Assembly (NCBI GenBank): GCA_035556555.1
Contig: DATMES010000046.1
Coordinates: forward strand, 124,001 to 188,000
Length of the DNA stretch: 64,000 nucleotides
Direction of reading: 5' to 3'
DNA from: Frankiaceae bacterium
GTDB lineage: Bacteria; Actinomycetota; Actinomycetes; BP-191
Within the stretch, counting starts at the first letter, position 1, and the number at the start of each line of letters is the position of its first letter. This document shows positions 1 through 64,000 of this stretch, in pieces. The position numbers and the translations under genes are program-made. The notes beneath the pieces were generated by a model that saw only the letters and a program-made list of their open reading frames with translations, had not been told where the DNA came from and made no database searches.

Positions 1-442
1 CGCCGTACTGGTGCTGCGCCGTCCACGCCGCGTCGATCGCGGCACGCGCCGTCGCGTCGCCGTCGACGTACGACCGCGCCAGCGCGGGCACGACGAACAC
101 CCAGCGCAGGAACCCGATCAGCGAGAGCAGCACCGACGCCGCGCCGAGGCCCGTCGCGACGCGCAGCGCGGGGTCGTCGCGGCGGCCGAGCGCGGCGGGC
201 AGCAGGAGGATGGGGACGGCGATGACGGCGTACGTCCACGCCGTGGCGAACCACGTCCAGACGAGGCTGGTGCCGCCCTCGTCGAACGCGGGGAGGACGA
301 CGTTCGCGGGCTCGCGGAGGATGTCCGGCCAGTCGAACGTCGAGGACAGCACCGTCGCCGCCGCGGCGAATGCGACGGCGCCGACGACGAACAGCAGTCC
401 GGTCACGCGACGGAGACCGCCGCCCGTGCTGGTGGGGCTCAT
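1..442 (-). CDS. DUF4386-like integral membrane protein (C-terminus outside window)
   Basis: Reading leftward from ATG at 442 gives about 147 residues with no stop before the window edge, so the gene is cut. A hydrophobic helix follows the short basic N-terminus, then an extracytoplasmic loop containing STFDWPDILREP, then at least two more hydrophobic segments (around YAVIAVPILLLPAAL and VLLSLIGFLRWVFVVPAL). The layout resembles the DUF4386 family of multi-pass membrane proteins of unknown role; this is a resemblance from reading, not a search. The gene is divergent from a TetR regulator, and a perfect palindrome lies between them, so repression by that TetR protein is likely. Confidence 0.6.
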   Translation of the reverse strand, partial: MSPTSTGGGLRRVTGLLFVVGAVAFAAAATVLSSTFDWPDILREPANVVLPAFDEGGTSLVWTWFATAWTYAVIAVPILLLPAALGRRDDPALRVATGLGAASVLLSLIGFLRWVFVVPALARSYVDGDATARAAIDAAWTAQHQYG

Positions 443-471
443 GGGGGCGGCTTCTTCCTGTCGGGGAGTGT

Positions 472-484
472 TGTACGGTGTACA
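472..484. promoter_or_regulatory. Palindromic TetR-type operator TGTACGGTGTACA
   Basis: The 13 bases form a perfect inverted repeat (TGTAC-GGT-GTACA) in the 87-bp gap between the divergent membrane gene (start 442) and the TetR gene (start 530). TetR-family regulators commonly bind such a dyad and control both themselves and the divergent gene. The assignment rests on position and symmetry. Confidence 0.6.
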
Positions 485-529
485 GAATTCTCGGCGGCGG
501 AGCACCGGTCTACGGACGAAGGTCACCAC

Positions 530-1201
530 TTGTCCCAGGCAACGGCACGGCCCGGTCCCAAGCGGGCGCTGAGCGAGGACGCGATCCTCGACGCGACGCT
601 CGCCCTGCTCGACGAGGGCGGGGTCGCGGCGGCGTCGATCCGCGGCATCGCCGCGCGCGTCGGTGTCGCGCCGAACGCCGTCTACACGTACTTCCCCGAC
701 AAGAGAGCCGTCGTCCGCGCGCTGGTCGAGCGGCTGCTCGGCGACGTCGATCGGGACGTGTTCGCCGACCGTACGCAGCCGTGGCGGCAGCGCGTCGAGG
801 CGCTCGCGCTGGACCTGCGGTCGCGGCTCACCGCGCATCCCGGCGCGGTCGCGCTGATGATCGGCGGGCCCATGGACGGGCCGCACGCGCTGACGCTGAA
901 CGAGCACCTGCTCTCGCTGCTCGCCGAGGCCGGGCTCGATGCCGAGGACGCGGCGCGGGCGGCGTACGCGCTCATCGTGTACGTCTTCGGCTCGCTCGCT
1001 CTCGAGGTGGCCGAGGCGGGGCATCCGGGGCGGCTGCCGCCGGAGGCGGAGCGGGTGGCGGCGCGGTCCGTGGTCTTCACATCGATGCCGGCTGCGTCGT
1101 ACCCGCGGGCGACCGCGGCGGCGGAGACCATGGCGTCGTACGTCGGGACCGAGCAGTACCTGTGGGGCCTCCACCGGTTGCTCGACGGGCTCGTGCGCTG
1201 A
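530..1201 (+). CDS. TetR/AcrR-family transcriptional regulator
   Basis: 223-residue one-component repressor. The N-terminal helix-turn-helix is clear: LTLLDEGG-like helix 1, then SIRGIAARVGVAPNAVYTYF with the usual Y-x-Y/H-F end of helix 3 and DKRAVVRALVERLL. The C-terminal ligand domain (AYALIVYVFGSLALEVAE) is helical as in TetR_C families. The start is uncertain: TTG at 530 gives a normal TetR N-terminus (SQATARPGPKRALSEDAILD), while the open frame extends back to position 11 through non-protein-like sequence. It is divergent from a multi-pass membrane protein with a palindrome between them, so the ligand probably relates to that membrane protein. The ligand is unknown. Confidence 0.85.
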   Translation: MSQATARPGPKRALSEDAILDATLALLDEGGVAAASIRGIAARVGVAPNAVYTYFPDKRAVVRALVERLLGDVDRDVFADRTQPWRQRVEALALDLRSRLTAHPGAVALMIGGPMDGPHALTLNEHLLSLLAEAGLDAEDAARAAYALIVYVFGSLALEVAEAGHPGRLPPEAERVAARSVVFTSMPAASYPRATAAAETMASYVGTEQYLWGLHRLLDGLVR

Positions 1202-1210
1202 GCCGTTCTC

Positions 1211-1283
1211 TGTGGACGTCGCGGTGGAAAACGTCGTCTTCCGGTGGACAACTGGCCGCGTTCGGTGGACATCCTGTGGACGC
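1211..1283 (+). repeat. Cluster of five DnaA-box-like 9-mers
   Basis: Five same-strand copies related to TGTGGACAA (reverse complement of the actinobacterial DnaA box TTGTCCACA): TGTGGACGT at 1211, GGTGGAAAA at 1223, GGTGGACAA at 1243, GGTGGACAT at 1264 and TGTGGACGC at 1275. None is a perfect box, but five in 73 bp in non-coding DNA is unlikely to be chance. Similar 9-mers lie upstream of nrdJ, of recA and at 12.46 kb. DnaA binding is inferred. Confidence 0.5.
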
Positions 1284-1316
1284 CGGAAAGTTCCTCGTTT
1301 TTCTTGCCGGAATGTC

Positions 1317-1346
1317 TTGTCGCGGCCCCTTCGGCGGGCGTACAAC
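1317..1346 (+). promoter_or_regulatory. Promoter of candidate ncRNA (TTGTCG, 18 bp, TACAAC)
   Basis: A -35-like TTGTCG (1317-1322) and a -10-like TACAAC (1341-1346) are separated by 18 bp. This predicts a transcript start near 1353, at the beginning of a hairpin-rich, non-coding stretch that ends in a strong terminator. Confidence 0.45.
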
Positions 1347-1352
1347 TTGCAC

Positions 1353-1545
1353 ACGCCAGCGGCGGGCAGGACCGGTCCGGAGGAGACTCCGGACACGGAA
1401 GACAGGTCGGGCAACCGGCCTGGCGGACGGGTCTCAGCAACCGCTGACGGGTCTCGTAGCTAAGGCGGCCGAGCGATCGGCAGCCGGTGCCGCGGGATCG
1501 GCGAGGCCCCTCCGGCTCATACCCGGAGGGGCCTCGTTTCATTGT
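1353..1545 (+). ncRNA. Candidate structured small RNA with GNRA-capped hairpins
   Basis: No protein-like reading frame is visible. Successive hairpins are: GTCCGGAG/CTCCGGAC with loop GAGA (1375-1394); CAGGTCGG/CCGGCCTG with loop GCAA (1403-1422); TCAGC/GCTGA (1434-1447); GCCGA/TCGGC with loop GCGA (1468-1481); then a 13-bp terminator (1503-1535) followed by a T-rich run. Three loops are GNRA only when read on the + strand, which fixes the orientation. A -10-like TACAAC lies just upstream. I could not match it to RNase P, SRP, 6S, 6C, tmRNA, cobalamin, SAM or c-di-AMP/GMP riboswitch consensus sequences from memory. The next gene is convergent, so this is more likely a free-standing RNA than a riboswitch leader. 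Confidence 0.5.
1503..1535 (+). terminator. Rho-independent-type terminator, 13-bp perfect stem
   Basis: GAGGCCCCTCCGG (1503-1515) pairs perfectly with CCGGAGGGGCCTC (1523-1535) across a 7-nt loop and is followed by GTTTCATT. It ends the candidate ncRNA and may also serve the convergent dprA-like gene. Confidence 0.8.
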
Positions 1546-1587
1546 GCCGGTCGCCGCGCCGCGCCCTCGGCAGCGACACGCGCCGCG

Positions 1588-2343
1588 TCAGACCGCGAAC
1601 GAGAGCTGGTCGTCGCCGGGGTCGCGCCTGCCCGGGGGGCGTACGGGAGCGTCGAACAGGTCGGCCACGTCGTGGATCGCCCGCGCACCGCGCTCGGCCA
1701 GGGCGGCGTTGCCCGGGCCCGCACCGGCGCCGGCCCACACCGCGACGTCGGCGTAGCCGTGCGCGAGCGCCTCGGTGGCACCGGCCCACGTCCCGCCGCT
1801 GTCGAGGTCGGTCGTGACGACGAGCACCGACGCCGCGAGCGCGTAGATGATCTTGTTGCGCCCCATGGCGAACCCCGCGGAGAAGCCCGCGCCGGGGGCG
1901 TACGGCGTCACCAGCGTCAGGGTCTCCTCGAGGTTGGCTCGCCGCAGCTCGGCCGACCTGACCGTGCGGGTCAGAGAGTCGGCGAGGATCCCGACCGCAT
2001 GGCCGCCGGCGGCGCGCACCGCCTCCATCGCGAGCGCGTCGACGCCGCGCGCCGAGCCGGAGACAACACCGGCGCCCCGCGCGGCGGCCTCGCGACCGGC
2101 AGCGGTGGCGACGCCGGCCGCCTCGGGTGAGACATTGCGCGAGCCGACGACGCCGACCTGGGGGACCGTCAGGGCCGCGACCGGGCCGGCGCCGTGCAAG
2201 ACCGGCGGCGCGGCGTCGCCGAGCCGCTCGCCGAGCGCCGATGGGTATCCGGCGTCGGCGATGGTCAGCGTCCAGATCCCCGACTGCTCGAACGTCTCGA
2301 CGGCCAGCGCGACCGCCGTCGCCCGGTCGAGCAGACGCAGCAC
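1588..2343 (-). CDS. DprA/Smf-like DNA-processing protein, 5' end uncertain
   Basis: DprA proteins bind single-stranded DNA and load RecA; stand-alone homologues also occur in defence-type cassettes. The Rossmann (LOG-like) core is clear: YPSALGERLGDAAPPVLHGAG, then VGVVGSRNVSPEA, VVSGSARGVDALAMEAVRAAGG, and later FSAGFAMGRNKIIYALAASVLVV with TDLDSGGTWAGATEAL. No C-terminal winged helix is evident. GTG at 2343 is the first usable start, but the frame stays open and protein-like upstream to about 2450 (LAALRRSVDVGTLAGRAARD), so the true N-terminal helical domain may begin earlier or may once have been joined to the broken helicase fragment upstream. A damage-type promoter lies at 2677-2699. 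Confidence 0.75.
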   Translation of the reverse strand: MLRLLDRATAVALAVETFEQSGIWTLTIADAGYPSALGERLGDAAPPVLHGAGPVAALTVPQVGVVGSRNVSPEAAGVATAAGREAAARGAGVVSGSARGVDALAMEAVRAAGGHAVGILADSLTRTVRSAELRRANLEETLTLVTPYAPGAGFSAGFAMGRNKIIYALAASVLVVTTDLDSGGTWAGATEALAHGYADVAVWAGAGAGPGNAALAERGARAIHDVADLFDAPVRPPGRRDPGDDQLSFAV

Positions 2344-2567
2344 CCGCTCCGCCTCGTCCAGTGCGATACCGGCGCTCTCCGCGACATCGCGCGCAGCGCG
2401 GCCGGCAAGAGTGCCGACGTCGACGCTGCGGCGTAGCGCGGCGAGATCGCGACCGCTGAGCGGCGGGACATCCGAGGGACGATGCGCGTCGTCAACGCGA
2501 CGACGGCGACGCCACCCGAGGAAAGTCCCACGGCTACCCCTTCGTCCTGGCCAGCGCGACGGGGACG

Positions 2568-2651
2568 ACCGGGCCGGAACCGCGCCTCCGGCCCCAGGGC
2601 CGCCCGCAATGCCGCCAGCGCGGCGGTCTCCGTCGTCTCGGTCGTCGTCAT
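2568..2651 (-). pseudogene. Short RecQ-helicase-like N-terminal fragment
   Basis: ATG at 2651 has a good ribosome site (GAGGGGAC, 6-nt spacing) and a damage-type promoter upstream. The first 28 residues (AALAALRAALGPEARFRPG) read like the start of an actinobacterial RecQ-type helicase just before the Q motif. The sequence then becomes Arg-rich and unlike any helicase, and within about 200 bp it runs into the dprA-like gene. I read this as the 5' remnant of a deleted helicase gene; a short unrelated peptide is the alternative. Confidence 0.35.
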
Positions 2652-2676
2652 GTGTCCGTCCCCTCGTCTGCGCACG

Positions 2677-2699
2677 ACTGTACGAAGGGGGCGTGACAA
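2677..2699 (-). promoter_or_regulatory. RecA-NDp/PafBC-like promoter: TTGTCACGC-N8-TACAGT
   Basis: On the minus strand TTGTCACGC (2699-2691) is followed after 8 nt by TACAGT (2682-2677), 26 nt before the ATG at 2651. It matches the architecture in front of recA, lhr and nrdJ in this window, with one change in the 9-mer. Confidence 0.55.
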
Positions 2700-2902
2700 G
2701 TTTGTCGCGCGCGACCTCAGCGGCCGTTCACGCGGGCCCATCCAGAGGGTGTCGCGGGCGCGGGTCATCGCGACGAACGCGGCGCGGTTGCGCCGGTCCG
2801 CCTTCGGCGAGTCCGCGGGAACACGTTCGGCGCCAGGACGGCATCACGCCCCCGCAGCCACGCCCGCGTCTCATGTCGTGGAGCGACCGGCACGTCGTTC
2901 AT
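2700..2902 (-). pseudogene. C-terminal remnant of a UvrD/PcrA-like helicase, frameshifted
   Basis: Two overlapping minus-strand frames together read like the end of a superfamily-1 helicase. One frame gives ETRAWLRGRDAVLAPNVFP. A second, shifted frame continues with DSPKADRRNRAAFVAMTRAR and then DTLWMG, where FVAMTRARDTL resembles helicase motif VI (YVAxTRARxxL). The frames would join only with a shift near 2820, and no longer helicase frame exists upstream. The remnant sits directly before the RecQ-like fragment and dprA-like gene, suggesting a decayed UvrD-RecQ-DprA cassette. A sequencing error cannot explain the missing helicase body. Confidence 0.4.
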
Positions 2903-3004
2903 CCGTGGTTGCCCACAAGTTGTTTCGGATTCACCCGGCGGGGGCGGCGGGCGCCTGCCACGCTGGACGCGTCCACGGCACCTTCCCTGACCCGGAGGCT
3001 CTCC

Positions 3005-4051
3005 ATGGCAGTCGAACGACGCGTGCCCGCGTCCCGTACCGCCGCCCTGACGCGGCTCGGCGCGACCGCCGGCCTGCCGTCACCCGAGCTGCGGCGCGTC
3101 GCGCGCCTCGCCGCGCATGTCGGGGTGCAGCCGTACGGGCTCCCGATGGCCGCGATCCACCTGCTCGACGACACGCTGCAGCACCGCGTGGCGAGCGCCG
3201 GCGGGCCGCCGCTCGTGCACTCGGCCGCGCGGGACAGCATGTGCCTGCAGGTCGTGGAGGGCGAGCGTGCCGTGTACTGCGCGGACGCCAGCCGCGAGCC
3301 GCGGTACGCGGGGAACCCGAACACGACCGGGCCGGAGGCGGTGCGGCTGTACTACGCGACGCCGTTGCGGATCGGTGGGACGACGGTGGGCGCGCTGTGC
3401 GTCTTCGACACCCGGGTCGGCACGCTGGACCGGGTGCAGCGGGCGCGGATCGGCGACCTCGCGCAGCAGGTGGTGTCGTACTTGGAGATGGCGAGGCTGT
3501 GCCGCGACCTCGCGTACGTCGCGACGCACGACCCGCTCACCGAGGTCGCCAACCGGTGCCTGCTGTCGGAGCGGCTGGAGGCGTGCCTGGCGTCGTCGCG
3601 GCGCGCTGTGCATGAGCCGTCGCTGCTCGTCGTGGACCTCGACGACTTCAAGGCCGTGAACGACCGGTACGGCCACGTGGTCGGCGACGAGGTGCTGGTC
3701 GGGACGGCCGCGCGGCTGCGGGAGTCGGTGCGGCTCGGCGACCTGGTGGCGCGGATCGGCGGGGACGAGTTCGCGGTGCTGTTCGAGAAGGTGCCGGACC
3801 CTGGGCTGCTGTCGGAGATCGCGGAACGGGTGGCGCGGCGCTGCGCGGAGCCGTACGCGACGACCGCCGGGCCGGTGCGGTGCCGGGCGAGCGTCGGGCT
3901 GGCGCTGGGTCAGCCGGGTGACTTCGCGTACGAGCTGCTTGGCCGCGCGGACGCGGCGATGTACGCGGAGAAGGCATCGATGTCCGCACAGCCGCGGACC
4001 CCGCACGACGTCCCCGCGGCGCGTCGCGAGATACGCCTGCCACTGCGCTAA
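3005..4051 (+). CDS. GAF-GGDEF diguanylate cyclase
   Basis: 348-residue cytoplasmic sensor that should make cyclic di-GMP from two GTP. Residues about 20-165 form a GAF domain (AAIHLLDDTLQHRVASAGG ... YYATPLRIGGTTVGALCVFD). Residues about 180-330 form a GGDEF domain with DPLTEVANR, LLVVDLDDFKAVND, the intact RIGGDEFAV signature and a C-terminal ADAAMYAEKA helix, so catalytic activity is expected. No transmembrane segment or EAL domain is present. ATG at 3005 is the first start that preserves the GAF N-terminus. It is a single gene, convergent with the nrdJ operon. The window also carries an EAL gene and two degenerate c-di-GMP-type domains. Confidence 0.9.
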   Translation: MAVERRVPASRTAALTRLGATAGLPSPELRRVARLAAHVGVQPYGLPMAAIHLLDDTLQHRVASAGGPPLVHSAARDSMCLQVVEGERAVYCADASREPRYAGNPNTTGPEAVRLYYATPLRIGGTTVGALCVFDTRVGTLDRVQRARIGDLAQQVVSYLEMARLCRDLAYVATHDPLTEVANRCLLSERLEACLASSRRAVHEPSLLVVDLDDFKAVNDRYGHVVGDEVLVGTAARLRESVRLGDLVARIGGDEFAVLFEKVPDPGLLSEIAERVARRCAEPYATTAGPVRCRASVGLALGQPGDFAYELLGRADAAMYAEKASMSAQPRTPHDVPAARREIRLPLR

Positions 4052-4079
4052 GGCGGGCCGGTCAGACCCGGTCGCGGCG

Positions 4080-4238
4080 CTACTTCTCGTCGCGGACGCC
4101 CTTGTGTGGGTTGGCGCTGTTGTTGAGGAACTTCCCCGTCGTCGTGTCGCGCTTCGTGTAGCCGCCGCTCGGGTTCTTGAACTCCGACCGGTTCTTCACG
4201 GCACCGACCCGGTGTCCTTTACCGGTGTTCTTCGCCAT
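4080..4238 (-). CDS. Small basic conserved-looking protein (52 aa) downstream of nrdJ
   Basis: Starts at ATG 4238 behind an excellent ribosome site (TAGGAGG, 7-nt spacing) and only 11 nt after the nrdJ stop, so it is almost certainly co-transcribed with nrdJ. The protein begins MAKNTGKGHRVGAVKNRSEF and ends GKFLNNSANPHKGVRDEK. It is Lys/Arg/Asn rich, with no membrane segment or signal peptide. The KRDTTTGKFLNN block looks like a small-protein family I have seen beside various bacterial genes without assigned function. No function can be given. Confidence 0.8.
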   Translation of the reverse strand: MAKNTGKGHRVGAVKNRSEFKNPSGGYTKRDTTTGKFLNNSANPHKGVRDEK

Positions 4239-4249
4239 AGCCTGGCCTC

Positions 4250-7063
4250 CTAACTACAACCACTCGTGCTGCCGCAGGACTCGCAGACGTAGCAGGAGCC
4301 CGCGGGGCGCATCTTGATGCCGCAGTTGAGGCACAGGGGGGCGTCCTGCGCGGTCTGGGCGGACACGTCCAGGCCGCCCCCGCCCGACGGGGACGTCTGG
4401 GGCGCGGGCGCGACGTCGTGCTCCAGCGGAACGCTCTGCGCCAGGCCCTCGACGTCGACCTCGGCCACGTCGGCGGGCGTGGAGCCGTACGACGACGCCA
4501 CGGACGCGGCGCGCTCCTCCGCCGTGAAGATGCCGAGCTCGGCCCGCTGCTCGTACGGCAGGTAGTCGAGCGCCAGCCGCCGGAAGATGTAGTCCATGAC
4601 GGACTGGGCCATCCGCACGTCGGGGTCGTCGGTCATGCCGGCCGGCTCGAAGCGCATGTTGGCGAACTTCGACACGAACGCCTCGAGCGGCACGCCGTAC
4701 TGCAGGCCGATGGAGATCGCGACGGAGAACGCGTCCATGACGCCGGCCAGGGTCGAGCCCTGCTTGGACATCTTGATGAACACTTCGCCGAGGCCGTCGT
4801 CGGGGTACGAGCCCGCCGTCATGTAGCCCTCGGCGCCGGCGACGGAGAACGACACCGTCTGCGACGGGCGCTTGCGCGGCAGGCGCTTGCGGACGGGCCG
4901 GTGCTCGTGCGGCTCCATGGCGGCAGTCTGCGCCGCCGCGGCCTTCTTGGTGTCGTTCATGTCGGACAGCGGCTGCCCGACCTTGCAGTTGTTGCGGTAG
5001 ACGGCGATCGCCTTGAGGCCGAGCTTCCAGCCCTCGAAGTACGCCTTCTCGATGTCCTCGACGGTCGCCGACTCGGGCAGGTTGACGGTCTTGGAGAGGG
5101 CACCGGAGATGAACGGCTGGATCGCGGCCATCATCCGGATGTGGCCCATCCACGAGATGGACCGCTCCCCCATCGCGCAGTCGAACACCGCGTAGTGCTC
5201 GGGGCGCAGGCCGGGCGCGTCGACGACGTGGCCGTGCTCGGCGACGTACTCGACGATCGCCTCGACGATCTCCTCGTCGTAGCCGAGCTTGCGCAGGGCG
5301 GCGGGGACGGTGTTGTTGACGATCTTCATCGACGCGCCGCCGACGAGCTTCTTGTTCTTGACGAGCGCGAGGTCGGGCTCGAGGCCGGTGGTGTCGCAGT
5401 CCATCATCAGGCCGATGGTGCCGGTGGGCGCGATGACCGACGCCTGGCTGTTGCGGTAGCCGGAGGCGAGGCCGGTCTTCTGGCACTCCTGCCACGCGCG
5501 CGTCGCCTCGTGCAGGATCCGCGCGTCGTCGGCGCCGAACGGCCGCAGCGAGTCGTTGGCCGCGGCGTGCTTGCGGATGACGCGCTGGTGGGCGTCGGCG
5601 TTGCGGGCGTAGCCGTCGTACGGCCCGACGATGCCGGCGAGCTCGGCGGAGCGCTTGTACGCCGTCGCCTGCATGAGCGAGGTGATCGCGCCCGCCATGG
5701 AGCGGCCGGCGTCGGAGTCGTACGGCAGGCCGTTGGCCATGAGCAGGGCGCCGAGGTTGGCGTAGCCGATGCCGAGCTGGCGGTACGCGCGCGTGGTCTC
5801 GCCGATCGCCTGCGTCGGGAAGTCGGCGAAGCAGATCGAGATGTCCATCGCCGTGATGACGAACTCGACGACCTTGGCGAACGTCTTGGCGTCGAACGTG
5901 CCGTCCTCGCGCAGGAACTTCATGAGGTTGAGCGAGGCGAGGTTGCACGAGGAGTTGTCGAGGTGCATGTACTCGCTGCACGGGTTGGACGCGGTGATGC
6001 GGCCGGTCTCGGGGCAGGTGTGCCAGTCGTTGATGGTGTCGTCGTACTGGATGCCGGGGTCGGCACACTCCCACGCGGCGGTCGCGATCTTGCGGTACAG
6101 CGTCTTGGCGTCGACGGTCTCGATGACCTCGCCGGTCTTGCGCGCCTTGAGCCCGAACTCGGTGCCGGCCTCGACGGCGCGCATGAACTCGTCGGTGACG
6201 CGGACGGAGTTGTTGGCGTTCTGGTACTGGACGCTGACGATGTCGCGGCCGCCGAGGTCCATGTCGAACCCGGCGTCGCGCAGGACGCGGATCTTGTCCT
6301 CCTCGCGCGCCTTGGTCTCGATGAACTCCTCGATGTCGGGGTGGTCGACGTCGAGGATGACCATCTTCGCCGCGCGCCGGGTGGCGCCGCCGCTCTTGAT
6401 GGTGCCGGCGGAGGCGTCGGCGCCGCGCATGAACGACACCGGGCCGCTCGCCGTGCCGCCGGAGGACAGCAGCTCCTTGGACGAACGGATGCGGGAGAGG
6501 TTGAGGCCGGCGCCGGAGCCGCCCTTGAAGATGATCCCCTCCTCCTTGTACCAGTTGAGGATGGAGTCCATCTGGTCGTCGACGGAGAGGATGAAACAGG
6601 CTGAGACCTGCTGCGGTGCGGTGGTGCCGACGTTGAACCAGACGGGGCTGTTGAAGCTGAACACCTGGTGCACGAGCATGTGCTTGAGCTCGTGCTCGAA
6701 GATCTCCGCGTCGGCCGGGGTGGCGAAGTAGCCGTTGTCGACGCCGGCCTTCGTGTAGGTGTCCACCACGCGGTCGACGACCTGCTTGAGCGACCACTCG
6801 CGCTGCTCGGTGCCGACGGCGCCGCGGAAGTACTTGGTCGTGACGATGTTGGTGGCGTTGACCGACCAGGACGACGGGAACTCCACGCCGCGCTGCTCGA
6901 AGTTGACGGAGCCGTCGCGCCAGTTGGTCATGACGACGTCGCGGCGTTCCCACTCGACCTGGTCGTACGGGTGCACGCCCTCGGTCGTGAACACGCGCTG
7001 CAGACGGAGCCCCGCGGCCTTCTTCGAGGTCTTCGCGGGTGCGCCGTTCGCCGTCTCCGTCAT
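4250..7063 (-). CDS. nrdJ: Adenosylcobalamin-dependent (class II) ribonucleotide reductase
   Basis: 937-residue enzyme reducing ribonucleotides to deoxyribonucleotides with coenzyme B12. Recognisable elements are the N-terminal NVGTTAPQQVSACFILSVDD region, the GGSGAGLNLSRIRSS loop, the active-site region NPCSEYMHLDNSSCNLASLN, SVIAPTGTIGLMMDCDTTG, and a C-terminal cysteine-rich tail (CLNCGIKMRPAGSCYVCESC) that delivers electrons. Start ATG 7063 is chosen because GAGAGG lies 9 nt upstream; the ATG at 7072 would touch that site. Upstream lie a damage-type promoter (7117-7139), DnaA-box-like repeats and a pair of NrdR boxes, and nrdR itself is nearby, so dNTP-responsive repression is expected. 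Confidence 0.97.
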   Translation of the reverse strand: MTETANGAPAKTSKKAAGLRLQRVFTTEGVHPYDQVEWERRDVVMTNWRDGSVNFEQRGVEFPSSWSVNATNIVTTKYFRGAVGTEQREWSLKQVVDRVVDTYTKAGVDNGYFATPADAEIFEHELKHMLVHQVFSFNSPVWFNVGTTAPQQVSACFILSVDDQMDSILNWYKEEGIIFKGGSGAGLNLSRIRSSKELLSSGGTASGPVSFMRGADASAGTIKSGGATRRAAKMVILDVDHPDIEEFIETKAREEDKIRVLRDAGFDMDLGGRDIVSVQYQNANNSVRVTDEFMRAVEAGTEFGLKARKTGEVIETVDAKTLYRKIATAAWECADPGIQYDDTINDWHTCPETGRITASNPCSEYMHLDNSSCNLASLNLMKFLREDGTFDAKTFAKVVEFVITAMDISICFADFPTQAIGETTRAYRQLGIGYANLGALLMANGLPYDSDAGRSMAGAITSLMQATAYKRSAELAGIVGPYDGYARNADAHQRVIRKHAAANDSLRPFGADDARILHEATRAWQECQKTGLASGYRNSQASVIAPTGTIGLMMDCDTTGLEPDLALVKNKKLVGGASMKIVNNTVPAALRKLGYDEEIVEAIVEYVAEHGHVVDAPGLRPEHYAVFDCAMGERSISWMGHIRMMAAIQPFISGALSKTVNLPESATVEDIEKAYFEGWKLGLKAIAVYRNNCKVGQPLSDMNDTKKAAAAQTAAMEPHEHRPVRKRLPRKRPSQTVSFSVAGAEGYMTAGSYPDDGLGEVFIKMSKQGSTLAGVMDAFSVAISIGLQYGVPLEAFVSKFANMRFEPAGMTDDPDVRMAQSVMDYIFRRLALDYLPYEQRAELGIFTAEERAASVASSYGSTPADVAEVDVEGLAQSVPLEHDVAPAPQTSPSGGGGLDVSAQTAQDAPLCLNCGIKMRPAGSCYVCESCGSTSGCS

Positions 7064-7116
7064 GCCATCCATCCCTCTCTGCAACGCCGCGCGGCGGCGA
7101 TTTCGTCCTGTCCGGA

Positions 7117-7139
7117 AGTCTGGATCAGGGGTGTGACAA
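7117..7139 (-). promoter_or_regulatory. RecA-NDp/PafBC-like promoter of nrdJ: TTGTCACAC-N8-CAGACT
   Basis: On the minus strand TTGTCACAC (7139-7131) is followed after 8 nt by CAGACT (7122-7117). The predicted start near 7110 gives a leader of about 47 nt before the nrdJ ATG. Confidence 0.6.
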
Positions 7140-7159
7140 GTTTTCTGCGCCCGCTGGCC

Positions 7160-7201
7160 TGTGGACCGGGCGGTGGACAACCCGGGCAGATCGGTGGACA
7201 A
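7160..7201 (+). repeat. DnaA-box-like repeats upstream of nrdJ
   Basis: TGTGGACCG (7160), GGTGGACAA (7172) and GGTGGACAA (7193) lie in the same orientation. The last two differ by one base from the perfect TGTGGACAA. DnaA control of ribonucleotide reductase is known for E. coli nrdAB; here it is inferred. Confidence 0.5.
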
Positions 7202-7217
7202 GCTGTGCGCATCCTGT

Positions 7218-7265
7218 GCACTACATGTGGATGAATCACAGTGGTGTAAGCACTAGATGCAGTAG
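7218..7265. promoter_or_regulatory. Tandem NrdR boxes, 32 bp centre to centre
   Basis: Two 16-bp elements, GCACTACATGTGGATG (7218-7233) and GCACTAGATGCAGTAG (7250-7265), each carry the NrdR core CwAnA-TnTwG with one mismatch. Their centres are 32 bp apart, three helical turns, which is the usual spacing of NrdR box pairs. They lie upstream of nrdJ, with nrdR at 8787-9269. Confidence 0.75.
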
Positions 7266-7504
7266 GGGACTCTGGCACCAGGCGGACGGGGGCGCAAGCG
7301 ACTCGCGGAAAGTTTCGGGCCGCGCGGGCGCGTGATTTTGCAAGCGCCCCGCCAAGCCGCGGCGGGCGCGGCAGTCCGGTCGCCCCGGGGCAACCCTCCC
7401 CTCGACCCGAGGTTGCGATGACCCGCTGCGCGGGCGGCGTTGGACAAGATGCCGGGTTCGTCCGGTTTCCCGAAGCTCAGCACCGATCCACCAGAGGAGT
7501 GCCA

Positions 7505-8755
7505 GTGCCCACCGGAACGCGTCTCCTGACCTCGCTCGCGGCCACCGCCGCGCTCGCGCTGCCGGCCACCGCCGCCGCCGGCGCGTCCGCCGCCCCCGTC
7601 TCGGCGATGCCGGAGCACCACCCGACGTCGCTGCTCGTCGGCTTCGGCGACGCCGCGACGCCCGCCCAGCGTGCGGCCGCGCACGCCCGCGTCGGTGCCC
7701 ACGTCGCGAACACCGTCGGCGGCGACGTCGACGTCGTACGGCTGCCGTCCGGCCTGTCGCCGGCCGCGGCGAGCCGCGCGTACGCCGCCCTCTCCGGCGT
7801 CGAGTACGCGCACCCGAACTGGCGGATGAGCCTCACGAGCACGCCGAACGACACCCTGGTCAAGGACGAGTGGGGACTGCACAACACCGGCCAGGCCGTG
7901 ACCGGCAGCCTCGTCCGCGGCGTCGCCGACGTCGACGTCGACGCGCCGGAGGGCTGGACGACGGCGTTCGGCGCCGGCAGCTTCCCCTCGTCGGGCGGCA
8001 CGCGCGTCGGCATCCTCGACACCGGCATCGACCGTACGCACGTCGACCTGCTCGGCAAGGTCCAGGGCTGCGCGACCGCGAACACCGCGCTCGGCATCGT
8101 CACCGAGGGCACCTGCTCCGAGGACAACGTGCACGGCACGCACGTCGCCGGCACGGTCGCCGCGATCGCGAACAACGGAATCGGCGTCGCCGGCGTCGCC
8201 CCGAACGCCGAGCTCGCCGTCTTCAAGGGCCTCGACGCGGCCGGCCAGGGCTTCTACGCCGACATCGTCGCGGGCATCCACTGGCTGCACACCCGCGGCG
8301 GCGCCAAGGTCATCAGCATGAGCATCGGCGGCCCGCAGGACAGCGCGCTCGACCGCGAGCTGACCGAGGCGTACGCCGCCGGCGCGCTGCTGATCGCCGC
8401 TGCCGGCAACGACTACGACGACACGAAGAACTGGCCCGCGTACCACCGCGACGTCGTCTCGGTGAGCTCGGTGAGCGCGAACGGTGCCAAGTCGGACTTC
8501 TCGACCTGCAACGCCGACGTCGAGATCGCCGCGCCGGGCGAGGACGTGTGGTCGACGTTCCCCGGGAACACGTACGGCGTCATCAGCGGCACCTCGATGG
8601 CCACCCCGCACGTCTCCGGCGTCGCCGCGCTGGTCATGTCCGAGAAGGGCCTCGGCAACGCGCAGACGCGCACCCTGCTGACGAGCTCCGCGCAGGGCGA
8701 CGGCCGCTGCAACGGCGCCGGCATCGTCAACCTGGCGAGCGCGCTGGGCGGGTAA
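7505..8755 (+). CDS. Secreted subtilisin-like serine protease (S8), thermitase/fervidolysin type
   Basis: 416-residue exported protease. GTG 7505 follows AGAGGAG and gives a Sec signal peptide (RLLTSLAATAALALPATAAA). A propeptide (about residues 35-110) ends before NDTLVKDEWGLHNTGQA, a typical start of the mature enzyme. The triad is Asp in GILDTGIDRTH, His in NVHGTHVAGTVAA and Ser in ISGTSMATPHVSG; AAAGNDY holds the oxyanion Asn. It lies between nrdJ and nrdR, which are usually adjacent in this region, so it looks inserted. It is distinct in sequence from the two longer S8 proteases at 16.4 and 49.6 kb. Confidence 0.93.
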   Translation: MPTGTRLLTSLAATAALALPATAAAGASAAPVSAMPEHHPTSLLVGFGDAATPAQRAAAHARVGAHVANTVGGDVDVVRLPSGLSPAAASRAYAALSGVEYAHPNWRMSLTSTPNDTLVKDEWGLHNTGQAVTGSLVRGVADVDVDAPEGWTTAFGAGSFPSSGGTRVGILDTGIDRTHVDLLGKVQGCATANTALGIVTEGTCSEDNVHGTHVAGTVAAIANNGIGVAGVAPNAELAVFKGLDAAGQGFYADIVAGIHWLHTRGGAKVISMSIGGPQDSALDRELTEAYAAGALLIAAAGNDYDDTKNWPAYHRDVVSVSSVSANGAKSDFSTCNADVEIAAPGEDVWSTFPGNTYGVISGTSMATPHVSGVAALVMSEKGLGNAQTRTLLTSSAQGDGRCNGAGIVNLASALGG

Positions 8756-8772
8756 CGACGGACGCGGCGTTC

Positions 8773-8806
8773 CCGGAGCGGGCTCTCTAGCGAGGGCCCG
8801 CTCCGG
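8773..8806. terminator. Bidirectional terminator between S8 protease and nrdR
   Basis: CCGGAGCGGGC (8773-8783) pairs perfectly with GCCCGCTCCGG (8796-8806) over a 12-nt loop. It follows the protease stop and overlaps the last codons and stop of the convergent nrdR. Confidence 0.7.
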
Positions 8807-9269
8807 CGTCGTCGCCGTTGTCCGCCTTCGTCGACTTGAGCCCGGCGACCTCGCGCTCGAAGTCGGCGAGCGTGTCGAAGCCGCGGTAGACGGAGGCGAA
8901 GCGGAGGTACGCCACCTCGTCCAGCTCGCGCAGCGGCCCGAGGATCGCGAGCCCCACGTCCTGGCTGGTGACCTCGGCGGCGCCGGCGGACCGTACGTGG
9001 TCCTCGACGTCCTGCGCGAGCGCCGCGAGCTGGTCGTCGTCGACGGGGCGGCCCTTGCAGGCGCGGCGTACGCCGCTGACGACCTTCGCGCGGCTGAACG
9101 GCTCCTTGGTGCCGTTGCGCTTCACGACGACGAGGCTGGCTGTCTCCATGGTCGTGAACCGCCGCGTGCACTCGGGGCACTCGCGGCGGCGGCGGATCGA
9201 CGTGCCCTCGTCGGCCTCGCGGGAGTCGACGACGCGGCTGTCGGGGTGACGGCAGAAGGGGCAGCGCAT
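8787..9269 (-). CDS. nrdR: Transcriptional repressor NrdR
   Basis: 160-residue zinc-ribbon/ATP-cone repressor of ribonucleotide reductase genes. The N-terminal ribbon shows CPFC...CPEC ([20 protein letters not shown] then [14 protein letters not shown]). The ATP-cone follows ([20 protein letters not shown]). The C-terminal [21 protein letters not shown] is family-typical, and the length is normal. It sits 1.5 kb from nrdJ, whose upstream region has two NrdR boxes. No NrdR box is evident just upstream of nrdR. Confidence 0.97.
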
Positions 9270-9281
9270 GGTGGCTGGACG

Positions 9282-11555
9282 CTACCCGCCGCGCACCTCC
9301 GCCGCGAGCGCGCCGACGCTCGCGTCGAACGCCGCGTCCGCGAAGTAGCCGCTGTGCCCGCGCGTGACCGGGTCCGTGAAGGCGTACTCCGGCCGCGCGA
9401 ACGCCGGGTCGTGCAGCCGCCGGTCGGGGCGTACGGCATCCGCGGGCACGTCGGAGTCGGCGCAGGTGACAGGCCCGCCGATCGGGTCGCTGCGGCGGTA
9501 GAGGTTGACCCACCGGCCGCCGTACGCCTGCCGCGTCCAGTCGAGCACCGGCAGCCCGAAGAAGTGCGGGAACGCCCTGGCGTAGAGGCGGTGCAGCGGC
9601 GAGCCGTACGTCAGCAGCGCCACCTCGTCACGGTCGCGCCGCAGCTGCAGCAGCGCTGCCAGGCCGATGACGGTGCCCTGGCTGTGCGCGGAGACGACGA
9701 CGCCGCGGCCGGTGCCGCGCCGCTTGCCGCGGAGCTGGTCGATGCGCTGCGTGAACTCCGGCACCGTGCGCTCGCAGTAGCACGGCGGAGCGAACGGATG
9801 CGCCGCGCGCGGCCAGAACGTCCCCAGGTCCCAGAGGATGCCGACCGTACGGCGGGTGCCCTCGTTCTTGTACGCGAGCCGCCCCACCGCCACCAGGCCC
9901 AGCGCGAACGCGCCCACCATCCAGCGGCCCGCCGTCGTCGCCGGCGACTCGATCCTGCTGCCGCCGAACACCTCGAGCGCGAACCCGCCCGCGACGCCCG
10001 CCACGACGAGCGCGGCGAGCGGCCACGCGCCGTCGTCGGACAACGCGGCGGTGGCCTGCGTCGACGCGATCGCGCGGCGGCGCGCGGGGTCGTCGAAGCC
10101 GGGGTACTCGGTGACGAGGTTCGCCTGCGCCGTACGCAGCCGCCTCTTGCGCACCACGAACCAGAACCACGGCCCGATGACGATCAGCGCGACGCCGGCG
10201 GCGAAGAAGCCGCGCGCCGTACGGAGGTACTCCGACGGCAGCACGAACTCCACCTTGTCGGGGTCGCCGCACTCCCCCGGGCAGCCGAGGAAATCGGCGA
10301 GGTGGATCGTCACGCCGGATGCGAACCCGCTCGCGACGACGACCCCGAGCAGCGCGACGAACGGCGCCGCGAAGCCCTTGAGCAGCAGCCCCGCAGCCGC
10401 CTCGGGCTTGGACGGGTCGCGGCCGCGGAGGGCGGCGACGTTGGCGAACAGCAGCAGCGTGAGGGCCGATGCCTGGGCGGCGAGGATCCAGTGCTTGGCG
10501 CCGCGCAGGCCGGGGAGCGCGTCGGCGTCGCGGGCGGTCTCGGGGGCGAGGACGGCGTACGCGAGCGCGGCGAGGAGGACGCCGCCGGCGACATACGGCG
10601 CGAGCCGGACCGTCGTGACGTACAGCGGATTGGGCGTGCGGTCCTCGATGAGCTCGCGGCGCCGCCCCGACAGCGGCGAGGCGAGCATCGCGGCGATGAC
10701 CAGCAGCAGCGCGACGGCGACGGCCGTGAGCGTCGCCCCGACGGCGTCGGACGCGCCGGGGATCGCGCTGCCGGTGGCGTACGCGACCAGCGCCGCCACC
10801 AGCGCGAACGCCGCGGCGAGGTGCAGGCTGCGCAGCCGGCGCAGCGGCCCCCCGCCGAGCCAGAAACCGGGGTGCGACATGTCCCAGACGCCGCGCGGCA
10901 GGCTGGGGTCGGGGTCCGGCTTGGTCTGGCGCGAGCCCCAGTCGCTGCACATCTCCTCGTACTTCTTGGCGGTCTTGTTGGAGAGGTACCAGAACAGCAG
11001 GACCAGGCCGACGGGGACGGCGGCGCCGGTCGCGATGCGGACGCCGGGGCGTTCGAACGCGCCCTCGGCCATGAAGCTCGTGTACCAGTGCTTCGCGCCG
11101 CAGCGGACCTCGTCACCGCCGCACTGCCAAGCCAGGATGTCCATGCCGAGGAACGCCGCCGCGAGGATCATCGTCGCCGTCAGCGTCAGCGCCGCGACGC
11201 GGACGGCGCCGCTCATCGTGCCGACGGCGTGGCTGCGGTCGCCGCGTCGGGCGGGGTGGGCCCACGAGGCGACGTTGACGAGCATGAACGGCAGGAGCAG
11301 CAGCCACCCCGCACGCGCCGACGCGCCCGAGGTGAGGCGGCCCCAGGAGTACGCCTCGAGGTGGTCGGTGCTGCCTGGTGTGTCTTCGGGGCGGCGGTAG
11401 AAGCCGGCGGTCTTGTCGCCCCAGACCTGCACGGGGTGCGGGTCCTGGAGCATCGACTCGACCGGCGTCCCCGAGACGCCGTGTATCCGTAGCTCGGTCA
11501 CGCCGTCGAGCGGGACGACGGGGAAGTCGGGGGTCTCTGGTCCGGTGTGCGGCAT
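9282..11555 (-). CDS. Large membrane protein with alpha/beta-hydrolase (lipase-like) region
   Basis: 757 residues. The N-terminus (LDGVTELRIHGVSGTP) is cytoplasmic; about nine hydrophobic segments follow between residues 80 and 560. The C-terminal part has a serine-hydrolase nucleophile elbow, VVVSAHSQGTVIGLAALLQL (S-H-S-Q-G), then ALLTYGSPLHRLYARAFP and WVNLYRRSDPIGGPV, which fit the Asp region of lipases of the PGAP1/DUF676 type. A substrate cannot be named; a membrane lipid or acyl ester is plausible. It is divergent from alkB. Confidence 0.75.
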   Translation of the reverse strand: MPHTGPETPDFPVVPLDGVTELRIHGVSGTPVESMLQDPHPVQVWGDKTAGFYRRPEDTPGSTDHLEAYSWGRLTSGASARAGWLLLLPFMLVNVASWAHPARRGDRSHAVGTMSGAVRVAALTLTATMILAAAFLGMDILAWQCGGDEVRCGAKHWYTSFMAEGAFERPGVRIATGAAVPVGLVLLFWYLSNKTAKKYEEMCSDWGSRQTKPDPDPSLPRGVWDMSHPGFWLGGGPLRRLRSLHLAAAFALVAALVAYATGSAIPGASDAVGATLTAVAVALLLVIAAMLASPLSGRRRELIEDRTPNPLYVTTVRLAPYVAGGVLLAALAYAVLAPETARDADALPGLRGAKHWILAAQASALTLLLFANVAALRGRDPSKPEAAAGLLLKGFAAPFVALLGVVVASGFASGVTIHLADFLGCPGECGDPDKVEFVLPSEYLRTARGFFAAGVALIVIGPWFWFVVRKRRLRTAQANLVTEYPGFDDPARRRAIASTQATAALSDDGAWPLAALVVAGVAGGFALEVFGGSRIESPATTAGRWMVGAFALGLVAVGRLAYKNEGTRRTVGILWDLGTFWPRAAHPFAPPCYCERTVPEFTQRIDQLRGKRRGTGRGVVVSAHSQGTVIGLAALLQLRRDRDEVALLTYGSPLHRLYARAFPHFFGLPVLDWTRQAYGGRWVNLYRRSDPIGGPVTCADSDVPADAVRPDRRLHDPAFARPEYAFTDPVTRGHSGYFADAAFDASVGALAAEVRGG

Positions 11556-11628
11556 CGGCGCTCCCTCGTTTCCGCGGCGGGGCGACCGTACGCGCGCTTC
11601 GGGTCGTTTCGTGGGAGGCGGCGAGAAT

Positions 11629-11652
11629 CTGTCGCACCCAGGTGCCTACCAT
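11629..11652 (+). promoter_or_regulatory. Damage-type promoter variant of alkB: CTGTCGCAC-N9-TACCAT
   Basis: CTGTCGCAC (11629-11637) precedes TACCAT (11647-11652), with 9 rather than 8 nt between. The -10 ends 6 nt before GTG 11659, which predicts a leaderless message. It is a weaker match than the recA, lhr and nrdJ sites. Confidence 0.4.
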
Positions 11653-11658
11653 GTGTGG

Positions 11659-12327
11659 GTGGAGCCGGAGCTCGCCTGGCAGCCGTCGCTGCTCGACCTC
11701 GACACGCCGACGGGCATCGACGTGTCGTACGACGGGCTCGTCCGGCACGCCCTCGACGAGACGTCGTGGGTCGACTACTGCCCGGGATGGCTGCGCGGGC
11801 ACGACGCGCTGTTCGCGGAGCTGCTGGAGAGCGGGCGGTGGGAGCAGCGAACGCGGCGCATGTACGAGGGGCGGGTGCTCGAGCCGCGGCTGACGGCGGG
11901 GTGGCCCGTCTCGGCTGCTGCCGCGGGGACTCCGCCGGCGCTGCCGTTGATGTGCTCCGACTTGTCGGCGCGTTACGGCGTCAGCTTCGACCGGGTCTGG
12001 GTCAACCTCTACCGCGACGGTCGCGACAGCGTGGCGTGGCATCCGGACAGGAACGGGCGTACGCATCGTCGGCCCCTGGTTGCGACCGTCTCTTTGGGTG
12101 CCCGGCGACGCTTTCAGCTGCGGCCGCGCGGTGGCGGGCGGATCGTGCTGACGTTGGAGCCGGGGTGCGGGGACCTCGTCGTGATGGGCGGCGCGTGCCA
12201 GCACGACTGGGAGCACTGCGTACCGAAGACGGCGAAGCCGGTAGGGCCGCGGATGAGCGTGACGATCCGGCACTCGCGGGGCGAGCTGCTTGGCGGGGGC
12301 ACGGGGCCGGCGGCGCTGGGGTACTGA
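11659..12327 (+). CDS. alkB: AlkB-family alpha-ketoglutarate/Fe(II) dioxygenase (alkylated-base repair)
   Basis: 222-residue AlkB-type enzyme that oxidatively demethylates alkylated bases. The Fe(II) ligands are His/Asp in DSVAWHPDRNGR and the distal His in ACQHDWEHCVPK; the 2-oxoglutarate-binding Arg region is GPRMSVTIRHSR. Family blocks VSFDRVWVNLYRDG and PLVATVSLGARRRFQLRPR are present. GTG 11659 is chosen because TACCAT sits at a leaderless distance; GTG 11653 is in frame two codons earlier. Its upstream sequence partly matches the damage-type promoter found before recA. Confidence 0.92.
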   Translation: MEPELAWQPSLLDLDTPTGIDVSYDGLVRHALDETSWVDYCPGWLRGHDALFAELLESGRWEQRTRRMYEGRVLEPRLTAGWPVSAAAAGTPPALPLMCSDLSARYGVSFDRVWVNLYRDGRDSVAWHPDRNGRTHRRPLVATVSLGARRRFQLRPRGGGRIVLTLEPGCGDLVVMGGACQHDWEHCVPKTAKPVGPRMSVTIRHSRGELLGGGTGPAALGY

Positions 12328-12462
12328 GGCCGGGTCGTCGGCTCGGCGTGGCGGCTTGGCGCCGCGTCCGTTCTGTTGAAGATCAGCACGCGTGAGCACG
12401 TGCGGTGGACCGTCACAGAACGACATCGCCCCGGTCGCGACCCGGGGGTTCATCCCCCGCTC

Positions 12463-12483
12463 TGTCCACAGATTCTGTGGACA
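12463..12483. promoter_or_regulatory. 21-bp palindrome of two head-to-head DnaA boxes
   Basis: TGTCCACAGA (12463-12472) and TCTGTGGACA (12474-12483) form a perfect inverted repeat around one base. It contains CTGTCCACA and a perfect TGTGGACAA (12476-12484) in opposite orientations. The rest of the 12328-12533 gap holds a small GGGGG/CCCCC hairpin (about 12444-12458) and the -10 of the next gene. The palindrome is about 50 bp upstream of the predicted transcript start at 12534. Confidence 0.55.
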
Positions 12484-12533
12484 ACGCGGGTGACGTCTTC
12501 AACGGCGCCGGTTATGTCCTTATCCTGTCGACC

Positions 12534-13067
12534 GTGACACGGGGGCACGCTCTTCTCGCCGCGCTCGTACTGAGCGCCACCGTCGCGTGCTCCGACCCCA
12601 AGGCCGGAACGCTCCCGTCGGTCTCGCCGAGCGCCTCGACGCCGTCTGCGACGCCCTCCCCGACCGCGAAGCGGCATCCCGATGACCGACAGCAGGTGCG
12701 CACAGCGATCGAAACGTACTTCGCCGCGTTGAACGCGGCGTTACGTCAGCCCTCGCGTGCCGAGGAACTGCTTGGGCCTCTGGTCGCGACGACGTGCGAA
12801 TGCCGGAAGATCCTCGGTGTCATGAGCGAGTTAGCTCGCGACAACCACTACCTCGATTACCGCTACACCGTCGCTGACATCGAGATTCAGCAGGTTGGTG
12901 ACGCAGGTGCCTCCGTTACCTACTCCGTAGCCCAATCCGCCGGGCACGAGCGCCGCGCTGACGACTCGGTGGTCAAGGCGTATCCAGCATCGAAGGCTCG
13001 CTACTCGGCACACCTTCAACGCGGGGGCACTGCCTGGCTACTAGACCGTTCGGACGTGATGACGTGA
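12534..13067 (+). CDS. Exported lipoprotein-like protein, unknown function
   Basis: 177 residues. GTG 12534 is preceded by TATCCT ending 7 nt upstream (leaderless). The N-terminus has a signal sequence ending in VLSATVACSDPKAG; Cys in this context suggests a lipobox, although position -3 is Thr rather than Leu. A Ser/Thr/Pro-rich linker (PSVSPSASTPSATPSP) leads to a folded domain with ETYFAALNAALRQPSRAEELLGPLVATTCECRKILGVM. The arrangement recalls DUF6318-type actinobacterial lipoproteins, but this is unconfirmed. It overlaps the next gene by 4 nt. Its codons are noticeably less GC-rich than the neighbours', hinting at transfer or relaxed selection. Confidence 0.75.
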   Translation: MTRGHALLAALVLSATVACSDPKAGTLPSVSPSASTPSATPSPTAKRHPDDRQQVRTAIETYFAALNAALRQPSRAEELLGPLVATTCECRKILGVMSELARDNHYLDYRYTVADIEIQQVGDAGASVTYSVAQSAGHERRADDSVVKAYPASKARYSAHLQRGGTAWLLDRSDVMT

Positions 13068-13954
13068 GGGTTGCCGTAGCCGCGATGGTTCTCACTGTCG
13101 CGTCGGGGATCGCTCCTGCGATTGCCACGCAGTCCCCGAAGCCGTGCCGGGGAAACGTCCTTGAGTGCACGTCTGGCACGGTCGCGACCACCGACTCACG
13201 CTTTCAAGGCGCGATCATCGTGCCGGGGTCGGAGGCTGCCAACCGGGCCGTCGCGCGGAGTGGTGGGTGCGAGGGGTGCGACTGGACTCTCATCGTCGAC
13301 TGCGACCTGAACGAGCACGACAGCGACTCGTTCGTGCACTGCAACCCCGCCGAGTGCCCGGACGGCACGACGTTCCGCATCTACCTGCAACGCCCCACGG
13401 ACGCGAACCCGGCGTACGTCGACTCGATCTGCCTGAGCGCGACCCGCCGCATCGTCACGGCCGCCGACCTCTCGCAGGACATGGACCGGTACCTGAAGGA
13501 CCTTCGGCCGCCGACGGCGACGATCACAATTCAGCCGGCCGAACGTGCCGTCACCGGGCTGCCCGCGTACTTCGCCGCGGGCGGCGAGACGACTGACACG
13601 GCCACGCTCGACGTCGATACCGCCGCGGGCCCCGCACGGCTCGAGATGGACATCACAGCCGGCCGCTACGTCTGGACGTTCGGCGACGGCGCGCGCTGCG
13701 AGACCACCCGCCCGGGCGGCGCGTACGACGGCGGTGAGGCGACGGAACGCTGCGACGACCGCGTCGCCCACGTGTACGACTCCGCCCGAACGGCGACCGT
13801 CACGCTGAGCGCACAGTGGAGCGGGACGTACACGTTCGACGTCGGCTACGGGCCGGTGGGACCGCTGGACATCCCCGGCGACGGTGTCACGGGACCCGCC
13901 GCCACCCGCACCCTCACGGTCAGGGACGCCCGCGCGCAGCTGATCGGGGGCTGA
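13064..13954 (+). CDS. Secreted PKD-domain-like protein
   Basis: 296 residues, starting at GTG 13064 within the GTGA overlap with the lipoprotein gene, so translation is coupled. A signal peptide (VAVAAMVLTVASGIAPAIA) is followed by a Cys-rich region (paired Cys in GGCEGCDWTLIVDCDLN and HCNPAECPDG) and, near residues 195-285, a PKD-like beta-sandwich (RYVWTFGDGARCET ... VAHVYDSARTATVTLSAQW). PKD domains commonly mediate extracellular binding. With the lipoprotein it forms a two-gene envelope unit of unknown role. Confidence 0.8.
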   Translation: MRVAVAAMVLTVASGIAPAIATQSPKPCRGNVLECTSGTVATTDSRFQGAIIVPGSEAANRAVARSGGCEGCDWTLIVDCDLNEHDSDSFVHCNPAECPDGTTFRIYLQRPTDANPAYVDSICLSATRRIVTAADLSQDMDRYLKDLRPPTATITIQPAERAVTGLPAYFAAGGETTDTATLDVDTAAGPARLEMDITAGRYVWTFGDGARCETTRPGGAYDGGEATERCDDRVAHVYDSARTATVTLSAQWSGTYTFDVGYGPVGPLDIPGDGVTGPAATRTLTVRDARAQLIGG

Positions 13955-13977
13955 CCCGCGGCCCCAACGACGCCGGC

Positions 13978-14037
13978 GTGCAGCGTTTCGGAGACGAAAG
14001 GCTGACAGTGCGGCGTTCCCTCGACGAAACGCTGCAC
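13978..14037. repeat. 13-bp perfect inverted repeat in intergenic DNA
   Basis: GTGCAGCGTTTCG (13978-13990) and CGAAACGCTGCAC (14025-14037) are exact reverse complements separated by 34 bp. The gap 13955-14153 has no gene. The wide spacing suits a two-site operator or a cruciform more than a terminator. Confidence 0.55.
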
Positions 14038-14096
14038 CGCAGAGGGCGCAAGCCGGGCGAACGTGCGGCACGCACGAAAGACCCCGAACGCACGGC

Positions 14097-14128
14097 GACC
14101 GGCCGCCCCGGGCGGGAGGCGGCCGGTC
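14097..14128. terminator. Terminator hairpin between PKD gene and LysM gene
   Basis: GACCGGCCGCC (14097-14107) pairs perfectly with GGCGGCCGGTC (14118-14128). It lies between two convergent genes, 26 nt downstream of the LysM gene stop. Confidence 0.6.
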
Positions 14129-14153
14129 CAGGCGCCGTGTAGGGCCGGCGCCG

Positions 14154-14495
14154 TCAGCGGGGCAGAACGAGCCGCTGCCCCGCGACGATGGGCCTCGCTC
14201 CAAGATCGTTGAGCTCGGTCAGGCGCGCGATGGTGGCGCGAGGGTCGGTGCCGGGGGCCACGCGGCGGGCGATCGCCCACAACGTCTCCCCGGGCTGGAC
14301 GACGGTGACGGGCCGGGGCACGGCGGGCGACGAGCCCGCGTCGGCCGACGTGCGGCCGAGCGAGAACGCCACCAGCAGCAGCGTGGCGAACGTCAGCAGC
14401 AGGAGCAGCCGACCGCGCCTCGTGAGGCGCAGCCGCTCCGGAGAGCGCTCCGTGGACGGGGACGAAGAAGGCCGCAGCGGCGTGTCGAAGGTCAT
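14154..14495 (-). CDS. LysM-domain membrane-anchored protein divergent from lexA
   Basis: About 113 residues: short cytoplasmic tail, one transmembrane helix ([21 protein letters not shown]), linker, then one C-terminal LysM peptidoglycan-binding domain ([18 protein letters not shown] ... GQRLVLP). LysM proteins beside lexA in Gram-positives (YneA, and DivS-like functions in corynebacteria) are SOS division inhibitors, so that role is suspected. Two starts are possible: ATG 14504 behind GGGAGG, or ATG 14495, which is exactly 7 nt after the -10 (CAGCAT) of a damage-type promoter and would be leaderless. Two LexA boxes lie in the shared intergenic region. Confidence 0.85.
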
Positions 14496-14502
14496 GGCCG
14501 TC

Positions 14503-14525
14503 ATGCTGCCTCCCGGGTGTGACAG
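14503..14525 (-). promoter_or_regulatory. RecA-NDp/PafBC-like promoter: CTGTCACAC-N8-CAGCAT
   Basis: On the minus strand CTGTCACAC (14525-14517) is followed after 8 nt by CAGCAT (14508-14503), then 7 nt and ATG 14495. This geometry is identical to the lhr promoter at 42205-42227. Confidence 0.55.
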
Positions 14526-14543
14526 AAACGAACGGGTGTTCGA

Positions 14544-14559
14544 TCGAACGTCTGTTCGC
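14544..14559. promoter_or_regulatory. LexA (SOS) box TCGAACGTCTGTTCGC
   Basis: Matches the actinobacterial SOS consensus TCGAAC-N4-GTTCGA at all but the last base. It lies in the lexA/LysM divergent region. Confidence 0.88.
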
Positions 14560-14596
14560 AGCATGCCCCAGACGAGGAGATGTAGTCAAGAAAAGT

Positions 14597-14612
14597 TCGA
14601 ACATGTGTTTGA
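14597..14612. promoter_or_regulatory. LexA (SOS) box TCGAACATGTGTTTGA
   Basis: Fits TCGAACrnryGTTyGA fully. It lies 58 bp upstream of the lexA GTG, consistent with lexA autorepression. Confidence 0.93.
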
Positions 14613-14670
14613 ACGATCGGCCCGGCGCCGCTACCGTCTCCCTCGGAGACCACCAGTGAAGGGAGCGCTC

Positions 14671-15369
14671 GTGCCCGACCCCGAGGACTACGACGCGCAC
14701 GACGACGCCCAGGTCCACGACTTCCCGGACGGCCCGCCGGACGCCAGCGGCCTGACGGCGCGGCAGCGCAAGGTGCTGGAGGTCATCCGCGACGCCGTCG
14801 AGCGCCGCGGCTACCCCCCGAGCGTGCGCGAGATCGGCGACGCGGTGGGCCTGACCAGCCCGAGCAGCGTGCACCACCAGCTCTCGACGCTGCAGAAGAA
14901 GGGCTTCCTGCGCCGCGACCCCAACCGGCCGCGCGCGGTGGAGGTCTTCGCGCCCAACGCCCACGACGAGGCGGCGATGAACGACGCCCGCCCCGCCCCG
15001 ACGTACGTCCCCGTCGTCGGCCGCATCGCCGCCGGCGGGCCCGTGCTCGCCGAGGAAGCGGTGGAGGACGTGTTCCCGCTCCCCCGCGAGCTGGTGGGCG
15101 AGGGGACGCTGTTCCTGCTCAAGGTCGTGGGCGACTCGATGATCGACGCCGCGATCGCCGACGGCGACTGGGTGGTCGTACGCCAGCAGCCCGCCGCCGA
15201 CAACGGCGACATCGTCGCCGCGATGATCGACGGCGAGGCGACGGTGAAGACGTACAAGCGCCGTGACGGCCACGTCTGGCTGATGCCGCACAACCCCGCG
15301 TACGACCCGATCCCCGGCGACGAGGCGACGGTCCTGGGCCGCGTCGTCACGGTCCTGCGCAAGATCTGA
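14671..15369 (+). CDS. lexA: SOS repressor LexA
   Basis: 232-residue repressor and self-cleaving protease. The N-terminal winged helix is [20 protein letters not shown], then [20 protein letters not shown]. The Ala-Gly cleavage site is in [15 protein letters not shown], the nucleophile Ser in [11 protein letters not shown] and the general-base Lys in [14 protein letters not shown] 14671 is chosen because GAAGGGAG lies 6 nt upstream; an in-frame GTG at 14656 would lack a site. Two SOS boxes precede it, implying autoregulation and shared control with the divergent LysM gene. A strong terminator follows. Confidence 0.98.
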
Positions 15370-15379
15370 GACAGAACGA

Positions 15380-15419
15380 CAGAACGGCCGCCCCCCGCAG
15401 GAGGGGAGCGGCCGTTCTG
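15380..15419. terminator. 12-bp stem terminator after lexA
   Basis: CAGAACGGCCGC (15380-15391) pairs with GCGGCCGTTCTG (15408-15419), and inner CCCC/GGGG bases can extend the stem. It lies between convergent lexA and the LPXTG gene, so it may work both ways. Confidence 0.8.
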
Positions 15420-15430
15420 CCGTCTAGGGC

Positions 15431-16171
15431 CTAGTGCTGGCGCTGGTACGTCCCGCCGCGGAGCACGAGCGCCCCGCCGACGATGACCAGGCCGGCACCG
15501 AGCGCGGCGAGGATGCCGGTCGTCGAGACGCCGGTGGTGGGCAGCGTGGCCGGGCCGGCGGGCTTGCGGGTCTTCTTGACGCCCAGGACGGTCGGGCTGA
15601 TCGAGGGCTCCTCGGAGGGCTCGATCGACGGCTCCTCGCTGGGCTCCTCCGACGGCTCCTCGGAAGGCTCCTCCGAAGGCTCCTCGGTCGGCTCCTCCAC
15701 GGGCTCGGTCACCGTGAAGCACTCCTCGGCCTTGCGGTTGCTGGCCGCGGGGGCCGACGGGCCCTCGGTGGTCTTCGCGGAGATGCAGACGGTCGAGCCG
15801 ACCGGCGCGTCCGCGGGGATGTCGTAGTCGAAGTCGTACGCCACGCCGTTGAGGATCGACTCGGGGCCCCAGGTGCCCACCGCGACGCCGTCGACGAACA
15901 CGCAGCCCTCGACCTCGAACGTGTCGGTGTCGTTGCCGTTCGCCGGGTACTCCAGCGTGTACGCGATGTTGCCGCCGGGCGTCGTGTCCGACGCGGGGTC
16001 GACGGAGAGCACGGTGTTCTCGCTGCCCGGCGTCGGCCGGGTGCTGACACACGACTCGAGGTCTCCCGCGCTCGCGGGTCCGGCGAAGCTCGCGGTGACC
16101 GCGAGAACGACGCCACTCAGCGCGATGAGCACACCCGCTCGACGGGTGGTGGTGCCGGCCGATGCGCGCAT
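15431..16171 (-). CDS. LPXTG-type sortase-anchored surface protein with SEEP repeats
   Basis: 246 residues. Signal peptide (RAGVLIALSGVVLAVTASFAGPASA), then a beta-rich domain of about 110 residues with paired Cys, an acidic Pro-rich stalk of EEPS/SEEP units (about residues 153-189), and a C-terminal sorting signal LPTTG followed by a hydrophobic helix and a short basic tail (RGGTYQRQH). A sortase would link it to peptidoglycan; none is in the window. The domain motif NTVLSVDPASDTTPGGNIAYTLEY resembles DUF11-type surface repeats. ATG 16171 is preceded by GAGGCG. Confidence 0.88.
   Translation of the reverse strand: MRASAGTTTRRAGVLIALSGVVLAVTASFAGPASAGDLESCVSTRPTPGSENTVLSVDPASDTTPGGNIAYTLEYPANGNDTDTFEVEGCVFVDGVAVGTWGPESILNGVAYDFDYDIPADAPVGSTVCISAKTTEGPSAPAASNRKAEECFTVTEPVEEPTEEPSEEPSEEPSEEPSEEPSIEPSEEPSISPTVLGVKKTRKPAGPATLPTTGVSTTGILAALGAGLVIVGGALVLRGGTYQRQH
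15600..15709 (-). repeat. 12-bp coding tandem repeat (SEEP units)
   Basis: Imperfect 12-bp units of the type GGCTCCTCSGAW encode the EEPS stalk of the surface protein. Such tracts often change copy number by slippage. Confidence 0.75.
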
Positions 16172-16368
16172 CTTTTTCGCCTCAATCTCTCAAGTTCGAA
16201 CGTGTCCCTGCCGACATTGACCGTCGGTGACCGTCGTGGGAAGGCGTTCGCGCCTATCCGGTCCCGAAATGCCCCAGCAGGACTAGGCGCGAGACCACCC
16301 TCTGTGACCATGCCCGCGACGAACGGCGCCGCGACCCTCCCGTGACCGGCCGGACGTAGGCTCGCGGC

Positions 16369-18108
16369 ATGCGCCGCTCGCAGGTCGTCGCCCTCCTCAC
16401 CGTGCTGGTCCTCGCGATCGGGATCGGCGTCGCCGTCGCCCGCCTCCGCGACGACCCGGAGCCCGCCGCGCGCCCCACCGCCACGGCCACGCCGAGCACG
16501 ACGCCGAGCCCCACGACGACGACCCCCAGCGCCACCGCCTCCCCCACGGTCCGCCCGACGCCGGTCGGCAAGGGCCCGCGCAACCGTGAGTACGACGTCG
16601 TCCTCGGCGACGGCATCACCGCCAACGACGGGGCGTTCGCGATCGCGGCCGCCGGCGGCGAGATCGTGCGCGAGGAGCCGAAGGTCGGCGTCTACACCGT
16701 CATGGCCGGCAGCGACTTCGTCGCGCGGGCCCGCAAGGACGGCCGCATCCACGGCGTCGTCACGAACCCCGCCAACGGCCTGCCCCCCGCCCCCGACGGG
16801 CCCAACCGCAGGCCAGGCTCTGGCGACGGCGTGCGCCGTACGGACTCCGGCCAGGACCCGCTCGAGAACCTCCAGTGGGACATGGACATGATCAAGGCGC
16901 CGGACGCGCGCCGCGTCGAGGCGGGCGACAGCCGCGTGCTCGTCGCGGTCATCGACACCGGCGTGGACCGCACCCACCCCGACCTGCGCAAGGCGTACGA
17001 CACCAAGCTCTCCCGCAACTTCGTCGTCGACCACCCCGGCGCCGACGGCCCGTGCGAGGAGAAGGACTGCACCGACCCGGTCGGGGTCGACCCGAGCGGC
17101 CACGGCACGCACGTCGCGGGCACCATCGCCGCGGCGGCCGACCGCTTCGGCATGGCCGGCGTCGCGCCGGGCGTACGCCTCGTCGACCTGCGGGCAGGCC
17201 AGGACTCGGGGCTGTTCTTCCTCATGCCCACGGTCAAGGCGCTCGTGTACGCCGCCGACATCGGCGTCGACGTCGCGAACATGAGCTACTTCGTCGACCC
17301 GTGGCTGTTCAACTGCCCCAACAGCCCGGACGACTCGGCCGTCGAGCGGTACGAGCAGCAGGCGCTCATCGAGGGCGTACGCCGCGCCGTCGAGTACGCC
17401 CACTCGCACGGCGTCACGATGGTCGCCGCCGCCGGCAACGAGCACCTCGACCTCGACGCGCCCGGCACCGACACGATCAGCCCCGACTTCCCCGAGGGCG
17501 AGGCGCGCCGCCGCCGCGTCACCGCCGACTGCGAGGTCCTGCCGACGACGCTCGACCACGTCCTCGAGGTCTCCGCGCTCGGCCGCGACCGGGTCAAGGC
17601 CGACTACTCCGACTACGGCCTCGAGCACATCACCGTCACGGCGCCCGGCGGCAGCGGCCTGCTCGCCGACGGCAGCGGGGGCGGCGGGAGCATCCAGACG
17701 CTGTCGTCGTACCCCGAGGCACTGCTCCGCGAGGAGGGCGCGATCGACGCCAACGGCGCCCCGCGCTCGCCCAGCGTCGTGCAGTACTGCGCGGGCTCGT
17801 CGTGCGGCTACTACCGCTACCTCACCGGCACGTCGATGGCCGCGCCGCACGTCGCGGGCGTCGCGGCGCTCATCGTCAGCAAGTACGGCAAGGCCGACCC
17901 CGACGACAAGGCGGGCCTGACGATGTCCCCCGAGGCCGTACGGAAGGCCCTCGTGGACACCGCGACGCCGATGTCGTGCCCGAGCCCGCCGCGCGTCGAC
18001 TACTCGCGCCGCCCCGCCGACTACGCCGCCACGTGCCGGAGCGCGGGAGGCCGTACGAGCTTCTACGGCGCCGGGCTTGTCAACGCGCTGGCCGCGGTCA
18101 GCCGCTAG
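16369..18108 (+). CDS. Membrane-anchored or secreted subtilisin-like protease (S8), paralogue of the 49.6-kb gene
   Basis: 579 residues. An N-terminal hydrophobic segment (VVALLTVLVLAIGIGVAVARL) may act as an uncleaved anchor. A Thr/Pro/Ser linker (about residues 35-65) and an inhibitor-like prodomain follow. The triad is Asp in VAVIDTGVDRTHPD, His in PSGHGTHVAGTIAA and Ser in LTGTSMAAPHVAG. The AGQDSGLFFLMPTVKALVYA and DPWLFNCPN blocks are shared with the S8 protein at 49586-51259, and both carry extra Cys-containing insertions before the catalytic Ser. The 3' end overlaps hflX by 11 nt (convergent). The substrate is unknown. Confidence 0.92.
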   Translation: MRRSQVVALLTVLVLAIGIGVAVARLRDDPEPAARPTATATPSTTPSPTTTTPSATASPTVRPTPVGKGPRNREYDVVLGDGITANDGAFAIAAAGGEIVREEPKVGVYTVMAGSDFVARARKDGRIHGVVTNPANGLPPAPDGPNRRPGSGDGVRRTDSGQDPLENLQWDMDMIKAPDARRVEAGDSRVLVAVIDTGVDRTHPDLRKAYDTKLSRNFVVDHPGADGPCEEKDCTDPVGVDPSGHGTHVAGTIAAAADRFGMAGVAPGVRLVDLRAGQDSGLFFLMPTVKALVYAADIGVDVANMSYFVDPWLFNCPNSPDDSAVERYEQQALIEGVRRAVEYAHSHGVTMVAAAGNEHLDLDAPGTDTISPDFPEGEARRRRVTADCEVLPTTLDHVLEVSALGRDRVKADYSDYGLEHITVTAPGGSGLLADGSGGGGSIQTLSSYPEALLREEGAIDANGAPRSPSVVQYCAGSSCGYYRYLTGTSMAAPHVAGVAALIVSKYGKADPDDKAGLTMSPEAVRKALVDTATPMSCPSPPRVDYSRRPADYAATCRSAGGRTSFYGAGLVNALAAVSR

Positions 18109-19564
18109 ACGACGCCACGGTGTACGCCGCGAGGTCGGCGGCGAGCTCGGGGCCGACCCGCGCGGTGACGCGCGTGCCCTCGCCGGTGTGCTCCTCGCCG
18201 AGGATGTCGGCGTCGTCGTGCAGCCGTGACACGAGGTCGCCGCGGTCGTACGGCAGCAGCACGACGACGTCGATCTCCGGCCGCGGCAGGTCCCGCTCGA
18301 GCGCGGTGATCAGGTCGCCGAGCCCCTCGCCGGTCTTGGCGGAGACGAACACCGAGTGCTTCTCGCGCCTGCGGAGCCGGCCGAGGACGACCTCGTCGGC
18401 GTCGTCGACCTTGTTGACGACGACGAGCTCGCGGACGTCGTGCGCGCCGATCTCGCGGAACACCTCGCGCACCGCCGCGATCTGGCTCTCCGGGTCGGGG
18501 TGCGAGCCGTCCACGACGTGCAGGATCAGGTCGGCGCGGCTGATCTCCTCCAGCGTCGACTTGAACGCCTCGACGAGCTGGTGCGGCAGGTGGCGTACGA
18601 AGCCGACGGTGTCGGTCAGCGTGAACGTGCGCCCGTCCGGCGTCTCCGCCCTGCGCACCGTCGGGTCGAGCGTCGCGAACAGCGCGTTCTCGACCAGCAC
18701 GCCGGCGCCGGTGAGGCGGTTGAGGAGCGAGGACTTGCCGGCGTTGGTGTAGCCGGCGATCGCGACGGAGGGGACGGCGTTGCGGACGCGCTCCTGGCGC
18801 TTGGTCTCGCGGATCGTGCCCATCGCGTCGATCTCGCGGCGCAGCTTGGCGATGCGGTTGCGGATGCGACGGCGGTCGGTCTCGATCTTCGTCTCGCCGG
18901 GACCTCGGGTGCCGATGCCGCCACCGCCGGCGACGCGGCCGCCGGCCTGGCGGGACATCGACTCGCCCCAGCCGCGCAGGCGTGGCATGAGGTACTGCAG
19001 CTGCGCCAGCTCGACCTGCGCCTTGCCCTCCTTGCTCGTCGCGTGCTGGGCGAAGATGTCGAGGATCAGCGCCGTACGGTCGATGACCTTGACCTTGACG
19101 ACCTTCTCCAGGTTGCGCAGCTGGGCGGGCGACAGCTCGCCGTCGCAGACCACCGTGTCGGCGCCGGTCTCCACGACGACGTCGCGCAGCTCGTCGGCCT
19201 TGCCGCGGCCGATGTACGTCGAGGAGTCGGGTCTGGAACGCCGCTGTACCAGACCTTCCAGCACCTCCGACCCCGCCGTCTCGGCGAGGCGGGCCAGCTC
19301 GGTCATGGAGTTCTTCGCGTCGTCGGCGGTGCCGTCGGTCCACACGCCGACGAGGACGACGCGTTCGAGCCGCAGCGCGCGGTACTCGACCTCGGTGACG
19401 TCCTCGAGGTCCGTACGCAGCCCCGCGACGCGCCGCAGCCCCTCGCGCGCCTCGCGCTCGAAGCCGCGCTCGTCCTCGATCTCGTGGAACTCGTAGTCGA
19501 CCTCGTCGACGGCGTCGTCGTCGAGGTCGGTGGGGTACGGCTCGGGGCCGGTGGGCACTGTCAT
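18098..19564 (-). CDS. hflX: Ribosome-associated GTPase HflX
   Basis: About 488 residues. HflX splits stalled or hibernating 70S ribosomes. It has an N-terminal HflX domain (TYIGRGKADELRDVV, then VELAQLQYLMPRLRGWGESM), the glycine-rich RVAGGGGIGTRGPGETKIET loop and a G domain: G1 GYTNAGKSS, G2/G3 LTDTVGFVRHLPHQL, G4 VVNKVD, G5 FVSAKTGEG. Start is ambiguous: GTG 19567, ATG 19564 and GTG 19558 are in frame. AAGG sits 8 nt before 19558, but the family N-terminus is variable. It lies upstream of dapF/miaA-type genes as in other actinobacteria. Confidence 0.96.
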   Translation of the reverse strand: MTVPTGPEPYPTDLDDDAVDEVDYEFHEIEDERGFEREAREGLRRVAGLRTDLEDVTEVEYRALRLERVVLVGVWTDGTADDAKNSMTELARLAETAGSEVLEGLVQRRSRPDSSTYIGRGKADELRDVVVETGADTVVCDGELSPAQLRNLEKVVKVKVIDRTALILDIFAQHATSKEGKAQVELAQLQYLMPRLRGWGESMSRQAGGRVAGGGGIGTRGPGETKIETDRRRIRNRIAKLRREIDAMGTIRETKRQERVRNAVPSVAIAGYTNAGKSSLLNRLTGAGVLVENALFATLDPTVRRAETPDGRTFTLTDTVGFVRHLPHQLVEAFKSTLEEISRADLILHVVDGSHPDPESQIAAVREVFREIGAHDVRELVVVNKVDDADEVVLGRLRRREKHSVFVSAKTGEGLGDLITALERDLPRPEIDVVVLLPYDRGDLVSRLHDDADILGEEHTGEGTRVTARVGPELAADLAAYTVASSSG

Positions 19565-19604
19565 CACCTTGATCGTCCCACCCTGGCGGCGCCGTCACAC
19601 CCCA

Positions 19605-20180
19605 TTACCCGCCCGGGGACGGAGTCGCGCAGCCGGTACCGCTCTCGACCGGGCTCGACTCGGGCGGACCGAGGCCGATCACCTGCTCCGCCCTGCTGCG
19701 CGTGAGGAGCAGCCGTACGCGCAGCGCGACGACGCGGACCGTGCGCTCGCACCGCACCGGCACCCACAGCCCGACGGACGCCTCGCTCCCCGGCTGGACG
19801 ACGTACGGCCCCGGCGCCGGTGGCTCCAGGCCGAGGAACTGCGACTGCCCGTACCCGGTGCCCTCGAACACACCCGACGACCGGTACGGCGCCTCGGCAC
19901 CCGACGCGTCGAGCGGCACGACCGACTCGACGCGCAGCGGGTCCGGCCAGACGGAGCGCGCCGTGAACAGGTAGCCGCGCGCCCCGTTGTTCTCGAACCG
20001 CGGCCGGCCGCGGTCGATGACGAGGTACGCGCCGCCCGGCGGCTCGTGCGGCAACGGCCGTTCGCGGGTGGCGTACAGCCGGATACCGACGACGGTCGCG
20101 ACGAGCGCCGTGACGAGCGCGAGAACGAGGAACGTCCCGCGTCGCGACGGCTCGCTCGCGACCACTTCCGTGTCGGTCAT
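19605..20180 (-). CDS. Single-pass membrane protein, unknown function
   Basis: 191 residues. A short cytoplasmic N-terminus is followed by one helix (GTFLVLALVTALVATVVGIRL), then a beta-rich extracytoplasmic domain (GAYLVIDRGRPRFENNGARG ... VVQPGSEASVGLWVPVRC) with two Cys. Its ATG overlaps the stop of the small upstream gene (ATGA), so the two form a translationally coupled pair. I do not recognise the family. Confidence 0.7.
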   Translation of the reverse strand: MTDTEVVASEPSRRGTFLVLALVTALVATVVGIRLYATRERPLPHEPPGGAYLVIDRGRPRFENNGARGYLFTARSVWPDPLRVESVVPLDASGAEAPYRSSGVFEGTGYGQSQFLGLEPPAPGPYVVQPGSEASVGLWVPVRCERTVRVVALRVRLLLTRSRAEQVIGLGPPESSPVESGTGCATPSPGG

Positions 20181-20332
20181 CCAGTCGACGGCGCCGAGGT
20201 GGCGGGCACGGGGCGCGGCTCCGCGTCGTCGGTGGTGGCGCGGACCAGCATCGCGGCACCGAGCAGGGCGAGCAGGACAGCGAGGCCGACGAAGCGCCCC
20301 TTGCCCGGCGGCGTCGGGTCGAAGTCCTCCAT
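20177..20332 (-). CDS. Small single-pass membrane protein (51 aa)
   Basis: ATG 20332 begins MEDFDPTPPGKGRFVGLAVL, and a hydrophobic helix (VGLAVLLALLGAAMLV) is followed by an extracytoplasmic Pro/Ser tail. It ends in a 4-nt overlap with the next gene. The pair lies divergent from a ceramidase-like gene. Function is unknown. Confidence 0.65.
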   Translation of the reverse strand: MEDFDPTPPGKGRFVGLAVLLALLGAAMLVRATTDDAEPRPVPATSAPSTG

Positions 20333-20386
20333 GGCGCGCACTCTAGGGCGCAGGGGTGCGCACGTCCCGCGTCGAAGGCGTTCTGC

Positions 20387-22228
20387 ATGCGCCGTCTTCT
20401 GCTCGTCGTCTCCGTTCTGTCGTTGCTCGCGGTCCCCGCGGCCGCGGTGCCTCCCGGGCGCAGGCTCGCGCCGCCCACCGGCGTCACCGCCACCGTCGCG
20501 GCGACGAGCGTCACCGTGCGCTGGGACGCGCTCGCCGACGAGGTCGCGCGCGTGCTCGTCCGCCGCGACGGCGCGACCGTGGCGACGCTGCCGCGCACCG
20601 CGACGTCGTACGACGACAGGGCCGTGAAGCCGGGCGCGACGTACACGTACACGCTCGTCACCGCGACCACCTGGGGCAACGGCGGCAAGCACACGACGCT
20701 GAGCCGGCCTTCGCTGCCCGCGCGGGTGACGCTGCCGTCGTACAAGGTCGGCGCGGCGGCGTTCGACATCTCGCCGGACCTCGTCGGGCTCGGCGTCATC
20801 AACCAGGGCGGCAACGGTCTCGGCGACGGCCACCTGCTGTCCGGCCTCGTCGGGCGCGGGTCGCAGAACCGCACGACGACCGAGCGCATCAAGGCCCGCG
20901 CGGTGGTGTTCGACGACGGCAAGCAGTCCATCGCGATCGCGACCATCGAGACGCAGGGGTACTTCGCGGCGTACCGCGACGGCATCAAGGGGCTCGCGGA
21001 CATGGCGGCCGCGGCGGCGCAGCCGGGCATGCCCGCGAAGAACATCCTCATCGCGGGCGACCACACGCACAGCGGCCCCGACACGATCGGCGCGTGGGGC
21101 GGCATGCCGAAGGCGTACTTCGACTTCGTCTACAACCAGACCGTCGCGGCGATCACGCGCGCGTACACCGAGCGGCGCTTCGCCAACGTCGTCGCCGGCC
21201 ACTCCGCGGCGTACGACCTCATCTACAACCAGTCGTGCCCCGAGGCGCTGCATCAGGGCTCCGACGACGGCGTGCCGCCGGAGACCATGGACCTGCCGTG
21301 CCCGACCGGCAGCGCGCAGGGCACGAAGGGCAGCGACGGCAAGGACGGCCTGCTGCGGGTCATCCAGGCGCGGACGCCGTCGGGCGCTCCGGTCGTGACG
21401 TACGTCGCCTATGCCGCGCACGCGACGGCCGGCGGCGCGGACGGCGTGCACGGCGACTGGCCGCAGTACGTCGGCGACGCGGTCGCGGCACGCTACGGCG
21501 GCGTCGGCATGGCGATGCAGGGCGCGGTCGGCAAGACGCAGCCGTGCCGGCCGCACTGCGCGTTCACGTCCACGTCCAACCCGTCGTTCGGGCTGTCGGG
21601 GCGCAAGGCGCAGATCACCGCCAACTACCTCGCGCACGTCGTGCGTGCCGTGGACTCGGCCACGCCCGTGACCGGTCCGGTCGCCGCGGCGCAGGGGCGC
21701 ATCCGCGAGGTCGTCACGTCGCCCGCGGTGCTGGGTCTGTTCAGCGCGGGCGGCACGGCGTTCGGCGCGCGGCTGCTGCGGTCCATGGACCCGCCGTGGC
21801 AGAACGCCAACACGATCTCGACCGTCGCGGCCGCGCTGCGCGTCGGCGACGTGCTGTTCGCGGGGACGCCGGGCGAGAGCTACCCGGAGATCGCGTTCGG
21901 CATCCGCGACGGCGTGTCCGGACCGCGCGAGGTCATCACGCTCGGCCTCGCCAACGACCAGGTCGGCTACCTCATCGCGCCGGCGGCGGCGTACCCCGTC
22001 ATCACCGCGCAGGTCGCCGTCAACGACAACACCATCTTCAACGTCTCGCCCACCATCGGCGACCACGTCATGTGCGCGGACATCAGGCTCGCGCGCTCGA
22101 TCGGCTTCGGCGCGGGCGACCCGGCGCTGGCGGCGTACTGCGCGCCGTACGACGCCGCGGACCTCGCCGGCGACCCGATCGGCGCGGTGCCGGTGGGCGG
22201 TGTCAGCGTGGACGAGCTGGCTCCGTAG
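20387..22228 (+). CDS. Secreted neutral/alkaline ceramidase-like hydrolase with N-terminal Fn3-like domain
   Basis: 613 residues. Signal peptide (LLLVVSVLSLLAVPAAA). A fibronectin-III-like domain spans about residues 25-105 (PTGVTATVAATSVTVRWDAL). A domain resembling neutral ceramidases then begins YKVGAAAFDISPDLVGLG, with the metal-binding-type motif IAGDHTHSGPD and a second block VTYVAYAAHATAGG. Ceramidases hydrolyse the amide of N-acylsphingosine; bacteria may use such enzymes on host or environmental lipids. The C-terminal GTPGESYPEIAFGIRD and GLANDQVGYLIAP also fit the family. Exact substrate is uncertain. Confidence 0.8.
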   Translation: MRRLLLVVSVLSLLAVPAAAVPPGRRLAPPTGVTATVAATSVTVRWDALADEVARVLVRRDGATVATLPRTATSYDDRAVKPGATYTYTLVTATTWGNGGKHTTLSRPSLPARVTLPSYKVGAAAFDISPDLVGLGVINQGGNGLGDGHLLSGLVGRGSQNRTTTERIKARAVVFDDGKQSIAIATIETQGYFAAYRDGIKGLADMAAAAAQPGMPAKNILIAGDHTHSGPDTIGAWGGMPKAYFDFVYNQTVAAITRAYTERRFANVVAGHSAAYDLIYNQSCPEALHQGSDDGVPPETMDLPCPTGSAQGTKGSDGKDGLLRVIQARTPSGAPVVTYVAYAAHATAGGADGVHGDWPQYVGDAVAARYGGVGMAMQGAVGKTQPCRPHCAFTSTSNPSFGLSGRKAQITANYLAHVVRAVDSATPVTGPVAAAQGRIREVVTSPAVLGLFSAGGTAFGARLLRSMDPPWQNANTISTVAAALRVGDVLFAGTPGESYPEIAFGIRDGVSGPREVITLGLANDQVGYLIAPAAAYPVITAQVAVNDNTIFNVSPTIGDHVMCADIRLARSIGFGAGDPALAAYCAPYDAADLAGDPIGAVPVGGVSVDELAP

Positions 22229-22231
22229 CGG

Positions 22232-22726
22232 TCACGAGGTGGGCGCGGTCTCGATGACGTCCTCGGCGCCGTCCCCGACGACGAGCCGCGCACCCGACCA
22301 CCACACGAGGTTCGTGCCTTTGAGGCGGTCCTCGTGGTCGCGGAACACCATGACCTCGGTGGCGTACCGCATACCGTCACCCGCGCGGCCCTCGACCGTG
22401 AACACCCAGCCCGCGGTGTCGTTGCCGTCGCCGGCGCCGACGTGGTGTCCCGTGATGCTCTCCGGCCGCGTCGTCGCCGGTGGGTGCAACGGGTTCACGT
22501 CGAGGGTCAGCTCGCAGTTGCTCACCGACCCGTTCATGGCGCAGAGCGCGCGGTAGTCGCCCGCCAGACCGACGTCGATCGCGGTGTCGAGGAACGCGCG
22601 CGCCTCGGCCTCCGTCACCGGCGCCGGCGGACCCGGGTCGTACAGCCGCGCACCGACTAACGCGGTTGCGGTCGCTCCGCCCATTCCGACGATCAACAGC
22701 GATGGGAAACCTAGTCGTCCACGCAT
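22232..22726 (-). CDS. Exported or membrane-anchored protein, unknown function
   Basis: 164 residues. The hydrophobic N-terminus (FPSLLIVGMGGATATALVGARL) is followed by a possible NTF2-like fold (VTEAEARAFLDTAIDVGLAGDYRALCAMNG ... AGWVFTVEGRAGDGMRYATEVMVFRD). It starts 3 nt after the stop of the upstream secreted protein, so the two are probably one operon. GC content drops slightly relative to the flanks. Confidence 0.7.
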   Translation of the reverse strand: MRGRLGFPSLLIVGMGGATATALVGARLYDPGPPAPVTEAEARAFLDTAIDVGLAGDYRALCAMNGSVSNCELTLDVNPLHPPATTRPESITGHHVGAGDGNDTAGWVFTVEGRAGDGMRYATEVMVFRDHEDRLKGTNLVWWSGARLVVGDGAEDVIETAPTS

Positions 22727-22729
22727 CGT

Positions 22730-23902
22730 CTACCAGGCCTCGTAGTCGTAGCGAGTGTTGTTACGCGCGCGCAGCCCGTTGGCGACCCCGAACGTCTTCA
22801 TTCCCGCAACGCTCCGGTCCTTCCGCCAGGCCTGACCGTCCCATTCGACCTTGAAGTTGACGCTGGGGTTGCCCTTCGTGATGTCCCACTCGTCACAGGT
22901 GGTGAACATCCTGGTAAAGACGACACCGTAGACCTGGATGCCGAGCTCGTAGGGCTTGCAGTTGCCCATGTTGACGTCCGCGGACGGGCTCCAGTCCAGC
23001 CACGTCTGTGCAGGCGAGGTGCTGGTCACCGTCCGGGCCGACTCGACGGTGAGTGTCACCAGTGTCCAGACGCCCTTGCTCTTGCCGGTGCCGTGCTGGT
23101 GGTGCGTCCACGACGTCCGGTTCGGGTCGCCGTCCCTTGCCAGCGTGGCGTACTGGTAGCACGGGTCGTAGTAGGCGGTGTTGTTCGACTTCCGGCTCAG
23201 GCACACCTTGGCCTGCGGATCCCACTGCGGATCGACCTCGGCCTCCCCCGCGACGGGATCAGCAGGTGGTGTGAGCCCGACCTCCTGGACGAGCGTCGTC
23301 ACCTTGATCCGACCCTCGTCCCAAGCGGCACCGATCTCACCCACGCCGACGCCGACCGGAAGGACGAAGAGCTCAGACAGGCCGAGCTCCTCCTGCGCGT
23401 CGTCTACGGCGTCCGTACCGACGGGCGCGGCGTGCGTCACGTCTGCCACGAGCGCGTTGGGATCCTCGGACGACTCCAGGAGCAGGGCAGCATGTCGCTT
23501 TGCGGCATCTGCGTGTTGCACCGCGACGATCGGCGGCGTCACGAACACGCGATACCCGGTTGTGTCGAGCGCTCGACCGTTCTCGTCGGTACTCACGCGA
23601 TCGACGAGCGCACGCAATTCGGCATCCGCTGCGTCCGACCCGGTGACCTCGAAGTTCCGCAGGTGCTCGCCTGTGATGACGTATCCGCGTTCCACGGGCG
23701 CGGGTAGGACTGCGCCGGCCACAGGGCCAGGCGGATTGACGACGATGTCCGGGGCGAGGAGCCATGAGGCGCGCTCGTACTCCCTGAAGTACGGCACTGC
23801 GGTGGTGGCTGCATGAGCGTTCACGACCGGACCGCTGACGGCACCGGCGAACACGGAAACGGCAATGCCGACAACGAGCTGAGCACGCATCGATGAGCGC
23901 AC
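22730..23902 (-). CDS. Secreted protein of unknown function
   Basis: 390 residues with a Sec signal peptide (MRAQLVVGIAVSVFAGAV then SGPVVNAHA). GTG 23902 is preferred because AGAAGGG lies 6 nt upstream; ATG 23890 is in frame. The central part has LLLESSEDPNALVADVTHAAP. The C-terminal half is Cys-poor and Trp/Tyr rich (CLSRKSNNTAYYDPCYQYAT, TWLDWSPSADVNMGNCKPYE, MFTTCDEWDIT) with four Cys likely in disulfides. No family is recognised. Codon use is less GC-biased than its neighbours, suggesting acquisition. Confidence 0.75.
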   Translation of the reverse strand: MRSSMRAQLVVGIAVSVFAGAVSGPVVNAHAATTAVPYFREYERASWLLAPDIVVNPPGPVAGAVLPAPVERGYVITGEHLRNFEVTGSDAADAELRALVDRVSTDENGRALDTTGYRVFVTPPIVAVQHADAAKRHAALLLESSEDPNALVADVTHAAPVGTDAVDDAQEELGLSELFVLPVGVGVGEIGAAWDEGRIKVTTLVQEVGLTPPADPVAGEAEVDPQWDPQAKVCLSRKSNNTAYYDPCYQYATLARDGDPNRTSWTHHQHGTGKSKGVWTLVTLTVESARTVTSTSPAQTWLDWSPSADVNMGNCKPYELGIQVYGVVFTRMFTTCDEWDITKGNPSVNFKVEWDGQAWRKDRSVAGMKTFGVANGLRARNNTRYDYEAW

Positions 23903-24036
23903 GTAAAGCCCTTCTGAAGAAGCCACGTGGGCGCCCGCGCTCAGGGGCATCCATGCTCAGTGCCTTCGTGGCGGCTATGCCGGGACCGAAGTCTTCGGGT
24001 AGGGGTAGCCAGGAAAGTGTGACACAGCGAAGGTCC

Positions 24037-24064
24037 CCGAACTGTCAGGTATCCGACAATTCGG
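24037..24064 (-). terminator. Terminator-like hairpin after the PhaC-like gene
   Basis: CCGAACTGTC (24037-24046) and GACAATTCGG (24055-24064) pair except for one position that becomes G-U in minus-strand RNA. It sits immediately after the stop at 24067. The rest of the 23903-24066 gap holds only the start region of the secreted-protein gene. Confidence 0.55.
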
Positions 24065-24066
24065 CT

Positions 24067-25257
24067 CTATCGCGGCTCCGCGGTGCCCGTACGCAGCCAG
24101 CGCAGCAGCGCGGGCACCGTCACCGCGCGGGACTCGTGGCCCATGAGCATCGACACGTGGCCCGCGGGCGAGCGGACGACCTCCGCGTGCGGGATGACGC
24201 GGGTCAGCGCGAGCGACGACGCGATCGGCACGATGTGGTCCCTGTCCGTCACGACGATGAGCGTCGGGACGGTGACGCGGTCGAGGCGTACGTCGTCGTC
24301 GCCGATGCGCAGCGTGCCGTGGAGCATCGTGTTGCCGCGGAACAGGTCCACGAGGTCGAACCACAGCATCCCCGGGATCGCCCGCTGCTCCCACGCCCAC
24401 CGCGTCATCACCGACGCCACGCGCTGGAACGCCTTGTCGCGCCGCCGCCGCAGCCGTGTCCACGCCGCCTTGAGCTCGTCGCGGCGCATGACGTGGAACG
24501 CCTCACGGATGTACGCCCCCGGCACGCACCCGTCGCCGTCGAGCGCGAGCACCGGCATCAGCGCGGGCAGGCGCAGCGCGGCGGCCGTGCCGCCGGGGAC
24601 CTCGGTGTCGTACGGCGGCGCCACCAGCACCAGCGACGCGATCGGCCCCGGCCCCCACGCGCCGACGGCGGCGAGCGCCAGCGTCGCGCCCATGCAGTAG
24701 CCGACGACGTGCACGCGACCGGTGGCGCTCTGCTGCGCCACGGCGCCGACCGCCTCCGCGAGCAGCCGCGTGTGCTCGGTGATGCCCTGGCCGGCGTGCT
24801 GGAAGCCGGGGTCCCCCCAGTCGAGCAGGAACACCTCGTGCCCCGCCTCGACGACCGCACCCATGACGCTGCGCTCGGGCAGCAGGTCGAGGATCCACGG
24901 GCGCGTCACGACCGAGTGCACGAACAGCACGGCGTCCCCGCCGACCGGTCCGGGCCGGTTGCCGAGCCGGCTGAGCGTCGTACGGCCGCGACGCCACACG
25001 AGCGTCGACGGCGTCGCGAACAGCGGAGGGTCGCCGCCGCGCAGCAGCTTCGCGACGAGGTGCGGCCAGCTCAGCCACCACATGAGGTAGCGCAGTACGA
25101 GCGCCCGCGGACCACGCCGCAGCCGGCGCCAGGGACCAGGGTTGACCCAGCGCCGATCCGTTGCGCGCCAGCGCATCCCGAGCCCTACGGCGGCGAAGAA
25201 GCCGTTGCCGAGTACGCCGGAGACCGCGACGAGGATCAGGAGGAGACGCGAGCTCAC
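24067..25257 (-). CDS. PHA-synthase-like alpha/beta hydrolase overlapping dapF
   Basis: 396 residues. An N-terminal hydrophobic helix (LLLILVAVSGVLGNGFFAAVG) precedes a PhaC-type fold: DAVLFVHSVVTRPWILDL, then HEVFLLDWGDPGFQHAGQG, the lipase-box-like nucleophile elbow VVGYCMGATLALAA (G-x-C-x-G, Cys nucleophile as in PHA synthases), Asp in VVTDRDHIVP and His in SPAGHVSMLMG. Class III PhaC enzymes polymerise hydroxyacyl-CoA, but no phaE or other PHA gene is present, so another acyltransferase or esterase role is possible. GTG 25257 overlaps the dapF stop by 4 nt (GTGA). Confidence 0.82.
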   Translation of the reverse strand: MSSRLLLILVAVSGVLGNGFFAAVGLGMRWRATDRRWVNPGPWRRLRRGPRALVLRYLMWWLSWPHLVAKLLRGGDPPLFATPSTLVWRRGRTTLSRLGNRPGPVGGDAVLFVHSVVTRPWILDLLPERSVMGAVVEAGHEVFLLDWGDPGFQHAGQGITEHTRLLAEAVGAVAQQSATGRVHVVGYCMGATLALAAVGAWGPGPIASLVLVAPPYDTEVPGGTAAALRLPALMPVLALDGDGCVPGAYIREAFHVMRRDELKAAWTRLRRRRDKAFQRVASVMTRWAWEQRAIPGMLWFDLVDLFRGNTMLHGTLRIGDDDVRLDRVTVPTLIVVTDRDHIVPIASSLALTRVIPHAEVVRSPAGHVSMLMGHESRAVTVPALLRWLRTGTAEPR

Positions 25258-26060
25258 AGGAGCGCGAGCCACTCGTCGCGCAGGTCGCCGTCGGCGACGA
25301 GCACGGCCGGCCCGGTGAGGAACACCGACGACCCGTCGGCGCCGTCCCACGCGACGTCGAGCAGGCCGCCCGGCACCGCGACCTCGACGCGCTGCCCGGC
25401 GAGGCCCTGGCGCGCGGCGGCGACCGCGACGGCGCAGGCGCCCGTACCGCAGGACATCGTCTCGCCGACGCCGCGCTCCCAGACGCGCATGGCGAGCGCG
25501 TCGTCGTACGTCACCGCGGCGTACTCCACGTTGGTGCCGCCGGGCGTCGCGGCCTCGATGCGCGGGCCGTCGGTGCGGACGGGCGCGTCGCCCACGTCGG
25601 GGACGAAGAAGACGACGTGGGGGTTGCCCATGGAGACGTACGTCGCACCCTCGGGCGCCGTGCCGTCGAACGACGGCGGCCCCATGTCGACGGTGACCCG
25701 CCCGTCGTCGTCGAGCGTCACGTGCTTGACGCCGTCGCGCGTCGCCACGGGGAGCCGGTCATCGGTGGCCCAGCCGCGCGCGGCGAGGTAGCGGGCGAAG
25801 ACGCGGACGCCGTTGCCGCACATCTCGACGGCGCCGCCGTCGGCGTTGCGGTAGTCCATGAACCACTCGGCGTCGGCCGCGAGGTGGGCGTAGTCAGGGA
25901 CGCAGGCGGTACGCACGACGCGGAGGATGCCGTCGCCGCCGATGCCCGTACGCCGGTCGCACACCGCCCGCACGAACGCGTCCGTCAGCGCCAGCGCGCC
26001 GTCGGGGTCGGGGACCAGGACGAAGTCGTTCGCCGTCCCGTGCCCCTTGGTGAACCGCAC
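25254..26060 (-). CDS. dapF: Diaminopimelate epimerase
   Basis: 268 residues. Converts LL- to meso-diaminopimelate for lysine and peptidoglycan. The two catalytic Cys are in GGAVEMCGNGVRVFARYL and GETMSCGTGACAVAVAA; FTKGHGTANDFVLV and MGNPHVVFFV are family blocks. GTG 26060 has TAGGGT on the minus strand (26072-26067) ending 6 nt upstream, so the message is probably leaderless. dapA is also in the window (62.9 kb). Confidence 0.97.
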   Translation of the reverse strand: MRFTKGHGTANDFVLVPDPDGALALTDAFVRAVCDRRTGIGGDGILRVVRTACVPDYAHLAADAEWFMDYRNADGGAVEMCGNGVRVFARYLAARGWATDDRLPVATRDGVKHVTLDDDGRVTVDMGPPSFDGTAPEGATYVSMGNPHVVFFVPDVGDAPVRTDGPRIEAATPGGTNVEYAAVTYDDALAMRVWERGVGETMSCGTGACAVAVAAARQGLAGQRVEVAVPGGLLDVAWDGADGSSVFLTGPAVLVADGDLRDEWLALL

Positions 26061-26069
26061 GTACCGACC

Positions 26070-26522
26070 CTAGTGGGGCAGCGCGACCCTGATGTCGCGG
26101 GGCTCGGGCAGCTCCGGCGAGAGCATGCCTGCGCGCGCGGAGCGCATGTGCTGCATCGCCTCGCGCGCCCTGTGCATCGCGTCGTCCGGGTCCTCGCCCG
26201 GCTCGACGACGGCGGAGCCGACGCAGACGCCGAGCGTACGGATCTCGTCCCCGACGGCCATCGGCGCGCGGACGACCTCGGCCAGGCGCGCGGCGATCGC
26301 GTCGACCTCGCGGGCGTTCGTCAGCGCCGTGCAGTGCACGCCGACGACGCGCGGGGCGACGTTGACGACGGTGTCCCAGGGGCGGATGGCGCGTTCGAGG
26401 CGCTGCACCGCGACCTGGTAGTCGTGGATCGTGAGAGTCCCGTGCTTCGACTCGATCCCGAGTACGAACGTCGCCGCGAGCGCGGCGTCGGAGGCGGGGA
26501 TGCGGCGGTTCGCTTCGGTCAC
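26070..26522 (-). CDS. Degenerate GGDEF-like protein
   Basis: 150 residues, GTG 26522 behind GAGGAGG with 7-nt spacing. The fold resembles a GGDEF domain (VLGIESKHGTLTIHDYQVAVQRLERAIRPWDTV, C-terminal DDAMHRAREAMQHMRSA). Where RxGGDEF should be it reads VAPRVVGVHCTAL, so neither the catalytic nor the metal-binding residues remain. It is probably a non-enzymatic nucleotide-sensing or partner domain. The neighbouring EAL gene (27490-26612) is on the same strand upstream with a 90-bp gap, so a functional pair is plausible. Confidence 0.75.
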   Translation of the reverse strand: MTEANRRIPASDAALAATFVLGIESKHGTLTIHDYQVAVQRLERAIRPWDTVVNVAPRVVGVHCTALTNAREVDAIAARLAEVVRAPMAVGDEIRTLGVCVGSAVVEPGEDPDDAMHRAREAMQHMRSARAGMLSPELPEPRDIRVALPH

Positions 26523-26611
26523 GGTAGGTCCTCCTCGGCTCTGACTCGATGATCGGCCGGTTCGGACGTTTTCGACATGGCCACAACGGACCATTTGGCA
26601 CGCAGCGCGAA

Positions 26612-27490
26612 CTACTGCCCGAGGGGGCGCAAATCGTCAGAGGTGGTCGTCCGCGCCTCGGGGATCGTCAGCGTCGCGGGCGCGTCGGGCGCCTTCCAGC
26701 CGACGCCGCGGCTGAGCAGCCAGCGGGCGCGCTCGGGCAGCTGCGGGCCGGCGAACAGGTAGCCGTGCGCGCGGTCGCACTCGAGCTCGCAGAGCCGCGC
26801 GCCCTCCGACCACGACTCGACGCCCTCGGCGACGACCTGGAGGCCGTGCGCGTGCGCGAGCCGGATGACCGACGCGACGATCGCGTCGTCCTCGAGGTCG
26901 AGCCCGACGCCGCGGACGAAGCGCTGGTCGAGCTTCACCGCGTCGAGGGGCAGCTCGTCGAGGTGCGACAGCGCGGAGTACCACGTGCCGAAGTCGTCGA
27001 GCGCGACCATGACGCCCGCGGCACGCAGCGCCGTGAGGATCTCCCCCATCGACGAGAGGTCCGAGCCGAGGGCCGTCTCCCGCACCTCGAACCCGAGCAC
27101 GCCGCGCGGCAGCCGTACGGCGGCCATCCGCTCCACCACGCGCTCGGCGAAGCCCGGCGCCGAGAGCTCGGCGGAGGAGACGTTGACCCAGAGCTGCTTG
27201 CCGGACGCGCGCCTCGCTGACGGGAGGCGCTGCCACAGGGCCGCCTCGCGTACGCACTCCGCGACCACCCACTCGCCCAGCTCGACGATGAACCCGCTCG
27301 CCTCCGCCGCCGGCAGGAACTCGCCCGGCCAGAGCAGGCCGCGGTCGGGGTGCTGCCAGCGCAGCAGCGCCTCCATCGCGACGACCTCGCCCGACGCGAG
27401 GTCGACCTCGGGCTGGTAGTGGATGACGAACTGCCCCGACTCCAGGGCGCCGCGCATCGCCGCCACGAGGTCAACGTCGTACGCCGTCAT
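26612..27490 (-). CDS. EAL-domain cyclic-di-GMP phosphodiesterase
   Basis: 292 residues forming one EAL domain with no sensor. Motifs: FVIHYQPEVDL, MEALLRWQHP (EAL Glu present), VNVSSAEL, GFEVRETAL, ALDDFGTWYSALSHLDELPL (DDFG Asp pair present, Trp replacing the usual Gly), VKLDQRFV (catalytic-loop Lys) and VVAEGVES. Metal-binding residues look intact, so hydrolysis of c-di-GMP to pGpG is likely. It is followed by the degenerate GGDEF gene and preceded by miaA. Confidence 0.88.
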   Translation of the reverse strand: MTAYDVDLVAAMRGALESGQFVIHYQPEVDLASGEVVAMEALLRWQHPDRGLLWPGEFLPAAEASGFIVELGEWVVAECVREAALWQRLPSARRASGKQLWVNVSSAELSAPGFAERVVERMAAVRLPRGVLGFEVRETALGSDLSSMGEILTALRAAGVMVALDDFGTWYSALSHLDELPLDAVKLDQRFVRGVGLDLEDDAIVASVIRLAHAHGLQVVAEGVESWSEGARLCELECDRAHGYLFAGPQLPERARWLLSRGVGWKAPDAPATLTIPEARTTTSDDLRPLGQ

Positions 27491-27559
27491 GCCGTCTCCG
27501 TCCGCCCTGTCCGGGGAGTGTGAGGCATCAGTGGCGGTTTCGTCACCGGTCAGGACGAA

Positions 27560-28441
27560 CTAGTCCGTCACGGCCGCGACCGCCGCGTCGGCGGACTCGT
27601 GCCACTCGACGCGCGGGTCGCGGCGGAACCACTTGAGCTGCCGCCGCGCGAACTGCCGCGTCGCGAGCTTGGTCCGCGCCCTGGCCTCGTCCTCGCCGTA
27701 CTCGCCGGCGAGGTACGCGAGCACCTGCTGGTAGCCGAGCGCGCGGCTCGCGGTGACACCCTCCCTGAGGCCCTGTGCCTCCAGCGCACGGACCTCCTCG
27801 ACGAGGCCCCGCGCCCACATGACGTCGACCCGCCGGTCGATGCGTTCGTCCAGCGTCGTCAGGTCGGGCGCGACACCGAGGTAGCGGGTGCCCTCGTACA
27901 CCGAGGCGTACGTCTCCATCCCCGGCTGCGCGGAGAAGGGCCGCCCCGTGATCTCCACGACCTCCAGCGCGCGGACGATGCGGCGGGCGTTCGTCGGCAG
28001 GATCGCCTGCGCCGCAACGGGATCGACGTCGTTCAGCCGCGCGTGCATGGCCTCCGCACCGGTGCCCGCGAGTTCGGCTTCGAGCCGCGCGCGGACCTCG
28101 GGGTCGGTGCCGGGGAACTCGAACGCGTCGAGCGCGCCGCGGACGTACAGACCGCTGCCGCCGACGACGACCGCGACGTCGAGGCGTTCGATGACCTCGC
28201 GCGCCATCGCCTGGTACGCCGCGACGCTGGCAGTCTCGCGGACGTCCCAGACGTCGAGGAGGTGGTGCGGCACGCCGCGGCGCTCGGCGAGGGAGAGCTT
28301 GGCGGTGCCGATGTCCATGCCGCGGTAGAGCTGCATGGAGTCGGCGTTGACGACCTCGCCGCCGAGCTCCTCGGCGATGCGCAGCGCGGCGTCGGACTTG
28401 CCCGCCGCGGTGGGCCCGACGACCGCGACGACCCTAGGCAC
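27560..28441 (-). CDS. miaA: tRNA dimethylallyltransferase
   Basis: 293 residues. Adds the isopentenyl group to A37 of tRNAs reading UNN codons. P-loop VVGPTAAGKSD, catalytic Asp in NADSMQLYRGMDIGTAKL, VVVGGSGLYVRG and ITGRPFSAQP are present. GTG 28441 overlaps the 3' end of the extradiol-dioxygenase-like gene by 8 nt. Together with miaB (31.5 kb) it makes ms2i6A37. Confidence 0.97.
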   Translation of the reverse strand: MPRVVAVVGPTAAGKSDAALRIAEELGGEVVNADSMQLYRGMDIGTAKLSLAERRGVPHHLLDVWDVRETASVAAYQAMAREVIERLDVAVVVGGSGLYVRGALDAFEFPGTDPEVRARLEAELAGTGAEAMHARLNDVDPVAAQAILPTNARRIVRALEVVEITGRPFSAQPGMETYASVYEGTRYLGVAPDLTTLDERIDRRVDVMWARGLVEEVRALEAQGLREGVTASRALGYQQVLAYLAGEYGEDEARARTKLATRQFARRQLKWFRRDPRVEWHESADAAVAAVTD

Positions 28442-28988
28442 GGGCCCACGTCGCGACGAAGTATCCGACGCCGTACGGTGCCGCGTCGTACAGCACCTCG
28501 CCCTGCCACTCCCCGCTCTCCGCCGCGCCGGCGAGCACCTGCCAGGCCGCGCGGCCCGCGACGAGCAGGTCGTCGTCGAGAGCTGGGTCGATCGCGAGCA
28601 GCGCGTGCACGTCGGCGGCGCGGAGGGCGCGCGCGACGGCGGCGTCGTACGGCTCGGCCCTCGGGTCGAGATAGCCGGGCGCGGCGAGGCTGCGGCGCGC
28701 GGAGCCGTCGCCCATGACGAGCAGACCAGGGGTGTCGAGGGTGCGCCCGAGGGCCGCGGCGTCGGACGGCGGGAGGTCGCGCGGGATCAGGAGCGGGGTG
28801 GCGTACGGCAGCAGCCACAGCCCGATCTCGACCGCCTGCGCGGTGCCGACGACGACCGTGTCCTCGGGCAGCGTGGCGACCGCGGCGCGGCAGGCGGCGC
28901 GCAGGTCGTCGGTCTCGTACGCCGCTCCCGCCGCCACCTCGGGCACCAGCAGCGGCGGGTGCGGGCAGACGGCGGCGGCGAGGAGCAC
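28434..28988 (-). CDS. Class III extradiol-dioxygenase-like (LigB fold) protein
   Basis: 184 residues, equivalent in position to mycobacterial Rv2728c. It begins VLLAAAVCPHPPLLVPEVAA, with the HPPLLVPE pattern of LigB-type proteins, and ends DAAPYGVGYFVATWARA. It is shorter than true ring-cleaving enzymes, so activity is unproven. GTG 28988 has TACCGT (29000-28995, minus strand) 6 nt upstream and no ribosome site, so it is leaderless. That -10 shares its TA with the -10 of the divergent DUF349 gene. Confidence 0.82.
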   Translation of the reverse strand: MLLAAAVCPHPPLLVPEVAAGAAYETDDLRAACRAAVATLPEDTVVVGTAQAVEIGLWLLPYATPLLIPRDLPPSDAAALGRTLDTPGLLVMGDGSARRSLAAPGYLDPRAEPYDAAVARALRAADVHALLAIDPALDDDLLVAGRAAWQVLAGAAESGEWQGEVLYDAAPYGVGYFVATWARA

Positions 28989-28994
28989 GGCGCG

Positions 28995-29004
28995 ACGGTA
29001 CGGT
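28995..29004. promoter_or_regulatory. Overlapping divergent -10 elements (bidirectional promoter)
   Basis: ACGGTACGGT reads TACGGT on + (28999-29004) and TACCGT on - (29000-28995). Each is 6 nt before a GTG start (29011 and 28988). Both transcripts would be leaderless, with starts 23 bp apart and sharing the central TA. Confidence 0.6.
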
Positions 29005-29010
29005 GTCCGC

Positions 29011-30234
29011 GTGGCAGACGCGACCGAGTGGGGCCGGGTGGCCGAGGACGGCACCGTGTACGTCCGCACGCCCGACGGCGAGCGCGCGGTCGGGTCGTGG
29101 CATGCCGGTGACGCCGAGGCGGGGCTCGCGCACTTCGCGCGGCGCTACGACGACCTCGCGACCGAGGTGGGCCTGCTCGAGGCGCGGCTGACCACCGGCG
29201 CCGGCAACCCCGCGCAGACCCAGCAGAGCCTGACCAAGCTGCGCGAGTCGCTCGACACCGCGGCGGTCGTGGGCGACGTGGAGGCGCTGCGTACCCGTAT
29301 CGACGCCGCCGTCGCCAAGGCCAAGGCGAAGCAGGCCGAGGCGCAGGTCGCGAAGGCCGCCGCCGGCGCCGCCGTGCTCGACCAGCGCCGCGCGCTCGCC
29401 GAGGAGGCCGAACGCGTCTCCGCCTCGTCGGAGTGGAAGGCCTCCGGCGACCGGCTGCGCGCCATCGTCGAGGAGTGGAAGGCGCTGCCCGTCGGCACCA
29501 AGTCGGCCAAGGCGACCGAGACCGAGCTGTGGCAGCGGATCTCGCACGCGCGGCGGGCGTTCGACAAGCGGCGCGAGGCGCACTTCGCGGCGCTGGAGAC
29601 GCAGCGCGAGACGTCGAAGGAGCGCAAGGAGGCCCTCATCCGCGAGGCCGAGAAGCTCTCCGAGTCTGGCGAGTGGTCCGCGACGACGACGCGATACAGG
29701 GAGCTCATGGCGTCGTGGAAGGCCGCAGGGCGCGCCGCCCGCGGCGTCGACGACGAGCTGTGGGCGAGGTTCAAGGCGGCGCAGGACGCGTTCTTCACGC
29801 GGCGTTCGGCGTACTACGCGGAGAAGGACGCCGAGACCGCCTCCGCCGTGGCCGCGCGCGAGGCGCTGCTCGCCGAGGCCGAGGCGCTCGAGCCCGAACG
29901 CGACGTCGCCGGCGCCCGTGCCCGCCTCGCCGACATCACCGAGCGCTGGGAGAAGACCGGGCGCGTGCCGCGCGAGGTCGAGGCGCGGCTCGACGCCCGC
30001 CTCGCCGCCGTCGAACGCCGCCTCCGCGACGCCGACGACACCCGCCGTACGGCGTCCCGCCCCGCCCCCACCAACCCGCTCGTCATCCGCCTCCGCGAGT
30101 CGCTGGAGCAGCTCGAGAAGCGCGCGGCGCGCGCCCGCGCGGCGGGCGACGAGAAGGCGGCCGAGGCCGCCGACGCCGAGGCCGCGACGAAGCGTGAGTG
30201 GCTCGCGCAGGCGGAGTCCTCGGTCTCCCGGTAG
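29011..30234 (+). CDS. DUF349 coiled-coil protein
   Basis: 407 residues, position-equivalent to mycobacterial Rv2731. A short beta N-terminus (GTVYVRTPDGERAVGSWHAG) precedes long alpha-helical repeats: three DUF349-type units near residues 130-200, 205-275 and 280-340 (for example RYRELMASWKAAGRAARGVD then DELWARFKAAQDAFF), and a C-terminal coiled coil with NPLVIRLRESLEQLEKRAAR. Function is unknown. GTG 29011 is leaderless (see 28995-29004). Confidence 0.9.
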   Translation: MADATEWGRVAEDGTVYVRTPDGERAVGSWHAGDAEAGLAHFARRYDDLATEVGLLEARLTTGAGNPAQTQQSLTKLRESLDTAAVVGDVEALRTRIDAAVAKAKAKQAEAQVAKAAAGAAVLDQRRALAEEAERVSASSEWKASGDRLRAIVEEWKALPVGTKSAKATETELWQRISHARRAFDKRREAHFAALETQRETSKERKEALIREAEKLSESGEWSATTTRYRELMASWKAAGRAARGVDDELWARFKAAQDAFFTRRSAYYAEKDAETASAVAAREALLAEAEALEPERDVAGARARLADITERWEKTGRVPREVEARLDARLAAVERRLRDADDTRRTASRPAPTNPLVIRLRESLEQLEKRAARARAAGDEKAAEAADAEAATKREWLAQAESSVSR

Positions 30235-30271
30235 CCCACCACTCCCGTACGCTCACCCTGCTCCCCTCAGA

Positions 30272-30330
30272 CGATCACCCGTGTCCCCCGAGTGGCCTTT
30301 CGGCCGCACGCGAGGGGACACAGGCGATCG
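30272..30330. terminator. Long bidirectional terminator, DUF349 / membrane gene
   Basis: A 17-nt arm at 30272-30288 (CGATCACCCGTGTCCCC) pairs with 30314-30330 (GGGGACACAGGCGATCG). Two mismatches in + RNA become G-U pairs in minus-strand RNA, favouring termination of the minus-strand gene. It lies between convergent genes. Confidence 0.75.
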
Positions 30331-30357
30331 TTTCGAGTGGGGTGAGAGGGGTGGAGG

Positions 30358-31545
30358 CTAGTAGTCCTCGAGGTCCTTGGACGAGTCCCGGAGCGCCGCC
30401 TCCTCGCTCGCCAGCGACCTCGGCGGGTACGGCACGCCGTCGACGAACAGCACCACGGCGCCGCCGGGCACCAGCCGCCCGGCGGCGACGACGTCGACGT
30501 GGTCCTCGTCGAGGTCGAAGTCCTCCAGCTCCTCGGCGCTGAGCCCCGCCAGCGCGCGGTCGACCGCGTCGACGTACGGCTCGCCCGCGACGCGGACCTC
30601 GAGCAGCGCGTCGCCGCCGGCCCGCACGCCGAACGAGACCGACCGCGTGCCGAACGCCGCGCCGACCCGGAACGCGGGGACGTCGCCGCCGGCGACGGAC
30701 GTGACCTCGTCGCGGATGCGCCGGCGCGGGCCGAGCAGAGCAGCGGCGAACAACGCGAGCGCGGCGACGCCGACGGCGTGCCACGTCGCGTCGAACGGCT
30801 CGGCCACCAGCCGCACGTCGTCGCCGAGGACGTAGACGGGGACGGTCTGCCCGACGGAGTACGAGGCGTACACGCTGAGGACGTGGGCGCGCCCCGCGTG
30901 GTCGAGCGTCACCTCCCCGTCCTCGGTGTCGACGGCCGTGACCTGCGCGGCGGCGACGGGCGCGCGCCGCTCGCGCTCGGCCTCGCGCGAGGCGAGCAGC
31001 GCGACACCGCCCGCCGCGAGCGCGGCGACGAGCAGCAGCGCCACCGATGCCTGGCCGAGTCTGGACACGCTGCGCCGCAGCAGGTTCAGCGCGTCGTCGG
31101 GGATCTGGACGCGGCGTCCCCCGGTGACCTCGTCGACGTACGCCAGCCTGCGCCGCTGCGCCTCGGCCACGTGCCGTGCGCTGACGAGGGCGTACGCCGT
31201 GCCGGCGGCCGCGGCCGCCGCGAACCCGGCCTTCGCCGGCCGGCCGGGCGCGGTGCCGACGACGGCGGCCGCCGCGAGCGCGGCGGAGGCGACGGCGCCG
31301 GGCGCGGGGAGCAGCGACGGCGCGGCGGCCGCCACGGCGCACAGGACGAAGACGACGGCGGCGAGCACGTCGGTGCCGCACGGCGCGGCCGGTGTGCACG
31401 TCTTCGCCGGCCGCAGCGCGGCGGCGGCCAGGAAGATGACGATCCACGCCGCCCCCGCGAGCTGCGGGCGCAGCCACCGGCGAGGGCCGAGCTCGCGCCA
31501 GCGCTTCGCGACGGGACGGGTGAGCGGGCGGGGTCGCTCGGTCAC
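30358..31545 (-). CDS. Multi-pass membrane protein downstream of miaB (Rv2732c-like position)
   Basis: 395 residues. GTG 31545 overlaps the miaB stop (GTGA). About five to six hydrophobic segments: [79 protein letters not shown]. Between them lies an extracytoplasmic OB-like stretch ([20 protein letters not shown] ... [13 protein letters not shown]). The C-terminal 140 residues are soluble and acidic ([15 protein letters not shown]). Synteny links it to miaB, but a role is unknown. Confidence 0.8.
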
Positions 31546-32969
31546 CCGACCGGCGCGCCGACCCGCGGCATGCCGAGCATCGTCCCAGCCGGCTTCGGGA
31601 CGTCGAACAGGTCGCCCGCGCGGGTCTTGCGGTGGGCCAGCACCGGGCCCTCCGCGAGGAGGTGGTGCGGGGCGGCGTACGTCACCTCGACGTCCACGAG
31701 GTCCCCAGGTCTGATGGAGGCGTCGCCGAGGAAGTGCACGAGGCGGTTGTCGCGCGCGCGGCCCGTCATGCGCCCCGTACCCGCGTCCTTGCGCCCCTCG
31801 CCTACCGCGACGAGCAGCTCGGCGCGGGTGCCGACGAGGCGCTTGTTCTCCTGCCACGCGACGTCGTCCTGCAGCGCAACGAGGCGCTCATACCGCTCCT
31901 GGACGACGGCCTTCGGCACCTGCGCGTCCATGGTCGCGGCGGGCGTGCCGGGCCGCGGTGAGTACTGGAACGTGAACGCCGAGGAGAACCGCGCCTCCCG
32001 TACGACGTGCAGCGTCTCGGCGAAGTCGGCCTCGGTCTCGCCGGGGAACCCCACGATGATGTCGGTCGTGATCGCCGCGTCGGGGATCGCGTCGCGGACG
32101 CGCGCGACGATGCCGAGGAAGCGTTCCTGCCGGTACGACCGCTGCATCCGCCGCAGCACGTCGTCGGAGCCCGACTGCAGGGGCATGTGCAGGTGCGGCA
32201 TGACGTTCGGCGTCTCGGCCATGGCGGCGATGACGTCGTCGGTGAAGTCCTTGGGGTGCGGCGACGTGAAGCGCACCCGCTCCAGCCCGTCGATCTCCCC
32301 GCAGGCACGCAGCAGGGAGGCGAAGGCACCCCGGTCACCGAGGTCCGAGCCGTACGAGTTGACGTTCTGCCCGAGCAGCGTGACTTCGAGGACGCCGTCG
32401 GCGACGAGCGCGCGCACCTCGGCGAGGATGTCCGTGGCCGGGCGGTTGCGCTCCTTGCCGCGCAGCGACGGCACGATGCAGAACGTGCACGTGTTGTTGC
32501 AGCCGACGGAGATCGAGACCCAGCCGGCGTACGGCGACTCGCGGCGCGCGGGCAGCGTCGAGGGAAACGTCTCCAGCGCCTCGACGATCTCGACCTGCGC
32601 GGCGTCGTTGTGGCGGGCGCGGTCGAGCAGGGCGGGCAGCGAGCCGATGTTGTGCGTGCCGAAGACGACGTCGACCCACGGCGCCTTCTTGGTGATGGTG
32701 CCGCGGTCCTTCTGCGCGAGGCAGCCGCCGACCGCGATCTGCATGCCCGGGTGCGCCTTCTTCACGGGCAGCAGGTGGCCGAGGTTGCCGTAGAGGCGGT
32801 TGTCGGCGTTCTCGCGGACGGCGCACGTGTTGAACACCACGACGTCGGCCTGCTCACCCTCGGGCGCGCGGACATAGCCCGACTCCTCGAGCAGCCCGGA
32901 GAGGCGTTCGGAGTCGTGCTCGTTCATCTGGCAGCCGTAGGTGATCACGGCGTACGTGCGGGGGCTCAC
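31542..32969 (-). CDS. miaB: tRNA-2-methylthio-N6-dimethylallyladenosine synthase
   Basis: 475 residues. Radical-SAM methylthiotransferase modifying i6A37. UPF0004 domain with Cys at [19 protein letters not shown] and GGCLAQ; radical-SAM cluster C-x3-C-x2-C in [13 protein letters not shown]-terminal TRAM domain ([14 protein letters not shown] ... [11 protein letters not shown]). GTG 32969 has TATCCT (minus strand, 32983-32978) 8 nt upstream, so it is probably leaderless. Confidence 0.98.
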
Positions 32970-33025
32970 GACGCACGAGGATATCGGGTGAAGGAATTCC
33001 CGATCGAAAAACGAATTCCCTCGCC

Positions 33026-34306
33026 ATGCGACGCGTCCTGCCCGTCCTCCTCCTCGCCCTGCTCGCGCCGGCCCACGCCCCGGCGCAGGCCGCGGCCGAG
33101 GACCGCACGCCCAACATCACGGGGCTCTACCGGCTGCCGTACACCGGCGGTACGGAGCTCACGAGCGACGGGCGGTACGTCTTCGCCGGGCAGTGGAACG
33201 GCCGCACCAACCGCTACGAGTACCCCCGCCAGGGCGGCGTACGGATCTTCGACAGCAAGGTCTGGCCGCCGAAGCTCGTCGGCACCATCAAGTGCGCGGG
33301 CACCGACATGGACGTCGCGGTCGTACGCCCCGGTCTCCTGGCGATCGGGCACCACTATTCGGCGTGCGGCGTCCGCGGCAACGGCATCACGCTGTTCGAC
33401 GTCAAGAACCCCGCCAAGCCGAAGCGCCTCTCGACGCTCGCGGTGCCGAGCGCGCACACGCTGACCGCGGTCCCCGGCGCGAACGTCCTCTACGTCTCCC
33501 CCGGCGGCACCGGCAGCGCCAACGGCCTCACCACCGTCGTCGACGTGAGCGACGCGAAGCGGCCGAAGGTGCGCGCGTACATCAGGCCCGACTTCTGGGG
33601 CTGCCACGACGTGACGTTCGCGACGAGCGTGGCCGGCAAGCCGATCGGCGTCTGCACCGGCCTCGAGGGCATCACGATCTGGGACATGGCCAACCCGATC
33701 AGCCCCAAGGTGCTCTCGACGGTGGCCGCCGAGGACGAGGTCACCGGCGACTACATCCAGTTCGCGCACGGGTCCGCGGTCAGCCCCGACGGTGGCCTGC
33801 TGGTCGTCAACGACGAGGCGTACAGCGGGCACCGGTGCGACGGCAAGGACGAGGAGCAGGCCGGGTCACTGCACCTCTACGACATCAGCGCGCCTGGGCA
33901 GCCGGTGTTCCTCGGGCGCATCGTGCCGCCGCGCGGCCGTACGAAGGCGTCGGGTCGCTGGGTCGAGACGTGGTGCACGTCGCACCAGCTCAACTTCATG
34001 CCCGGCTCGCGCCGGCTGGTCAACGCGTGGTTCACCGGCGGGGTCAGCGTGTGGGACCTCACGGTGCCGGTGGCGCCGCGCGAGGAGGCGCACTACGTCG
34101 GCAACGGCGCGATCACGTGGTCGGCGCACTGGTTCGGCGACCGGATCTGGGTCAACGACATGGCACGCGGCTTCGAGGTGCTGGAGATGTCGCCGATCCC
34201 GGACCTGCCGGTGCCGGTCAGCCCGGCGTGGCGCCCGGCGACGTCACGCCCGAAGATCCCGTTCGACCGCCCGGCTCCGCCGCAGGGCTTCGTCTGCCCG
34301 GCCTGA
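33026..34306 (+). CDS. Secreted LVIVD-repeat beta-propeller protein
   Basis: 426 residues with signal peptide ([21 protein letters not shown]). Repeats of the LVIVD type ([114 protein letters not shown]) predict a propeller of about seven blades. Such secreted proteins have no defined activity. It is divergent from miaB. Its 3' end overlaps a convergent gene by 89 nt. Confidence 0.88.
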
Positions 34307-34664
34307 GCCTCGGCAGCCGGAACGCCAGACACACCGCGGCGACCGCCGCGAACGACGCGACGGCGACCATGCGCTCGGCCTCCCGCGACCAGGCGAGCTC
34401 GCGCGTGGACGCGTTGACGCGCAGCGTCGTCTCCCAGCGGTCCTTGCGGACGGTGTCGCCCACGCCGATCGACCGCGCCAGGTCCGCGTCGACATGCGTC
34501 GCGCGACCGTCGACGTAGACGAACCACGCGTCGTCGATCCCTGAGTGCTTCTCGTGCCGCGCCTCGACCCGCGTCACGGTGCCGTTCCACGCGAGCGGGA
34601 TGGCCGACCGCGCGGCACTCGCCCACACGCCGAGCGCGGCGAACGCGAACGCCGCCAGCGACAC
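34218..34664 (-). CDS. Two-helix membrane protein, DUF3592-like
   Basis: About 148 residues. Hydrophobic helices at each end (AAFAFAALGVWASAARSAI; MVAVASFAAVAAVCLAFRL) flank an extracytoplasmic domain (WNGTVTRVEARHEKHSGIDD then AWFVYVDGRAT) that resembles DUF3592. The start is uncertain: GTG 34664, or TTG 34694 overlapping the upstream gene. The C-terminal tail runs antisense into the LVIVD gene (34218-34306) and may be dispensable. Confidence 0.6.
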   Translation of the reverse strand: MSLAAFAFAALGVWASAARSAIPLAWNGTVTRVEARHEKHSGIDDAWFVYVDGRATHVDADLARSIGVGDTVRKDRWETTLRVNASTRELAWSREAERMVAVASFAAVAAVCLAFRLPRLRPGRRSPAAEPGGRTGSSGVTSPGATPG

Positions 34665-34680
34665 CGCCGCCGCGGCCCCG

Positions 34681-35076
34681 CTACGCGAACGCAAGGCCGA
34701 ACCCGAGGACGAGCAGCGCGAGGCCCGCCGTCGCGGCGACCGCCGCCGACGGGAGACCGCGCGCGTCGAGGGCGCCGCCCGCGGCGAGCAGTCCGCCGAG
34801 GCTCTGGTTGGCGAGGTCAACCGGGTCGAACTCCGCCAGCCGGAAGATCGTCGCCTCGGTGCCGACGCCGAGCAGCACCCCGACGCACGCGACCGCGACG
34901 ACCCGCCACGGCGTGGCCCACCGCGCGAGGAGCGGGACGAGCAGCAGCAGCGTGCCGCCCGCCCCGGCGACGAAGTGGCCCGCGTAGTCGGTGCGCTCGG
35001 GGAACGCCGCGGCGTACACCCACGTCAGCGCGCCCGCGAGGACCGCCGCGAGGAGCAGCCCCCGGGCCGCCCTCAC
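34681..35076 (-). CDS. VanZ-like small membrane protein
   Basis: 131 residues with four hydrophobic helices. DYAGHFVAGAGGTLLLLVP and GTEATIFRLAEFDPVDLANQ resemble the D-x-x-x-H and E-x-x-Q/D-x-x-D-x-x-N pattern of VanZ-like proteins. GTG 35076 overlaps the stop of the mycothiol-isomerase-like gene (GTGA), so the three genes 35753-34218 form a tight operon. Role is unknown; VanZ itself gives mild teicoplanin resistance. Confidence 0.7.
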   Translation of the reverse strand: MRAARGLLLAAVLAGALTWVYAAAFPERTDYAGHFVAGAGGTLLLLVPLLARWATPWRVVAVACVGVLLGVGTEATIFRLAEFDPVDLANQSLGGLLAAGGALDARGLPSAAVAATAGLALLVLGFGLAFA

Positions 35077-35753
35077 GACTCGACGACGTCCTCGTCGGGC
35101 AGCGGGCCGAAGTGGTTCAGGACGGGGAGGTACGGCTGCGGGTCGCCCGACCAGTCGTACGCGAGCACCTGCTTCACACCACGACGCCCGGCGAGCGCAC
35201 GGAAGAACTCGAACGAGTCGTCCGCCCTGACCGTCACGGCCGGGGCGGTGCCCGCGTCGAACTGCCAGTCCGCCGCCTCCAGGCGCAGGCCGGGGAGGCC
35301 GCGTTCGTCCAGCGACTTGGCGAGGCCGACGGCGAACCCCTTGCGGGCGATCTCGTACGCCTCCGCGTCGCGCCCGCCGGGCGCCTTCAGCGCGCCGCGG
35401 ATGTCGTGCTCGTGCGTGACGAGGTCGATGAGCAGCGTGCGCGAGATCCCCTTCGGGAACTCGTCGAGCTTCGGCTCGAACGTCGCCGCCTCCCGCGACC
35501 ACTCGTCGAGGACGTCGGCGGTCGGCGTACCGCGGCGGGCCTCGACCTGGGCCTGGGTCCACGGGTCGCTCGCGGCGCCTTCGAGGTTGCCGGCGTTGAC
35601 GTCGGCGACGACGCCGGTGGCGTGCGCGACGACGTCGTGGACGGTCCAGCCGGGGCAGCCGGGGACGGGCGTCTTCGCGGCGTCGGCGGGGAGGTCGCGG
35701 ACGAGGTCGCTGATGCGGACGCGGACGTCGGCGTAGAGCTCTGCAGGGGTCAT
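35073..35753 (-). CDS. Maleylpyruvate-isomerase/DinB-like mycothiol-dependent family protein
   Basis: 226 residues. N-terminal helical domain typical of the actinobacterial MDMPI family: CPGWTVHDVVAHATGVVADV (metal-binding His after WTVHDVVAH) and THEHDIRGAL (second metal His pair). These proteins use mycothiol or bind metal for thiol-linked chemistry; the substrate is unknown. A C-terminal SCP2-like segment follows. Another family member starts at 63828. Confidence 0.85.
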   Translation of the reverse strand: MTPAELYADVRVRISDLVRDLPADAAKTPVPGCPGWTVHDVVAHATGVVADVNAGNLEGAASDPWTQAQVEARRGTPTADVLDEWSREAATFEPKLDEFPKGISRTLLIDLVTHEHDIRGALKAPGGRDAEAYEIARKGFAVGLAKSLDERGLPGLRLEAADWQFDAGTAPAVTVRADDSFEFFRALAGRRGVKQVLAYDWSGDPQPYLPVLNHFGPLPDEDVVES

Positions 35754-35764
35754 GCGTCCGGACT

Positions 35765-36154
35765 CTACGACTGCCGCGCCGTGCGCTCCTCGTAGACCTC
35801 GACGAGCGTCCGCGCGAGGACGTCGAGCGGCACGCCCTTCTCGACGTACGCCGACGCGCCGCGGGCCCGCGCCTCGCGGCCCAGTTGCAGCTCGTCGAAG
35901 CCGGAGAAGACGACGACGACGCTGTCCGGGGAGCGTTCGAGGATGAGCGGCAGGGCCTCCAGGCCGTCCATCACCGGCATCGACAGGTCGAGCAGGACGA
36001 GGTCAGGCTGGGTGGCGGCGGTCAGGTCGACGGCCTCGGCGCCGTTGCCCGCCTCCCCCACGACGTCGAACGTCCCGCCGATCCGCAGCGAGAGCGCGAC
36101 GAGCTCGCGCATCTCCTGTGCGTCGTCGACCAGCACGATGCGGATGGGCGCCAC
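35765..36154 (-). CDS. Receiver-only response regulator
   Basis: 129 residues: one CheY-like receiver and nothing else. Acidic pocket VLVDDAQEMR, phospho-acceptor Asp in LVLLDLSMPVMDG, Ser/Thr switch near VVVVFSGFDE, Lys in YVEKGVP. GTG 36154 follows the histidine-kinase-like gene by 4 nt, so the two are co-transcribed. With no output domain it must act through protein contacts. Confidence 0.88.
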   Translation of the reverse strand: MAPIRIVLVDDAQEMRELVALSLRIGGTFDVVGEAGNGAEAVDLTAATQPDLVLLDLSMPVMDGLEALPLILERSPDSVVVVFSGFDELQLGREARARGASAYVEKGVPLDVLARTLVEVYEERTARQS

Positions 36155-36158
36155 GGGG

Positions 36159-36770
36159 TCACGTTCCTGCCGGCGCCCTGTCGTCCGTCATGCCGCGCGG
36201 CAGGGCGGGGACCGTACGGACGAGGTCGCCCGGCTCGATCGGCGTGCCGGCGACCGGGTCGACCAGGTCGCTCATCATCGTGCGCGCGGCCGCCAGGGTC
36301 TTGACGACCGCCTCGTGAGCCTTCTCGGGCTCGCCGGCCTCGTACCGGTACTGCGCCAGGGCGAGGCCCTGGACGATGTTGTCGTTGATCTCGAGCGCCG
36401 TACGCTGCCGCGCCTTGAGGTCGGCGAACAGCGTCGGCCCCTGTTGCAGCAGCGCGCCGTAGGAGCGCCGCAGCGTCCAGTAGAAGACCGCCACGCCGGC
36501 GGAGAGAACGTCCCAGACCGCCGCGTGCCAGCCCATCGCGGTGCGCATGGCGAGACCCTCGGTGACCTCCATGCCGGCGTACGGCGCGAGCATGTGCAGC
36601 GTGTGGCTGCCGTGGTGGACGGCGCAGGTGAAGAAGATCATCGCGGTGGCGCCGCCGAGCAGGTTGGTGCGCACCTGACCGGTGCGGATGAGCGCCCTCA
36701 GGATGGCCGCGGCGATGAGCGAGTAGGCGACCATGATGACGCCGTTCGCTGCCGCGGTGACTTGCCACAT
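36159..36770 (-). CDS. Membrane sensor with kinase-like dimerisation helix lacking the phospho-acceptor His
   Basis: 203 residues. Four hydrophobic segments (VIMVAYSLIAAAIL, GGATAMIFFTCAVHHGSHTL, AAVWDVLSAGVAVFYW and flanks) carry several His (VHHGSHTLHML) that might bind a cofactor. A helix follows (ADLKARQRTALEINDNIVQG) that aligns with the HisKA_3 dimerisation box, where ELHD normally holds the phospho-His; here it is EINDN. No ATPase domain follows. ATG 36770 has GGAGG 8 nt upstream. Its operon partner is a receiver-only regulator. Confidence 0.75.
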   Translation of the reverse strand: MWQVTAAANGVIMVAYSLIAAAILRALIRTGQVRTNLLGGATAMIFFTCAVHHGSHTLHMLAPYAGMEVTEGLAMRTAMGWHAAVWDVLSAGVAVFYWTLRRSYGALLQQGPTLFADLKARQRTALEINDNIVQGLALAQYRYEAGEPEKAHEAVVKTLAAARTMMSDLVDPVAGTPIEPGDLVRTVPALPRGMTDDRAPAGT

Positions 36771-36910
36771 GACGGGGCCTCCGGCTGGGGGAAGAGGATC
36801 CGATGTGTCATTGAACGACGGCCGCTCCCCTTTTCCCCCGGTGAAACCCGAACTGATGACGTTGGTCCCTTGCCGACCAGGGGACGTCGGCCCGATCCGG
36901 GCGCGAAAAC

Positions 36911-36933
36911 GTGTCACACCACGCCGTTACGGT
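36911..36933 (+). promoter_or_regulatory. RecA-NDp/PafBC-like promoter: GTGTCACAC-N8-TACGGT
   Basis: GTGTCACAC (36911-36919), 8 nt, TACGGT (36928-36933), then 7 nt to ATG 36941. This is the full geometry seen at lhr, but no annotated gene follows on the + strand. Confidence 0.55.
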
Positions 36934-36940
36934 CCTCCGC

Positions 36941-37174
36941 ATGACCTCCTGAGGAGCGAAAGGGGTGACCGAGGTGGTGAGTCCGATGTGACGGAATCCG
37001 CGGGACACGTTCGCGCTCGCGACGTCCGCGCGCGCCGTTGCTCTCCCTGGCCCGCGTCGGCCTGCCTGCCGCCTCGCGTGCGGCGGGTCGGCCGGCCGGG
37101 TCGGGTCGGGCCGCGGCGCATCCGCCGCGCGGTGCGTCGATCCGTGGAGCGTTCCCGTCCTCTGACGCCGTGCG
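36941..37174 (+). other. Putative damage-inducible orphan transcript with mini-ORFs
   Basis: No ordinary gene is visible in 36771-37174. The + transcript predicted by the promoter at 36911 would start at ATG 36941, encoding only MTS then TGA (36941-36952). A dyad CTCCTGAGGAG follows, then a nine-codon frame from GTG 36965 ending in ATGTGA, which overlaps GTG 36988 of a 76-codon, Arg-rich open frame running antisense into the rny 3' end (to 37218). A regulatory leader, a small basic protein or an sRNA are all possible; I cannot choose between them. Confidence 0.3.
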
Positions 37175-38848
37175 CTACTTCGCGTACTCGGTCGCCCGCG
37201 ACTCGCGGACGACCGTGACCCGGATCTGCCCGGGGTAGGTCAGCTCCTCCTCGACCTGCTTCGCGATGTCGCGCGCGATGACCTGTGCCTGGATGTCGTC
37301 GACCTGGTCCGGGAGCACCATGACCCGGATCTCGCGGCCGGCCTGCATCGCGAACACCTTCTCGACGCCGGGCTTGGCCGTGGCGATCTCCTCCAGGCGT
37401 TCGAGCCGCTTGACGTACGACTCCAGCGACTCGCGGCGCGCGCCGGGACGCCCGCCGCTGATCGCGTCGGCGCTCTGCGTCAGGACCGCCTCGACGGTGC
37501 GCTGCTCGACCTCGCCGTGGTGCGCCTCGATGGCGTGGGCGACGTCCTCGCTCTCGCCGTACTTGCGCGCGATCTCGGCCCCGATGAGCGCGTGGCTGCC
37601 CTCGACCTCGTGGGTGAGCGCCTTGCCGAGGTCGTGCAGCACGGTGCACCGCTTCACCAGCGGGACGTCGAGCTTGAGCTCGGCGGCCATGACGCCGGCG
37701 ATGTGGGCTGCCTCGACGAGGTGGCGGAGGACGTTCTGGCCGTAGCTCGTGCGGTAGCGGAGGCGACCGAGCAGGTTGACGATCTCCGGGTGCATCTCGG
37801 TGATGCCGACCTCGTAGAGGGCGTCCTCCCCTGCCCGGACGACGAGCTGCTCGACCTCGGCCTTGCTGCGCTCGTACATCTCCTCGATGCGCTGCGGGTG
37901 GATGCGCCCGTCGAGCACGAGCTTGTCGAGCGTCAGCCTGCCGACCTCGCGGCGTACCGGGTCGAAGCAGCTGAGCAGCACGGCCTCGGGCGTGTCGTCG
38001 ATGATGAGGTTGACGCCGGTGATCGACTCGTACGCCCGGATGTTGCGGCCCTCGCGGCCGATGATCCGGCCCTTCATGTCGTCGCTCGGCAGGTGCAGCA
38101 CGCTGACCACCGACTCGGCGGTCTGGTCCGTCGCCACCCGCTGGATCGCGAGCGTGACGATCTTGCGGGCGCGTTCCTCGCCGGTCGACTTCGCGTCGTT
38201 CTCGATGTCGCGGACGATCGCGACGGCGTCGCGCTTCGCCTGGTTCTCGATGGCGGCGACGAGCTCGGCCTTGGCGTCGGCGGCGGTCAGGCCGGCGGTG
38301 CGTTCGAGGACGAGGCGGCGTTCCTCCTCGACGTCCTTGAGCTCCTCGCGGCGGCGCGCCAGCTCCGTCTCGGCCTCGGCGAGCGCGTGGTCGCGGGCCT
38401 CGACGCGGCGCTGCTCGGTGTCGATGCGCTCCTCGCGTTCGGCGAGGCGGTGCTCGCGTTCGCCGAGACGTTCCTCCCGCCGGTCCTGCTCGGCGCGGAC
38501 CGCGCGGGCCTCGGCCTCGGCAGCGGCGCGCGCCTCGGCGGCTGCTGTCGTGGCCGCCGTGGCCGCGGCGGCGGCCGCGCTCGCGGCGGCGGCCTCGGCC
38601 TCGCGGCGCAGCGCCGCGGCGGCTGTCTCTGCCGCGGTGCGGATCGCGGCGGCGTCGGCCTCGGCCTGCGCGAGGATCGCGGCCGCGTTCCGATGCGCCT
38701 CGGTCGTGGCCTGCGCCGCCGCGAGGGAGTCCGCCTGGGACGTCGCGGGCGAGGTGATCGGGCCGGCGGCCGTGCGCGACCGGAGCACGAGGAACGCCGC
38801 ACCGACGCCGAGCAGCAGGCCGGCGACGATGCCGAGGACCACGCCCAT
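37175..38848 (-). CDS. rny: Ribonuclease Y
   Basis: 557 residues. Membrane-anchored endoribonuclease starting mRNA decay. N-terminal helix (GVVLGIVAGLLLGVGAAFLVL), long Ala/Glu/Arg coiled coil (about residues 40-210), KH domain (LPSDDMKGRIIGREGRNIRA), HD domain (CTVLHDLGKALTHEVEGSHA, then AIEAHHGEVEQ) and a C-terminal domain ending RVTVVRESRATEYAK. ATG 38848 follows AGGGGAGG. The coiled-coil DNA is very low complexity. Confidence 0.97.
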   Translation of the reverse strand: MGVVLGIVAGLLLGVGAAFLVLRSRTAAGPITSPATSQADSLAAAQATTEAHRNAAAILAQAEADAAAIRTAAETAAAALRREAEAAAASAAAAAATAATTAAAEARAAAEAEARAVRAEQDRREERLGEREHRLAEREERIDTEQRRVEARDHALAEAETELARRREELKDVEEERRLVLERTAGLTAADAKAELVAAIENQAKRDAVAIVRDIENDAKSTGEERARKIVTLAIQRVATDQTAESVVSVLHLPSDDMKGRIIGREGRNIRAYESITGVNLIIDDTPEAVLLSCFDPVRREVGRLTLDKLVLDGRIHPQRIEEMYERSKAEVEQLVVRAGEDALYEVGITEMHPEIVNLLGRLRYRTSYGQNVLRHLVEAAHIAGVMAAELKLDVPLVKRCTVLHDLGKALTHEVEGSHALIGAEIARKYGESEDVAHAIEAHHGEVEQRTVEAVLTQSADAISGGRPGARRESLESYVKRLERLEEIATAKPGVEKVFAMQAGREIRVMVLPDQVDDIQAQVIARDIAKQVEEELTYPGQIRVTVVRESRATEYAK

Positions 38849-39230
38849 CCCGGTTCCTCCCCTCGCCGTCGGCCGTGCGGCGTCGCTGCCGCGCGCGGAA
38901 CGGTGAGAGACCGCGCTGCGTGCTCGCGGCACGGGGCGCCCGTCGTGGACGGGCGGCGTACGAGCGCGGCGGCCGGGGTGTCCGCTCGAGGCGGCCGGTC
39001 GCCGGTGAAGGGTCGAGGTGAACTGTCGGGTGTCGCTATAGGAACCGCGGGCATGCGGGTTGGTCAACTCACCGGCCCCGACGGTAGGGGCGGTGATCTT
39101 GGGGGTCAAGCGCGGCGCCCCCGAGGGGACGCGAGGCGCGGCGCGGCAGCGTCAACGGCGCCATCGCGCCGCCATCCGCGCGACGCGCCGGGGCGCCGGG
39201 GCGCCGGGCGGGGCATTCGGGCGAGGGAGG
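38849..39230. other. Intergenic region upstream of rny
   Basis: 382 bp with no gene. On the minus strand a TATAGC (39040-39035) could be the rny -10, giving a leader of about 180 nt. Near the recX end are repeated GGCGCC blocks (about 39189-39214, GCCGGGGCGCCGGGG pattern) that can fold and may end recX transcription. Confidence 0.35.
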
Positions 39231-39806
39231 TCAGTCGTCCGGCCACGCCAGGTCGTCCCCGTCGAGGGCTTCGCGGACGACGGAGTAGGCGAGTCCGCCG
39301 CCGTACCCTTTCCGCGACAGCATTCCGACGAGGCGGTTGACCTGCTTGTCGCGTTCGAGGTTGCGGACGCTGCCGAGCTTGCGGGCGACGAGCTCGGTGG
39401 CGCGGGCGCGTTCGTCGTCGTCGGAGACGACGGCGACGGCCTCGCTGATCTCCTCGTCGCCGACGCCCTTGTGGCGCAGCTCGGCGGTGAGCGCGCGGCG
39501 GGACAGCCCGCGGGTGCGTCGCTGCCGCTCCACCCACGAGGCCGCGTAGGCGCCGTCGTCGACCAGCCCGACCTCGTCGAAGCGTTCGAGGACGGCGGTG
39601 GCGGCGTCGTCGGGCACGTTGCGGCGGCGCAGCTCGGTGGCGAGCTCCGCGCGCGTGCACGGTCGGCTGGAGAGCATCCGCAGGCAGATCGCCCGCGCCA
39701 CGGACTCCGGGTCGGTCTCGGGCTCGGGCGGGCGGTCGGGGGGCGGCTCCGCCGCGGGCCCGGTCGGGACCGCCTGAAGCCGCCGCCGGCTCGGCTGCCT
39801 GATCAC
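39231..39806 (-). CDS. recX: Regulatory protein RecX
   Basis: 191 residues. RecX binds RecA filaments and limits them. Helical repeats ARAICLRMLSSRPCTRAELA, DEVGLVDDGAYAASWVERQR, RGLSRRALTAELRHKGV and VARKLGSVRNLERDKQVNRL are typical. GTG 39806 is set by AGGAGG 5 nt upstream; the open frame upstream of it lies in repeat DNA. In many actinobacteria recA and recX overlap, whereas here a 290-bp spacer with a tandem duplication separates them. Confidence 0.95.
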   Translation of the reverse strand: MIRQPSRRRLQAVPTGPAAEPPPDRPPEPETDPESVARAICLRMLSSRPCTRAELATELRRRNVPDDAATAVLERFDEVGLVDDGAYAASWVERQRRTRGLSRRALTAELRHKGVGDEEISEAVAVVSDDDERARATELVARKLGSVRNLERDKQVNRLVGMLSRKGYGGGLAYSVVREALDGDDLAWPDD

Positions 39807-39896
39807 GTAAGCCTCCTGGGGAATGGGAGGGCTGGCGCCCGGGCGTCGGTCGGGGGGCGAGACGCCTGAGCAGGGTGGGTGCGTTGGAGCGGGCGG

Positions 39897-40092
39897 TGCG
39901 TTCAGGGGCGCCGCTGGCAAGGCCGCAGGGAGCGCCGCGTGCGAAGGCACGCAAGCGACCGAGAACGCAGCCGCTCGGCGCCCTGGACGTGTCCGGGTGC
40001 GTTCAGGAGCGCCGCTGGCAAGCCCGCAGGGAGCGCCGCGCGCGAAGGCACGCAAGCGACCGAGAACGCAGCCAGCCACGTCCCTGGACGTG
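39897..40092. repeat. Two tandem copies of a 101-bp repeat between recA and recX
   Basis: Copy 1 begins at TGCGTTCAGG (39897) and copy 2 at TGCGTTCAGG (39998); CCCTGGACGTG closes each (39981 and 40082), so the period is exactly 101 bp. The copies differ at a few bases. Each unit is bounded by GCGTTC and GAACGC and holds AGCGCCGC twice. It is non-coding and follows the recA stop by 3 nt. Confidence 0.85.
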
Positions 40093-40095
40093 CCG

Positions 40096-41127
<1,032 letters not shown>

Positions 41128-41165
41128 CCGTCACCCTCCGGGTCGTCGCCACGCGGTCGGCATTC

Positions 41166-41188
41166 ACGGTAGGGCGGGGGTGTGACAG
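41166..41188 (-). promoter_or_regulatory. RecA-NDp/PafBC-like promoter of recA: CTGTCACAC-N8-TACCGT
   Basis: On the minus strand CTGTCACAC (41188-41180), 8 nt, TACCGT (41171-41166). The predicted start near 41159 gives a leader of about 32 nt with GGAGG. In mycobacteria the main LexA-independent recA promoter has this architecture (TTGTCRGTG-N8-TAnnnT). Confidence 0.7.
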
Positions 41189-41211
41189 AAAGGCAGGGGG
41201 TCCGGCCAATC

Positions 41212-41220
41212 TGTGGACAA
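41212..41220 (+). promoter_or_regulatory. DnaA box TGTGGACAA upstream of recA
   Basis: Perfect reverse complement of the actinobacterial DnaA box TTGTCCACA. It lies between the LexA box and the damage-type promoter of recA. A role is inferred. Confidence 0.45.
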
Positions 41221-41258
41221 CCGCGTCCGAGCCGTCGAACCGCTCACAGGCACCGTAG

Positions 41259-41274
41259 CCGAACAGACGTTCGA
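41259..41274. promoter_or_regulatory. LexA (SOS) box CCGAACAGACGTTCGA upstream of recA
   Basis: Differs from TCGAAC-N4-GTTCGA only at the first base. It is 132 bp upstream of the recA start, suggesting a separate upstream LexA-controlled promoter. Confidence 0.8.
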
Positions 41275-41300
41275 ACGCGATGACCGACACGCCGGGGAAA

Positions 41301-41498
41301 TCAGTGGCGGTCCGACACCGGGACCTCGACTGCCTCGCACACCGCGCGCCACACCTCGGCGGCCTCGACGCCGGCCGCCAGCGCGTCCACGACGGTACGG
41401 CCGCCGAGCGAGGCGATGACGAGGTCGCGGGACACGGAGTCGGCGTACGCCGCGCCGAAGCGCGCGGTCATCCGCTCCCAGAACACCGTCATCCGCAC
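41301..41498 (-). CDS. DUF3046 protein
   Basis: 65 residues, the small protein found next to recA in actinobacteria (Rv2738c-like). MTVFWERMTARFGAAYADSV, SRDLVIASLGGRTVVDALAA and VWRAVCEAVEVP are the family blocks. GTG 41498 has TAGGGT (minus strand, 41511-41506) 7 nt upstream, so it is leaderless; ATG 41492 is two codons later. Function unknown. It ends just upstream of the recA regulatory region. Confidence 0.92.
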   Translation of the reverse strand: MRMTVFWERMTARFGAAYADSVSRDLVIASLGGRTVVDALAAGVEAAEVWRAVCEAVEVPVSDRH

Positions 41499-41519
41499 GA
41501 CGTACACCCTAGACAGCAC

Positions 41520-41550
41520 GACGCCCCCGGAAACGTGTTCCGGGGGCGTC
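41520..41550 (-). terminator. 13-bp perfect stem terminator
   Basis: GACGCCCCCGGAA (41520-41532) pairs with TTCCGGGGGCGTC (41538-41550) across a 5-nt loop, 14 nt after the stop of the membrane gene at 41565. Confidence 0.82.
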
Positions 41551-41564
41551 GGCGCTGGTGCGCG

Positions 41565-41900
41565 TTACGCGGCGCGCGGGATGCGGTGCTCGATCTCCGC
41601 GGCCTCGTCGGCGGTCTTGCGGGCGACGCCGCCCACGAACGCCTTGAGCTCGCTGGCGAGGTCGGCGACCGCGACGAGCACGATGCCGCTGGCGACGTAG
41701 TGCATCCACGACTCGCGGAGCTCCTGGCCGAAGGCCGAGAAGACGGAGTAGTCGAGGCCCCAGCAGACGGCCATGGCGATGACGGCGAAGATCGTGCGGG
41801 TGAGGGCCTTGGGGGTCTTCAGCGGGACGAGCTCGTCGATGACCTCCATCGCCACGCCGAGGCCGAGACCGAGACCGAGAAGGATGACGAAGGCGTACAC
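41565..41900 (-). CDS. Small membrane protein, unknown function
   Basis: 111 residues, GTG 41900 behind AGGAGG (5 nt). Three hydrophobic segments: YAFVILLGLGLGLGVAMEVI, IFAVIAMAVCWGLDYSVFSAF and YVASGIVLVAVADLASEL; the C-terminus is charged. The size and topology recall holin-like proteins, but no phage genes surround it. It is divergent from lhr across a gap with a large orphan hairpin. Confidence 0.75.
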   Translation of the reverse strand: MYAFVILLGLGLGLGVAMEVIDELVPLKTPKALTRTIFAVIAMAVCWGLDYSVFSAFGQELRESWMHYVASGIVLVAVADLASELKAFVGGVARKTADEAAEIEHRIPRAA

Positions 41901-42004
41901 GGGTGCCTCCTAGAGGCGGGCGTCGGCGGCACTTCCGCCGTACATCACCTTCGACACCGCATCCGTACGCGGGGTTACAGGAAAACTTCGCACCGTGAAT
42001 GTGC

Positions 42005-42060
42005 GAGGCGCGCGGACGGCCCATACAACCCCCGCAACACACGGGCCGTCCGCGCGCCTC
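42005..42060. repeat. Perfect 18-bp hairpin between divergent genes
   Basis: GAGGCGCGCGGACGGCCC (42005-42022) and GGGCCGTCCGCGCGCCTC (42043-42060) are exact reverse complements around a 20-nt A/C-rich loop. Both flanking genes point away, so it is not an ordinary terminator of either. The remaining 41901-42204 shows no gene. Confidence 0.85.
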
Positions 42061-42204
42061 AGATCGGTCCCCGCATCGCGGCGCGGCGGGACGGGGATCG
42101 ACTGGCGGTGCCCCCGCAGGCCCGCCGCGAGCGACTGTGACGGCAGTCCCCAAACATGTCTGTCGGGTATCTGACACTTGGGGCCGTTCCGCCTCACCCG
42201 GTTT

Positions 42205-42227
42205 TTGTCACACCCCCGGTCCAGAAT
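42205..42227 (+). promoter_or_regulatory. RecA-NDp/PafBC-like promoter of lhr: TTGTCACAC-N8-CAGAAT
   Basis: TTGTCACAC (42205-42213), 8 nt, CAGAAT (42222-42227), then 7 nt to ATG 42235, predicting a leaderless damage-inducible message. Confidence 0.65.
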
Positions 42228-42234
42228 CGGTTCC

Positions 42235-45200
42235 ATGGGTGCACTCGACCGCTTCTCCCCCGCCACGCGCGCGTGGTTCGAGGGGGCGTTCGCCGCGCCC
42301 ACGGCCGCGCAGGAGGGCGCCTGGGACGCGATCCAGAAGGGGTCCAACGCGCTCGTCGTCGCCCCCACGGGCAGCGGCAAGACACTCGCCGCGTTCCTCT
42401 GGTCGCTCGACCGGATCGCTTCGCAGCCGCCACCGGAGAGAGCACGGCGGTGCCGGGTGCTGTACGTCTCCCCGCTCAAGGCGCTCGCGGTCGACGTCGA
42501 GCGCAACCTCCGCGCGCCGCTGACGGGCATCCGCGGCGCGGCGCAACGCCTCGGCACGCCCCCGCCCGACGTCACGGTCGCCGTGCGCTCCGGCGACACC
42601 CCCGCCGACGAACGCCGCCGCTTCGCCACGACGCCACCGGACATCCTCATCACCACGCCGGAGTCGCTGTTCCTCATCCTCACCAGCGCGGCGCGGGAGT
42701 CGCTGCGCGGGGTGGAGACGGTCATCGTCGACGAGGTGCACGCGATGGTCGCGACCAAGCGCGGCGCCCACCTGGCCCTCTCGCTCGAACGCCTCGACGC
42801 CCTCCTCGACGCGCCCGCGCAGCGGATCGGGCTGTCGGCGACCGTACGTCCCCTCGACGAGGTCGCGCGGTTCCTCGGCGGTGCGCGCGAGGTCGAGGTC
42901 GTCAACCCGCCCGCCGCCAAGACGATCGAGCTGCGGGTCGTCGTGCCCGTCGAGGACATGGCCGCGCTCGGCGAGGGCACCGGCGTGACCAGCGGCAGCG
43001 CGGCCGGCGGGGAGGACCGTTCGTCGATCTGGCCGGCCGTCGACGAGCGCATCGTCGACCTCATCGAGGCGCACCGTTCGACGATCGTCTTCGCCAACTC
43101 CCGCCGCCTCGCGGAGCGGCTCTGCGCGAGGCTGAACGACATCGCGTACGAGCGGCGCACCGGCGAGGCACTGCCCGGCGGTCGAGCGCCCGCCGCGCTC
43201 ATGGCGCAGGCAGGCGCCAGCCGCGGCGCCGAGCCCGAGATCGCCCGCGCGCACCACGGCTCGGTGAGCAAGGAGCAGCGCGCGCTCATCGAGGAGGACC
43301 TCAAGGCGGGGCGGCTGCCCGCGGTCGTCGCGACGAGCAGCCTCGAGCTCGGCATCGACATGGGCGCGGTCGACCTCGTCATCCAGGTCGAGGCGCCGCC
43401 GTCCGTGGCCTCCGGCTTGCAACGCGTCGGCCGCGCGGGCCATCAGGTCGGCGCGGTGAGCCGCGGGGTGCTGTTCCCCAAGTACCGCGGCGACCTCGTC
43501 CAGAGCGCCGTCGTCGTGGAGCGCATGCGCAACGGCGCGATCGAGTCGCTGCGCTACCCGCGCAACCCCCTCGACGTCCTCGCCCAGCAGGTCGTCTCGA
43601 TGGTCGCCATGGAGCCGTGGCAGGTCGACGACCTCGTCGCGCTGGTACGCCGCGCGGCACCGTTCGCGACGCTGCCGCAGTCGGCGTTCGAGGCGACGCT
43701 GGACATGCTCTCGGGGCGTTACCCGAGCGACGACTTCGCCGAGCTGCGCCCGCGCGTGATCTGGGACCGCATCTCCGGCACGCTGACCGGAAGGCCAGGG
43801 GCGCAGCGCCTCGCGGTCACGAGCGGCGGCACGATCCCCGACCGCGGGCTCTTCGGCGTCTTCCTCGTCGGCGAGAAGGGCTCGCGGGTCGGCGAGCTCG
43901 ACGAGGAGATGGTCTACGAGTCGCGCGTCAGCGACGTGTTCCTGCTCGGCTCGTCGTCGTGGCGGATCGAGGAGATCACGCACGACCGCGTGCTCGTGAC
44001 GCCGGCGCCCGGGGTGCCGGGGAAGATGCCGTTCTGGCACGGCGACGCCCCGGGGCGCCCTGTCGAGCTGGGACGGGCGCTCGGGGCGTTCCTCCGCGAG
44101 ATGACGCGCCTGTCCGACGACGACGCGCGCGCCCGCGCCGCCGTCGCGGGCCTCGACGAGTGGGCGGCGGCCAACCTCGTCGCGTACCTCCGCGAACAGC
44201 AGCAGGCCACCGCGCACCTGCCCGACGACCGCACGATCGTCGTCGAGCGCTTCCGCGACGAGCTCGGCGACTGGCGGCTGTGCGTGCACTCGCCGTTCGG
44301 CGCGCAGGTCAACGCCCCGTGGGCGCTCGCCATCACGGCCCGTGCCCGCGAGCGGTACGGCGTCGAGGTGCAGACCATGCACTCCGACGACGGCATCGTC
44401 GTACGCCTCCCCGAGACCGAGGAGGCGCCCACCGCCGACCTCGTGCTGCTCGACCCCGACGACGTCGAGCCGCTGGTCCGCGACGAGGTGGGCTCCTCGG
44501 CGCTGTTCGCGTCGCGGTTCAGGGAGTGCGCGGCGCGCGCGCTGCTGCTGCCCAAGCGCAACCCCGGCAAGCGGACGCCGCTGTGGCAGCAGCGGCAGAA
44601 GTCCGCGGTGCTGCTGCAGGTGGCGGGGCGCTTCGGGTCGTTCCCGATCGTGCTGGAGACGATGCGCGAGGTGCTCCAGGACGTCTTCGACGTGCCCGGA
44701 CTGCGCGAGCTGATGGCCGACGTGTCGTCGCGCAAGGTTCGGCTGGTCGAGGTGGAGACGCCGCAGCCGTCGCCGTTCGCGCGGTCGCTGCTGTTCGGCT
44801 ACATCGGCGCGTTCATGTACGAGGGCGACGCACCGCTGGCCGAGCGGCGCGCGCAGGCACTCTCGCTCGACTCCGCTCTCCTGGCCGAGCTGCTCGGCCA
44901 GGCGGAGCTGCGCGAGCTCATCGACGTCGAGGCGATGGCCGAGGTGGAGGTCGAGCTGCAGCGCCTCGCCCCCGACAGGCACGCGCGGTCGGTCGACGAA
45001 GTCGCCGACCTGCTCCGCGTGCTCGGCGACCTCACGACCGCCGAGGCCGTCGAGCGCGGCGCGACACCCGCCTGGCTCGCCGACCTCGAGGAGGCGCGGC
45101 GGGCGATCCGCGTACGCCTCGCCGGCGAGGAGCGCTGGGTCGCCGCGGAGGACGCGGCGCGGCTGCGCGACGCGCTCGGGGTGCCGTTGCCGGTGGGCCT

Positions 45201-46812
45201 GCCGGAGGCGTTCCTCGACCCGGTGGCCGACCCGATGGGCGACCTCGTGTCCCGCTGGGCACGGACGCACGGGCCGTTCGTCGCGGCCGACGTCGCGGCA
45301 CGGCTCGGCACCGGCGCGGCCGTCGTCACCGACGCGCTGCACCGGCTCGCGGCGCACGGCCGGGTGGTGCACGGGGAGTTCCGGCCGGGCGGATCGGGCA
45401 CGGAGTGGTGCGACGCGGAGGTGCTGCGGTCGCTGCGCAGGCGTTCGCTGGCGAAGCTCCGCAAGGAGGTCGAGCCGGTGCCGGCGGTGGCGCTGGCGAG
45501 GTTCCTGCCCGCGTGGCAGCAGGTCGGGGTGTCCTCTGGCCGTGGGGTCGACGCCGTGCTGCGCGCGGTCGAGCAGCTGCAGGGCGCGTCCGTCCCCGCG
45601 AGCGCGCTGGAGTCGCTGGTGCTGCCGTCGCGGGTCGCCGACTACTCCCCCGCGTACCTCGACGAGCTCTGCGCCGCCGGCGAGGTGGTCTGGGCGGGCT
45701 CGGGCGGGCTGCCCGGCAATGACGGCTGGGTCTCGCTCTACCTCGCCGACGCCGCGCCGTTGCTCCTCCCGCCGTCCACGCTGGCCGACCCGACGCCGTG
45801 GCAGACCGCCGTGCTGGAGGCGCTCGACGGCGGAGCGGCGCTGTTCTTCCGCTCGCTGTCCGACCGGGTCGGCGGGCCCGACGACGCCGACCTCGTCACC
45901 GCGCTGTGGGACCTCGTCTGGGCGGGGCTGGTGACCAACGACACACCGGCGCCGTTGCGCTCGCTGCTGGGCCGGGGGCGGGCGCCGTCGCGGCGGCGTA
46001 CTCCGGTCGCGCGCTACCGCGGCGTCGGGCGCGGCGTGGGCAGGGCGGCGCTGCCGACGCGGGCGGGGCCGCCGATGGGCGCGGGCCGGTGGACGTTGCT
46101 GCCGGAGCGCGAGGCGGACCGCACACGGCGGCTGCACGCCGTCGCCGAGACGCTGCTCGACCGGCACGGCGTCGTCACGCGCGGGGCGGTGCAGGCGGAG
46201 CACGTGGCGGGCGGGTTCGCGGCCGTCTACTCCGTGCTCAAGGCGATGGAGGAGTCGGGCCGGTGCCGGCGCGGCTACTTCGTCGAGGGGCTGGGCGCGG
46301 CGCAGTTCGCGCAGCCTGGGGCGATCGACCGGGTCCGCGCGATGGCGTCCGACCGGCGGCTCGACGAGGTGCTGCCGCCGCCGGGGCCTGAGGTCTGGGC
46401 GCCGGGGTCGCGCGCGCAGCGGGCCAAGGCGCCGCCCGCGGTCGTGCTCGCCGCGACCGACCCCGCCAACCCGTACGGCGCCGCCCTCCCCTGGCCCGAG
46501 CGCGTCGCGGAGGACGGCGAGGGCAAGGGGCACAGGCCTGGGCGCAAGGCGGGCGCACTGGTCGTGCTGGTGGACGGCGAGCTGGTGCTCTACGTCGAGC
46601 GGGGCGGCCGCAGCCTGCTCACGTGGGCGGAGCAGCCCGAACGCCTCCAGCCCGCCGTGGACGCGCTCGCGCTGGCGGTGCGCGACGGGTCGCTCGGCAA
46701 GCTGGCGGTGGAGCGGGGGGACGGCGACTTCGTCCTCGGCACGCCGCTCGGGGCGGCACTGGAGTCGGCGGGGTTCCGGCCCACGCCGCGCGGCCTGCGG
46801 CTGAGGGGGTGA
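42235..46812 (+). CDS. lhr: Large superfamily-2 helicase Lhr (Lhr-Core plus C-terminal domain)
   Basis: 1525 residues, the long form seen in actinobacteria. ATP-dependent 3'-5' translocase/helicase acting on DNA and RNA:DNA during repair. Motif I APTGSGKTLAAFLW, Ia YVSPLKALAVDVERNL, motif II TVIVDEVHAM, motif III GLSATV, motif VI VASGLQRVGRAGHQ. The winged helix and Lhr-core domain follow to about residue 850, then the Lhr-CTD with tandem winged helices to a C-terminal PRGLRLRG. ATG 42235 is set by the leaderless promoter geometry; no longer start is needed. In mycobacteria lhr is damage-induced and lies next to nei2, which is 2 kb away here. Confidence 0.97.
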   Translation: MGALDRFSPATRAWFEGAFAAPTAAQEGAWDAIQKGSNALVVAPTGSGKTLAAFLWSLDRIASQPPPERARRCRVLYVSPLKALAVDVERNLRAPLTGIRGAAQRLGTPPPDVTVAVRSGDTPADERRRFATTPPDILITTPESLFLILTSAARESLRGVETVIVDEVHAMVATKRGAHLALSLERLDALLDAPAQRIGLSATVRPLDEVARFLGGAREVEVVNPPAAKTIELRVVVPVEDMAALGEGTGVTSGSAAGGEDRSSIWPAVDERIVDLIEAHRSTIVFANSRRLAERLCARLNDIAYERRTGEALPGGRAPAALMAQAGASRGAEPEIARAHHGSVSKEQRALIEEDLKAGRLPAVVATSSLELGIDMGAVDLVIQVEAPPSVASGLQRVGRAGHQVGAVSRGVLFPKYRGDLVQSAVVVERMRNGAIESLRYPRNPLDVLAQQVVSMVAMEPWQVDDLVALVRRAAPFATLPQSAFEATLDMLSGRYPSDDFAELRPRVIWDRISGTLTGRPGAQRLAVTSGGTIPDRGLFGVFLVGEKGSRVGELDEEMVYESRVSDVFLLGSSSWRIEEITHDRVLVTPAPGVPGKMPFWHGDAPGRPVELGRALGAFLREMTRLSDDDARARAAVAGLDEWAAANLVAYLREQQQATAHLPDDRTIVVERFRDELGDWRLCVHSPFGAQVNAPWALAITARARERYGVEVQTMHSDDGIVVRLPETEEAPTADLVLLDPDDVEPLVRDEVGSSALFASRFRECAARALLLPKRNPGKRTPLWQQRQKSAVLLQVAGRFGSFPIVLETMREVLQDVFDVPGLRELMADVSSRKVRLVEVETPQPSPFARSLLFGYIGAFMYEGDAPLAERRAQALSLDSALLAELLGQAELRELIDVEAMAEVEVELQRLAPDRHARSVDEVADLLRVLGDLTTAEAVERGATPAWLADLEEARRAIRVRLAGEERWVAAEDAARLRDALGVPLPVGLPEAFLDPVADPMGDLVSRWARTHGPFVAADVAARLGTGAAVVTDALHRLAAHGRVVHGEFRPGGSGTEWCDAEVLRSLRRRSLAKLRKEVEPVPAVALARFLPAWQQVGVSSGRGVDAVLRAVEQLQGASVPASALESLVLPSRVADYSPAYLDELCAAGEVVWAGSGGLPGNDGWVSLYLADAAPLLLPPSTLADPTPWQTAVLEALDGGAALFFRSLSDRVGGPDDADLVTALWDLVWAGLVTNDTPAPLRSLLGRGRAPSRRRTPVARYRGVGRGVGRAALPTRAGPPMGAGRWTLLPEREADRTRRLHAVAETLLDRHGVVTRGAVQAEHVAGGFAAVYSVLKAMEESGRCRRGYFVEGLGAAQFAQPGAIDRVRAMASDRRLDEVLPPPGPEVWAPGSRAQRAKAPPAVVLAATDPANPYGAALPWPERVAEDGEGKGHRPGRKAGALVVLVDGELVLYVERGGRSLLTWAEQPERLQPAVDALALAVRDGSLGKLAVERGDGDFVLGTPLGAALESAGFRPTPRGLRLRG

Positions 46813-47441
46813 TCGACGCGGACCCCGACCCTGTGGTGGTGACCCGGAGCTCGTACGGCGTGCTCGCCGACGCCTACGCCGCCACGACCGCCGTCACCAG
46901 GCCCGAGCTCGCGGCCTGGCGCGACGCGTGGGCCGCGACGCTGCCCGGGCGAGGGCGGGTGCTCGACGCGGGCTGCGGGCCAGGCCAGCACGCGGCCGCG
47001 TTCGCGGCGGCCGGGCTGCGGGCGGTGGCGCTGGACCTGACGCCGGCGATGGCGGCGCTGGCCCGCGCGCGCGTGCCGGCGGTCGTGGGCGACCTGCGCC
47101 GGCTGGCGTTCGCGGACGGCGCGTTCGCGGGCGTCTGGTCGTCGGCGTCGCTGCTGCACGTGCCGCGCGACGACGCGGGCACGGCGCTGCGCGAGCTGCG
47201 CCGGGTCACGGCGGACGGCGGCGCGCTGGCGCTGATCACGGCGACGGGCGGCACGGACGGGTGGGAGAGCCCGCAGTACGACACCGGCCCGGCGCGGCCG
47301 CCGCCGCGCTTCTTCGTCTACCACGACGAGGCCTCGCTGCGGACGCTGCTCACCGACGCGGGCTGGGCGGTGAGGTCGGTGCGGTTCGAGCCCGGAGAGC
47401 TGCGGGACTGGCTGTGGGTGACCGCGGACGCGGCGGGCTAG
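46809..47441 (+). CDS. SAM-dependent methyltransferase (class I)
   Basis: 210 residues. GTG 46809 overlaps the lhr stop (GTGA), so it is co-transcribed and coupled. Rossmann motifs: VLDAGCGPGQHAAAFAAAG (motif I), ALDLTPAMAALAR, VGDLRRLAFADGAFAGVWSS (post-I/II) and LRELRRVTADGGALAL. The C-terminal substrate lid ends DWLWVTADAAG. Substrate unknown; coupling to Lhr suggests induction in DNA damage, but a nucleic-acid target is only a guess. Confidence 0.88.
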   Translation: MIDADPDPVVVTRSSYGVLADAYAATTAVTRPELAAWRDAWAATLPGRGRVLDAGCGPGQHAAAFAAAGLRAVALDLTPAMAALARARVPAVVGDLRRLAFADGAFAGVWSSASLLHVPRDDAGTALRELRRVTADGGALALITATGGTDGWESPQYDTGPARPPPRFFVYHDEASLRTLLTDAGWAVRSVRFEPGELRDWLWVTADAAG

Positions 47442-47451
47442 CGAGCAGCCG

Positions 47452-48684
47452 TCAGCGGGCGCAGGCGGCGGCCCACGTACGGCCGCCGTCGACGGAGCAG
47501 TAGACGGCGGTGTCGTCGCGGTCCGGGTCGTTCGACAGCGCGGCGAAGAGCCTGCCGTCCGGCGCGAGCACGAGGCCCTGCTCCTGGGTCAGCGACCGGC
47601 CGAACGACCCCGGCAGCCGCCCCGGCGCTCGAGTCCGCGGCCCGTGGTAGCGGGACGTCGCGACGAGCCGCCAGGTGCTGCCGGCGTCGGTGCTGCGGAA
47701 CAGCTCCGACTCGACGGTGCCCGGCTTCGCGTCGGAGTGGAGGTCGTGCTGGACGGCGGCGTAGAGGAGGTTCGGCTGCCCGGCGGTGTGCGCGAACGTC
47801 ACCACCGGCGGCAGCAGCGACTTCCTGTGCGTACGGATCGTCCGGTCGAGGCTGCGCCACGGCACGAACGTCGTCCCGCCGTCGAGCGAGCGGTACGCGC
47901 GGACGCCGGTCGGCGTGCTCCACACGACGTGCACGTGCCGGCGTGCCGGCCAGTCGTCGCTGACCCACACGCGCGGCGCGGTGCGCATGACCTGGTCGCC
48001 GGAGAACGTCGCCACCGCCGTCGCGCACGTGAACGTCGCGTCGCAGCGGTCGACCCCTGGCCGCCCGTCGGCGCGAAAGGTCAGCGCGAACACCGGGTCG
48101 GTCGGCGCGAGCCGCGGCGGCACCGCGAAACGCACCAGCTCCGTGCCCGGCGACCCCGCGACCGGGTGGCGCGTCCGGGCGTCGGCCTCGATGACGTACG
48201 GGACCGCCTGCTGGTAGCCGGCGGGGCCGACGACGTCGGTGTAGGCGAACGCCACCCGCTCGCCGGCCCCGGGCACCGGCGAGACGGCGCCGACGAACGG
48301 CGTCATCCGGTCGAGCCCGCCCGACGTGAGGCCGGCCTCGGCCGGCACGAACGTCCGCCCGTCGTCCACGCTCGCGAGCAGCGTGTCGGAGAACGCGTAG
48401 AGGGTGCGGTCGGTGGCGTACCGCGGCGAGAACAGCACCCCGTAGATCGGCAGGTTCGGCACGGGCACGCCGGTCACCAGGGGCGACTGCGCGCGCCACG
48501 TCCGGCCCCGGTCGGTGCTGAGGTAGACGCCCCACCTGTTGGAGCACGCGACCTTGCCGTCGGTCGCGTACGCCGGCGAGACCGTGACCGACGAGCACTG
48601 CGGAGCCCACGCGGGCGCGGCGGGCGCGGCCGGCGCGCCGCCGAGCACGGCGAGCAGCGCGAACGCGAGCGCGGTCCTGCGCAT
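47452..48684 (-). CDS. Secreted BNR/sortilin-like beta-propeller protein
   Basis: 410 residues with signal peptide (ALAFALLAVLGGAPAAPAAPA). Asp-box/BNR repeats are frequent: VYLSTDRGRTWRAQ, LLASVDDGRTFVPA, AYRSLDGGTTFVPW, LFRSTDAGSTWRLV, VYCSVDGGRTWAAA. Such S/T-x-D-x-G-x-T-W/F boxes mark sialidase- or Vps10-like propellers; no sialidase Arg triad is evident, so it may be a binding protein. Convergent with the methyltransferase. Confidence 0.82.
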   Translation of the reverse strand: MRRTALAFALLAVLGGAPAAPAAPAWAPQCSSVTVSPAYATDGKVACSNRWGVYLSTDRGRTWRAQSPLVTGVPVPNLPIYGVLFSPRYATDRTLYAFSDTLLASVDDGRTFVPAEAGLTSGGLDRMTPFVGAVSPVPGAGERVAFAYTDVVGPAGYQQAVPYVIEADARTRHPVAGSPGTELVRFAVPPRLAPTDPVFALTFRADGRPGVDRCDATFTCATAVATFSGDQVMRTAPRVWVSDDWPARRHVHVVWSTPTGVRAYRSLDGGTTFVPWRSLDRTIRTHRKSLLPPVVTFAHTAGQPNLLYAAVQHDLHSDAKPGTVESELFRSTDAGSTWRLVATSRYHGPRTRAPGRLPGSFGRSLTQEQGLVLAPDGRLFAALSNDPDRDDTAVYCSVDGGRTWAAACAR

Positions 48685-48775
48685 GACGACGTCCCCCTTG
48701 GATGAGCGGCGCGGGGACACTTCGACGCGAAGATCACCGGGTCCTGTCGGGCGCGGGACACGTACGCTCGACCGC

Positions 48776-49582
48776 GTGCCCGAAGGCGACACGGTCTGGC
48801 TGGCGGCGCGGCGGATGCACGCCGCGCTCGCCGGGAAGGTGCTGCGCCGCAGCGACTTCCGCGTCCCCGCTCTCGCCACGGTCGACCTGAGCGGGCGGAC
48901 GGTGACGGAGTTCGTCAGCCGCGGCAAGCACATGCTGCTGCGCCTCGACGACGGCAGCACGCTGCACACGCACTTCCTCATGGACGGCTCCTGGCACCTG
49001 TACGCCCCCGGCGAGCGCTGGCGCGGCGGCCCCGGCCACACGATCCGCGCGGTGCTGGAGACCGACGACGCGGTGGCGGTGGCGTACCGGATGCCGGTTC
49101 TCGAGGTGATCGCGACGGCGGCCGAGGACGAGGTCGTCGGCCACCTCGGGCCCGACCTGCTGGGCCCTGACTGGGATGCGGCGGGGGCCGTACGGCGCCT
49201 CAGCGAGAGACCGGACCGCGAGATCGGCCCTGCCCTGCTGGACCAGCGCAACCTCGCCGGGATCGGCAACCTCTACAAGGCGGAGACGCTGTTCCTGCGC
49301 GGCGTCACGCCGTGGACGCGCACCGGCGACGTCCCCGACCTCACCGCGATGGTGACCCTCGCGCAGCGGCTGCTGCACGCCAACCGCGAGCACTTCTCCC
49401 AGGCCACGACCGGCGACACGCGGCCGGGGCGGCAGCACTGGGTGTTCGAACGTGCCGGACGGCCGTGCCGGCGATGCGGCACGGCCGTCCGGATGGCCGA
49501 GCAGGGCGAGCCGGACCACCCCGAGCAGGCGAGGCTGACGTACTGGTGCCCGCACTGCCAGCGAGGTCCGGCCCCGCCTTAG
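48776..49582 (+). CDS. nei2: Endonuclease VIII-like DNA glycosylase (Fpg/Nei family)
   Basis: 268 residues. Removes oxidised bases and cleaves the abasic site. The N-terminus PEGDTVWLAARRM gives catalytic Pro2 and Glu3. A helix-two-turn-helix (DQRNLAGIGNLYKAETLFLRG) and a C-terminal zinc finger (CRRCGTAVR ... YWCPHCQRG) follow. GTG 48776 has TACGCT ending 7 nt upstream, so it is leaderless. Its closeness to lhr matches the mycobacterial lhr-nei2 neighbourhood. Confidence 0.95.
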   Translation: MPEGDTVWLAARRMHAALAGKVLRRSDFRVPALATVDLSGRTVTEFVSRGKHMLLRLDDGSTLHTHFLMDGSWHLYAPGERWRGGPGHTIRAVLETDDAVAVAYRMPVLEVIATAAEDEVVGHLGPDLLGPDWDAAGAVRRLSERPDREIGPALLDQRNLAGIGNLYKAETLFLRGVTPWTRTGDVPDLTAMVTLAQRLLHANREHFSQATTGDTRPGRQHWVFERAGRPCRRCGTAVRMAEQGEPDHPEQARLTYWCPHCQRGPAPP

Positions 49583-49585
49583 GAC

Positions 49586-51259
49586 CTAGCGGTCGTACGA
49601 CACCGCGTTCAGCGCGTTGACGATGCCGTGGCCGTAGAACCCGTTGAACTCCGTCGTGCCCTCGCACGTGTTGGTCCACGAGCGGCCGTACGGCACGTAC
49701 GAGAACGCCCGCGGCTCGGGGCACGCGTGCGGCACGGCCGAGGCGAAGAGGATCTCCTCGACGTGCTTGGGCTTCATGGTCAGGCCGCCCTTGACGCGGC
49801 CGTCCTTGTGCCCGAACTCGCTGACGATGAGCGCGACGACGCCGGTGGCGTGCGGGGCGGCCATCGAGGTGCCCTGGATCCACTGGTAGTACGCGCACGG
49901 GCCGGTGGAGCAGTCCTTGACGACCGCCGGCGTGGTCGGGTTGCCGGCCTCGTCGATGGTGTGGTCCGCGCGGCCGACGACCTCGGGGTACGGCGCCAGG
50001 ATCATGTTGGAGTTCTGCCGGTTCTTCGGCGTGCCGAGGTAGTCGCGGAAGAACCCGCCGGGCGCCGCCACGGACGCCTGCTCGACGCCGAAGTTGGAGT
50101 AGTCGGCCTTGACGCCGGTCGGGCCCACGGACGTGATCGAGAGCACGTTACGGCCCTCGGTCGGCATGTCGAGGCACGAGTTGTCGACGGTCCGGCTGTA
50201 CTCCGCGCCGGGCGGGAAGTCCGGGCTGCTCGCGTCCGACGTCGGGTTGCCGAGGTCGGTGTGCGAGTTGCCGGCCGCGCCGACGAGCGTGACGCCGCCG
50301 GCGTGCGCGTAGTCGAGCGCCCGCTGCGTCGCCTCGATGATCGCGGCCTGCTCGGCGGTCGCCTCGGGCGAGTCGGCCGGGTTGCCGTTGGGGCAGTTGT
50401 AGAGCCACGGGTCGATGTAGAAGCTCATGTTGACGACGTCGACGCCGATGTCGGCGGCGTACGTCAGCGCGTCCACGGACGGCTGGAGGAAGAAGTAGCC
50501 GGAGTCCTGGCCCGCGCGCAGGTTGACGAGGGTGACGTTCGGCGCGACGCCGGCGATGCCGAGGCCGTTGATCGGCGAGGCGATGGTGCCGGCGACGTGC
50601 GTGCCGTGGCCGTTCTCGTCGACGTCGTTGGGGTCGGTGCAGGAGCCGTCGGGGTCCTCGGCGCAGGCGCCGTCGACGAGCGGGATGTCGGTGGTGAAGT
50701 TGCGGCTGCGAACGGCGTCGAAGTTCGGCGCGATGTCGGGGTGCGAGCCGTCGACACCGGTGTCCATGACGCCGACGACGACGCGGCGGTCGCCGGCCTG
50801 CGTCTCGTGCGCGTCGGGCGCGCCGATCATGTCCATGTCCCACTGGAGCGACGCGAGCGGGTCGGTGCCGGCCTCGCCGCCGCTGTGCGCGCGCGGGCCC
50901 TGGCCGGGCTCGCGGCCCTCCTGCTCGATCGCCTCGCGGGAGGCGCGGACGTCGTCGGGCGCGTAGCCGACGGGCCGGTTGCGGGCCGCGCCGAACAGCG
51001 CGCTCTCCCGCGCGACCCGCGCGGCGAAGTCGCCCCGCGTGGTCGTGACGGTGGCGACGCCGACGGCGGCGTTCTCGCGGACGAGGGTGCCGCCCGCGCG
51101 CTCGATGGCGGCGCGGGCCGCGGCGGGTGAGACGCCCGCGGCGTAGACGACGGCGAACTCGCCGCCCTCCGCGCGAGCGCCGGCGCCCGGCGACACGACG
51201 ACGGTGATGCCGAGCGTGGTGAGGACGGCCGTCGCGGCCGTCAGGATGGTCTTGCGCAC
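49586..51259 (-). CDS. Secreted subtilisin-like protease (S8), paralogue of the 16.4-kb gene
   Basis: 557 residues. Signal peptide (ILTAATAVLTTLGITVVVSPGAGA). Propeptide, then DPLASLQWDMDMIGAPDAHE. Triad: Asp in VGVMDTGVDGSHPD, His in ENGHGTHVAGTIAS, Ser in IQGTSMAAPHATG; AAGNSHTDL holds the oxyanion Asn. It shares AGQDSGYFFLQPSVDALTYA and DPWLYNCPN with the protein at 16369-18108, and both have a Cys-bounded insertion before the catalytic Ser. GTG 51259 follows GGAGG with 7-nt spacing. Convergent with nei2. Confidence 0.93.
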   Translation of the reverse strand: MRKTILTAATAVLTTLGITVVVSPGAGARAEGGEFAVVYAAGVSPAAARAAIERAGGTLVRENAAVGVATVTTTRGDFAARVARESALFGAARNRPVGYAPDDVRASREAIEQEGREPGQGPRAHSGGEAGTDPLASLQWDMDMIGAPDAHETQAGDRRVVVGVMDTGVDGSHPDIAPNFDAVRSRNFTTDIPLVDGACAEDPDGSCTDPNDVDENGHGTHVAGTIASPINGLGIAGVAPNVTLVNLRAGQDSGYFFLQPSVDALTYAADIGVDVVNMSFYIDPWLYNCPNGNPADSPEATAEQAAIIEATQRALDYAHAGGVTLVGAAGNSHTDLGNPTSDASSPDFPPGAEYSRTVDNSCLDMPTEGRNVLSITSVGPTGVKADYSNFGVEQASVAAPGGFFRDYLGTPKNRQNSNMILAPYPEVVGRADHTIDEAGNPTTPAVVKDCSTGPCAYYQWIQGTSMAAPHATGVVALIVSEFGHKDGRVKGGLTMKPKHVEEILFASAVPHACPEPRAFSYVPYGRSWTNTCEGTTEFNGFYGHGIVNALNAVSYDR

Positions 51260-51338
51260 GTGGAAACCTCCGGATGCCCCCGTTGGTAATAAGGGGACCT
51301 TACGCCGGAAAGTCCGGAATGCCAGCGTTCGTCCGGAT

Positions 51339-52007
51339 CTACGCGGTCGACCAGTCGGCGAACGCCGCCGGGTGCGGCGACGCGGTCAGCCCGTGGACGA
51401 CCTGGCGGGCGGCGGCCTCGGCGGTGCCGTGCGCGGCGGGCCAGACGACGTGCGAGACCGCCCAGCGCAGCAGCGCGTCGACCGCGACGGCAGGGTCGGT
51501 CTGCTGGTGCAACGCCCCCGCGGCGACGGCGAGGGACACGCGGCGCAGGGCGGTCTGCCGTACCTCCTGCCACGCGGGAGCGTCGGTAGGCCGCGCGAGG
51601 CGGGCGGCCAGCTCGGGCTCGCGGTCGCGCAGCGCGCGCAGGACCGGGTGGTCGGAGAGCCACTCGGCGGCGTACGCCAGCGCCTCCACCACCGACTCGG
51701 CGGACCCGGCAGGCGACGGCAGCGCGGCGATGCCGGCGAGCAGGTCGTCGACCTCGTCGGCGAGCAGGGCGGCGTAGACGTCGGGCTTGCGGCGGAAGTG
51801 GTTGTAGAGCGTGCCCTTGGCGATGCCGCCCTCGCGGGAGATGTCGCCCATGGTGGTCTTGCGGGTGCCGTACCGCGCGATGCACTTCGCCGCGCCGGAG
51901 AGGATGCAGGCGCGGGAGCGGGTCATGTTGTTCCCTGAGCGGGAACGCCGGGTGCCGGGCACGGGGTCGGCGGCGGCGGCGAGCGGAGCGGTCTGCGCGT
52001 CGGTCAT
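51339..52007 (-). CDS. TetR-family transcriptional regulator
   Basis: 222 residues from ATG 52007. The helix-turn-helix is in the middle: RACILSGAAKCIARYGTRKT then TMGDISREGGIAKGTLYNHF; the C-terminal domain is helical (VVEALAYAAEWLSDHPVLRALRD). The extended N-terminus before MTRSRACIL is Ala/Pro rich, so ATG 51927 may be the true start. An inverted repeat at 52032-52063 just upstream suggests autoregulation. Convergent arrangement does not identify a target; the secreted S8 protease is downstream on the same strand. Confidence 0.85.
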   Translation of the reverse strand: MTDAQTAPLAAAADPVPGTRRSRSGNNMTRSRACILSGAAKCIARYGTRKTTMGDISREGGIAKGTLYNHFRRKPDVYAALLADEVDDLLAGIAALPSPAGSAESVVEALAYAAEWLSDHPVLRALRDREPELAARLARPTDAPAWQEVRQTALRRVSLAVAAGALHQQTDPAVAVDALLRWAVSHVVWPAAHGTAEAAARQVVHGLTASPHPAAFADWSTA

Positions 52008-52031
52008 ACGGGGGGCCGGCTCCGCTGGTCG

Positions 52032-52063
52032 GATTGGACGTTCGGTGGGCTGCGCGTCCAATC
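52032..52063. promoter_or_regulatory. Inverted repeat GATTGGACG...CGTCCAATC, candidate TetR operator
   Basis: Nine-base perfect arms (52032-52040 and 52055-52063) 14 bp apart lie 25 bp upstream of the TetR start. The rest of 52064-52257 shows no gene. Confidence 0.55.
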
Positions 52064-52257
52064 TCACCGGGCGCGACCCGCCCGGTCAACTCCGCGCCGC
52101 GCCACTCGGATGGTGACCGGCGCGAGCGGCGTCCAGGGCGGCGCATCGCAAGGCGGAGGAGGAGCGCATAGCAGCGCTATGCGCGACGACGACAACGCCG
52201 CGAGGTGCCGTCATGGGCGCGCGCAGCAGGCCGCAATCCGGGAGGCGCGGCGTCGGC

Positions 52258-52596
52258 TCACGCGGCCACCGCGGCAGGCGAGGAGGCACTGGCGGCGAGC
52301 GGCGCGGCGGGCGCGGGCGTCAGCGACGACGGCACGAACCCGACCGGCGCCAGCGGCGCGGCCTCCGCCAGGAACAGCGCGTCGGCCACCTCCACGAGCA
52401 CCTCGGGCAGGCGTACGCCGAGCGCGCGGCAGATCGCGGCGAGCAGCTCGGACGACGCCTCCTTGACCCCGCGCTCGACCTCGGAGAGGTAGCCGAGGGA
52501 GACGCCGGCGTCGGCGGCGACGGAGCGCAGCGTGCGCGACTGCTCCTCGCGGTGGCGGCGCAGGACGGCGCCGAGCTCACGGCGTAGCAGGCTCAT
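52258..52596 (-). CDS. XRE-family HTH regulator, ClgR-like
   Basis: 112 residues. The N-terminal HTH ([40 protein letters not shown]) is characteristic of ClgR, and the gene lies downstream of cinA/pgsA as clgR does. ClgR activates clp protease and stress genes in actinobacteria. The tail is long and Ala/Pro rich and ends in Ala residues (SPAAVAA), compatible with a Clp-degraded C-terminus as in known ClgR. The symbol is not assigned because the family is broad. Confidence 0.82.
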
Positions 52597-52651
52597 GGCG
52601 CCTCCCTGTCGTCGGTCCTTCCGGCCACCCTAGCCCGTGCGGGCGACGGTT

Positions 52652-53368
52652 TCAGTCCGTGTCCACTGTGGGCGAACGGCGTTCCGGACGCCCGTACAGG
52701 TACCCCTGCGCCCACTCGACGCCGAGCCTGCCGACGGCGGCGGCCTGAGCGTCGTTCTCCACGCCGAACGCGATGACCCGCGCCGCCCCCGCCTCGGCCG
52801 CCCTGACGACGTCCTCGGCGGTCTCGGTCGCCTCGGCGCCGGGCAGCCTGGCGACGACGGAGCGGTCGAGGGTGACGTAGTCGGGCAGCAGGGCGGAGAC
52901 GAGGTTGCGCACGGTCCTGGGGTCGAGCGCGCCGACGAGCGCGACCTGGCAGCCCGCGCCGCGGCAGCGGGTGACGATGCGGGCGGTGCGTTCGAGGGTC
53001 TCGCCGGGCCCGGGCTGGACGACCTCGAGGACGACCTGGCGCAACGGCACCGCGGCCTCGGCGGCGACGGCGCGGGTCGACGCGAGCCAGTCGGGCGGCA
53101 GGTCGCCGGGCGCGACGGCGAGCTTGACGAACAGCAGCGCGCCCCCGAGCCACCCCGCCGCGTCGCGGACGGCGACGTCGCGCGCGACCCGGTCGAGGTC
53201 GGCGAGGCGCCCGGCGGTCGCGGCGGCGCCGAACACGGCGCCGGGAGGCACGCCCTCCACGTGCAGCAGCGCCTCGTACGCCACCGGCCGCCCCGACGCG
53301 AGCGCGACGATCGGCTGGTACTTCGCCCCGAACGCCGCGGGGTCGGCCAGCAGCTTCGCCAGGTCCAC
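52652..53368 (-). CDS. Degenerate EAL-domain protein fused in operon to cinA
   Basis: 238 residues. EAL fold: AKYQPIVALASGRPVAYEAL (the EAL Glu remains), LLFVKLAVAPGDL, VVLEVVQP, VTLDRSVV and YLYGRPER. The DDFG motif is replaced by VALVGALDP and the catalytic-loop Lys is gone, so it should not hydrolyse c-di-GMP and may bind it. GTG 53368 shares its first G with the cinA TAG stop. A c-di-GMP-like protein between cinA and clgR is not part of the usual arrangement. Confidence 0.8.
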   Translation of the reverse strand: MDLAKLLADPAAFGAKYQPIVALASGRPVAYEALLHVEGVPPGAVFGAAATAGRLADLDRVARDVAVRDAAGWLGGALLFVKLAVAPGDLPPDWLASTRAVAAEAAVPLRQVVLEVVQPGPGETLERTARIVTRCRGAGCQVALVGALDPRTVRNLVSALLPDYVTLDRSVVARLPGAEATETAEDVVRAAEAGAARVIAFGVENDAQAAAVGRLGVEWAQGYLYGRPERRSPTVDTD

Positions 53369-54603
53369 TACGAGCCGATCAGGTGGAGTCGCAGCAGGTT
53401 GAGCGCGGAGACGACGGAGATCGACCGTACGAGCGTGCGGTCGCCGGGCAGCCGCAGCGCCCGCGCCTCGGCACCGTGCGGGCCGGCCAGGCCCACGTGC
53501 ACGGTGCCCGGCGGCTTGCCCTCCTGCTCGGCGGGGCCCGCGACGCCGGTGAGCGAGAGGGCGTACGTCGACCCCATCAGCTCGCGCACGCCCCTCGCCA
53601 TCGCCGCGGCGCACTCGTCGGAGATGACGGGGATCCCCTCGGGCACGCCGAGGACCGCGTGCTTGACCTCGGTGGCGTACGACACCACGCCGCCCAGGAA
53701 CGTGTCGCTCGACCCGGGCGCGTTGGACAGGTCGGCGCCGAGCAGGCCGCCGGTGAGCGACTCCGCGACGGCGACGGTGGCGCCGCGCTCCTTCAGCAGG
53801 TCGCTCACGGCCTTCGCGAGGGTGTCGTCGTCGGCGCCGTAGACGGCGGTGCCCAGCGCCTGGCGCGCGGCCGCCTCCTCGGGGGCGATGAGCGCGCGGG
53901 CCTCGTCCTCGGTGGCGGCCTTGGCGGTGAGGCGGACGCGCGTCTGCCCCCCGCTCGCGAGGAACGCGACGGTCACGCCGCCCTCGCGCTCGAGCCGCTC
54001 GACCTGGTCGGCGAGCGCGGCGGCGACGGCCGACTCCCACATGCCCGCCGTACGGAGCACCCGGTGGACGATGCACGCGGGCTGGCCGCCGATGCGCAGC
54101 AGGTCGGGCAGCACCGTGTCGGTGAACATCTGCTTCATCTCGTGCGGGACGCCGGGCAGGGCGTACGCCACTCCCCCGCCGATCTCGGCGCGCACGCCGG
54201 GCGCGGAGCCCTTGGGGTTGGGGATGGAGGTGGCGCCGGCGGGGAGGTCGGCCTGGCGGTAGTTCATCTCGGGTACGTCGCGGCGCAGCGCCGTGAAGCG
54301 GTCGCGGAGCGCCTGCTCCAGCGCCGGGTCGCGCTCCAGCGACACGCCCGCCGCCGCCGCGAACGCCTCCCGTGTCAGGTCGTCCTGCGTCGGCCCGATG
54401 CCGCCGGTGACGACGACGGCGTCGGCGCGGCCGAGCGCGACGGTGAGGGCATCGGCGATGCGGGCGACGTTGTCGCCGACGACGACGGACGTCGTGACGT
54501 CCATGCCGACCTCGGCGAGGCGCCGGCCGAGCCAGGCGGCGTTGGTGTTGACGATGTCGCCGAACAGCAGCTCGGTCCCCACCGCCAGAAGCTCGACCCT
54601 CAT
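53368..54603 (-). CDS. cinA: CinA: MoCF domain plus nicotinamide-nucleotide amidohydrolase
   Basis: 411 residues. N-terminal molybdopterin-binding-like domain (VELLAVGTELLFGDIVNTNA, VVVTGGIGPTQDDLTREA, YALPGVPHEMKQMF) and C-terminal CinA/PncC domain (VAVAESLTGGLLGADLSNAP, SYALSLTGVAGP, GTVHVGLAGP) that deamidates NMN. ATG 54603 overlaps the pgsA stop (ATGA). The pgsA-cinA-clgR order is typical of actinobacteria. Confidence 0.96.
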   Translation of the reverse strand: MRVELLAVGTELLFGDIVNTNAAWLGRRLAEVGMDVTTSVVVGDNVARIADALTVALGRADAVVVTGGIGPTQDDLTREAFAAAAGVSLERDPALEQALRDRFTALRRDVPEMNYRQADLPAGATSIPNPKGSAPGVRAEIGGGVAYALPGVPHEMKQMFTDTVLPDLLRIGGQPACIVHRVLRTAGMWESAVAAALADQVERLEREGGVTVAFLASGGQTRVRLTAKAATEDEARALIAPEEAAARQALGTAVYGADDDTLAKAVSDLLKERGATVAVAESLTGGLLGADLSNAPGSSDTFLGGVVSYATEVKHAVLGVPEGIPVISDECAAAMARGVRELMGSTYALSLTGVAGPAEQEGKPPGTVHVGLAGPHGAEARALRLPGDRTLVRSISVVSALNLLRLHLIGS

Positions 54604-55253
54604 CGCGCGGCCTCCCTGCGGGCCCGCTTCATGGCGGCGCGGGCGGACGTCCTGCGAAGGGTGAGCGCGCGGGCGACGTAGTCGGCGCCCGTGCCGACGG
54701 TGACGAGCACGGCGGCCGCCATGAGCCACCAGCGCGCGGAGGCGAAGACGCCGGAGAGCGGGAGGACGTACAGGCCGATCGCGACGCCTTGGAGCAGCGT
54801 CTTGACCTTGCCGCCGCGGCTGGCGGGGATGACGCCGTGCCGGATCACCCAGAACCGCAGCGCCGTCACGCCGACCTCGCGGACGAGCACGACGACGGTC
54901 ACCCACCACGGGAGGTCGCCGAGCGCGGACAGGCCGATGAGCGCGGCGCCGGTCAGCGCCTTGTCGGCGATCGGGTCGGCGATCTGGCCGACGGGCGTGA
55001 CGAGCCCGCGCTTGCGGGCCAGCTCGCCGTCGATGCGGTCGGTGAACGACGCCACCGCGAACACCGCCCACGCCCACACCCGCCACGCCGTCTCGTGCCC
55101 GTCGCCCGCGAACAGCACGACGAGGAACACGGGCACGAGCAGCAGGCGGACGAACGTGAGGACGTTGGCGATGTTGACGACCCCGACGCCGGGGCTCGGC
55201 GGCAGCGCGGCCGGGTCCGGGACCTCGCCGGGGACCGGCGGGGCCGCGGTCAC
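54600..55253 (-). CDS. pgsA: CDP-diacylglycerol--glycerol-3-phosphate 3-phosphatidyltransferase
   Basis: 217 residues. Integral membrane CDP-alcohol phosphatidyltransferase for phosphatidylglycerol. The catalytic motif D-G-x2-A-R-x8-G-x3-D-x3-D is seen as [20 protein letters not shown] then DPIADK. Hydrophobic helices flank it. GTG 55253 overlaps the rimO stop (GTGA) and its own stop overlaps cinA, so rimO-pgsA-cinA are coupled. Confidence 0.96.
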
Positions 55254-56644
55254 GCGGGCTCCGCGATCAGGTCCACGCCCTCGCTGCCGGTGACGGTGGC
55301 GCGGACGAGGTCGCCGACCGTGAAGGGGCCGCCGGTGAGGCGTACCTCGCCGTCGACCTCCGGCGCCTGGTGGTGCGCGCGGCCGACCCCGGCGGGGTCC
55401 TCGACGAGCACCTCGACGCTCTCGCCGATCCGTTCCTCGGCGCGGGCGGCGGTGAGCGTCTCGGCGAGGGTGGTGAGGCGGGCGTAGCGGCGGGCGGCGA
55501 CGTCGGCGCGGACCTTCGAGTCGTACGACGCCGCCTCGGTGCCGTCCTCGTCGGAGTACCGGAACACCCCGACCGCGTCGAGCCGCGCCTCGGTGAGGAA
55601 CCGCTCGAGCTCGGCGTAGTCGGCGGCGGTCTCGCCGGGGAAGCCGACGATGACGTTGGAGCGGATGCCGGCCGTCGGCGAGAGCGCGCGGATGCGCTCG
55701 ACGAGCGCGAGGAACGACTCCGTCCCCCCGAACCTCCGCATCCGCCGCAGCACGCCGGCGCTGGCGTGCTGGAACGACAGGTCGTAGTACGCCGCCACGC
55801 CCGGCGTCGTCGCGATCGCCTCGACCAGGCCTGGCCGCAGCTCGGCGGGCTGCAGGTACGCGAGCCGCACCCGCGTGATCCCTGGGACGGCGGCGACGTC
55901 GGGGAGGAGGCGTTCGAGCAGGCGTACGTCGCCGAGGTCCTTGCCGTAGGAGGTGGAGTTCTCGGAGACGAGGTGGAGCTCTTTCACGCCTTGGGTCGCC
56001 AGCCACTCGGCTTCGGCGAGCACCTCCTCCGGCGGCCGCGAGACGAACGCCCCGCGGAACGACGGGATCGCGCAGAACGAGCACCGCCGGTCGCAGCCGC
56101 TCGCCAGCTTGAGGGGCGCGACGGGACCGCCTGTGAGGCGGCGGCGTACCGGCTGGGGGCCGCTCGCGGGGGCGACGCCGTCGGGCAGGTCCGGGATGGC
56201 GCGGGTGGCCGCCCTGTCGACCGGCGAGATGGGGAGCATCGTGCGGCGGTCACGGGGGGTGTGGCTGGCGGGCCTCTCGCCCTCGATGATGCCGCTCAGC
56301 GTGGCGGCGAGGTCGGGGTAGGAGTCGAAGCCGAGGATCGCGTCGGCCTCGGGGAGGGCGGCGGCCAGCTCGGCGCCGTACCGCTCGGCCATGCAGCCGA
56401 CCGCGACGACCGTACGGCGCCGCCCGTCGGCGTCGAGGCCGCGCGCCTCGAGCAGCGTGTCGATGCTGTCCTGCTTGGCCTGCTCGACGAAGCCACAGGT
56501 GTTGACGACGACCGCGTCTGCCTCGTCGGCGTCCTCCACCAGCTCGAAGCCGCCGGCGGCGAAGCGCGCGGCCAGCTCCTCGCTGTCGACCTCGTTGCGC
56601 GCGCAGCCGAGCGTCACGAGCGCGACGCGGCGGGACGAGGTCAT
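55250..56644 (-). CDS. rimO: Ribosomal protein S12 methylthiotransferase
   Basis: 464 residues. Radical-SAM enzyme methylthiolating Asp in S12. UPF0004 Cys in [23 protein letters not shown] and VGCMAERYG; radical-SAM cluster in [18 protein letters not shown]; the C-terminal TRAM domain ends [20 protein letters not shown]. It is distinct from miaB at 31.5 kb in lacking NSYGSDLG-type tRNA features and having [16 protein letters not shown] 56644. Confidence 0.97.
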
Positions 56645-56710
56645 GGGGTCGAGATTAGTGCCACGGGGCCTGGCGGCTGGCGCGGGTGGGTGGGGCGGGC
56701 GCCCGGTTTC

Positions 56711-56764
56711 GTGATCTTGGCTGCGTTTGTGCGCGCCGGGCGGCACGAACGCAGCCAAGATCAC
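56711..56764. repeat. REP-like hairpin, 17-22 bp stem
   Basis: GTGATCTTGGCTGCGTT (56711-56727) and AACGCAGCCAAGATCAC (56748-56764) are exact reverse complements; a G-T pair and four more pairs extend the stem inward, leaving a 9-nt loop. It sits between the rodZ-like stop and the rimO start, both on the minus strand, with no T-run, so it is a mobile-type palindromic repeat or a readthrough terminator. Confidence 0.85.
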
Positions 56765-56788
56765 TAGTTCTGCGCAAGCGCCGCGCCC

Positions 56789-57541
56789 CTACGCGGCGGT
56801 GGGGTCGCCCGGGGTGAAGTTGAGGCGGACGACCTCGCCGTTGCGGCCGGGCGAGCCGAGGTCCTTGCCGTTGACGACGAGGCGTACGGCGCCGGCGTTG
56901 CCGAGGACGACGCCCATCCCGCGCTTGGCGGTGAAGTCCTTCGTCTCGCCGGCGTTCATCGTGCCCTGGAAGATCACCTTGCCGTCGGCGCGGACCGTCA
57001 CCCAGGAACGCGCCGCGGCGATCGTGACGCGCATCGTGACGCCGTCGCCAGGGACGTACCCCGCGATGGGTCCCGGCGTCTCGGAGGCGGCGGGCTGCGA
57101 CGGCGCGGCGGCCGTCGGCGTGGGCGACGAGGAGGTCACCTGGCGGGCGCTCGGCGAGGCGTCGGGGGTCGTGTTGAACAGCGACACCAGCGCCACGATG
57201 AGCAGCACGCCGGCCGCGACGGCCATCGCGGCGGTCCAGTTGGGACCCTTCCGCTCGGGCATCGCGACGACCTCGCGCTCGAAGATCTCGCGGGCGGCCG
57301 GGGCCTCGGGGGCGGCGTGAGTGCGGTCGAACTCCGCGACGTACTCGGCGGCGTCGAGCCCGAGGTGCGCGGCGATGGCGCGGACGTGGCCGCGCGCGTA
57401 GACCGTGCCGCCGCAGCCGCTGAAGTCGTCGGCCTCGATGCGCCGCAGCAGCTCACCGCGGATGCGGGTCGCGCGGCTGACGTCCTCGACTGACTCTCCG
57501 GCCGCGACGCGGGCAGCCGCGAGGGACTCGCCTACGCCCAT
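56789..57541 (-). CDS. RodZ-like helix-turn-helix membrane protein (DUF4115)
   Basis: 250 residues. Cytoplasmic Cro-like HTH (GESLAAARVAAGESVEDVSR, YARGHVRAIAAHLGLD), transmembrane helix (AAMAVAAGVLLIVALVSLF), Thr/Pro/Ser linker and a C-terminal DUF4115 beta domain (RVTIAAARSWVTVRADGKVI then FQGTM). RodZ anchors MreB in rods; in actinobacteria this ftsK-pgsA neighbour may link envelope and cytoskeleton. ATG 57541 is chosen over GTG 57550 for ribosome-site spacing. Confidence 0.9.
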   Translation of the reverse strand: MGVGESLAAARVAAGESVEDVSRATRIRGELLRRIEADDFSGCGGTVYARGHVRAIAAHLGLDAAEYVAEFDRTHAAPEAPAAREIFEREVVAMPERKGPNWTAAMAVAAGVLLIVALVSLFNTTPDASPSARQVTSSSPTPTAAAPSQPAASETPGPIAGYVPGDGVTMRVTIAAARSWVTVRADGKVIFQGTMNAGETKDFTAKRGMGVVLGNAGAVRLVVNGKDLGSPGRNGEVVRLNFTPGDPTAA

Positions 57542-57636
57542 GCCGACCACACCTCCGGACCAGTGACCGCGCTCCGTGGGGAAGTACGGAACGCGCGAGA
57601 CCGCAGTCTAGGCGCGTGCGATCAAAGTCGGCAAAG

Positions 57637-58221
57637 CTACGTTTTCGGCCGGACGTCGCTGGCGCCCGGCCCGACCCGCTCCGAGCCGTGCAGGACGGCG
57701 TTCTCCGGCGTGTTGAGGCGCTTGCTGAACAGCACCCGGTCCCACCGCTCGTCCCCCACCGCGATGAAGTCGGGGATGACGCCGCAGCGTACGAAGCCGA
57801 GGGACTCGTAGAGCGCGTGCGCGCCGTGGTTGTTGCCGCGCGCGTCGAGCATGAGCACCTCGATGTCCTCGTCGGCGGCGTGCTCGGTGAGAGCGGTGAC
57901 GAGCGTGCGGGCGAGGCCCAGGCCGCGCGCGGCGGGGTGCGTCATGACCTTGCGTATCTCGGCGTTCTGCCGGATCACGGGCGCGTGGAAGCGGTTCCAG
58001 ACACCGAACGCCTCGACCCGGCCCTCGTGGCGCACGACCGCGACCGCGCCGTCGCCGTCGTTCGCCAGGGCGAGCTGCTCGTCGAGGAACGCCGCCGTCT
58101 CGCGTTCGTCGGGGACGTGCAGCCAGCCGACCGCTCCTCCGAGCTCGACGACGGCCGCGATGACGCGGTGCACCTCGGCGTAGAGGTCAGGGGTGGCTGT
58201 CGTGAGGAACTCGGCGGGCAC
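57637..58221 (-). CDS. GNAT-family N-acetyltransferase
   Basis: 194 residues from GTG 58221, which has TAGGCT ending 7 nt upstream (leaderless). The acetyl-CoA loop is MTHPAARGLGLARTLVTAL (R-G-x-G-x-A variant), followed by LDARGNNHGAHALYESLGF. In mycobacteria an N-acetyltransferase (argA) occupies the slot between pgsA and ftsK; this protein is too divergent by eye to call it ArgA. Substrate unknown. Confidence 0.88.
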   Translation of the reverse strand: MPAEFLTTATPDLYAEVHRVIAAVVELGGAVGWLHVPDERETAAFLDEQLALANDGDGAVAVVRHEGRVEAFGVWNRFHAPVIRQNAEIRKVMTHPAARGLGLARTLVTALTEHAADEDIEVLMLDARGNNHGAHALYESLGFVRCGVIPDFIAVGDERWDRVLFSKRLNTPENAVLHGSERVGPGASDVRPKT

Positions 58222-58333
58222 GCGACGGAGCCTACGGGGGCGGGTCAGCCGCTCGTTCTGTGGAGTCCAGGCTCTGGTCTCCCGCGTGATGATCTTCAAG
58301 GAACGACACAGGGCGCGGCGCGGGAGGTGCGGG

Positions 58334-60844
58334 TCAGGACGAGCGCAGCGTGACGAGGATGCCCTCCAGCTCGTCGGCGCGGACGAGCACGTCGCGCGCC
58401 TTGGAGCCCTCGGACGGGCCGACGACGCCGCGCTGCTCCATGAGGTCCATCAGGCGCCCCGCACGGGCGAAGCCGACCTTGAGCTTGCGCTGCAGCATCG
58501 ACGTGGACCCGAACTGCGTGGACACGACGAGCTCGATGGCCTGCCGGAGCAGGTCGTCGTCGTCGCCGAGCTCCTCGTCGACACCCCGCGCGCCCGCGGC
58601 GGCGGCACCCGAGCCGACGACGTCGTCGCGGTAGTCGGGGTCGGCCTGCTTCTTGCAGTGCGCGACCACGGCCTCGATCTCGGCCTCGGTGACGAGCGCG
58701 CCCTGGATGCGTACGGGCTTCGCCGCGCCCATGGGCAGGAACAGCCCGTCCCCGAGCCCCACGAGCTTCTCTGCGCCCGGCTGGTCGAGGATGACCCGCG
58801 AGTCCGCGAGCGAGGCGGTGGCGAAGGCGAGCCGCGAGGGGACGTTCGCCTTGATGAGGCCGGTCACGACGTCCACGGACGGCCGCTGCGTGGCGAGCAC
58901 GAGGTGGATGCCGACGGCGCGCGCCATGGCGGTGATGCGGCAGATCGCGTCCTCGACGTCGCGCGGGGCGACCATCATGAGGTCGGCGAGCTCGTCGACG
59001 ATGACGAGGACGTACGGGTACGGCGTGTACACCCGCTCCGACAGCGGCGGCGCGGTGATCTCGCCGGAACGCACCTTCCGGTTGTAGTCGTCGACGTGGC
59101 GTACGCCCGCCGCGGCGAGGTCCTCGTACCGCATCTCCATCTCGCGCACGACCCACTGCAGCGCCTCGGCGGCGCGCTTGGGGTTGGTGATGATCGGCGT
59201 GATGAGGTGCGGGATGCCCTGGTAGTGCGTCAGCTCGACCCGCTTGGGGTCGACGAGCACGAGGCGGACCTCGTCGGGCGTGGCCCGCGAGAGCACGCTC
59301 GTGATGAGGGCGTTCATGCAGGTGGACTTGCCGGCGCCGGTCGCGCCGGCGATGAGGATGTGCGGCATCTTCGCGAGGTTCGCGACGACGAAGCCGCCCT
59401 CGATGTCCTTGCCGAGCGCGACGGTGAGCGGGTGCTTGTCGTCCTTGGCGTTCTTGGACCGGAGTACGTCGCCGAGGGAGACGAGCTCGCGGTCGACGTT
59501 CGGGATCTCGATGCCGACGGCGGACTTGCCGGGGATCGGGCTGATGATCCGGACGTCGGGCGACTTCACGGCGTACGCGATGTTGCGCGACAGCTGCGTG
59601 ATCCGCTCGACCTTGACGGCGGGGCCGAGCTCGACCTCGTACCGCGTGACCGTGGGCCCGCGCGTGAAGCCGGTGACCTGCGCGTCGATGTCGAACTGGT
59701 CGAGAACGCTCGACAACGCCTCGATGACGGCGTCGTTCGCCGGGGTCTTGGCCTTGGGCGGCGTGCCCTCGCGCAGCACGGTGGCGGGCGGGAGCACGTA
59801 GCCGGGGCGGCCCGCGGACGCGAGCGGGAGCTGCTCCGCGGCGGCCGGCGGCGGCGCGTGGACGGGCGGCTCGGGCACCGGCGGGAACGGCACCGCGGCG
59901 GCCACCGGCTCGGCCTCGGGCTCGGCCATGACGGCGACGCGCGACCGCGAGGGGCGGCGGCGCTTGAGCGCCTCGGGCTCCGGCTCCGGCTCGGGTTCGG
60001 GCTCCGGGTCGGGGCGTCGGCCGAGGGTGCGGAGGCGGTCGGGTACGGCGTTGAGCGGCGTCGCGGTGACGACGAGCACGCCGAACGCCGCCAGCAGCAC
60101 GAGCAGCGCCCCCGCCACGAACGGCCCCAGCGCCGACTGCAGCGGCGACGAGCCGAGGAAGCCGACGAGGCCGCCGGCGCCGCGCATCGCCCGCGCGCCG
60201 TCGGGCGGCGCGGGCGTGCCGTGCAGGAGGTGGACGACGCCGAGCACGCCGACGGACAGCGCCGCCCAGCCGACGAGCAGCCGGCCGCGCGAGGCGGGGT
60301 CGGACTCGTGCCGCAGGAGGCGCCAGGAGGCGGCGGCGAGCAGGAGGGGTACGAGCGCGGCCGCGCTGCCGACCGTTCCCCTGACGAACGCCTCCACCGG
60401 CCCGCCGAGCCAGCCCGACGCGTGCCACCAGACGGCGGCGGCCGTGACGAACGCCGCCGCGAGCGCGCCGAGCCCGGCGCCGTCACGGCGGTGCGCGGGG
60501 TCGAGGTCGCGCGCGCCCGAGCCGAACGCCCGCGCCGTCGCGCCCAGCGCGTGCGCGAGGAGGGTCCAGATGCCGGCGACGGCCTTGGCGAGCGCGCGGA
60601 GCAGCCGGGCCGAGGCGGGGCGCTTCGGCGGCGGCTTGCGGGCGGGGGCCTTGCGGCGGGCGGGCTGCTTGGCGCCCGTCCTGGCGCTCGTGCTCCGGGA
60701 GGCCGTGCCGGAGCGTGCGGAGGCCGGCTTCGCCCGCGTACGGGACGCCGGCGGTGCGTCAGGGGCGTCGAGGTCGATCGTGCGCGCGCTGGCGCGGCCC
60801 GCGGGGCGGGCGCGGGGCGGCGTACCGGGCGCGCGCGTTGCCAT
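58334..60844 (-). CDS. ftsK: DNA translocase FtsK/SpoIIIE
   Basis: 836 residues. Basic N-terminal tail, four transmembrane helices between about residues 85 and 245, linker, then alpha/beta motor domain with Walker A in [20 protein letters not shown] and Walker B in [15 protein letters not shown], and C-terminal gamma winged helix ([20 protein letters not shown]) for directional motifs. ATG 60844 has TACCGT ending 6 nt upstream, with TTGTGT as -35 17 bp before it, so it is probably leaderless. Confidence 0.97.
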
Positions 60845-61172
60845 GTACGCACGGTAACCGCGTCACAGCAGTCACACAAACACCATCCGCACCAGCGGCC
60901 CGGGTGGTCGCGAAGATTTTTTCGAGAAAACCTGTAATGCCGACCCCCCGTCGTACGTGGAGTACATCGGCGGGGGCATCCGCCACCAACGGGGGCTTTG
61001 CGGAGGGGCCGGTCGGCCACGGGGGTCCGACCGGCTTCTCTGGCCTCTCCCGTGCTCGCGGGACGGCGCCGGACGGAGCTGGGACCCTCCGGCGCCGGAC
61101 CCGCGGGCAACGGTATGTGGGCGGCGCGGGGGCGCCGCCCACAGCCATGTCCGGGGCTGTCGTGCCGGGGCG
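60845..61172. other. Intergenic region between rnj and ftsK
   Basis: About 330 bp with no convincing gene. It holds the ftsK promoter next to 60850-60880, an A/T-rich tract (ATTTTTTCGAGAAAA near 60917) unusual for this GC-rich window, several GGGGG-rich runs and a terminator hairpin near 61117-61142. Confidence 0.5.
61117..61142 (-). terminator. Terminator hairpin after rnj
   Basis: GTGGGCGGCGC (61117-61127) pairs with GCGCCGCCCAC (61132-61142) around a GGGG loop, 31 nt after the rnj stop on the minus strand. Confidence 0.65.
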
Positions 61173-62864
61173 TCAGACCTCGACGACGACCGGGATGATC
61201 ATGGGACGGCGGCCGTACGACTCGCTGACCCACTTCCCCACCGCCCGGCGGACGAGCTGCTGGAGCGCCTGCGTGTCCCCGACGCCCTCGGCGCCGGCGC
61301 TCGCGAGGGCGTTCGCGACGCGTTCCTCCGCCTCGGCGAACGGGTGCCCGGTGTTGTTGTCGGTGAAGCCGCGGGCGAAGAACTCCGGCCCCGCCGTCAC
61401 CTTGCCCGTCATCGAGTCCACGACGACGACGACCGTGATGAACCCCTCGTCGCCGAGGATGCGCCGGTCCTTCAGGGCCAAGTCGGAGACGTCGCCGACG
61501 ACGAGGCCGTCGACGTAGACGTAGCCGCACTGGACCCGCCCGGTGATCTTGGCGACGCCGTCGACGAGGTCCACGACGACGCCGTCCTCGGCGAACACGA
61601 TCCGGTCGTGCGGCACGCCGGTCAGCGCGGCGAGCGCGCCGTGCGCGCGCAGGTGGCGCCACTCGCCGTGGATGGGGAGGAAGTTGCGCGGCTTGGTGGC
61701 GTTGAGGAGGAACAGCAGCTCCCCTGCCGGCGCGTGGCCGCTGACGTGGACCAGCGAGTTGCCCTTGTGCAGGACCGTGGCGCCCCAGCGGTGCAGGCCG
61801 TTGATGACGCGGTGGACGGCGTTCTCGTTGCCGGGGATGAGGCTCGAGGCGAGGACGACCGTGTCGTCGGCCTCGATGCGGACGGGATGGTCGCGGTTGG
61901 CCATCCGCGACAGCGCCGACAGCGGCTCGCCCTGGCTGCCCGTGGACACCAGGCAGACCTCGCGGGCGGGGAGGGCGTCGATCTCGCGGGCGTTCATGAG
62001 GATGTTGCCGGGGACGTTGAGGTAGCCGAGCTCGCGGGCGACCTCCATGTTGCGGACCATCGAGCGGCCGACGAACGCCACCCGCCGCCCGTGCTCGTGC
62101 GCCGCGTCGATGACCTGCTGGACGCGGTGGACGTGGCTCGCGAAGCAGGCCGTGATGATGCGGCCCTTGGCGGCCGCGAAGATGCGGCGCAGCTCCTCGC
62201 CGACCTCGCGCTCGCTCGTGACGAAGCCTGGGAACTCGGCGTTCGTCGAGTCGCTGAGCAGCAGGTCGACGCCCGCGCGGCCGAACTCCGCGAACGCCCC
62301 CAGGTCGGTGATGCGCCCGTCGATCGGGAGCTGGTCCATCTTGAAGTCGCCGCTGTGCACGACCAGCCCGGCGGGCGTACGGATGCCGACAGCCAGCGCG
62401 TCGGGGACGGAGTGGTTGACCGCGACGAACTCGCACTCGAACGGGCCGTACGTCCGCTTGTCGCCCTCCTTCACGACCTCGAGCGTCGGTGTCATCCGGT
62501 GCTCGCGGAGCTTGCTGTCGAGGAGCGCGAGGGTGAGGCGGGTGCCGACCAGCGGGATGTCGGCGCGTTCGCGGAGGAGGAACGGCACCGCGCCGATGTG
62601 GTCCTCGTGGCCGTGCGTGAGGACCAGCGCGTCGATGTCGTCCAGCCGGTCACGGATGTAGGAGAAGTCCGGGAGGATCAGGTCGATGCCGGGCTGCTCG
62701 GTCTCGGGGAACAGCACGCCGCAGTCGACGATCAGCAGCCGGCCGTCGTACTCGAAGACCGTCATGTTGCGGCCGATCTCGCCGAGGCCGCCGAGCGGGA
62801 CGATCCGCAGCGCGCCGTCGGGAACGGCCGGCGGGTTGGTCAGCTCCGGGTGCGGGTGGCTCAT
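61173..62864 (-). CDS. rnj: Ribonuclease J
   Basis: 563 residues. Metallo-beta-lactamase/beta-CASP RNase with 5' exonuclease and endonuclease activity. Metal motif VLTHGHEDHIGAVP (HxHxDH), VHSGDFKMDQ (Asp), beta-CASP blocks RIITACFASHVHRVQQVIDA and VCLVSTGSQGEPLSALSRMA, and HVSGHA. ATG 62864 overlaps the dapA stop (ATGA). The window thus carries both RNase Y and RNase J. Confidence 0.98.
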   Translation of the reverse strand: MSHPHPELTNPPAVPDGALRIVPLGGLGEIGRNMTVFEYDGRLLIVDCGVLFPETEQPGIDLILPDFSYIRDRLDDIDALVLTHGHEDHIGAVPFLLRERADIPLVGTRLTLALLDSKLREHRMTPTLEVVKEGDKRTYGPFECEFVAVNHSVPDALAVGIRTPAGLVVHSGDFKMDQLPIDGRITDLGAFAEFGRAGVDLLLSDSTNAEFPGFVTSEREVGEELRRIFAAAKGRIITACFASHVHRVQQVIDAAHEHGRRVAFVGRSMVRNMEVARELGYLNVPGNILMNAREIDALPAREVCLVSTGSQGEPLSALSRMANRDHPVRIEADDTVVLASSLIPGNENAVHRVINGLHRWGATVLHKGNSLVHVSGHAPAGELLFLLNATKPRNFLPIHGEWRHLRAHGALAALTGVPHDRIVFAEDGVVVDLVDGVAKITGRVQCGYVYVDGLVVGDVSDLALKDRRILGDEGFITVVVVVDSMTGKVTAGPEFFARGFTDNNTGHPFAEAEERVANALASAGAEGVGDTQALQQLVRRAVGKWVSESYGRRPMIIPVVVEV

Positions 62865-63754
62865 GCGAGGTCCAGCCCGGCGTCCGCGAGGTCCTGCCTC
62901 AGTCGCGCGACCTGCTCGTCGGTGGCGTCGATCAGCGGCGGACGCGTGGGGCCGCCGGGGAGGCCCTGGAGGGCGAGCGCGGCCTTCGTCGTGATGACGC
63001 CCTGGGTGCGGAAGAAGCCGGCGTACGCCGGCAGCAGGCTCTGGTGGATGCGGGTGGCCTCCTCGGGGTTGCCGTCGAAGAACGCCGCCGCCAGCGCCTG
63101 CAGCCTGTCGGCGAACAGGTGGCCGACGACGGAGACGAACCCGACCGCGCCGACGGAGAGCAGCGGCAGGTTGAGCACGTCGTCGCCCGAGTAGTACGCC
63201 AGGTCCGTGCTCGCGATGACCTCCGACGCCGCGCCGAGGTCGCCCTTCGCGTCCTTCACGGCGACGATCCGGTCGTGCTCGGCCAGGCGCTTCAGCGTGT
63301 CGGTCTCGATCGGGACGCCGCTGCGTACGGGGATGTCGTAGAGGAGGTTCGGCAGGCCGGTGGCGTCGGCGACTGTCTCGAAGTGGCGTTGGAGCCCCGC
63401 CTGGGGCGGGCGGCTGTAGTACGGCGTCACGACGAGCAGCGCGTGCGCGCCGGCCTTCTCGGCCTGGCGGGCGCCCTCGACCGTGTGCGCGGTGTCGTTC
63501 GTGCCGACGCCGGCGACGACCTGGGCGCGGTCGCCGACGGCTTCGACGACGGCGCGGAGGAGGCGTTCCTTCTCGTCGTCGGTCGTCGTCGGGGACTCGC
63601 CGGTGGTGCCGCTGACGACGAGACCGTCGTTGCCGAGGTCCACGAGGTGGGTGGCGAGCGCGGCGGCGCCGTCGAGGTCGAGGGCGCCGTCGGGCGTGAA
63701 CGGCGTCACCATCGCGGTCAGCACCGTGCCGAACGGTGTGGCGGGTCGGGTCAT
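62861..63754 (-). CDS. dapA: 4-hydroxy-tetrahydrodipicolinate synthase
   Basis: 297 residues, TIM barrel. Condenses pyruvate with aspartate semialdehyde for lysine/DAP synthesis. Schiff-base Lys in DRIVAVKDAKGDLG, VVSGTTGESPTTTDDEKERL, VVTPYYSRPPQAGLQRHFE and NLLYDIPVRSG (Tyr) are present. ATG 63754; followed by coupled rnj. dapF is at 25.3 kb. Confidence 0.98.
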   Translation of the reverse strand: MTRPATPFGTVLTAMVTPFTPDGALDLDGAAALATHLVDLGNDGLVVSGTTGESPTTTDDEKERLLRAVVEAVGDRAQVVAGVGTNDTAHTVEGARQAEKAGAHALLVVTPYYSRPPQAGLQRHFETVADATGLPNLLYDIPVRSGVPIETDTLKRLAEHDRIVAVKDAKGDLGAASEVIASTDLAYYSGDDVLNLPLLSVGAVGFVSVVGHLFADRLQALAAAFFDGNPEEATRIHQSLLPAYAGFFRTQGVITTKAALALQGLPGGPTRPPLIDATDEQVARLRQDLADAGLDLA

Positions 63755-63827
63755 GGGCCCATCATCGCGCGTCCGGCGGCCGGCGTACGGTGGGCGCCGT
63801 CCTTGGGGCCGGCCACGGGAGGCGAAC

Positions 63828-64000
63828 GTGAGCGACATCGACGTGCTGGAGAGCGTGCTGGCGAAGGAGTCGGCGCTGGTCTCGAACGTCACGCCCGACC
63901 AGCTCGGCGGCCCGACGCCGTGCCCGGAGTACGACGTGCGGACGCTGCTGAACCACATCGTCGGGTGGCTGCGGACCTTCGCGGCGGGCGCGGCCGGCCG
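63828..64000 (+). CDS. Partial DinB/mycothiol-isomerase-like protein (continues beyond window)
   Basis: First 57 residues of a TIGR03086-type protein: VLESVLAKESALVSNVTPDQ then LGGPTPCPEYDVRTLLNHIV, with the metal-binding His after LLNH. GTG 63828 has CGGGAGG just upstream. It is related in fold to the gene at 35073-35753 and divergent from dapA. Confidence 0.8.
   Translation, partial: MSDIDVLESVLAKESALVSNVTPDQLGGPTPCPEYDVRTLLNHIVGWLRTFAAGAAG

Follow-up and report, generated by a model that had tools for sequence, protein, structure and literature searches.

A Predicted Structured RNA Family of the Class Actinomycetes with Phased DnaA-Box-like Repeats Upstream of Its Promoter

The Locus and Its Predicted RNA

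The window analyzed here is a 64,000-nucleotide stretch of contig DATMES010000046.1 from a Frankiaceae bacterium. Near its beginning lies an intergenic region bounded upstream by a TetR gene (PF00440/PF02909) on the + strand and downstream by a convergent DprA-like gene (PF02481) on the - strand (1588-2343), in which an initial annotation had proposed a free-standing structured RNA with a promoter of the form TTGTCG-18-TACAAC, three GNRA hairpins, and a 13-bp terminator. Both neighbors, the promoter elements (TTGTCG, 1317-1322, and TACAAC, 1341-1346, separated by 18 nt), and the three hairpins are found as described; the terminator is likewise present with its T-rich tail, but its stem measures 14 bp in the consensus and at most 16 bp in the single-sequence fold rather than 13 bp. 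The DprA-like gene (1588-2768 region, - strand) has a short reading frame, upstream of which coding signal seems to run on in another frame (2265-2768), so this gene may be frameshifted or truncated.

We place the predicted RNA, about 190 nt long, at 1352-1540 on the + strand, with its start inferred from the -10 element and its end from the terminator in the absence of expression data. The prediction rests on covariation and on folding energy, the minimum free energy of 1341-1545 being -123 kcal/mol, whereas dinucleotide-shuffled sequences average -89.4 ± 4.8 kcal/mol (z = -7.07). The minus strand of the same interval also folds better than its shuffles (z = -4.45).

The covariation-supported fold, all on the + strand, is organized around two long-range helices. 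P1 (1355-1361 with 1442-1448) closes a multiloop and shows double-sided changes at six of its seven pairs across 15 homologues, six of the seven forming in the window itself, while P2 (1369-1373 with 1430-1434) is paired in 93% of alignment cells, with double changes at 3/7 consensus pairs. Within the multiloop stand P3 (1376-1393; loop GAGA at 1383-1386), which is 97% paired with double changes at 5/7 pairs, and P4 (1403-1422; loop GCAA at 1411-1414), which is paired in 97.3% of cells and also appears in the single-sequence fold. There follow P5 (1450-1499), a long irregular hairpin with the loop GCGA (1473-1476), 90% pairing, and double changes at 12 of 18 pairs, and the predicted intrinsic terminator (1502-1541), whose stem (1502-1515/1523-1536) carries the 7-nt loop CTCATAC (1516-1522) ahead of the T-rich tail. 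A local CAGCAACCGCTG hairpin of the single-sequence fold is replaced by P1. The initial annotation contained neither P1 and P2 nor three features described below: the phased array of DnaA-box-like sites, the invariance of the terminator loop, and the spread of the family through the class.

Covariation and GNRA Loops

The structure proposed for this locus is borne out by compensatory changes among relatives. In an alignment of 15 homologue sequences (A2), such changes occur in 32 of the 58 base pairs, a number reached by none of 500 shuffles, and compensated variation is present in all six helices (P1, P2, P3, P4, P5, and the terminator). The paired columns pair in 94.1% of cells, and sliding the partners by 1-3 columns lowers pairing to 32-50%.

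The initial annotation had also noted that GNRA loops occur on one strand only, and this bias extends to the homologues: among 45 of them, 126 of 144 predicted tetraloops are GNRA, whereas the antisense strand yields 2 of 103 and shuffled sequences about 5 of 36. The hairpin loops interchange among GCAA, GCGA, GAGA, GAAA, and GUAA, a few arms carry CUUG instead, and some family members have extra GNRA arms. We give practically no credence to the notion that these are chance hairpins of GC-rich sequence; GC-rich genomes do fold readily, as the minus strand (z = -4.5) illustrates, but covariation, the one-strand GNRA bias, and the conserved promoter and loop all speak against it, and the homologue data refute it. 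Without expression data, we nonetheless regard it as nearly certain that the RNA gene is real.

Distribution

Homologues occur in many families of actinomycetes. By blastn against 98 related genomes, the RNA was recovered from about a dozen, which belong to several families. The exact terminator-with-loop pattern recovered 53 loci in named species genomes, of which 52 are labeled actinobacterial metagenome-assembled genomes; their taxa include Frankiaceae, Streptosporangiaceae, Nocardioidaceae, Sporichthyaceae, Acidothermaceae, Nanopelagicales, and others. The family may have been overlooked because most of its named matches are metagenome-assembled genomes.

A covariance model (R1) built on 15 of the terminator-pattern loci has matches in 70 of 395 genomes of the class Actinomycetes, representing 47 of 138 genera, with the caveat that some of the weakest matches may be due to chance. 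Across a phylum-wide sample, R1 matched only two of 397 genomes, both within the window's own class, and the family therefore seems confined to that class, within the sensitivity of the model. The complete genomes G133, G123, G173, G058, G219, and G279 are among the carriers. In several genomes the RNA is present two or three times at dispersed sites, and one genome has a pair of copies lying 508 bp from each other. At locus L066, tandem copies (2783-2974 and 3290-3482) each have their own box array and promoter.

Three further observations concern the carriers. An RNA with several extra GNRA arms occurs in a record titled Spirochaetaceae (L060; JAJAYQ010000018.1), whose public name looks wrong, as the same locus appears as genome G096 of the window's class. 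The plasmid and phage collections contain no match to the RNA, and we rejected a plasmid or phage element on this ground. We also rejected the identification of the complete-genome carriers of genus g37 as nitrogen-fixing Frankia, since no nifH was found in them above the cut-off.

The Promoter and Its Association with the RNA

The -35 element of the window (TTGTCG; family consensus TTGYGC) has a counterpart before most homologues, and the -10 element (TACAAC; family TA(G/C)A[A/C]NT) is conserved among them, so that TTGYGC-N17/18-TA(G/C)A is found at the matching place in most cases. The -35 element also precedes most R1 matches, although R1 includes no promoter, which provides an independent validation. 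Own promoter and own terminator are kept together as a unit across homologues. Between the upstream array and the -35 element, an A/T-rich spacer (1286-1311, + strand) is marked by its conservation: counted from the -35 element, positions -30 to -28 are kept as A and positions -19 to -17 as A/T, and relatives have a AAAGAATCTTGAA-type block; we infer that it acts as an UP-like element or as an unwinding region.

A pattern blind to the RNA, consisting of one box, the -35 element, and the -10 element, was run on the same 395 class genomes and gave 48 matches, compared with about 14 for the reversed control. Twenty-four of these lie directly upstream of R1 matches, and about 19 others stand before RNAs not detected by R1, which end in the same kind of terminator loop and include all ten promoter-pattern loci of family f26. 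The pattern thus reaches this RNA in about 43 of 48 matches, while four look like chance. Because a pattern without RNA information recovers the RNAs together with the same loop, we conclude that the promoter with its array, the GNRA arms, and the terminator loop occur as a set.

An Upstream Array of DnaA-Box-like Sites

Upstream of the window promoter, five DnaA-box-like 9-mers lie on the same strand (1211-1283, + strand): TGTGGACGT at 1211, GGTGGAAAA at 1223, GGTGGACAA at 1243, GGTGGACAT at 1264, and TGTGGACGC at 1275, in steps of 12, 20, 21, and 11 bp. The E. coli DnaA box consensus is 5'-TTWTNCACA (PMC5043019), and the array 9-mers fit this consensus, with many boxes differing from it by one or two bases. 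At 37 terminator-pattern loci, the + strand carries 63 boxes of the TGTGGAYAA type and the - strand 7, where shuffles average 4.2 over both strands, and the bias was replicated at 22 other loci found with the covariance model (35 on + and 13 on -; shuffle mean 2.5). Box starts cluster at about -118, -106, -94, -84, -73, -63, -53, and -42 relative to the -35 element, and the cores are spaced with a period of 10.6-10.7 bp, 229 of 294 distances being in phase where 30% would be expected. Some members, such as parts of families f34 and f38, have no recognizable boxes.

That the 9-mers are DnaA sites is inferred from their sequence, and in the absence of binding data we consider it probable that DnaA binds the array. 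An unlikely, though by no means negligible, alternative holds that the RNA family is real and that its phased repeats are read by another protein, such as a nucleoid or cell-cycle regulator, with no direct link to replication. The boxes do vary in sequence (GGTGGACAT, TGTGGACGA, TGTGGGTAA, GGGGATAAC), only a third of the TGTGGA cores continue with [CTA]A, and phased direct repeats are bound by other factors too. DnaA remains the better candidate in our judgment, however, given that perfect and one-mismatch copies of TTGTCCACA/TTATCCACA recur at fixed positions and that the same 9-mers cluster around dnaA, as TGTGGACAA, GGTGGACAA, TGTGGACAT, and TGTGGAAAA do in genome G133.

Elsewhere in the window, three DnaA-box-like 9-mers fall within about 60 bp (7171-7234) at the start of nrdJ, which encodes a class II ribonucleotide reductase (4250-7201, - strand). 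In E. coli, nrd promoters are controlled by DnaA.

Position on the Chromosome

The row of same-facing boxes about one or two helical turns apart, followed by an A/T-rich block, recalls an oriC array. We rejected the identity of the RNA locus with oriC on the grounds of position, skew, and variable neighbors; G133, a complete genome, has its GC-skew change and a box cluster at dnaA, 273 kb from the RNA. The distance between RNA and dnaA is 138-316 kb in eight family f19 genomes (for G123, assuming a circular chromosome); in G219 it is 1.2-1.8 Mb from dnaA, and in G279 it sits mid-chromosome, in the same range. A fixed distance from oriC was also rejected, as it holds in family f19 only and not elsewhere.

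We find it quite improbable that the locus serves chiefly to titrate or reactivate DnaA, in the manner of datA or DARS, with the RNA or its transcription being secondary. A dense, one-sided box cluster outside oriC, at 138-316 kb from dnaA in the eight f19 genomes, is what such a site might look like, but the position is not kept outside f19 (as G219 and G279 attest), the number of boxes varies widely among members while the RNA stays, and selection acts strongly on the RNA structure in its own right.

In the window's own genome (L083, G000:C36; 6521-6785 and 8256-8550), where boxes were counted only in the stretches retrieved, the dnaA-dnaN gap of about 266 bp has a single poor box, with five boxes on the far side of dnaA, so that oriC may be located upstream of dnaA.

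A Free-Standing Gene Rather than a Cis Leader

The initial annotation had argued from the convergent downstream gene that the RNA is not a cis leader, and the homologues uphold this view. Neighboring genes change from clade to clade, with shared neighbors only between closely related loci, and promoter and terminator are kept as a unit; the RNA is therefore encoded by a free-standing gene. Of 49 automatically called loci, 30 have their nearest downstream gene on the strand of the RNA, and in the other 19 that gene faces the opposite way. For the window, the automatic call took a spurious + frame, the real downstream gene being the DprA-like gene on the - strand. A constant class of same-strand downstream gene, the hallmark of a cis leader or riboswitch, was not met among the called loci or in the window.

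A riboswitch or attenuator whose terminator acts as the switch is accordingly a scarcely credible reading. It could draw on those clades in which a same-strand gene follows at about 90-500 nt, such as the five loci with a likely NCS2-type permease, but downstream genes are unrelated between clades and face the opposite way in 19 of 49 called loci as well as in the window, the terminator is the most invariant part of the RNA, and no alternative anti-terminator pairing is supported. In the clade comprising L038, L064, L072, L074, and L078, the RNA stands about 180-530 bp upstream of one transporter gene on the same strand, which, judged by eye from its sequence, likely encodes an NCS2-type permease.

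The Terminator Loop

The loop of the terminator is almost always CUCAUAC, even where the stem differs: CTCATAC is kept in 10/10 loci of family f26, found by the promoter pattern alone, despite different stem sequences, while family f19 has CCCTTAC and close variants. Because the loop is constant across stems of different sequence, it is selected as sequence and the stem as structure. Whether the loop is also the main contact of the RNA we consider an even bet, its function being inferred.

The complement of the loop, GUAUGAG, includes a start codon and occurs at 27 sites genome-wide, compared with 15 for a reversed control. No convincing target emerged from the 27 sites in the RNA's own genome, and no GTATGAG was found around the dnaA starts of 12 genomes, for which reason dnaA mRNA was rejected as a target of the loop. 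The anticodon loop of methionine tRNAs is CUCAUAA. The loop of this RNA is nearly identical to it, which we treat only as a lead.

A Model for a DnaA-Linked RNA

From the conserved structure, promoter, phased boxes, invariant loop, and variable neighbors that we observe, we propose that the locus encodes a structured RNA acting in trans, that DnaA or another protein using DnaA boxes controls its transcription, and that the CUCAUAC loop is its contact surface. With no expression or binding data at hand, we put the probability of this reading at roughly 0.58. A free-standing RNA of about 190 nt would be transcribed, as we infer, from its own sigma-70-type promoter and end at its own terminator. 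The DnaA-type boxes, which face one way at intervals of one or two helical turns, occupy the region about 40-120 bp upstream of the -35 element, and a protein, most likely DnaA, would oligomerize on this array and turn the promoter up or down, with both its binding and the direction of regulation being inferences. If the promoter is controlled by DnaA, the output of RNA would be tied to DnaA activity and thus to the replication cycle. The RNA itself would be a rigid scaffold, with GNRA-capped arms on the P1/P2 junction, that presents the CUCAUAC loop as its likely contact surface; the loop would either be bound by a protein or pair, as a 7-nt antisense seed, with its complement GUAUGAG.

A bolder version, which we judge improbable, is that an oriC-like DnaA filament drives a class-wide RNA acting as a replication-coupled riboregulator, with CUCAUAC mimicking tRNA-Met as a decoy or serving as a seed against start codons; if true, such a loop would link replication initiation with translation initiation.

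Irrespective of mechanism, a widespread, covariation-backed noncoding RNA family, unmatched in Rfam 15, is added to the class Actinomycetes, including members from complete genomes, and this RNA is linked to sites typical of the replication initiator DnaA. Should DnaA control it, the replication clock of actinomycetes would have a regulatory RNA as a direct output.

Comparison with Known Systems

As the initial annotation had suspected, no known family accounts for the RNA. The whole window has no Rfam match at gathering thresholds, and 20 homologous loci have none in Rfam 15 at E ≤ 0.01; the best weak match around the locus (E = 0.058, below the cut-off) is on the other strand, over the terminator. 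The covariance models of 6S, Ms1, raiA, OLE, ROOL, and GOLLD gave no score above the curated threshold. A search of the open-access literature found nothing matching on DnaA-box-associated RNAs or on a CUCAUAC loop, subscription papers being outside our scope. Because no curated family matches and no matching open-access paper was found, we rate the RNA family, of which the first described member is reported here, as new; this covers the family and the way its promoter is built, and does not extend to regulatory RNAs as a concept.

Bacterial RNAs such as raiA, OLE, ROOL, and GOLLD have strongly branched folds, are free-standing, and remain poorly understood in function. Our RNA resembles them in being free-standing, multi-hairpin, GNRA-rich, and strongly branched, whereas it is smaller, has other promoter and terminator hallmarks, and matches none of their covariance models.

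Closer in size are 6S and its actinobacterial relation Ms1, structured and free-standing RNAs with promoters of their own. Ms1 and its synteny are reported to be missing from Frankiales (PMC9130861), and the present RNA is found in metagenome-assembled genomes named Frankiaceae or Frankiales, so that a counterpart of these RNA polymerase-binding RNAs in lineages where Ms1 was not detected might be imagined, the more so given its similar size, own promoter, and free-standing state. We hold this to be very improbable, as the consensus (a P1/P2 junction with hairpins, P5, and the terminator) is one of branched GNRA arms without the long hairpin and central open bubble, neither the Ms1 nor the 6S model matches even at E up to 10, no Rfam match exists, and the RNA is not beside the HAD-hydrolase genes of the Ms1 synteny.

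Small RNAs that serve replication or cell-cycle control offer a functional parallel to the proposed DnaA-linked RNA. The gene of CcnA, a noncoding RNA of Caulobacter, lies at the replication origin (PMC8959179), and EcpR1 of Sinorhizobium is a noncoding RNA tied to replication or the cell cycle (PMC4414408). Both are alphaproteobacterial, with no sequence link found to our family, and the activator of CcnA is reported to be presumably CtrA rather than DnaA.

The nearest likeness on the DNA side is to oriC, datA, and DARS. The array described here differs from these in that it is not at oriC, has no conserved position, and is joined to a structured RNA gene, but it shares with them the clustering of DnaA boxes, and its spacing and A/T-rich block recall those of an oriC array.

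Follow-up and report, generated by a model that had tools for sequence, protein, structure and literature searches.

The gap between rny and the minus-strand gene starting at position 36770 of the window, by which we mean the whole 64,000-nucleotide stretch of DNA analysed here, contains a weak, orphan member of the genus-form damage promoters (Table 1). We hold, with about even confidence, that this is an orphan and probably decaying promoter which gives rise to a short leaderless, non-coding plus-strand transcript, and that it is a relic or an accident. Upon damage, RNA polymerase, assisted by an activator of the PafBC type, would initiate at the ATG at 36941 or close to it; the resulting leaderless plus-strand RNA, which would specify no useful protein, would head for the rny 3' end and run into a hairpin rich in GC. 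Most likely, the promoter would be left over from, or have arisen by accident in, the rearrangement by which a two-component pair came to stand after rny. If it is transcribed, the output of a PafBC-type damage response would include a non-coding RNA, and the site would offer a natural test of promoter loss or gain.

Table 1. Positions of the candidate promoter, the associated reading frames and RNA elements, the flanking genes and the recA promoter used for comparison
Feature	Position	Strand	Remarks
GTGTCACAC as read in the candidate	36911-36919	+	read back from the sequence
TGTCACAC box, genus form of the damage-promoter box	36912-36919	+	about -29 to -22, centre about -26, if the start is the ATG
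Spacer CACGCCGT, 8 nt	36920-36927	+	without the C run found at most other sites
-10 box TACGGT	36928-36933	+	sequence and genome pattern scan
Predicted transcription start at ATG; leaderless ORF ATG-ACC-TCC-TGA (MTS)	36941-36952	+	ATG 36941-36943, TGA 36950-36952
Dyad CTCCTGAGGAG over stop and SD-like GAGGAG	36946-36956	+	chance-level
Nine-codon ORF (8 residues and stop), ending in GTGA overlap	36965-36991	+	GTG 36965 to TGA 36991
76-codon Arg-rich open frame, judged non-coding	36988-37218	+	starts with GTG 36988
Long imperfect hairpin, stable mainly as plus-strand RNA	37010-37148	+	folding
rny (RNase Y), convergent with the plus-strand transcript	37175-38854	-	start approximate
Sensor-like protein (ETR1_N-like N-terminus, weak HisKA_3)	36162-36770	-	absent here in congeners
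Response regulator receiver, paired with the sensor-like protein	35765-36154	-	
recA promoter TGTCACAC-N8-TACCGT	41166-41187	-	comparison site, same window

A preliminary description of this DNA had placed a damage-type promoter, chained mini-ORFs, a dyad and a 76-codon frame in the gap, and on reading back the sequence we recovered every one of them at the coordinates given there. The assignment to a damage-type promoter is well founded, as box and spacing equal those of the window's own recA, upstream of which we read CTGTCACAC-N8-TACCGT, and as the genome-wide set of such sites is rich in repair genes. The exact pattern TGTCACAC-N8-TANNGT has 19 matches in the 3.98-Mb genome as compared to none for the reversed control and none in simulated order-2 Markov sequence totalling 8 Mb, and thus occurs beyond chance; the two congeners contribute 12 and 7 matches. 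Seven of the 18 other sites in the genome precede genes marked by Pfam as repair or nuclease genes (RecA, UvrA, UvrB, RadA-like, RNase_T plus GIY-YIG, PDDEXK_1 and DUF222-HNH, the name RadA-like being assigned from the domains of the protein), six precede genes for ribosomal S6, an acyltransferase, MMPL, an ABC transporter, peptidase M1 and a short-chain dehydrogenase, and the genes behind the remaining five have no Pfam match. Scans with the sigma-70 and terminator consensus sequences gave no match. A LexA SOS promoter would have a box of the form GAAC-N4-GTTC; three such boxes are present in the window and none lies inside the gap. Two of these boxes are found at 14503-14557, beside a minus-strand TGTCACAC box, and a frame some 113 codons long follows. 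Elsewhere in the window, a minus-strand TGTCACAC box at 7117-7138 is separated by 53 nt from a frame of some 937 codons which by eye looks like a B12-dependent ribonucleotide reductase, and at 42206-42237 (plus strand) TGTCACAC-N8-CAGAAT is followed 7 nt later by an ATG opening a 1525-codon frame, which begins with a DEAD helicase domain and looks Lhr-like by eye.

The candidate resembles the mycobacterial PafBC-dependent promoters (RecA-independent, RecA-NDp or recA P1), for which the consensus tTGTCRgtg-N8-TannnT is given (PMC5656591, in extract), in having a box, an 8-nt spacer and a TAnnnT element. The box would be centred at about -26 if the start is the ATG, and PafB reads the mycobacterial promoter near -26 (PMC11804915, in extract). 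The likeness extends to the targets, recA and repair genes, and to the presence in the genome of an adjacent pair of WYL proteins, of which the one searched has WYL and WCX domains and which by eye resemble PafB and PafC. Unlike in mycobacteria however, where the box is TGTCRGTG, this genus has TGTCACAC in its place, with a C run after it at most sites, and the candidate has no coding sequence after it. The candidate is absent among the matches to the classic RecA-NDp consensus TTGTCRGTG-N8-TANNNT with up to three mismatches. TGTCRGTG-N8-TANNNT has 2, 5 and 0 matches in the three genomes of the genus and 4 to 52 in seven others of the class, and a scan of 118 genomes of the class with TGTCACACC-N7-TANNGT yielded 50 matches, of which the three genomes of the genus account for 38 and nine others for the remaining 12. 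We infer that PafBC recognises the TGTCACAC box in this genus, and the shift of the box possibly reflects a changed specificity of the activator. This by-product of the analysis matters more than the candidate itself: the box has moved from TGTCRGTG to TGTCACAC(CCC) with position and repair targets kept, which makes the evolution of the DNA specificity of an activator testable.

Within this promoter class the candidate ranks low. We scored 38 sites from the three congeneric genomes with a leave-one-out profile; all of them had been picked by the core pattern, so that the ranking reflects spacer and flanks. With a score of 19.8 the candidate ranks 37th of the 38, and no position in the 8 Mb of simulated sequence reaches 15. 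It has the genus-form core TGTCACAC-N8-TANNGT, and its ATG lies 7 nt past the -10 box, within the 6-8 nt at which 23 of the 37 other sites carry an ATG or GTG, so that the leaderless start predicted in the preliminary description fits the set. Of these 23 start codons, 22 open frames of at least 100 codons and one opens a frame of 47 codons; the other 14 sites have a frame of at least 80 codons within about 140 nt. The candidate lacks the C run in the spacer and the A/T run just upstream, its own upstream A run being displaced by one base and a G standing directly before the box. It also fails to drive a gene: it is the sole site of the 38 with no gene-like frame behind it, as all other 37 have one within about 140 nt (at site L036 judged by eye, since the listed frame there appears to be out of register and uvrA was assigned by eye). 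The low rank, the missing C run and the shifted A run are what would be expected of a promoter in decay. Against a relic speak that no trace of a lost gene could be recognised and that the boxes of two sites in this genome, L017 and L029, are comparably weak and yet are followed by genes; moreover, with a single genome to go by, decay and recent origin would look the same.

But might the site be a mere chance match to the genus promoter that is never used? Its weak spacer and upstream context and the missing gene would both be accounted for in this way. However, neither the simulated sequence nor the reversed genomic control yielded one exact match, and the ATG sits at exactly the usual distance, which leads us to regard a chance match as quite unlikely.

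Does the putative transcript encode a protein? There is no plausible gene between rny and the minus-strand gene starting at 36770, just as the preliminary description had it when it called the gap apparently gene-less. Codon scores are negative in all six frames of 36934-37174, and codon analysis finds no coding signal in the chained mini-ORFs either. The 76-codon frame, which extends 41 nt antisense into rny (rny stop codon at 37175-37177), has a GC content by codon position of 0.77/0.81/0.73 as opposed to 0.66-0.79/0.41-0.53/0.94-0.99 in six genes of the window, and its codon log-odds of -0.64 compare with +0.40 to +0.68 for the same six genes, whose scores are somewhat flattered as the codon table was trained on them. 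A Pfam search with its translation gave no match, and a search of 40 relatives returned, besides the genome itself, two weak matches (39-43% identity), neither of them in a congener. The small basic damage protein that had been proposed for this frame thus finds no support in composition, codon use or relatives, and the translational-coupling leader proposed alongside it has no gene downstream to which it could be coupled. Then again, the arrangement is not without parallel. The ATG at the predicted 5' end and the GTGA overlap of the second and third ORF are like the leaderless and RTGA-coupled ORFs of mycobacteria (PMC4633059 and PMC9094748, both in extract), and coupled small ORFs are real in these organisms (PMC4633059, in extract). 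Different from these, the first ORF has only three codons and falls below the range of 5-50 residues by which small ORFs are defined in PMC4633059, and no annotated gene is available for coupling. Leaderless small ORFs have moreover been argued to be widely translated by chance (PMC9094748, in extract), and by that argument the MTS ORF is consistent with chance translation. A coding product, be it a chain of leader peptides or the 76-residue basic protein, therefore strikes us as highly improbable in spite of the RTGA overlap and the SD-like spacing in the sequence, given that the codon signal is missing in every frame, that the long frame enters rny antisense and that the relatives offer little that resembles it.

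The RNA itself gives more reason for hesitation. The dyad for which a pairing with the ribosome site had been suggested is indeed there, but it folds no better than its shuffles (z -0.55, 55 of 200 equally good), and the first 70 nt have an ordinary fold. Further downstream, the stretch 37000-37149 folds as plus-strand RNA with -101.3 kcal/mol and a z of -3.14, and none of 200 shuffles is as stable, whereas the minus strand gives a z of -0.33. The 57 pairs in this 150-nt stretch consist of 45 GC, 10 GU and 2 AU pairs. At four offsets around the hairpin the plus-strand z values are +0.9, -3.7, -3.1 and -4.0, and over 36940-37174 the plus strand has a z of -2.16 (4 of 200 shuffles equally good) and the minus strand of the whole gap one of -0.16. 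Because the hairpin stretch was selected after its fold had been seen, these values serve as a lead only. When the window is cut into 852 tiles, a z of -3 is reached by 27 of them irrespective of GC content but by none of the 138 with a GC content of at least 0.78, and a strand difference of at least 2.8 occurs in 4 of 426 tile pairs. Taken as a whole, the evidence for RNA structure is suggestive only. The hairpin, which lies about 27-165 nt beyond the rny stop codon, may end the plus-strand transcript, transcription of rny, or both.

One could read these data as a functional damage-induced sRNA of about 210 nt, with a leaderless start at 36941 and the hairpin as its body or end, that acts in trans or on rny. 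The damage-type promoter, the strand-specific stability of the fold and its standing among tiles of similarly high GC content are in favour of such an RNA, and the plus-strand hairpin, for which three of the four offsets gave z values between about -3 and -4, exceeds what a plain relic would need. However, the post hoc choice of the stretch and the number of tiles and tile pairs that do as well weaken the argument; in addition, a scan for T-run terminators found none, Rfam at gathering score had no match across the 64 kb, and neither the two congeners nor the search of 393 genomes showed conservation. A tRNA search also came up empty. We consider an sRNA with a function unlikely. Doubtful too, in our estimation, is a stand-alone damage-inducible, leaderless and structured RNA gene at about 36941-37150 that uses a PafBC-type promoter and was born or captured next to rny in this one species; if true, this RNA gene would be a non-coding member of a regulon in which the 37 other sites examined all precede gene-like frames. 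The titles and abstract openings of the literature searched mention no PafBC-dependent small RNA, and one may still have been published. We continue to favour an orphan promoter with a non-coding transcript as described at the outset.

Comparison of the locus with other genomes is compatible with a rearrangement. In both congeners a different gene, which we take to resemble the VOC/glyoxalase family, starts within about 30 nt after rny, and it is followed by what by eye is the same gene as follows the response regulator here (MDMPI_N domain). In the present genome the VOC-like gene is missing from the locus and the pair of sensor and response regulator occupies its place. A relocated copy was sought, and the best match in the same genome, on another contig, has 50% identity and is no clear orthologue. 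The sensor-like protein has an ETR1_N-like match with an E of 0.0064, which is below the cut-off, is without an ATPase domain in Pfam, and has a lone receiver as its partner. Searching the gap DNA against 393 genomes gave matches at E <= 0.001 in 165, and among the matches listed, the window itself excluded, all but one fall towards the 3' end of the gap, where GC content is high, and we read them as composition noise. The exception, in genome G314, covers the promoter over 41 nt at 85%; it is contained in a permease-like frame of 516 codons on the opposite strand, has neither box nor spacing, and was dismissed as chance. Comparison of the gap with 105 loci returned similar noise and weak matches of the box to other damage promoters of the genus. 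Judged by these searches, the gap appears to be specific to this species among the genomes compared and to have no convincing DNA relative. The preliminary description had held that it would be contradicted by the absence of a plus-strand transcript together with a lack of conservation of promoter and reading frames between species; at this locus promoter and frames are unconserved in the two congeners, but there the DNA itself is absent.

The layout would in principle allow the promoter to tune its neighbours upon damage, either by convergent transcription that lowers rny or through a divergent arrangement affecting the sensor/response-regulator pair, as the plus-strand promoter converges on rny and faces away from the minus-strand pair. 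We consider such tuning very unlikely, however, as the layout was found in no second genome and the pair is missing at this place in both congeners. Homologues of the sensor were found at 46 loci, 19 of them with a response-regulator match just downstream (several in Nocardioides), and none of the 46 has a match to rny within the DNA examined around it.

Finally, a minus-strand leaderless frame of 47 codons at another of the sites (L016:1353-1493) has a CxxC near its start, a strong damage box upstream and no Pfam match; as a candidate small damage protein it is to be preferred over what is found at 36911-37174.
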